Positions 1 to 23,675 of a stretch of 23,675 nucleotides of DNA are shown here, one piece after another; position 1 is the stretch's first letter; each line of letters opens with the position of its first letter. The DNA lies in the IMG/VR virus record IMGVR_UViG_3300025225_000006, positions 1 through 23,675 of that record. The stretch is one strand, 5' to 3'. The position numbers and the translations under genes were made by a program. This DNA comes from a virus. The notes beneath the pieces were generated by a model. The model ran no database searches, was not told the DNA's origin, and was given only the letters and a program-made list of their open reading frames with translations.

Positions 1-105
1 ATCCAGCCCGAACAGCTGCACCAGCGTGTGGCCGTCGTCCTGGGATCGAAGAACGAGGTGGATCGCGTCACGCAATATCACCTCGACGCCAAGAAAACGG
101 CGTAA
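1..105 (+). CDS. fbp: Fructose-1,6-bisphosphatase class 1, C-terminal fragment
   Basis: Only the last 34 codons lie in the window, ending in TAA at 103-105. The translated tail contains [16 protein letters not shown] followed by [10 protein letters not shown]. This matches the conserved C-terminal pattern of class 1 FBPases (LHQRVPxxxGSxxEVxxxxxYH). The enzyme removes the 1-phosphate of fructose-1,6-bisphosphate in gluconeogenesis and the Calvin cycle and acts in the cytosol. The gene is chromosomal, not phage, and marks the host side of the insertion. The assignment rests on a short segment, so a paralogue cannot be excluded. Confidence 0.75.
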
Positions 106-181
106 CGACGCCCCGTAAGACTGTTGTTCCAGCGGTTCTTGCAGAGCGACAAAAAGTTCTGTTAGAATCGCTGTTTCCGAC

Positions 182-257
182 GCCGCTGTAGCTCAGTCGG
201 TAGAGCAGCGCATTCGTAATGCGAAGGTCACCAGTTCGATTCCGGTCAGCGGCACCA
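182..257 (+). tRNA. tRNA-Thr (anticodon CGT)
   Basis: The 76 nt fold into a standard cloverleaf. The 7-bp acceptor stem is GCCGCTG paired with CAGCGGC, the D stem is GCTC/GAGC, and the anticodon loop TTCGTAA puts CGT at 215-217. The T loop is TTCGATT, and an encoded CCA closes the gene at 255-257. The anticodon reads ACG (threonine). Two stem mismatches are visible: one at the top of the anticodon stem and one A-C in the T stem. The gene is complete and directly abuts the prophage segment. This is typical of phages whose att core reproduces a tRNA 3' end. Confidence 0.95.
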
Positions 258-268
258 GGACATCATTC

Positions 269-303
269 AAAACCCAAGCCAGTGCTTGGGTTTTGTCTTT
301 TTT
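269..303 (+). terminator. Intrinsic terminator after tRNA-Thr
   Basis: An 11-bp perfect stem (269-279 with 284-294, AAAACCCAAGC/GCTTGGGTTTT) closes a 4-nt loop and is followed by GTCTTTTTT. It lies 11 nt after the tRNA CCA and would end transcription coming from fbp/tRNA-Thr. Confidence 0.85.
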
Positions 304-320
304 GGCGTAATTTTGGCGTA
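300..320 (+). repeat. Direct repeat TTTTGGCGTA x2, 11-bp period
   Basis: Two identical copies of TTTTGGCGTA (300-309 and 311-320) are spaced one helical turn apart, about 45 bp from the tRNA 3' end. Their position inside the putative prophage end, next to the likely att core, fits arm-type binding sites for a tyrosine integrase. That role is inference. Confidence 0.5.
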
Positions 321-411
321 CTGCGGTACACCACAGCGGACGTCGACCTCTAGCTCGATTGTCTCCATCAGGCGCGGCACGCCTCCCGCCCTCTCCTACC
401 CTCCCGGCGCC

Positions 412-710
412 CGTCGGAAAAAGGTAATCTCGGTAATCCCTCAAGCTGCTTCGCCCGCAATCCGTTGTGGGACAAGGCTTTACAGGTCATCGAGCAAAGG
501 TAATTTCTTGGTAACCTATAAGTAATCTCATTACCTTTGTAGAGAGTCATCTCTCGGCTTGCTCGCACCCATAAGAATCAAGGGCTTACGAGGAGATTAC
601 CTTTTCGATTACCCAGCATTACCTTCTAGGGGTAATCCGAAAAGTAGTGGTAAATCAAAGAGATACGTTGTTTTTTGGGGCGGGATTACGGAAATTACCT
701 TTTTCCGACG
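412..710. repeat. 299-bp element with 29-bp inverted ends and GGTAAT motif array
   Basis: Positions 412-440 and the reverse complement of 682-710 agree at 27 of 29 bases, both beginning CGTCGGAAAAAGGTAAT. Between the ends, GGTAAT or its complement recurs at about 423, 432, 499, 530, 596, 608, 618, 631 and 694. Near copies lie at 510, 522, 649 and 685. Many neighbouring copies are 9-12 bp apart. No convincing ORF fills the segment. The terminal inverted repeats suggest a non-autonomous transposable element (MITE-like). The helically phased motifs would also suit an array of protein-binding sites, such as integrase/excisionase sites or iterons. I see no clear target-site duplication. Confidence 0.65.
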
Positions 711-746
711 CCGGTCCCAAGCCACAAGAACAAGTTGGGGATAGGA

Positions 747-1067
747 ATGGAAGTCCTTGAATACGGACCGCACGCTTAGTATTTGCTCAGAGACGGTCAG
801 CAGCTCTACCTCGACTTCGACTGCAATCACAGTTTTGTTGGCTACAGCTTCACGATGCAGCTCAACAGCGATGAGGCGGCGAACTATCGGCGGCGAGGTC
901 GCGCTTACTTGGACGAACTGGCGCAGGCCATCCAATACTCAGCCCCCGGCGTCTCGGGCAGTGGGTCGATCTATAAGGACCGGTTTCTGACACCTGAGGC
1001 GGCTTCACGTGTCAACGACGTAATCAAGCTGTGGCTGCATGCCGAGGATTCGCAGGGTGGCCAATGA
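747..1067 (+). pseudogene. Small conserved hypothetical ORF, interrupted by an in-frame amber codon
   Basis: An ATG at 747, with GGGG six bases upstream, opens a frame reading MEVLEYGPHA. It then hits TAG at 777-779 and continues uninterrupted as YLLRDGQQLYLDFDCNHSF to TGA at 1065-1067. The join reads naturally across the stop. From memory, the whole resembles a family of roughly 100-aa cytosolic proteins starting VLEYGPHAW.LL with a conserved CNH. I therefore read the stop as a mutation (for example TGG to TAG). The alternative is a functional 94-aa product from the TTG codon at 783, which has no Shine-Dalgarno sequence. Function is unknown. Confidence 0.55.
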
Positions 1068-1143
1068 GCCATGACTTCGAGAGCGAGCGAACGGGCTCAA
1101 GCAGATGAGGCTTGCGCAAATTACCATCCTGACAGGATCATGA

Positions 1144-1890
1144 ATGTCTAACAGCAATCCGAGTGCGACCAAATTTGGTGAAGAAAAAGTCGTAGAGCTT
1201 ACTCAAGAGCAGAGTCGGTTTATCAGAGATTTCGCATTTGCCCACCTGAACAAAGTAAAGGACACCGACCAGCTAAAGCACTTTGCCGAGATGTGGTGGA
1301 ACTTGTGTCAATGGGAGAAGCAAAGATTAGACATTCTCGACTCAAAGGCTCAGATGCTGCTTGGCCTTTCCGGGATAGCGACCGCAATTCTGGGCACAGG
1401 AATCGCACAGCAGCCGAGCCTGTTGCGGGCTTGTGCCGCAGTCGCCTTTCTTCTCACGATGATTTCCGCGCTAGTTGCGCTCTTCGTGAAGAAGGTGGGA
1501 GGGTTCCTCGACTACGAGGTATTCGAGGCCCTCTCGGCAAATACTTCACCTGTAGGAGTGACCCCAAAGTTTAGGGACGGAGACAAAGTCAACTGCTACT
1601 ACCGCGAAATTGTTTTGCAGCGGTGGTTTGTGTATGACCAATACAAGAAAGCGTCCGAAAAAAAGTCTCCGTGGGTGAAGTGCGCCCAGTTCATGGCCGT
1701 TGGGGCGATCTCTTTGGCGGCAGCGGCACTGGTAGCAGCAACCAACTATTTTCAAGGTAGCGCCGCACAACAGACGACAAATGTAGCTGCCCCGCTTCCC
1801 GGCCCCACCGCCGCATCGGCACCCGCACCCGCCGCTTCGTCAACTGCTGCACCGATACCGGCTGCGGGAAAGCAAGCATCCAAACCTTGA
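1144..1890 (+). CDS. Three-helix membrane protein, possible Pycsar/SMODS-type TM effector
   Basis: The 248-aa protein has a soluble N-terminal helix region. This is followed by a DxKAQ motif (Asp66-Lys68-Ala69-Gln70) directly before two close transmembrane helices (about 71-88 and 94-115). A cytosolic loop comes next, then a third helix (about 178-200) and an Ala/Pro-rich tail (208-248). The motif DxKAxxLL leading into paired helices followed by a later helix resembles the DUF5706/PycTM and SLATT families of membrane-damaging defence effectors. That match is by architecture, not a firm homology. No cyclase or CD-NTase gene is next to it. AGGA at 1134-1137 precedes the ATG by 6 nt. Base composition is lower in G+C than the phage late genes. 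Confidence 0.6.
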   Translation: MSNSNPSATKFGEEKVVELTQEQSRFIRDFAFAHLNKVKDTDQLKHFAEMWWNLCQWEKQRLDILDSKAQMLLGLSGIATAILGTGIAQQPSLLRACAAVAFLLTMISALVALFVKKVGGFLDYEVFEALSANTSPVGVTPKFRDGDKVNCYYREIVLQRWFVYDQYKKASEKKSPWVKCAQFMAVGAISLAAAALVAATNYFQGSAAQQTTNVAAPLPGPTAASAPAPAASSTAAPIPAAGKQASKP

Positions 1891-1930
1891 AAGTTCATTT
1901 TCTGATCTGCACTAAAGCACCGGAGCGAAC

Positions 1931-2461
1931 ATGCCTGCCATGAAGAAGATTGCTGTTAAGAAAGTTCCTGCAAAGAAGGCCGCCGGGACGGTCGCTGTAA
2001 AGGCCTCTGCAAAGAAGGCCGTCGGAAAGGTGGCAGCGAAGGCACCTGCCAAGAAGGTCTCTGGAAAGGTCGCGGTGAAGGCGCCGGCAAAGAACGCCCC
2101 CGGAAAGGTTACGGTGAAGGCGCCGGCAAAGAAGGCCTCCGGAAAGGTTACGGTGAAGGCACCGGCAAAGAAGGTCCCCGGAAAGGTCGTGGTGAAGGCG
2201 CCGGCAAAGAAGGTCTCCGGAAAGGTCGTGGTGAAGGCGCCGGCAAAGCGGGCTGTTGTGAAGGTTGTTGTTGTAAAGACTCCCGCAAAGAAGTCCGTTG
2301 TCGAGGTCGTTGTAAAGGCCGCCGGTAAGGTCGCAGTGAAAGTGCCGGCAAAGAAAGCCGCCCTTAAGAAAGTTGCTGCAAATGGCTATCCCAGAAAAAG
2401 GATCATCGCGAAGAAAGCAGCGGCCAAGAGGCCTGGCGGCGGCGGCGCAGGAGACCGGTAA
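1931..2461 (+). CDS. Lysine-rich histone H1-like repeat protein
   Basis: The 176-aa protein is almost entirely Lys, Ala, Val and Pro. It carries seven tandem 13-residue units of the form GKVxVKAPAKKxx (residues 19-109). Degenerate PAKK segments and a basic tail ending in a Gly-rich stretch follow. This composition is that of bacterial histone-H1-like (Hc1/AlgP/BpH1-type) proteins, which bind DNA non-specifically and can compact the nucleoid. GGAG lies about 9 nt upstream of ATG 1931. A second in-frame ATG (codon 4) is possible. Finding such a gene among phage cargo is unusual. A role in DNA condensation is inferred from composition only. Confidence 0.75.
   Translation: MPAMKKIAVKKVPAKKAAGTVAVKASAKKAVGKVAAKAPAKKVSGKVAVKAPAKNAPGKVTVKAPAKKASGKVTVKAPAKKVPGKVVVKAPAKKVSGKVVVKAPAKRAVVKVVVVKTPAKKSVVEVVVKAAGKVAVKVPAKKAALKKVAANGYPRKRIIAKKAAAKRPGGGGAGDR
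1985..2257 (+). repeat. Seven tandem 39-bp repeats inside the H1-like gene
   Basis: Seven contiguous 39-bp units encode GTVAVKASAKKAV through GKVVVKAPAKRAV. Units 3-7 are most alike at DNA level (AAGGCGCCGGCAAAGAA core). Such an array is prone to change copy number by slippage in frame. Confidence 0.85.
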
Positions 2462-2724
2462 ACGTCAGGGGCGATAGGCCGGTCAATGGCCAATGACAGC
2501 CATACGCGGTCCGGTAGGCGGCGCTATTCACCTAGCTGACGAAGATGCGCGTCGTCCGCAGGTTGCCATCGCATCCGCCTTCTGCATGCGCGCTTGAATA
2601 CTGCAGGAGGCAAGCGCATAAATTTGCATAACCCGGCGGAGAGTCCTCCGTCCACCTCAACCCACGCCTCCGGCTGATTGGACAGCGTCTGCGCCTGCAT
2701 AAATACCACTCGATAAAGCGCGCA

Positions 2725-2743
2725 GGTGAGGCGGGGTCCCAAC
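2725..2743. other. Candidate cos site (cohesive-end sequence)
   Basis: GGTGAGGCGGGG at 2725-2736 matches the start of the P2 19-nt cohesive end (GGCGAGGCGGGG...) at 11 of 12 positions. It lies in an otherwise gene-free stretch (2462-2954) to the left of Q, the side on which P2 cos lies. The last seven bases do not match P2. If correct, the packaged genome would begin here with the SOS-controlled genes and Q. The H1-like gene would be near the other end. This rests on sequence memory of P2 cos and on context. No other function is evident in the 2462-2954 gap. Confidence 0.45.
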
Positions 2744-2929
2744 GGCGCGCGCCGCGTCGCGGCACCAGCCTCGCCGGCCTCCTCACCCGTCGCACCAGAA
2801 CCCCACCGACACGCGCACAGCGCGCGTAGCAACACAATCAACAACGGGATGACGCCTGGGCGCCTGTTCGCCAAGAAGCGCTCCAACGCCCCGCTAGGTG
2901 CCTCTCTGTCCACGTCTGCATTGTCTACG

Positions 2930-2974
2930 TTGACTCGTAGGACCGTGCCCCGGATACTGTATATCCATACAGTA
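2930..2974 (+). promoter_or_regulatory. SOS promoter with LexA box
   Basis: CTGTATATCCATACAG at 2957-2972 is a perfect CTGT-N8-ACAG LexA operator, with flanking TA/TA extending the dyad to 2955-2974. A possible promoter overlaps it: -35 TTGACT at 2930-2935, a 17-bp spacer, then -10 GATACT at 2953-2958. LexA would therefore block the -10/start region. The start codon of the next gene is 12 bp after the operator. The -10 assignment is approximate; the operator itself is clear. Confidence 0.85.
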
Positions 2975-2984
2975 TTCTGCAATC

Positions 2985-3509
2985 ATGGCAACGCCCCCTC
3001 CATCCCGCTTCATCCACCGCTATCGCTACATGGAAGCGGGGAAAAAGACCTGGAAATCCACTCGCCACCACATGAGCGCAGAGGATGCCGCCAAGTTTTT
3101 TGCCCCGGGACCGGGGCGATACCGCGTTGTAGAAAAATGGGAGCCCATCGAGCAATCGCGGATGGAGATTCCCGGCACGCCGCCAGAGATCGGACAGGGT
3201 GTTGGCGGTGGCCGGCGCAAAGAACCGCCTCGGCTCACGGTTGAAGAGATCAAAGAGATTTGGGAGCGCAACCGAACCCCAGACGTGCATCGGCTTGTCT
3301 GGGAGATTTGGTATCTACGGCAAGATATTCATTGGGCTCGCTATGTCGCTACAGTGCTTGAGGTGACTGGCATCGAGCGGCCATTCGAATACCGTCTCAC
3401 GACCCTGCTGCAGTCGCTACGGCAACACCCTTCGCCCAACGCGCCGCCATTGCGATGGTTTCCCGATGAAGAAGCCGCGTTAGAGCGAATTGCGAAGTCT
3501 CGCCGCTGA
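2985..3509 (+). CDS. SOS-controlled hypothetical protein
   Basis: The 174-aa protein is not recognised. It is charged and soluble, with no signal peptide or membrane helix. The N-terminal third is rich in aromatic and basic residues (RFIHRYRYMEAGKKTWKST). A helical region rich in Trp/Arg follows (about residues 85-150). ATG 2985 has no evident Shine-Dalgarno sequence and sits about 20 nt after the predicted transcription start, so a short leader is implied. It lies directly behind the LexA box and 32 bp before the SRAP gene, so both are probably one DNA-damage-induced transcript. A repair or damage-related role is inferred from this setting only. Confidence 0.75.
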   Translation: MATPPPSRFIHRYRYMEAGKKTWKSTRHHMSAEDAAKFFAPGPGRYRVVEKWEPIEQSRMEIPGTPPEIGQGVGGGRRKEPPRLTVEEIKEIWERNRTPDVHRLVWEIWYLRQDIHWARYVATVLEVTGIERPFEYRLTTLLQSLRQHPSPNAPPLRWFPDEEAALERIAKSRR

Positions 3510-3541
3510 TCTATGATGGCCTGAGTCTATGGGAGCCGCCC

Positions 3542-4477
3542 ATGTGCTACTCCGCCCAAATCGAAGCCGACTATCGACGATTCGTACACGAGTACGGCGC
3601 CATCATGTCGCTCGACGATTTCACGCGGATGGTGATGGAGTACTTCGCCAACCCGAAGATGCGTGTCCCGAGGGCCATGACCGCGCACTTCCTCGAATCG
3701 CCCGAGACCGACGAAGAAAAGAAGATCGCCGAAGTCATCCGCGCGCGCATGGCCGCAGACGAAATCGCGCTGCTGCAGGAGCTGGCCAAGCAGACCGAAC
3801 GGCTGGAGAAAGCCCAGCAGGCCCTCGCCTCCAAGGCCACCAAGAAAGCCGCCGAAGACATCCGCATCGCCACCAACAAGATCGCGGCGGCCAAGGGCAA
3901 ACTGGAAGAACTCAGGAGCACCGAGCTCAAGCCGCGCGACTCGCGCATCTACCCCGGCTGGTATGCGCCTGTGATGGTGATGGAGAACGGCCGGCGCGTC
4001 GTCAAGCCGATGCGCTACCAGTGCCGCCCCGCAGGCAAACCGGCCTTCTACGACGAGCAGTACCCCGGCACCTACAACGCCCGCCGAGACAACCTGCGCG
4101 GCTTTTGGAAAGGCCAATACGGCCACACACACGGCCTGATCCTCGTTGACGCGTTCTATGAAAACGTGACGGGGCCGGACGGCAAAAACCTCGTGCTCGA
4201 ATTCCGCCCCGACCCGCCGCAGACGTTGCTCGTCGCCTGCGTGTGGTCACACTGGCGCGCGACCAAGCCCGGCGAAAAGGATCTGCTGTCGTTCGCCATC
4301 ATCACCGACGATCCGCCGCCGGAGATTGCGGAGGCCGGGCACGACCGCTGCCCGATTCCGATCAAGCCGGAGAACATTGATGCGTGGCTGAACCCGGAGC
4401 CGCGCGACCTCGATGCCTTAGACGATATCTTGGACGACAAGATATGCCCTCACTATAATCATCGGCGCAGTGAGTAG
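3542..4477 (+). CDS. SRAP-domain protein (YedK/HMCES-like abasic-site crosslinker)
   Basis: The 311-aa protein starts MCYSAQ. Cys2 becomes the N-terminal residue that forms a thiazolidine link with abasic sites in single-stranded DNA. Other family landmarks are visible: YNARRDNL with Asn179 and Arg181, FYEN with Glu207, and the HDRCPI segment with His267. Residues about 55-125 form a long charged helical insertion, probably a coiled coil, absent from short YedK proteins. GGGAG about 7 nt upstream supports ATG 3542. It follows the unknown SOS gene by 32 bp. SRAP proteins shield abasic sites during replication and some are SOS-linked. Here it may protect phage DNA during induction (inference). 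Confidence 0.88.
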   Translation: MCYSAQIEADYRRFVHEYGAIMSLDDFTRMVMEYFANPKMRVPRAMTAHFLESPETDEEKKIAEVIRARMAADEIALLQELAKQTERLEKAQQALASKATKKAAEDIRIATNKIAAAKGKLEELRSTELKPRDSRIYPGWYAPVMVMENGRRVVKPMRYQCRPAGKPAFYDEQYPGTYNARRDNLRGFWKGQYGHTHGLILVDAFYENVTGPDGKNLVLEFRPDPPQTLLVACVWSHWRATKPGEKDLLSFAIITDDPPPEIAEAGHDRCPIPIKPENIDAWLNPEPRDLDALDDILDDKICPHYNHRRSE

Positions 4478-4525
4478 ATCATCGCTCCAGGCCACGAGAA
4501 AAACGAGAAAGGGGGTTATCCTAAA

Positions 4526-5425
4526 ATGACGAATAGCGAAAAAAAATGGACAATATTAGCCGCGGTTTTTACCGTTCTTAGCTTCATTGTTGGAGCAATC
4601 GCACTACTTCCCCTTACAAAGTCGAAATCGCTAACATACGAAATTAGATCGGAAACAAGCTTTACCCAAATAAGCGATTTCGGTCAGCTCGACATCGGCC
4701 TAAACGGACACAAGCTAACCTCTCCGAAATTGACGGTAATTCGAGTTTCGAATACCGGTAACGTACCCATCACTGCACCAGACTTTGACGGGCCGCTTAG
4801 GGTGGTGTTTAGTGACGGCATGCTGATCGAGGGGATCAAAATTGCGGAGACAACGCCGACAGGCATCCCAGTACAAGTTAATAAAGAAAACAGCGAAGCT
4901 CGGGTCGCACCACTCTTGCTGAACCCTGGCGATACATTCGATCTTTCCATATTGACATCAAATAATCGGCAGGGTCCGCCCGAATTTACCAAGCTTTTTT
5001 CTGAGCTTAGCTCGCCCCCGAAGGTAATCGCGCGCATCTCCGATTTATCAGAGATTGTCAGCAAATCTCCTCAATTAAAAGCATCCAACCCGCAACACCC
5101 TTATCTACTGGCGTTCTTAGTGCTTGTCATTTACGGATGCAGCGCCGTTTTTCTTGGCTCGACAATTAGAAAGAACAACATCAGCACACGGCAACTTATG
5201 CCGGAAGCACTTGTTCTATTTTTGGCAAATCTCGGAGTCATATATTCGATTGGCTCGCTTAAGCTCGAACTGAGTACGACAGGGCGATTCGCGCTCATCT
5301 TCACGTCTGTAACAGCTGGCGTCCTTGTGGCGTATAGAGCCCGAGCGATCGGTCGAACAACCGCTCCGGCCCTGGGCAATTCGGAGTCCGGCTCCAATTC
5401 ACCTGCAACTTCGCCGAGCCAGTAG
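4526..5425 (+). CDS. Membrane protein of unknown function, accessory cargo
   Basis: The 299-aa protein has one N-terminal transmembrane helix (about 8-30). An approximately 160-residue extracytoplasmic or cytosolic domain that looks rich in beta strands follows (about 35-190, with conserved-looking RVSNTGNVPI). Three C-terminal helices come next (about 192-212, 225-243, 254-271), then a Ser/Pro-rich tail. The family is not recognised. AAGGGGG at 4509-4515 is a strong ribosome site. The DNA is visibly richer in A+T than the flanking genes, a sign of separate acquisition. It converges on Q with only 8 bp between the stop codons. Location and composition suggest a moron, possibly for superinfection exclusion or defence (inference). 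Confidence 0.7.
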   Translation: MTNSEKKWTILAAVFTVLSFIVGAIALLPLTKSKSLTYEIRSETSFTQISDFGQLDIGLNGHKLTSPKLTVIRVSNTGNVPITAPDFDGPLRVVFSDGMLIEGIKIAETTPTGIPVQVNKENSEARVAPLLLNPGDTFDLSILTSNNRQGPPEFTKLFSELSSPPKVIARISDLSEIVSKSPQLKASNPQHPYLLAFLVLVIYGCSAVFLGSTIRKNNISTRQLMPEALVLFLANLGVIYSIGSLKLELSTTGRFALIFTSVTAGVLVAYRARAIGRTTAPALGNSESGSNSPATSPSQ

Positions 5426-5433
5426 AGCCGCAG

Positions 5434-6462
5434 TCACAACCCATACTCCTCAAACCTAACCACCTCCTCCCCCACCCACTCATTAATCGCCAACAGCCGA
5501 TCCTGCAGCGGCTTAACCTCATTCCGCGCGAACACCAACGCCGCCTTCTCCACATCCCCAAAGCCCCCGGTGTTCGACGGAATGATCCCCATGAGCTGCG
5601 GCGGCACCCGGTGCGACGCGAGCTGGTCATCGCGCGTAACGCTCTTGATGTTCCAGAACTCATCCTTCGCCGCCACCTCTGACACGGGCAGAAGCTGAAT
5701 CCCGTCCTTCTTGCCCTTCGGCGCATACATGAACACGTTGCGGAAATTCCCCGGCCCCTTCGACGACGCAATCGCGTCGCGCAGCGCCTTCACATCCTCC
5801 ATCTTTTGCGCCTCGTCGGTCATGTACAGGATGAAGCCGGCATGCGACCCGTTCTTGTAGTACTTCCGACGAAACAGCGTGGCTGACTCGTTCAACCAAG
5901 TCGCATTGAGCGATGACAGATACTCCGGCAGCCCATACACCTCCTGGTTGATGTCCGGCTCCTGCAGATGGAACACCGTGCCCCGCGCAAACTCGTGCGG
6001 CTCGCCGGCGCCCTGCACAAAGTAGTAGGTCGACAGATCGACGCCCCGCCGCATGTACTTCGCCATCGCCGGCGCCAAGCCCATGCTGGAGCCCGCCCAG
6101 CTCAACCGGTTTTCCAGATACGCATTGCCAAACACCTGCCAGTCGAGCACAAAGCGCTCGAATGCGGCGCGCGGGAACAACGGATGCGGAATGAACGTGC
6201 TTACCAGGATGTTGCGCTTCACATAGATCGCCGAGCTGTGATGCGCAGCGGCCCGGAACGACTTCGCCAGGCCATCCCACGGCAACGGCGGCTCAAACCA
6301 CTTCCCCATGCGCATGCACTCCAGATAGTCGAGCAGCTCGCGCCGGTCGAGCACCTCCATCGGGTCACCAAACGAGAAGACCTCCGGGCGCGCCGCCTGG
6401 TCGTTGGGGTGCGCAGCGGGCGTCGCTGTGCCAGCGGCGCGCCGATTCCTCTTGCGGCTCAT
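5434..6462 (-). CDS. Q: Phage portal protein (P2 gpQ family)
   Basis: The 342-aa protein (P2 gpQ is 344 aa) forms the dodecameric ring at the capsid vertex through which DNA enters and leaves. It contains the PBSX/P2 portal core: VFSFGDPMEVLDRREL, then FIPHPLFPRAAFERFVLDWQ, GLPEYLSSLNATWLNESATL and, near the end, HRVPPQLMGIIPSNTGGFGD. Its ATG overlaps the TGA of P by 4 bp, and GGAG lies about 8 nt upstream. It is transcribed leftward with P from the divergent late promoter near 8300. Confidence 0.96.
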   Translation of the reverse strand: MSRKRNRRAAGTATPAAHPNDQAARPEVFSFGDPMEVLDRRELLDYLECMRMGKWFEPPLPWDGLAKSFRAAAHHSSAIYVKRNILVSTFIPHPLFPRAAFERFVLDWQVFGNAYLENRLSWAGSSMGLAPAMAKYMRRGVDLSTYYFVQGAGEPHEFARGTVFHLQEPDINQEVYGLPEYLSSLNATWLNESATLFRRKYYKNGSHAGFILYMTDEAQKMEDVKALRDAIASSKGPGNFRNVFMYAPKGKKDGIQLLPVSEVAAKDEFWNIKSVTRDDQLASHRVPPQLMGIIPSNTGGFGDVEKAALVFARNEVKPLQDRLLAINEWVGEEVVRFEEYGL

Positions 6463-8246
6463 AAGAACTCCATAAAGCTGGTATTGGTCGAGGTCGCGCC
6501 TTCGAGCGGTTCATACGAAAGCGCGTGCATACAGGCCCACGCCAGATCGGCGTGGCTGGTGTCCTCCGAGCGTCCCGCCTGGTAGGTAACGCGCGCGCCG
6601 GAGGCGGTAACGGTTTTCTTGATGGACATGAACGACGCGGCGAAGTCCGTCCAACCGGCGTCGAACTCCAGCCGGCCTTTGCTGATGACGTCGTACGCCT
6701 TCAGCACCAGATTCGTCTTCACATCCACGGAGTACGAGAACCCGTGCGCGTCAGGCCTGCACCTCGTCACGAGTTGGTAGACGGCATCCCCCACCCCCGT
6801 GCGGTCGATCCCGATGAAAGCCACGGTGTAGCGTTCGCACATGCGCAAGATGGCGTTCGCCTGTTCCTCAAAGTCGATGCCCTTGAACTGGTGTTTCTCC
6901 AGCACGCGGAACTTGCCATCAGGCACCGTCGGGGGCGCCAGCACCACAATGGCCGCGCTGTCGCCGGTCGGCCCGCCGCCATTCGGGTCATACCCGAGCC
7001 ACACTTCGCGCGCCCCAAACGGACGTGGCGCAAACGGCCGGAAGTCCGCCCACTCCTCCCAGCTATCGACCATCCCGCGAGACAGCATCGACAGCGGAAA
7101 CACAGACGCCGTGTCGTCCACGAACTGGCACATCAGCAGGTTCGCGTAATCCGGCTCGCTGTACTCCAGGCGCAGTTGGTCCAGGTCGAACAGGTTGCAG
7201 CCACCGCGTAGCGCATCCTCCACCGTCACGATCTGGCGCCACTGGCCATCGGCACAGCGCAGCCCGTCGCGCAGCGCGGCGTGGCTCACATCAATCTTGA
7301 CCTGCCGGTCCTTCGCTTTCCCCCGGTTGAACAGCGCACCCGACCAGAACGGATACGCCTCATGCGCCAGGCTGGAAGGCGTCGAGAAATACGTCTGCCG
7401 CCAGTGCTTGTGGATCGCCATCCCGGAGGCGACCTTGCGCAGCTCCTGGAAGCGCGGCACCCAGAAGTACTCGTCGAAATAGAGGTTGCCGTGATAGCTC
7501 TGCGCCGTGCGCGCGTTCGTGCCCAGGAAGTACAGCGTTGCCCCGTTCGGCAACACAATCGGATCGCCCTTCAGCTCCACGCCGGCCGCGTCCTTCGCAA
7601 ACTGCACCATGTACTGCTTGAACACGTGCGCCTGCGCCTTGCTGGCCGACAGGAAGATCTGATTGCGCCCCGTCGTCAGCGCATCGATAAACGCCTCGCG
7701 CGCGAAGTACCAGGTCGCCCCAATCTGGCGTGACTTCAGGATGTTGCGAATCCGCTCCGCCTCGCCCGCGCGGTGCCACACCTCCTGATACCCGAACAGC
7801 GAATCGCGGAAGGCATCGAGCAACTGCGTCTGCTCATCGGGGCTGATCGCGTTGCGCTCCGGCTTCTTGCGCGGCCCCGCATTGCGGTTAGCCACCTTCG
7901 GATTGAGGTCCGTCTCGTTGCCGCCATCGCGGTACCGCTCGCGCCGCGCCACGTTGTTGAGCTGACGGTTCAGCAGGTCGATCTCTTTGAAGTCGCGCCC
8001 TTCCTTCTGCTCCTTCGCCACCAGCCGCATCAAGCGCTCTTCAATCGTCAGCGCCACGCGCTCATCCGGCGTCGTGTCTGCCCACCCGTCACGGCGCTTC
8101 CAGCTGTGCACCGTCACCGGCTTGACCTTGAGCATTTCCGCAATGCGCGCAACGCGGTAGCCCTGCCAGTAGAGCGACCGCGCCACGCGGCGCGGGTCCA
8201 TTTCCGGGTCGATTGAGAGAGAAGCGATAGGCGGCAACGTAGTCAT
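6459..8246 (-). CDS. P: Terminase large (ATPase/nuclease) subunit (P2 gpP family)
   Basis: The 595-aa protein (P2 gpP about 590) is the packaging motor. An N-terminal helix-turn-helix (about 18-52, GYRVARIAEMLKVKPVTVHSW) is followed by the ATPase core. That core carries a Walker-A-like SRQIGAT at 172-178 and Walker B LYFDE at 255-259. A C-terminal RNase-H-like nuclease has candidate metal-binding acids Asp420 (LGYDPN) and Asp481 (IGIDRTGVGD). The ATG at 8246 has no clear ribosome site, which fits a very short or leaderless message from the dyad at 8292-8312. P and Q overlap and are co-transcribed. Confidence 0.97.
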   Translation of the reverse strand: MTTLPPIASLSIDPEMDPRRVARSLYWQGYRVARIAEMLKVKPVTVHSWKRRDGWADTTPDERVALTIEERLMRLVAKEQKEGRDFKEIDLLNRQLNNVARRERYRDGGNETDLNPKVANRNAGPRKKPERNAISPDEQTQLLDAFRDSLFGYQEVWHRAGEAERIRNILKSRQIGATWYFAREAFIDALTTGRNQIFLSASKAQAHVFKQYMVQFAKDAAGVELKGDPIVLPNGATLYFLGTNARTAQSYHGNLYFDEYFWVPRFQELRKVASGMAIHKHWRQTYFSTPSSLAHEAYPFWSGALFNRGKAKDRQVKIDVSHAALRDGLRCADGQWRQIVTVEDALRGGCNLFDLDQLRLEYSEPDYANLLMCQFVDDTASVFPLSMLSRGMVDSWEEWADFRPFAPRPFGAREVWLGYDPNGGGPTGDSAAIVVLAPPTVPDGKFRVLEKHQFKGIDFEEQANAILRMCERYTVAFIGIDRTGVGDAVYQLVTRCRPDAHGFSYSVDVKTNLVLKAYDVISKGRLEFDAGWTDFAASFMSIKKTVTASGARVTYQAGRSEDTSHADLAWACMHALSYEPLEGATSTNTSFMEFL

Positions 8247-8291
8247 GCCGCAACGCTACCGGCCGCGCGCGCGCGTGCCACGCGCTGCCTG

Positions 8292-8312
8292 TTGTGGCGC
8301 GGGTTCGCACAA
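8292..8312. promoter_or_regulatory. Divergent late-promoter activator site (P and O)
   Basis: TTGT-N13-ACAA forms a dyad midway between the divergent P and O genes. The same spaced motif occurs ahead of V (16583-16603) and FI (20823-20843). P2 has Ogr-dependent late promoters at exactly these sites, with an activator dyad (TGT-N12-ACA) near -55. A CG-alternating tract lies on each side (8264-8275 leftward, 8328-8333 rightward). A single symmetric site may serve both directions. Confidence 0.72.
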
Positions 8313-8387
8313 CACCTACGCGTTGCCCGCGCGATGCACGGCGCTGAAGATGACAGCACCAACGAACCACAGACCACCGAGGACAAC

Positions 8388-9218
8388 ATGGGCACCAAGG
8401 CCAACAAGTTCTTCCGCATCGCCACTGAAGGCGCCACCAGCGACGGCCGCGTCATTGATCGCAACATGCTCGTGCAGATGGCGAAGAACTACGACCCGAA
8501 GACGTACTCCGCACGCATCAACATGGAGCACATCCGCGGCTACTCGCCCGCCGGCCCCTTCAAGGCCTACGGCGATGTCGTTGCACTCAAGGCGGAAGAG
8601 CAAGACGGCAAGATGGGCCTGTACGCGCAGCTCGACCCCACCGACGAGCTGATCGCCCTCACCAAGGCACGCCAGAAGATCTTTTCGTCGATGGAGGTGC
8701 AGCCGAGCTTTGCCGACACCAAAGAGGCCTACTTGGTCGGCCTGGCCGTCACGGACAACCCCGCAAGCCTGGGCTGCGAAGTGCTGCAGTTCAGCGCCAC
8801 CGCCAAGGTCAACCCGCTCGCCGCGCGCAAGCAAGACCCGAGCAACCTCTTCACCGAGGCGGTGGAAGTCGACCTCGACTTTACGCCCGAGCAGCCCAGC
8901 GCCACCGCAGGCCTGGCCGACAGCATCAAGCGCCTCTTCTCGCGCCAAGCCAAAGCGGAGACCGGCAACGACGCCCGTTTCTCCGACGTGCAGGACGCCG
9001 TGCAAATCATCGCCACCCAGGTGCAGTCGATGGGCGACCAGTTCACCGCAGGCCTCAAGAACATCAACGATCAGTTGGCCGAATTCAAGGCCCAGGCCGA
9101 CGAACGCGACAAGGCCTTCAACACGCTCAAGCACGGGCTGGAAAACACGCCCGCCTTCAGCGCCCGACCGCCGGCCACTGGTGGCGACGGTGCTGCAGCC
9201 ATCAAGACCGACTGCTGA
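8388..9218 (+). CDS. O: Capsid scaffolding protein/protease (P2 gpO family)
   Basis: The 276-aa protein guides capsid assembly and processes N, itself and the portal. The start MGTKANKFFRIATEG aligns with P2 gpO MAKKVSKFFRI. This places the serine-protease residues at the P2 positions: Asp19 (SDGR), His48 (NMEHIRG) and a Ser at 100-101 (FSSMEVQPSF). The C-terminal half is helical scaffold (about 180-255). GAGG at 8379-8382 supports ATG 8388. In-frame ATGs upstream (for example 8334) lie beside the promoter and are not needed. Confidence 0.95.
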   Translation: MGTKANKFFRIATEGATSDGRVIDRNMLVQMAKNYDPKTYSARINMEHIRGYSPAGPFKAYGDVVALKAEEQDGKMGLYAQLDPTDELIALTKARQKIFSSMEVQPSFADTKEAYLVGLAVTDNPASLGCEVLQFSATAKVNPLAARKQDPSNLFTEAVEVDLDFTPEQPSATAGLADSIKRLFSRQAKAETGNDARFSDVQDAVQIIATQVQSMGDQFTAGLKNINDQLAEFKAQADERDKAFNTLKHGLENTPAFSARPPATGGDGAAAIKTDC

Positions 9219-9262
9219 TACGGCCAAAGCCGCACTACCCCGACAAACACCCGGAGCACCAC

Positions 9263-10300
9263 ATGCGTAACGATACCCGCCGCCTCTACGAATCCTATGC
9301 AGCCGAAGTTGCAAAACTGAACGGCGTTGATCGCGTCGACACGAAGTTTTCAGTCGACCCGACAGTACAGCAGCGCTTGGAAACGAAGATCCAAGAATCC
9401 AGCCAGTTCCTGTCCAAAGTGAACGTCTACGGCGTTGGCGAGCTGGAGGGAGAAAAAGTCGGCCTGGGCGTCGCCGGTCCAGTCGCCAGCACAACCGACA
9501 CGACCAAGCAAGACCGTCAGACCGTGGATATCTCCACGCTCGATGCACGCCGCTACCGCTGCGAGCAGACCAACTCCGATACGCACATCACGTATCAAAA
9601 GCTGGACGTCTGGGCGAAGTTCCAAGACTTCCAAACGCGCATTCGCGACGCCATCATCAAGCGCCAGGCGCTGGACCGCATGATGATCGGCTTCCACGGC
9701 ATCAAGCGCGCGGCCACCTCCGACATCGTCGCGAACCCGATGCTTCAAGACGTCAACAAGGGCTGGCTGCAGCAAGTCCGTGAGCAGGCGCCGCAACGGA
9801 TCATGGCGCACGATGGTAAGAACGCCGACACGATCGTCGTCGGTGGCAGTGGTGCCGCGTATGAAAACCTCGACGCGCTGGTATTCGACCTAGTCGGCCA
9901 GCTCATCGAGCCCTGGTACGCGGAAGACCCGGAGCTGGTCGTTGTGTGCGGCCGGCAACTGCTGGCGGACAAGTACTTCCCCATCGTCAATACCAACCAT
10001 CGCCCGACCGACATGATGGCGGTCGACATGATCATCAGCCAAAAGCGCATCGGCAATCTGCCTGCGGTGCGCGTGCCGTACTTCCCGCCTAACGGCCTGC
10101 TGGTCACGCGCCTGGACAACCTGTCCATCTACTACCAGGAAGGCAGCCGCCGCCGCACCATCGTCGACAACGCCAAGCGTGACCGCATTGAGAACTACGA
10201 GTCGAGCAACGACGCCTATGTCGTCGAAGACCTCGGCTGTGTGGCGATGGCAGAGAACATCGCCATCGTAGAAGCTGAAAACAAGGCGGAGGAGAAGTGA
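9263..10300 (+). CDS. N: Major capsid protein precursor (P2 gpN family)
   Basis: The 345-aa protein starts MRNDTRRLYESYAAEVAKLNGV, the typical N-terminus of P2-type HK97-fold capsid precursors. Later family segments include KWDVWAKF-like KLDVWAKFQDFQTR, MIGFHGIKRAATSD and NKGWLQQVREQAPQRIM. It builds the icosahedral shell and is trimmed at its N-terminus by gpO. CCGGAG about 8 nt upstream supports the start. It sits 44 bp after O, and its stop overlaps the GTG start of M. Confidence 0.96.
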   Translation: MRNDTRRLYESYAAEVAKLNGVDRVDTKFSVDPTVQQRLETKIQESSQFLSKVNVYGVGELEGEKVGLGVAGPVASTTDTTKQDRQTVDISTLDARRYRCEQTNSDTHITYQKLDVWAKFQDFQTRIRDAIIKRQALDRMMIGFHGIKRAATSDIVANPMLQDVNKGWLQQVREQAPQRIMAHDGKNADTIVVGGSGAAYENLDALVFDLVGQLIEPWYAEDPELVVVCGRQLLADKYFPIVNTNHRPTDMMAVDMIISQKRIGNLPAVRVPYFPPNGLLVTRLDNLSIYYQEGSRRRTIVDNAKRDRIENYESSNDAYVVEDLGCVAMAENIAIVEAENKAEEK

Positions 10301-11019
10301 GCAGCCCCGCCCGCAACCACTTCCTGCGGGTCTCCGCCGCCCTCGCGGCGCAGGCCGAGCAGGAGGCCAACCCGCTGCGCCACGCCACTGGCTACGAGCT
10401 CATGCTCGCGCAGCTTGCCGAGCACAAGCGCCAACTCAAACAGGTGCAGTCCGTCGAGCGCAAGGCCGAAACCAAACGGCGCATGCTCCCCGAGTACGCG
10501 GCCTGGGTGGAAGGCGTCCTGCAGGGCGACAGCGGCACGCAGGACGACATCTTCATGACCGTGCTCGTCTGGCGCATCGACGTAGGAGACTTTGCCGGCG
10601 CTCTGCCCCTGGCCGACTACGCCATCCGTCACAAGCTGGCGATGCCCGACCAGTACCAGCGCACCACCGCCTGCCTCATCGCAGAAGAGTTCGCCAACAT
10701 GGTCTTGAAAGACCCGGCCGCCATCAAGTCGGCCGACGTTGAAGCCCTGGTGGAAGTGGAAGCGCTGGTGCGTGACCAAGACATGCCCGATGAAGTCCGC
10801 GCCAAGCTGCACAAGGCGCTCGGCTACGTCATCGCGGAGCTGGCCACCGGTCACGACCAGGCCACCGCCAAGGCCTGCCGCGAAGAGGCCGTCACGCACC
10901 TGCGCCGCGCGCTGGAGCTGCACGACAAATCCGGCGTGAAAAAAGACATCGAGCGCATCGAGCGCGACATCAAGAACGCAGCCGCTGCCGGCGCCAAGGA
11001 TCGCACCGGCAAAAGCTGA
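10297..11019 (+). CDS. M: Terminase small/endonuclease subunit (P2 gpM family)
   Basis: The 240-aa protein (P2 gpM 247) works with P to cut cos DNA during packaging. It starts at GTG 10297 inside the stop region of N (GTGA overlap), with GGAGGAG just upstream. The sequence has the family pattern: an N-terminal basic helix segment (SSPARNHFLRVSAALAAQ), a central DDIFMTVLVWRIDVGDFAGAL region, and a helical C-terminus (about 150-235). Confidence 0.93.
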   Translation: MSSPARNHFLRVSAALAAQAEQEANPLRHATGYELMLAQLAEHKRQLKQVQSVERKAETKRRMLPEYAAWVEGVLQGDSGTQDDIFMTVLVWRIDVGDFAGALPLADYAIRHKLAMPDQYQRTTACLIAEEFANMVLKDPAAIKSADVEALVEVEALVRDQDMPDEVRAKLHKALGYVIAELATGHDQATAKACREEAVTHLRRALELHDKSGVKKDIERIERDIKNAAAAGAKDRTGKS

Positions 11020-11115
11020 CACCGAGCGTGACCCCGCGCATCAGGCGGCACGGGGCAGTCTTCCGGCATGCCGCGAAGCCTCGCCCCGTCCACCGCCTCC
11101 CAGCCCACTGAACCC

Positions 11116-11595
11116 ATGTCTTCCTTCATCGCAGCCGCATCCGTACCGCAGCCGGCCACGCCCGGCGGCCCACCCATCGCCAACGACGGCTTCTTCCCGG
11201 ATGTCGATGTCGTCAACGCCTACGCCGCCATGCGCCTGGACGGCACCGTCACACAGCAGCGCATGCGCGCCGCCCTGGTGGAAGCCATGCTCTCCGTCAA
11301 CGAAGAGCTGGCGCCGTGGAAGGCCGCGCAGGAGTCCTTCGGCCGCAACACGCTGGCCACCGTGCCCGCGCCCAAGATCGACGGTGAGAGCGCGCACCTG
11401 CACCGCTACCTGCGCGCCGTCCGCTGCCTGGCCGCCGCCTGGCTCATCGAGCGCTACCGCACCATCGACGCCACCGCCGCCGGCGACCGCAAGGCCGAAG
11501 CCGAAAACCTCGGCGTCGATGACCTGCGCCGCGACGCCCGCTGGGCCATCAGCGACATCCAGGGCGCCGCCCGCACCACCGTCGAGCTCATCTGA
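11116..11595 (+). CDS. L: Head completion protein (P2 gpL family)
   Basis: The 159-aa protein closes the filled head before tail joining. I chose ATG 11116 (MSSFIAAASVPQP) because P2-type L proteins begin with an MSSFI/MMTLII-type segment. The longer frame from 11068 adds 16 residues without a ribosome site. Family features are NDGFFPDVDV near residue 25 and RAVRCLAAAWLIERYRTIDA in the middle. It overlaps X by the TGATG junction. Confidence 0.88.
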   Translation: MSSFIAAASVPQPATPGGPPIANDGFFPDVDVVNAYAAMRLDGTVTQQRMRAALVEAMLSVNEELAPWKAAQESFGRNTLATVPAPKIDGESAHLHRYLRAVRCLAAAWLIERYRTIDATAAGDRKAEAENLGVDDLRRDARWAISDIQGAARTTVELI

Positions 11596-11798
11596 TGCGC
11601 GTACGGGCCATCCAGGGCGACACCGTTGACGCCATCTGCCACCGCGTCTACGGCCGCACCGCAGGCGTTACAGAAGCCGTCCTGGCCGCCAACCCGGGCA
11701 TTGCCGATCTGGGGCCGATCCTGCCTCACGGTACCGAGCTCGACATGCCCGACATCTCCCCGCAGCCGGCCATGCAAATGGTCCAGCTCTGGGATTGA
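11595..11798 (+). CDS. X: Tail protein X (LysM-like, P2 gpX family)
   Basis: The 67-aa protein equals the P2 gpX length. It has the LysM-like pattern: QGDTVDAICHRVYG, then VLAANPGIADLGPILPHGTELDMP. It is thought to act at the tail tip or tail assembly. ATG 11595 overlaps the L stop (TGATG), showing translational coupling. Confidence 0.93.
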   Translation: MRVRAIQGDTVDAICHRVYGRTAGVTEAVLAANPGIADLGPILPHGTELDMPDISPQPAMQMVQLWD

Positions 11799-11813
11799 CC
11801 TCCAAGGAACCCA

Positions 11814-12209
11814 ATGGCTGAACCCATCTCCACCGGCTCCACCGCCACCCTCGCCGTCACGGGCGTGGGCGCGTTGTCCCTGCTGCCAGGCGTCGACCCC
11901 GGCACCGTGCTGGGCGCCTTCGCCGGCGCCGCAGTGTTCGTGCTCAACAGCGGCGAGCTCGGCACCGTCAAGAAGCTGGGCTTCCTGGCTGCATCCATCG
12001 TCGCCGGGCTGCTGTCCGCACCCCTGGCCGCCGCGCTCATTGCCAAGGCCCTGCCCACCAACACCGAAGTCAGCCACGCCGTAGGCGCCCTGGTCGCCTC
12101 CACCGTCGTGGTCAAGCTGCTCCTGGCGCTCATCCGCCTGGCAGACAACAGCGACCGCCTCTTCGCCTCACTCAAGGGCGGCGCAGACAAGGGAGGCAAG
12201 CAATCATGA
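11814..12209 (+). CDS. Holin-like membrane protein
   Basis: The 131-aa protein has three hydrophobic stretches (about 29-45, 55-79, 87-106) and a charged C-terminus ending GGADKGGKQS. This matches the putative holin of Burkholderia/Ralstonia P2-like phages. It would form membrane lesions that time lysis. AAGGAA lies about 5 nt before ATG 11814. The stop overlaps the next start (ATGA). Confidence 0.82.
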   Translation: MAEPISTGSTATLAVTGVGALSLLPGVDPGTVLGAFAGAAVFVLNSGELGTVKKLGFLAASIVAGLLSAPLAAALIAKALPTNTEVSHAVGALVASTVVVKLLLALIRLADNSDRLFASLKGGADKGGKQS

Positions 12210-12517
12210 AAACGCTCTTCATCGTGCAGGCCGCGTTGTGCGCGCTCATCGCGCTGCGGCTGCTGCTGTTCAAGCGCGCTGGCGCCACGCACCGTCCGTG
12301 GGCGTCACGCCTGGCATACGGCCTGGTCGTGCTCGCCGGCGCCGTCACCATCGGCGTGCTGTTCGGCCGGTATGACTGGGCGCTTGCCGCACAGAACGGC
12401 ATCACCGCCGTGCTGTGTGTCGCCGTCTACGCCGTGCGCGGCAACGTGGTCGAGCTGTTCCGCATGGGCGGCGCGCGGCAATGCTGGTTCGTTCGCATCC
12501 TGCGGAGGTCCGCATGA
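12206..12517 (+). CDS. Second holin-like protein (3-TM phage holin family)
   Basis: The 103-aa protein has three helices (about 3-22, 36-54, 62-80) separated by short basic loops, and a basic C-terminus (RRSA). This layout fits the 3-TM phage holin family. It may be a holin or an antiholin to the preceding protein. The sequence does not decide which. Starts and stops overlap its neighbours (ATGA at 12206 and at 12514), indicating one lysis operon. Confidence 0.82.
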   Translation: MKTLFIVQAALCALIALRLLLFKRAGATHRPWASRLAYGLVVLAGAVTIGVLFGRYDWALAAQNGITAVLCVAVYAVRGNVVELFRMGGARQCWFVRILRRSA

Positions 12518-13320
12518 CCATCCTGCGTGAAGGCATGGTCGGCGCCGCAGTGCTGGAGCTGCAGCGCCTGCTGATCGCCAACGGCTTCAATGCCCCCGAT
12601 ACCTGCGTGTACTGCGCAGACACCGTCGCCGCCGTGCGCGCGGCACAGATCCGCTTCGGCCTGGTCGTCGACGGCATTGCCGGCCCCAAGACCATGGCTG
12701 CCCTGCAGTCTGGCGCGCGCAACGTCCGCTATCTGAGCGCCGCAGACCTGCAGGCGGCTGCAGAAGCGCTCGACGTTCCGCTGCCGGCCGTGCGTGCCGT
12801 CAATGAGGTGGAAAGCCTGGGCAGCGGCTTCCTGCCCGACGGCCGCCCCGTCATCCTGTTTGAGCGCCACATCATGCATCGCCAGCTCCAGCGGGCCGGC
12901 AAGGATGCCGACGCCCTGGCACGCCAATTCCCCAACCTGGTCAACCCCAAGCGCGGCGGCTACGTCGGCAACGCGGGTGAACACATGCGCCTGGCGCGTG
13001 CGATCCAGATCGACGAAGACTGTGCCCTCGCATCGGCCAGTTGGGGCGCCTTCCAGGTCATGGGCTTTCACTGGAAGCTGCTCGACTACCCCAGCGTGCA
13101 GCACTTCGTGTCAGCCATGCGCACCAGCGAAGCCGCACAGCTCGATGCGTTTGTGCGCTTTGTGAAGGCCGACCCGACGATGCTCAAGGCGCTGCGGGCT
13201 GGAAAGTGGGCGACCTTCGCCCAGCTCTACAACGGCCCCGCCTACAAAGCTAACCTGTACGACGTCAAGCTGGCCCGCGCCTTTGATCGCTACCAGGCCG
13301 AAGACGAGGTCGCGGCATGA
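12514..13320 (+). CDS. Endolysin: peptidoglycan-binding domain plus N-acetylmuramidase
   Basis: The 268-aa protein has an N-terminal peptidoglycan-binding type-1 domain (about 1-68: REGMVGAAVLELQRLL ... VDGIAGPKTMAAL). A C-terminal N-acetylmuramidase domain of the DUF3380 family follows (about 75-262). The muramidase signature VNEVESLGSGFLPDGRPVIL contains the probable catalytic Glu (Glu100), then FERHIMHR and SWGAFQVMGFHW. No signal peptide is present, so export depends on the holins. GGAGG at 12504-12508 supports ATG 12514 over longer reading frames. Confidence 0.94.
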   Translation: MTILREGMVGAAVLELQRLLIANGFNAPDTCVYCADTVAAVRAAQIRFGLVVDGIAGPKTMAALQSGARNVRYLSAADLQAAAEALDVPLPAVRAVNEVESLGSGFLPDGRPVILFERHIMHRQLQRAGKDADALARQFPNLVNPKRGGYVGNAGEHMRLARAIQIDEDCALASASWGAFQVMGFHWKLLDYPSVQHFVSAMRTSEAAQLDAFVRFVKADPTMLKALRAGKWATFAQLYNGPAYKANLYDVKLARAFDRYQAEDEVAA

Positions 13321-13817
13321 AGCGTGCCGCCGTCATCGTCACGCTGCTGGCCATCGTCGCAGGCCTCGCCTGGTGGGCCACCGCCAGCTACCACGCCGCA
13401 GTCCAGCGCGCCGACCAGGCCGAAACCACCGCCGCCACCCTGCGCAAGCAGCTCGACAACGCCCAGCGCGCCACCGTGACCGTCACCCAATACGTCGACC
13501 GCGAGCGCGTCATCCGTGTCAAAGGCGACACCATCATCAAGGAAGTCCCGCGCTATGTCCCCGTTCAAGCTGACGCTGCCTGCGTTGTCCCTCGCGGCTT
13601 TGTCCGCCTGCACGACGCAGCCGCCGCCGGCGCCGTGCCAAATCCAGATTCCGGAGCTGCTGATGCGGCCCCCGCAGGCGTTGCGCTCTCTACCGTCGCC
13701 AGCACCGTCGCAGCCAACTACACCGACTGCCACCTCGACGCCGCGCGACTGAGCAGCCTGCAGCAGACGTTGCGCGATCAGGGCGTCACGATCATTGGGG
13801 AGGGCGCCGCGCCATGA
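13317..13817 (+). CDS. Rz: i-spanin (Rz-like)
   Basis: The 166-aa protein has an N-terminal membrane anchor (about 4-24) followed by a helical periplasmic segment with coiled-coil character (about 28-80). It would join the inner membrane to the outer-membrane partner Rz1, which is nested in the +1 frame within this gene. ATG 13317 overlaps the endolysin stop (ATGA). The C-terminal part resembles the usual phage protein region VxxCxxDAARLxxL (NYTDCHLDAARLSSLQ). Confidence 0.88.
   Translation: MKRAAVIVTLLAIVAGLAWWATASYHAAVQRADQAETTAATLRKQLDNAQRATVTVTQYVDRERVIRVKGDTIIKEVPRYVPVQADAACVVPRGFVRLHDAAAAGAVPNPDSGAADAAPAGVALSTVASTVAANYTDCHLDAARLSSLQQTLRDQGVTIIGEGAAP
13555..13752 (+). CDS. Rz1: o-spanin lipoprotein (Rz1-like), nested in Rz
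   Basis: The 65-aa product starts MSPFKLTLPALSLAALSAC. A lipoprotein signal ends in the lipobox LSAC, so Cys19 would be lipidated. The mature chain is very rich in proline (TTQPPPAPCQIQIPEL), typical of Rz1. It is read in a different frame wholly inside the Rz gene. It would sit in the outer membrane and bind Rz to fuse membranes in the last step of lysis. Confidence 0.85.
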   Translation: MSPFKLTLPALSLAALSACTTQPPPAPCQIQIPELLMRPPQALRSLPSPAPSQPTTPTATSTPRD

Positions 13818-14248
13818 TGAAGGCCACCAGCCTGCGCGAGGCCTTGACGGCCGCCGTCCCTTACCTGGCAGCGCACCCTGAAGCGCTGCATGTCTTTGTC
13901 GATGAGGGAAACGTGGTGGGCACCGGCGCGCGCTCGCTCGGGTTCGAGTACCGGTACACGCTCACCTTGATCGTGACCGACTACCCAGACAGCTCTGACA
14001 CCGTCGTCGTGCCCGTCCTAGGCTGGCTGCGCACCAACCAGCCCGACGCCTTCACCAACCCAGACAAGCGGGAAGACGCCTTCAAGTTCGAGGCCGAAAT
14101 CCTGAACCACACCACCGTCGATATCTCCATCAAGCTGAAGCTGACCGAACGGGTCACAGTGAAAGTGGACGGCAAGGGCTACCAGGTGCAGCACCACCCG
14201 GAGCCGATCAACGAAGACGATGACCCGGCCACATGGAGGCCTGCGTGA
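13814..14248 (+). CDS. R: Tail completion protein R (P2 gpR family)
   Basis: The 144-aa protein (P2 gpR 155) follows the lysis genes in the P2 order. It has the family features SLREALTAAVPYLAAHPEALHVFVDEG, YTLTLIVTDYP and VPVLGWLRTNQPD. It is needed to finish the tail for head joining. Its ATG overlaps the Rz stop, and its TGA overlaps the GTG of S. Confidence 0.92.
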   Translation: MMKATSLREALTAAVPYLAAHPEALHVFVDEGNVVGTGARSLGFEYRYTLTLIVTDYPDSSDTVVVPVLGWLRTNQPDAFTNPDKREDAFKFEAEILNHTTVDISIKLKLTERVTVKVDGKGYQVQHHPEPINEDDDPATWRPA

Positions 14249-14691
14249 GCGACCTGCACGAGCTGGACGCATACCTGGTCGGCCTACTTGGGAAATTGGA
14301 TGCGCCGGAGCGCCATGCGCTGGCCCGCGCCATTGCGGTGGAGCTGCGCCGCCGGCAATCAGCGCGCATCGCTGCGCAGCGCAACCCGGATGGCACGCCG
14401 TACGAACCGCGCAAGCCGCAGCTACGGCACAAGCGCGGCGGCATCCGGCGCTCGATGTTCACGCGGTTGCGGATGGCGAAGTACATGCGCATTGAGGCGA
14501 GCCCACACGCGGCCGTAATCTCGTTCTCCGACAAGGTGCGGCGCATTGCGTCGGTGCATCACTTTGGGCTGCGCGATCGGGTGAACAAGAATGGCTTGAC
14601 TGCACAGTACCCAGCGCGCGCCCTACTCGGCCTACAGGAGGGTGACACTGACCGGATCGCCGATCTAGTCCTCCTACACCTCTCCCTCTAG
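14245..14691 (+). CDS. S: Tail completion/virion morphogenesis protein S (P2 gpS family)
   Basis: The 148-aa protein (P2 gpS 150) begins MSDLHELDAYLVGLLGKL and carries the basic segment RRRQSARIAAQRNPDGTPYEPRK and HHFGLRDRV typical of gpS. I chose GTG 14245 because GGAGG at 14235-14239 lies 5 nt upstream and the GTGA overlaps the R stop. The ATG at 14233 has no ribosome site and would add four residues. It is the last virion gene before the NTPase insertion. Confidence 0.92.
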   Translation: MSDLHELDAYLVGLLGKLDAPERHALARAIAVELRRRQSARIAAQRNPDGTPYEPRKPQLRHKRGGIRRSMFTRLRMAKYMRIEASPHAAVISFSDKVRRIASVHHFGLRDRVNKNGLTAQYPARALLGLQEGDTDRIADLVLLHLSL

Positions 14692-14727
14692 AATTTGCAC
14701 ACTTGATCAAAACTGTGGGGGCGGACG

Positions 14728-16494
14728 ATGAGCAAGACTGTGGTCGAGAGTGTTATCAAACGTTTCGTGGAAACTCCGACACCCCAGGTCATTGCGGTTA
14801 CAGGACCATGGGGCGTTGGCAAAACGTTCGCCCTAAAAAGCCTCCTGGAGGGGTATCGAGGCAATCCAGCGGTCCACCGCTACGCATACACGTCCATATT
14901 TGGGGCTCAAAGTACTGGTGAAATCCGAACCTCGCTGCTTTCGAGGAGACAGTCGTTCCCATTTTTAGATGACGCCGAACTTGCGGCAGCGCCGAGCAAA
15001 CAACGCCTACTCGCCTCTTTCAACCGTAAGCGCAGTCAGATCGCAGACAAGGCGAATTTCAAACAAGCCTACGATAGTTTGCGAGAAGCAGCACCGTGGG
15101 GCGGAAAGCACATCCTCGTCGCCGCTGAGACATTGGCGGGCTCCCTCGTAAGCGACATGCTCGTAGTCCTAGACGACATCGAACGCATTGGAGAGCGTCT
15201 TTCATTCGAACACTTTCTTGGGCTCGTGACAGAGCTCCGAGATCAGCAGCGGTGCAAGGTGATTCTCGTCTTCAATGAAGACGGCTTCAAGAAAGAACAC
15301 CGTGCGACTTATGAGCGCTACGCAGAAAAGGTCGTTGACCAACAGCTTCGCTATCGGCTTGACGAAGCTGACGCCGCTGCCATAGGCATAGCGGCAGACA
15401 CTCCGAATCGTGACCTCCTCGTCGCAACTTGTGCTGGTCTACGTATTAACAATATTCGGGTGCTTCAACGGATCGAGACGGCCATGAAACTGATCACGCC
15501 GGTTATCGCCGACTTATCCCCTTCCATCCAGCATCAGTTGGCTGTCACCGTCCCGGTATTTGCGTGCTCCATATATGAGAGAGCACGGGGTTTCCCCGAG
15601 CCGGAGACGATGCTCAAATTCAGCGCATACAAACGACCTATGCAAGCTCCAGCAAGGAGCAGTGCAGAGCCCCCCGACACTAGCAATGAGTGGGCAGAGC
15701 TGCTTGACAGCGTGGGCTTCATGAACGCGGACGATTTCGACGCAGCCGTAATGGAGATTATGCAGAGGGGATACGTGGAGGGCTCGCTGGTCAGGCTGCT
15801 TGCCGAAGACTTAGACCGCACTGCACATCGAGAGGAGAAGACTCAAGTCTTTCGGGATGCGTGGTCAATGTTCCGAGATCGCATCGACATGCAGAGTGAA
15901 GAAGTAGTGAAGTCCTTCGTCGATGCCATCGCATCAGCCGCTGATGCGATCGGCCCACACGATTTAGACGCCACAGTTCGCCTCCTCCGTCGATTGGGCT
16001 TCGACAGTGAAGCAAATAGCGTCATCGATCTATACATTGAACAGCGGAAATCCACGCCGAAGATATTCGAGGTTGCGCCCGATAACCCATTGGGAGCCAT
16101 CGTCGATCCCATACTAAAGGAGCGCTTGCTGGATGCCCACCACAAACTAGGCGCTACTTTGACATTAGAGGATGCCGCCATGTTGGTCTTGAAGAACGAC
16201 GAGTGGGATCACGGAATACCCCATGCATTCCAACATGCCACCGCCGCCGATTTGGTCGCCATCTTTGAGAAATTTCAAGGTCCCTCGCTGCGGAGCCTAA
16301 TTACGGGAATCATCCGGCTACCAATCCCCGAGGAGGTGCGCACCCCAATCATGACGGTTCTTTTTGATGCTCTACGGCTAATTGCAGAAAGGTCGGAGCT
16401 CAATCGAATCCGGATCAAGCATTGGGGGTATGACATCGATTCTCTGGCGCCTTCGGCGCAAGTGCGTGCGCCGGAGAAAACCCCGGGCCAGTAG
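14728..16494 (+). CDS. KAP-like P-loop NTPase, accessory gene inserted between S and V
   Basis: The 588-aa protein has a Walker A GPWGVGKT (26-33) preceded by VIAVT. A YAYTSIFGAQSTGEIR segment follows (about 52-67), then Walker B LVVLDDIER (145-153) and a sensor-like VILVFNED (178-185). This is the layout of the KAP and related P-loop NTPases, many of which are linked to phage defence. The C-terminal 350 residues look helical and are not recognised. No membrane helices are obvious, unlike classical KAP proteins. GGGGGCGG upstream supports ATG 14728. Base composition is lower in G+C than S and V. It has no virion counterpart in P2, so it is a moron. Confidence 0.8.
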   Translation: MSKTVVESVIKRFVETPTPQVIAVTGPWGVGKTFALKSLLEGYRGNPAVHRYAYTSIFGAQSTGEIRTSLLSRRQSFPFLDDAELAAAPSKQRLLASFNRKRSQIADKANFKQAYDSLREAAPWGGKHILVAAETLAGSLVSDMLVVLDDIERIGERLSFEHFLGLVTELRDQQRCKVILVFNEDGFKKEHRATYERYAEKVVDQQLRYRLDEADAAAIGIAADTPNRDLLVATCAGLRINNIRVLQRIETAMKLITPVIADLSPSIQHQLAVTVPVFACSIYERARGFPEPETMLKFSAYKRPMQAPARSSAEPPDTSNEWAELLDSVGFMNADDFDAAVMEIMQRGYVEGSLVRLLAEDLDRTAHREEKTQVFRDAWSMFRDRIDMQSEEVVKSFVDAIASAADAIGPHDLDATVRLLRRLGFDSEANSVIDLYIEQRKSTPKIFEVAPDNPLGAIVDPILKERLLDAHHKLGATLTLEDAAMLVLKNDEWDHGIPHAFQHATAADLVAIFEKFQGPSLRSLITGIIRLPIPEEVRTPIMTVLFDALRLIAERSELNRIRIKHWGYDIDSLAPSAQVRAPEKTPGQ

Positions 16495-16502
16495 CAAAAA
16501 AT

Positions 16503-16575
16503 TCGGCTTCGGCGGCCTGGAATCTTTCACTCTCCCCTCTACCCCAGGGGAGTGGTGTTTCCATACTGAAGCCGA
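16503..16575 (+). terminator. Nested hairpins after the NTPase gene, possible terminator
   Basis: An outer 8-bp inverted repeat (TCGGCTTC 16503-16510 with GAAGCCGA 16568-16575) encloses a 7-bp hairpin CTCCCCT/AGGGGAG (16532-16538 with 16546-16552). No strong U-tract follows, so termination is uncertain. The position between the NTPase stop and the V promoter fits a transcription barrier. Confidence 0.4.
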
Positions 16576-16582
16576 GCTGCCG

Positions 16583-16603
16583 TTGTGACGGCCCGGCTCA
16601 CAA
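16583..16603 (+). promoter_or_regulatory. Late-promoter activator site upstream of V
   Basis: TTGT-N13-ACAA repeats the motif at 8292-8312 and 20823-20843. The alternating CG tract at 16623-16634 lies about 35 bp downstream of its centre, as at the FI site. A start 55 bp from the dyad centre would fall at about 16648, one base before the V start codon. Confidence 0.72.
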
Positions 16604-16648
16604 CAACCCCCGCGTGACCCCCACGCGCGCGCACGGCACTCTGCAGGC

Positions 16649-17266
16649 ATGGACCTCGCAGAACTCGCCCGCCTCATCGAAAACCTGATCCGCATCGGCA
16701 CCGTGACCGACGTGCGCCACGGCAACCCGCCTGCCGTACGCGTGCGCACCGGCGGCATCACCACCACCTGGCGCCCGTGGTGCGAACGCCGCGCCGGCGG
16801 CACCCGCACCTGGAACCCGCCCACCACGGGCGAGCAGGTCGTGCTGCTCTGTCCCAGCGGCGAACCATCCAACGGCATCATCCTGTGCGCCATCCCGTCG
16901 GACGCCAACGATGTGCCGAGCCATTCGCCCAGCGAGACCGTCACGCTGTACCCGGATGGCGCCCTCACCAAGTACGACCACGCCGCAGGCCTGCTCACCG
17001 TCCAGGGCGTTAAAACCGTCTTCCTGGAAGCCGCCACAAGCGTCCTAGTGAAGTGCCCGGACACCACCTTCGACGGCTCGGTCACGGTCAAGGGCCTGCT
17101 GTCCTTCATGAACGGCATTGCCGGCCAGGGCGGTGACAACGGCAACGTCATCACCGGCGATCTGACGCACCGAGACGGCAAGCTGTCGTCCAACGATGTC
17201 GTGCTCGACAACCACAGCCATGGGGGCATCAAGCAAGGCGGAAGCTGGACGGACGGCACGCGATGA
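16649..17266 (+). CDS. V: Baseplate assembly protein/spike V (P2 gpV family)
   Basis: The 205-aa protein (P2 gpV 211) starts MDLAELARLIENLIRIGTV. It contains the OB-fold region VRVRTGGITTTWRPWCERRAGG and TGEQVVLLCPSGE, then a beta-helical C-terminus ending GDLTHRDGKLSSNDVVLDNHSHGG. The His-rich end (NHSHGG) is typical of the membrane-piercing spike tip, which coordinates metal. The start has only a weak GCAGG upstream. Its stop overlaps W. Confidence 0.94.
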   Translation: MDLAELARLIENLIRIGTVTDVRHGNPPAVRVRTGGITTTWRPWCERRAGGTRTWNPPTTGEQVVLLCPSGEPSNGIILCAIPSDANDVPSHSPSETVTLYPDGALTKYDHAAGLLTVQGVKTVFLEAATSVLVKCPDTTFDGSVTVKGLLSFMNGIAGQGGDNGNVITGDLTHRDGKLSSNDVVLDNHSHGGIKQGGSWTDGTR

Positions 17267-17610
17267 CAGGGATGAACAACTCCACCGGCCGCGCCGCCGG
17301 CGACGTGGCCCACATCCGGCAATCCGTGCGCGACATCCTCACCACGCCGATTGGCTCCCGCGCCATGCGGCGCGACTACGGCTCGTTGATTCCCGAGCTG
17401 ATCGACCAGCCCATGAACCTTGCCACGCGCCTGCGCGTCATGTCGGCGTCGGTATCGGCGTTGGTGAAGTGGGAGCCCCGCATCCGCGTGGCATCCGTGC
17501 GCCTGGCGGTGGACGGAAACGGCACCACGCTCGTCGACATCGATGCCGACCGCGTAGACGGCCCGCGACGTGAATCGCTCGGCCCCGTCTCCGTAGCGCT
17601 TAGGGGCTGA
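17263..17610 (+). CDS. W: Baseplate wedge protein W (gp25-like)
   Basis: The 115-aa protein equals P2 gpW in length. It has the gp25-family pattern: IRQSVRDILTTPIGSRAMRRDYGS, then LIPELIDQPMN and VKWEPRIRVASVRL. It forms part of the baseplate wedge. ATG 17263 overlaps the V stop (ATGA). An ATG three codons later (17272) is possible. Confidence 0.94.
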   Translation: MTGMNNSTGRAAGDVAHIRQSVRDILTTPIGSRAMRRDYGSLIPELIDQPMNLATRLRVMSASVSALVKWEPRIRVASVRLAVDGNGTTLVDIDADRVDGPRRESLGPVSVALRG

Positions 17611-17612
17611 CC

Positions 17613-18521
17613 ATGGGCGCAATTGACCTCTCACTTTTGCCCGCCCCCACCGTTGTGGAGGCGCTGGACTACGAAGCCATCCTGGCCGAACGCAAAGCGT
17701 ATTTCGTCTCGCTGCATCCGGCCGGCGAGCAGGACGCCGTTCGCGCCACGCTGGAGCTCGAATCCGAGCCCATCAACAAGCTGCTACAGGAGAATGCATA
17801 CAGGGAGCTGGTATGGCGGCAGCGGGTGAACGATGCCGCGCTGGCAGTCATGCTGCCTTTTGCAAAAGGCAAAGACCTCGACAACCTGGTCGCCAACTTC
17901 CACGTCAAGCGCCTCACCGTCCTCCCCGCTGACGACACAACCGTCCCGCCCACCCGGGCCGTCATGGAGAGCGACGAGGCCCTGCGGGAGCGCGCTCAAG
18001 AGGCATGGGAAGGGCTGTCCGTCGCCGGCCCCGCCAAAGCCTACGAGTTCTACGCGCGCTCTGCCGATGGCCGCGTTGCAGACGCTCGCGCCACCAGCCC
18101 GGCCGGCGCAGAAATCGTCGTCTCGGTTCTTTCCCACCTTGGCGATGGCGGCGCAGACGAGAGCTTGCTGCAGATCGTCTATGCGGCTCTTTCCGGGGAA
18201 GACACCCGGCCGTTGGCTGACCGGCTGAAGGTGCAGTCCGCCGCCATTGTCCCGTATCGCATACGCGCCACCGCATACCTTGCGCCCGGTCCTGCAGCAG
18301 AGCCCATCCTAGATGCTGCGCTGAAGCAGGCAAGCCGCTACACCACCGCTCGGCGCCGTATCGGCCGCGATATCAACCGCTCTGCCATCACGGCTGCCCT
18401 TCACGTGGAAGGCGTGGAAAAGCTCGTGTTGGCGGAACCTGCCACCGATATTCCACTGGACCTCACCCAGGCAAGCTACTGCACGGGCGTGGAGATCATC
18501 AACGGGGGTACCAGTGAGTGA
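17613..18521 (+). CDS. J: Baseplate protein J (P2 gpJ family)
   Basis: The 302-aa protein equals P2 gpJ in length. Family segments are IDLSLLPAPTVVEALDYEAIL, ERKAYFVSLHP and GPAKAYEFYARSADGRVADA, with a C-terminal VEGVEKLVL...YCTGVEI. It is a baseplate wedge component at the outer rim. GGGGCTGACC precedes the ATG, and the stop overlaps the GTG of I. Confidence 0.95.
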   Translation: MGAIDLSLLPAPTVVEALDYEAILAERKAYFVSLHPAGEQDAVRATLELESEPINKLLQENAYRELVWRQRVNDAALAVMLPFAKGKDLDNLVANFHVKRLTVLPADDTTVPPTRAVMESDEALRERAQEAWEGLSVAGPAKAYEFYARSADGRVADARATSPAGAEIVVSVLSHLGDGGADESLLQIVYAALSGEDTRPLADRLKVQSAAIVPYRIRATAYLAPGPAAEPILDAALKQASRYTTARRRIGRDINRSAITAALHVEGVEKLVLAEPATDIPLDLTQASYCTGVEIINGGTSE

Positions 18522-19131
18522 TGCCCCGCTGCTACCGCCCAACGCGACACCGCTGGAGCGCAGAGCCGCTTCGACCGGCCAGCGCATTGAGTACGTACCG
18601 GTGCCGCTGCGCGACCTCTGGAACCCGGCCACCTGCCCCGCCGAACTGCTTCCGTTCCTGGCGTGGTCTTTCTCCGTCGACAGATGGAACCCAGACTGGC
18701 CGACGTCCACCAAGCGCGCCGTCACATCCGCGTCGTACCTGGTGCATCGTCGCAAAGGGACCATCGGCGCCATCCGCCGCGCGGTGGAACCGCTCGGGTT
18801 CGAGATCCACGTCACTGAGTGGTGGCAGACGGAGCCGCCCGGCCCCCGTGGGTCTTTCAAGCTCGATGTGGAGGTCGGAGAGTTCGGCATTGACGAAAGC
18901 ACCCACGTCGAGCTGGAGCGCCTGGTCAACGATGCAAAGCCATGCTCGCGCCCGATGTTGGGCCTGCAAATCAGCCTCGTCACGCGCGGCGCAGACAGCG
19001 CCAGTGCAGCCGCCTATCTCGGCGACACATTGACCGTCTACCCCTATGCACCACCAGACATTGTCGTCGCGGGAACCACCCGGTTCTCCGGCGCGACGCA
19101 TCACATCGACACCCTCACCGTCACTCAATAA
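18514..19131 (+). CDS. I: Tail protein I (P2 gpI family)
   Basis: The 205-aa protein has the family motifs LPPNATPLERRAAST, LPFLAWSFSVDRWNPDWP and HRRKGTIGAIRRAVEPLG. It links fibre protein H to the baseplate. I chose GTG 18514 because ACGGGGG lies upstream and the GTGAGTGA overlap with J is typical. It is somewhat longer than P2 gpI (176 aa). Confidence 0.94.
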   Translation: MSDAPLLPPNATPLERRAASTGQRIEYVPVPLRDLWNPATCPAELLPFLAWSFSVDRWNPDWPTSTKRAVTSASYLVHRRKGTIGAIRRAVEPLGFEIHVTEWWQTEPPGPRGSFKLDVEVGEFGIDESTHVELERLVNDAKPCSRPMLGLQISLVTRGADSASAAAYLGDTLTVYPYAPPDIVVAGTTRFSGATHHIDTLTVTQ

Positions 19132-19136
19132 CCGCT

Positions 19137-19712
19137 ATGTCGCAGACATTCTTTGTCGTCCCAACTGCCGCAGGTGAAGCACGCGATGCCAACGCCAAGG
19201 CGCTCGGCCTGCCACGTCGCTACACCCACATGGCCATCGGCGACGGCGGCGGCGCGCTTCCCACGCCGGACAGCAACCGCACAAGCCTCGTGCGTGAACA
19301 CCACCGCGCTCCACTCAACGCCCTATGGCAAGACCCGGGCAACCCCAGCCAATTTGTCGCCGAGCTGGTCATTCCTGAAACGGTGGGCGGCTGGTGGATC
19401 CGTGAGCTCGGTCTGTATGACGAAGACGGCACGCTTTGCTACTACGGCAACTGCCCCGAGACCTACAAGCCTCAGATGGCCGAAGGCTCCGGCCGGACAC
19501 AGGTCGTGCGCATGGCCGTGCTGTCCGCCTCCGGGGCCACCGTGGAATTGAAGATCGACCCCGCGCTGGTCCTGGCCACTCGGCAGTACGTCGATGAAGC
19601 CGCAGTCAGGCCGATTGCACAGCTCGCAAGCAACCAGTTGCTGCACATGACCACGGTATTGCGATCGCTCTGCGACACAAACAGGCTCGTCCTGAAGAAC
19701 CACTATCTATGA
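19137..19712 (+). CDS. H: Tail fibre protein H, baseplate-anchoring portion only
   Basis: The 191-aa protein starts MSQTFFVVPTAAGEARDANA. It contains the N-terminal gpH-type fibre domain (AIGDGGGALPTPD, LVREHHRAPLNALW, ETVGGWWIRELGLYDEDG, LVLATRQYVDEA). P2 gpH is 669 aa, so only the part that docks to I and the baseplate is present. It ends cleanly 10 bp before a second ORF that looks like the distal part. The short length may be a natural two-chain fibre rather than a frameshift. Confidence 0.88.
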   Translation: MSQTFFVVPTAAGEARDANAKALGLPRRYTHMAIGDGGGALPTPDSNRTSLVREHHRAPLNALWQDPGNPSQFVAELVIPETVGGWWIRELGLYDEDGTLCYYGNCPETYKPQMAEGSGRTQVVRMAVLSASGATVELKIDPALVLATRQYVDEAAVRPIAQLASNQLLHMTTVLRSLCDTNRLVLKNHYL

Positions 19713-19722
19713 AAGGTGAAGC

Positions 19723-20361
19723 ATGACTCTTGAACAACAACTGGCAGACGCCATCGCCGCGCAAAATGCCCTGACACAGGTGGTCGCCGGTAAGCAGGCG
19801 CAGATCGATGGGGCGACTGGAGCACAGCAAGCTGCGTTTGCCGCATGGATGGACAACGCGAAGCATCAGTTCGCATCGAACAATCTCCGCGCCCTATTTG
19901 TAGGCGGCTCGGAGAGCAAGTGGTACCCGGTCGTTTTTTCCCTACCGGCCCGCGTGCTTGGCCGCGTCAACATCGGCCGCGGCGTGCACAACGATGCAGA
20001 CAAGTACGGCAAGTTCAACGGTTCAATGAACTTCAGCCTCGATGTCGTCAGCGGTGAATGGGGCGGCGCGCCGGGGCGAGTCATCCCGATCAGTTACCAG
20101 TATTCCTTGGGCACGAACGCCGTGAATCCCTATGTCGCCGACTTTGCAGCAGATGTGTACGGCATGGCGCTCGTCGTTTATCTGTTGGGCCAGCGCACAT
20201 ACGACATCTCAACGTCCTGGCAAGGGGACGTGACGGCCTACACGGCAGACAAAAACAATCTGATCTTTTCCGCCGAAGGCGATGAATACGCGATCTTTCG
20301 AGACGCTAGAACGGAAGTCGCTGCGTCCATGCTGCCCAACAACTATCTTCGAGGAGGTTAA
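19723..20361 (+). CDS. Putative distal tail-fibre/receptor-binding protein
   Basis: The 212-aa protein has a helical N-terminus (MTLEQQLADAIAAQNALTQVV, about 1-50) suited to trimerisation. A beta-rich aromatic body follows (GGSESKWYPVVFSLP, GRGVHNDADKYGKFNGSMNFSLDV, YGMALVVYLLGQRTYDIS). It lies exactly where P2 carries the rest of H and chaperone G. I infer that it forms the host-recognising tip as a separate chain. AAGGTGAAG precedes ATG 19723. No similarity to the P2 G chaperone is seen. Confidence 0.65.
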   Translation: MTLEQQLADAIAAQNALTQVVAGKQAQIDGATGAQQAAFAAWMDNAKHQFASNNLRALFVGGSESKWYPVVFSLPARVLGRVNIGRGVHNDADKYGKFNGSMNFSLDVVSGEWGGAPGRVIPISYQYSLGTNAVNPYVADFAADVYGMALVVYLLGQRTYDISTSWQGDVTAYTADKNNLIFSAEGDEYAIFRDARTEVAASMLPNNYLRGG

Positions 20362-20363
20362 TC

Positions 20364-20789
20364 ATGCAGGCACCGAACGATTCCGTTGGCTTCACAGATC
20401 TGAGCGCCGCTCAGAAGGCCGAGCTCCTGAAACAATGGGAGTCTCAGCAGACTCAAATTGCCAAAGAGCGTTTGCGCATGCAAATCGAAGGCGTGGCCGA
20501 CACAAAGACCCGTGAAGGCGTCATGTCGGACGTCGTCGGCATGATGTTTGTTGGGCTGGCCGAGCTCGTGGTTGCGCTGTCTAAGGCGAAGAGCCTTGCA
20601 GACATTAATTCGGCAGTCGAGCCGCTCTTCACGATCGGCAGTGCCGTCGATTCGGCAGTCAAGTCAGGCGCATTGAAACTGCCCTACATGGTCAAGGATG
20701 GCGGCGCACAGGGCGTGCTGGCTGACATGACGAAACTGTCGAATGGCATCGCCGCAGTCATTGCAGCGTCTGAGCCCGCCGCCAAATAG
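20364..20789 (+). CDS. Hypothetical fibre-cluster protein
   Basis: The 141-aa protein is not recognised. It starts MQAPNDSVGFTDLSAAQKAELL, has a helical first half and a moderately hydrophobic stretch (about 54-73, VMSDVVGMMFVGLAELVVAL), then Ala/Val-rich helices. GAGGAGG six nt upstream makes expression likely. It lies two bases after the distal-fibre stop and is the last gene before the FI promoter. It may be a fibre chaperone or a separate cargo protein; the sequence does not decide. Confidence 0.6.
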   Translation: MQAPNDSVGFTDLSAAQKAELLKQWESQQTQIAKERLRMQIEGVADTKTREGVMSDVVGMMFVGLAELVVALSKAKSLADINSAVEPLFTIGSAVDSAVKSGALKLPYMVKDGGAQGVLADMTKLSNGIAAVIAASEPAAK

Positions 20790-20822
20790 CAGCGCTGCCC
20801 CCGGGGGCTGGGCGCGTTCTTG

Positions 20823-20843
20823 TTGTAGCCCCCAGTCCCACAA
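20823..20843 (+). promoter_or_regulatory. Late-promoter activator site upstream of FI
   Basis: TTGT-N13-ACAA lies ahead of FI, with the CG-alternating tract (20864-20874) about 36 bp downstream of its centre, the same geometry as at V. A start 55 bp from the centre (about 20888) would give FI a leader of about 34 nt containing GGAGGAA. Confidence 0.72.
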
Positions 20844-20921
20844 CACCCAGCGCACGACACGCTCGCGCGCGCGCCGCATCCTACCGGGACGATTCAACGT
20901 CGGCCCATCCCGGAGGAATGC

Positions 20922-22097
20922 ATGCCCACCGACTACCACCACGGCGTCCGTGTCATCGAGATCAACGAAGGCACACGCCCCATCCGCACCATTGAAACCG
21001 CCGTCGCCGGCGTGGTCTGCACGGCCGACGACGCAGACGTGGGCGCCTTCCCGCTCGACACGCCCGTGCTGCTCACCGACGTGCAAGGCGCCGTTGGCAA
21101 AGCCGGCGACAAGGGCACGCTCGCGCGCACGCTGCAGGCCATTGCCGACCAGACCAGCCCGCTCACCGTCGTCGTGCGCGTGGCTGAAGGCAAGGCCGAA
21201 GGCGAGACCACCAGCAACCTGATCGGCACCACCAACGACCAGGGCCGCTACACCGGCATGAAAGCGCTGCTGGCCGCGCGCAACCGCTTTGGCGTCACGC
21301 CGCGCATCCTGGCCGCGCCCGGGCTCGACTCGCTGCCCGTGGCCTCCGAGCTGGCCAGCATCGCGCAGAAGCTGCGTGCCTTCGCTTACGTCAGCGCCGC
21401 CGGCTGCAACACCAAGGAAGACGTCGTCGCCTACCGCCAGAACTTCGGCGCGCGTGAGCTCATGGTGCTCTGGCCCGACTTCGTCGGCTGGGACAGCGGC
21501 GCCAACGCCGAGCGTACGCTGTGGGCCACCGCCCGCGCCGCAGGCCTGCGCGCCAAGATCGACAACGAGACCGGCTGGCACAAGACGCTCTCCAACGTGC
21601 CCGTCAACGGCGTTACGGGCCTCTCGTGCGACGTGTACTGGGATCTGCAGAACCCCGCCACCGACGCCGGCTACCTCAACTCGCACGACGTCACCACGCT
21701 GGTTCATCAGAACGGCTTCCGCTTCTGGGGCTCGCGCACCTGCAGCGCCGACAAGCTCTTCGCCTTCGAGAACTACACCCGCACGGCACAGGTGCTGGCC
21801 GACACGATGGCCGAGGCGCACATGTGGGCCAACGACCTGCCGATGACTCCATCGCTGGTGCGCGACATCCTGGCCGGCGTCAACGCCAAGCTGCGCAGCC
21901 TGGTGCGCAACGGCTACCTGCTGGGCGGCGAAGCGTGGTTCGACCCGGCCGCCAATGGCAAAGACACGCTCAAAGCCGGCCAGCTCGCCATCGACTACGA
22001 CTACACCCCCGTCCCGCCGCTGGAAGACCTCACCTTCCGCCAGCGCATCACAGACCGCTACCTCATGCAGTTTGCCGACGCCGTCAACGCGGCTTGA
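20922..22097 (+). CDS. FI: Contractile tail sheath protein (P2 gpFI family)
   Basis: The 391-aa protein (P2 FI 396) starts MPTDYHHGVRVIEINEGTRPI. Typical sheath segments are IETAVAGVVCTADDAD, LRAFAYVSAAGCNT and a C-terminal RITDRYLMQFADAVN. It forms the contracting outer tail tube. GGAGGAA lies 4 nt before ATG 20922. Confidence 0.97.
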   Translation: MPTDYHHGVRVIEINEGTRPIRTIETAVAGVVCTADDADVGAFPLDTPVLLTDVQGAVGKAGDKGTLARTLQAIADQTSPLTVVVRVAEGKAEGETTSNLIGTTNDQGRYTGMKALLAARNRFGVTPRILAAPGLDSLPVASELASIAQKLRAFAYVSAAGCNTKEDVVAYRQNFGARELMVLWPDFVGWDSGANAERTLWATARAAGLRAKIDNETGWHKTLSNVPVNGVTGLSCDVYWDLQNPATDAGYLNSHDVTTLVHQNGFRFWGSRTCSADKLFAFENYTRTAQVLADTMAEAHMWANDLPMTPSLVRDILAGVNAKLRSLVRNGYLLGGEAWFDPAANGKDTLKAGQLAIDYDYTPVPPLEDLTFRQRITDRYLMQFADAVNAA

Positions 22098-22125
22098 GCT
22101 GCGGCACTACTGACAAGGACCAACG

Positions 22126-22635
22126 ATGGCACTCCCCCGCATCCTCAAACATTTCAACGTCTTCGCTGATGGCGTCTCGCACGCCGGCGAGGTGGAAGAA
22201 ATCACCCTGCCCAAGCTGACCCGCAAGCTGGAGGAATACCGCGCCGGCGGCATGAACGGCCCGATCGACATCGACCTCGGCAATGAAAAGCTGGAGCTGG
22301 AAACCACCTACGGCGGCCTGATGCGCGACATCCTCAAGCAATACGGCACCACCACTGTCGACGGCGCCATGGTGCGCTTCGCCGGCGCCTACCAGGCAGA
22401 AGACACCGGCGGCGTCGATGCCGTGGAAATCACCGTGCGCGGCCGCCACACCGAAGTTGACTTCGGCAACGCCAAGGCCGGCGGCAAAGAGCCCTTCAAG
22501 GTCAAGTCATCCCTTTCGTACTACAAGCTCACCGTCAACGGCGAAGAGTGGATCGAGATCGACCTGGTCAACTTCATCGAGCGCGTGTTTGGCGTCGACC
22601 GCCTGGCAGAACAGCGCAAGGCCATCGGCCTTTGA
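22126..22635 (+). CDS. FII: Major tail tube protein (P2 gpFII family)
   Basis: The 169-aa protein (P2 FII 172) starts MALPRILKHFNVFADGVSHAGEV and contains the family motifs LPKLTRKLEEYRAGGMNGPID and ENxxL-like GNEKLELETTYGG. It forms the inner tail tube inside the sheath. It follows FI by 28 bp with AAGGA upstream. Confidence 0.97.
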   Translation: MALPRILKHFNVFADGVSHAGEVEEITLPKLTRKLEEYRAGGMNGPIDIDLGNEKLELETTYGGLMRDILKQYGTTTVDGAMVRFAGAYQAEDTGGVDAVEITVRGRHTEVDFGNAKAGGKEPFKVKSSLSYYKLTVNGEEWIEIDLVNFIERVFGVDRLAEQRKAIGL

Positions 22636-22689
22636 CCGGCCAACAGCAACGTCATCCAGCATCCCTCCACCCTCTGAGCCCTTACCACC

Positions 22690-23016
22690 ATGGAACAACT
22701 CACCACCAACATCACCCTCGACACCCCCATCAAGCGCGGCGACCAGGTCATCAGCGTGCTGACCCTGCGCAAGCCCGGCAGCGGCGAGCTGCGCGGCGTC
22801 AGCCTGATGGACCTGATGCGCATGGACGTCTCCGCCCTGCATACCGTCCTGCCCCGCATCACCGCGCCCACGCTCACCACTGCAGACGTGAGCAAGCTCG
22901 ACCTGGCCGACCTTGTGAAGATCGCCACTGAAGTGACAGGTTTTTTGCTCTCGAAGCAGGACCGGGAAGAAGCCTTCCTGACCGAGTCGAAAACGCCGCC
23001 GCAGACGTTGCAGTGA
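22690..23016 (+). CDS. E: Tail assembly chaperone E (P2 gpE family)
   Basis: The 108-aa protein starts MEQLTTNITLDTPIKRGDQVISVLTLRKPGSGELRG in pattern, a P2-type E N-terminus, with SLMDLMRMDVSALHTVLPRI after it. E and the frameshift product E+E' act as chaperones on the tape measure. A slippery heptamer at 22941-22947 lies at codons 84-86. The ribosome site is weak. Confidence 0.93.
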   Translation: MEQLTTNITLDTPIKRGDQVISVLTLRKPGSGELRGVSLMDLMRMDVSALHTVLPRITAPTLTTADVSKLDLADLVKIATEVTGFLLSKQDREEAFLTESKTPPQTLQ

Positions 23017-23114
23017 TTTTTTGCTTCCGCCTGGAGGAGCTGTACGCGATGAGCATTACGGAGCTGATGGAGTGGCGCGAGCGCGCCCGTGAGCGCAGCG
23101 AGGCGCAGGAATGA
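22690..23114 (+). CDS. E': Frameshift product E+E' (tail assembly chaperone)
   Basis: A -1 slip at T-TTT-TTG (22941-22947) joins the first 86 codons of E to 55 codons in the -1 frame. It ends with DVAVIFCFRLEELYAMSITE and LMEWRERARERSEAQE before TGA at 23112-23114. This matches the P2 E' ending (DVAVIFHW...MSLTELITWREKA) in pattern, and the 141-aa total is close to P2's 142. The stop overlaps the T start. Confidence 0.9.
22941..22947 (+). other. Programmed -1 frameshift slippery site
   Basis: T TTT TTG is read as GGT TTT TTG in the E frame (codons 84-86). It satisfies the X XXY YYZ rule. Slippage continues into an open -1 frame of 55 codons with a recognisable E' sequence. Whether a downstream pseudoknot exists was not determined. 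Confidence 0.9.
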
Positions 23115-23675
23115 GCGACGCTCGCCGCCTGCGGCTGGAGGTTGTGCTGCAGGCTGTCGACAAGGCTACGCGCCCGCTGCAGAAGCTGCTCGGTGCCAAC
23201 AAGGATCTGGCCCGCGCCGTGAAGCGAGGCCGTGACCAGCTCGCGGCGCTCAACCGCGAGCAGAAACGTCTCGACGGTTTCCGTGAGCTCAAGAGCGGCA
23301 TCAAGGAAAGCGGCATCGAAATGCGCAACGCCACGGCAAAGGCGGAAGCACTGCGCAAGCAGCTCGATGCTGTCCAAGGGGGCGCCACCCGCAAGAAGGC
23401 CATCGACGATCAGATCAAGAGCCTGCGGGCGGTGGAAGCGCAGTTGGACAAGGCCACCATCGCCATGAACAAGCGTGCGCGGCTGGCGGGAAAGACCGCC
23501 TATGTCGACGCCGAGCGCGACGCTTTCCTGAAGCTCCAGGAAGAGACTGCCAGCACGCTCCGGCAGATCAATCGGCTCAAAGCAGAACAGAAGGCTCTGG
23601 CCGCACAGACGCCTGTCAACACAGAGCAGGTCAGAAAACTCAGCCGGCAGTACAAGGACGCCCAAAGCACAGCCG
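23111..23675 (+). CDS. T: Tail tape measure protein T, N-terminal part (truncated by window edge)
   Basis: 188 codons are visible from ATG 23111, which overlaps the E+E' stop (ATGA). The sequence MSDARRLRLEVVLQAVDKATRPLQKLLGANKD fits the start of P2-type tape measures (family pattern L-L-L-x-A-x-D-K-A-S-x-P-L). A long helical, coiled-coil-rich stretch follows. The protein sets tail length and is ejected with the DNA. The gene runs off the window. Confidence 0.93.
   Translation, partial: MSDARRLRLEVVLQAVDKATRPLQKLLGANKDLARAVKRGRDQLAALNREQKRLDGFRELKSGIKESGIEMRNATAKAEALRKQLDAVQGGATRKKAIDDQIKSLRAVEAQLDKATIAMNKRARLAGKTAYVDAERDAFLKLQEETASTLRQINRLKAEQKALAAQTPVNTEQVRKLSRQYKDAQSTA

Follow-up and report, generated by a model that had tools for sequence, protein, structure and literature searches.

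A KAP-like NTPase gene inserted at the hypervariable S/V junction of a P2-like prophage is a candidate anti-phage moron

The window analysed here, meaning the whole 23,675-nucleotide stretch of viral record IMGVR_UViG_3300025225_000006, most likely derives from a prophage of a betaproteobacterium, judging from its relatives. Downstream of gpR (PF06891, 7e-51) and gpS, and ahead of gpV, it carries a single gene for a KAP-like NTPase, arranged as follows.

14233..14691, + strand: gpS, tail completion gene forming the left border of the hotspot (PF05069, 1.8e-33)
14692..16581, no strand: variable cargo segment, from the S stop to the V late-promoter dyad
14728..16494, + strand: KAP-like NTPase gene (PDC-S49 / phrog_4740), 588 aa, ATG start, intact open reading frame
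14728..15351, + strand: predicted alpha/beta AAA+-like P-loop core, residues 1-208
14803..14826, + strand: Walker A, GPWGVGKT, residues 26-33
15160..15186, + strand: Walker B, LVVLDDIER, residues 145-153
15679..16422, + strand: predicted all-helical C-terminal region, residues 318-565
16532..16552, + strand: inverted repeat 3' of the NTPase gene, a possible but weak terminator (2 found, 2.1 expected by chance)
16582..16604, no strand: V late-promoter dyad GTTGT-N13-ACAAC, right border of the hotspot, GTTGTGACGGCCCGGCTCACAAC
16605..16648, + strand: remainder of the V promoter and leader, cgtgacccccacgcgcgcgcacggcactctgcaggc
16649..17266, + strand: gpV, baseplate spike gene (PF04717, 1.3e-13)

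The reading frame and both Walker motifs lie exactly where the initial annotation had put them, and its placement of the gene between S and the V late-promoter dyad is upheld by the Pfam assignments of the neighbours (gpR, gpS, gpV) and by the exact dyad. It had also described the insert as lower in G+C; the NTPase gene indeed has a GC content of 0.545 and a GC3 of 0.60, well below the values of the virion genes from Q to FII (GC 0.60-0.71, GC3 0.71-0.91), above all in GC3. Its reading frame begins 36 bp beyond the stop codon of S, on the strand of the late genes. A promoter scan found no sigma-70-like promoter 5' of it, an exact-site scan of the window placed no GTTGT-N13-ACAAC dyad there, and the insert holds no partner gene beside the NTPase.

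Exact GTTGT-N13-ACAAC dyads occur at only three sites in the window, 8291 (near the O start), 16582 (V) and 20822 (upstream of FI), the positions at which late promoters stand in P2-like phages. All three share the same spacing. In shuffled sequences, even with up to one mismatch allowed, the mean number of such sites was 0.35, and none of 100 shuffles reached three. The P2 late promoter is usually quoted as TGT-N12-ACA; the spacing in the window is 13.

Relatives were gathered with gpS and gpV from viral contigs, and with gpV also from 398 genomes (Caballeronia udeis family). Across 37 loci (a number that includes overlapping fragments of one contig), the S-V interval ranges from 74 to 2883 bp, whereas the control intervals M-L, L-X, R-S, V-W, W-J, J-I and FI-FII at the same loci each vary by no more than 42 bp. 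The S/V junction is thus a real, hypervariable cargo hotspot, as had been surmised from the single sequence. Among close relatives (viral contigs whose gpS shares 73% identity or more), none of the 17 distinct S-V intervals is empty (612-1962 bp, GC 0.54-0.61); most hold unrelated genes, and the NTPase is missing from the majority. Six loci just beyond this close group (L074, L076, L122, L125, L129 and L130) have an empty site, an interval of 74-97 bp with little in it besides the stop of S and the promoter of V; the site is occupied in L123, L126 and L128, and in L124 the interval measures 281 bp. When relatives are aligned, nothing just 3' of S is conserved, and conservation returns in the stretch that runs from the dyad up to the V start, irrespective of cargo, so cargo goes in after the S stop and ahead of the V promoter. 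The NTPase gene is a foreign insertion.

This junction corresponds to orf30, one of the three moron regions of P2-like phages, at which foreign genes have been described (PMC3091744, PMC6823313). The NTPase insert sits exactly at orf30, rather than at Z/fun or in the TO region (old/tin), and the location of the hotspot is in itself already known. At a separate locus, L148 (5149-9692), a partial duplication in the order S, V fragment, S surrounds an antisense KAP-like gene; this arrangement is perhaps a trace of cargo entry into the slot.

Comparison of the S-V intervals shows that the slot also receives other cargo, nucleases among it and one known gene of the exclusion type. HMM scans identified an NYN-OST-HTH (NYN-LOTUS) protein in L006, an Mrr-type restriction nuclease (Mrr_cat) in L016, a DUF6602/NucC-like nuclease in L013, a weakly matching HEPN-like protein and an MtlR-like protein in L008 (L007 holds a similar MtlR-like protein), and an N6/N4 DNA methyltransferase in the more distant phage L045. 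The HNH nuclease of L126 (5279-6256) has a long N-terminal region and a weak match to type IV restriction (1.4e-4), and L128 encodes a similar ORF at the same junction; both loci are Burkholderiaceae prophages, and the nuclease is a further restriction-type candidate. In the isolated phage KS5 the gene in this slot, gp28, carries the annotation of an Old-type ATP-dependent endonuclease, and in KL3 a methyltransferase, gp28, lies, by gene numbers, between V (gp27) and S (gp29) (PMC3091744). Many further cargo genes are unrecognised or encode small membrane (2-TM) proteins, and small DUF3022-like ORFs recur; since many of these genes have no known function, the slot is not exclusively defensive.

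The full-length AlphaFold2 model of the NTPase (mean pLDDT 82.7) consists of an N-terminal alpha/beta P-loop core, with pLDDT mostly 77-95 and a helical insert of weaker confidence at about residues 90-140, and a second half that is all helical (mean pLDDT 84 for residues 318-565 folded alone). The best Foldseek matches in the PDB are AAA+ ATPases (ORC/Cdc6, Mpa), with TM-scores so low (0.2-0.3) that the structure match identifies only the core. A fold search with the C-terminal region gave no confident PDB match, the weak hits being to TPR, 14-3-3 and TOG helical folds (best E 0.1, prob 0.77), and a profile search of solved structures returned no relative of the NTPase (best E 0.08). The expectation of a large, unrecognised helical C-terminus is therefore borne out by the model, as is the absence of the usual KAP membrane helices: the highest 19-residue Kyte-Doolittle mean is 1.79, and the model contains no membrane-like segment. 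Searches with Pfam, PADLOC, NCBIfam and fold comparison recognised no effector domain. In a full-length alignment of 17 homologues the invariant residues include G26, W28, G29, G31 and K32 of Walker A, S56, F58 and G59, D149, D150, E152 and R153 of Walker B, and G165, E200, K201, N242 and R244; N183, nearly invariant, may occupy a sensor-1-like position.

The P-loop core of the NTPase scores above the gathering threshold of the Pfam KAP_NTPase model (PF07693; E 7.8e-9, 35.6 bits, gathering score 20), but the model covers residues 7-203 only, and the remainder differs from KAP NTPases in having another C-terminus and no membrane helices. In many KAP members, not all, transmembrane helices interrupt the P-loop domain; the group includes QatA of qatABCD and PifA, the plasmid F protein responsible for exclusion of T7. 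A PifA HMM gave no match to the window NTPase at E<=1, and in the homologue L015 it matched the P-loop only, weakly (1.4e-3). As in STAND, AVAST and NLR-like sensors, a large all-helical region, here a predicted one with no significant repeat-fold match, comes after the ATPase core of the NTPase, and its P-loop is weakly similar to nSTAND and NB-ARC models; it differs from them in its short helical part, the lack of an N-terminal effector and best structural matches that are AAA+-like. The NTPase also corresponds closely to PDC-S49 and PHROG 4740, whose length class (about 560-630 aa) and single-gene format it shares. PADLOC matches PDC-S49 over residues 22-396 of 588 (E 1.1e-21) and phrog_4740 matches residues 2-421 (6e-39), and the family is a listed defence candidate. 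PDC-S49 is a label for a defence candidate only, and PHROG 4740 likewise has no named function in these libraries; NCBIfam has no name for the family, and our literature search found no paper naming PDC-S49.

The window protein is a divergent member of its family, 18-50% identical to the aligned homologues; the homologues L015, L122, L131 and L132 also match PDC-S49. An alignment-based search of viral contigs recovered 21 family loci. Genome scanning with this protein alone as the query recovered a single relative (L002, Caballeronia); only 26 of the 398 genomes carry a match, a sparse occurrence as expected for mobile cargo. Within P2-like phages, members occupy the S/V junction in the window, in L015 (= L138; 50% identical, with the same gene arrangement) and, antisense, in L148. 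Elsewhere they lie between S and J beside a DUF6232 protein (L145), beside Q, where the proven old/tin defence region lies (L142, L156), between Q and a ParA/replication-protein block (L140), and antisense after gene D in L122/L149, where the phage's own S/V site is empty. Outside P2-like phages, a Zot-bearing element (L141) carries a member, others lie next to integrases (L137, L139), and still others are found in an E. coli phage record of 109 kb and on plasmids, some of them large, of Cupriavidus, rhizobia, Klebsiella and E. coli. In HMM scans of the neighbourhoods, GmrSD adjoins the Caballeronia gene and lies about 2.8 kb from the L134 gene, Pycsar PycC (3.5e-80), PycTM and a SIR2-like protein lie about 1-4 kb from the L132 gene, and a TIR protein lies about 2 kb from the L136 gene. 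Because a handful of loci were inspected and several others have no recognisable defence gene nearby, this association with defence genes is suggestive and is not a measured enrichment.

Taken together, these data make it fairly likely that the NTPase, an orf30 moron, protects the lysogen against competing phages. The slot is filled with differing genes in related viruses, several of them directed against viruses, which makes a weapon against rival viruses the most likely role for this one. Pointing in the same direction are the Old-type and nuclease cargo in a hypervariable slot, the PDC-S49 match, the presence of the family at several P2-like moron sites and near defence genes, its sparse distribution, the invariant catalytic residues and the AAA+ fold. 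Counting against defence are the co-orientation with the late operon, the start 36 bp after the S stop, the lack of a sigma-70-like promoter and the lack of a recognised effector domain. A literature search found no experiment in which any member of the family blocks a phage.

An AAA+ core joined to an all-helical half with no significant match suggests an ATP-driven switch whose helical half serves in sensing or binding. The protein would be a soluble switch of the AAA+/STAND type. At rest the NTPase core would be held off; the helical C-terminal half might then bind a phage component, or a host component altered by the phage, and ATP-dependent oligomerisation would either block the infection or stop growth of the cell (abortive infection). 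By analogy with the AAA+/STAND class we infer both the oligomerisation and the trigger; the nature of that trigger, and the choice between cell death and direct blocking, are speculative. As no separate effector domain (nuclease, TIR or membrane) is visible, the action would have to come from the oligomer itself or from a host partner. More tentatively still, and with the odds against it as a whole, the family could consist of soluble, single-gene KAP/AAA+ phage sensors that form a mechanistically new class, having no effector domain, membrane part or partner gene and halting infection through the ATP-driven oligomer itself. Such a class would be spread over P2-like phages, Zot-bearing elements, large plasmids and defence islands, and S/V (orf30) would be a second defence hotspot, besides old/tin, in betaproteobacterial P2-like prophages.

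It is somewhat unlikely that the NTPase is instead non-defensive lysogenic-conversion cargo, acting in stress response, element maintenance or competition, at a junction that merely tolerates inserts. Many S/V genes do lack a defence annotation (the DUF3022-like, MtlR-like and 2-TM proteins), and family members reside on large plasmids and next to integrases. Against such a role stand the nucleases and the Old-type gene in the very same slot, and a family that is classed as PDC-S49, lies beside Q and is found near GmrSD, Pycsar/SIR2 and TIR genes. A narrower kind of protection, in which the NTPase is a specific superinfection-exclusion or interference factor that hits the replication or packaging of related P2-like phages or satellites and is no broad sensor, strikes us as improbable. 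P2-like phages carry several exclusion genes at their moron sites (old, tin, Z/fun), among them the Old-type gene of KS5 at this same junction (PMC3091744); however, the family extends well beyond P2-like phages, to the 109 kb E. coli phage record, Zot-bearing elements and plasmids, which suggests a broader target. That the protein is a late lytic-cycle component of the S-V module, such as an assembly chaperone or tail factor, is very improbable: it lies on the late-gene strand, close behind S and with no obvious promoter of its own, as in L015, but its GC3 falls below the 0.71-0.91 of the virion genes, most close relatives (S and V about 73-94% identical) do without it, and its own relatives are antisense or elsewhere (L148, L122/L149) and also in non-P2 elements. 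Absence from most close relatives means that the NTPase is not a virion gene, and we rejected that assignment, the family being found at other sites and on other strands.

The best-tested P2 defence hotspot lies between gpA and gpQ in E. coli phages, and its cargo has been assayed functionally (Rousset et al. 2022, PMC9122126). Our literature search found no functional test of S/V cargo. The betaproteobacterial S/V junction behaves like that hotspot, being short, with S and an unchanging promoter block as its borders, and filled with cargo that differs in nearly every phage and includes several nucleases. With gpS on one side and the GTTGT-N13-ACAAC block plus gpV on the other, it offers a simple anchor for gathering candidate cargo genes, and the KAP-like family is itself a widespread defence candidate with conserved catalytic residues.

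Three other features of the window deserve mention. A moron-like region lies outside gene Q (1144-5425), corresponding to the cos/old-tin side of P2, and contains the following genes.

1144-1890: predicted 2-TM protein, GC3 0.58
1931-2461: lysine/alanine-rich repeat protein
3542-4477: SRAP/YedK-type gene (PF02586, 1.9e-19)
4526-5425: low-GC protein (phrog_29378 match, GC3 0.51)

A tRNA-Thr (CGT) gene at the left end of the window (182-257) is a possible prophage attachment site. Between H and FI (19723-20789), where P2 has its G/Z-fun region, lie two ORFs of 212 and 141 aa with lower GC and no Pfam match.
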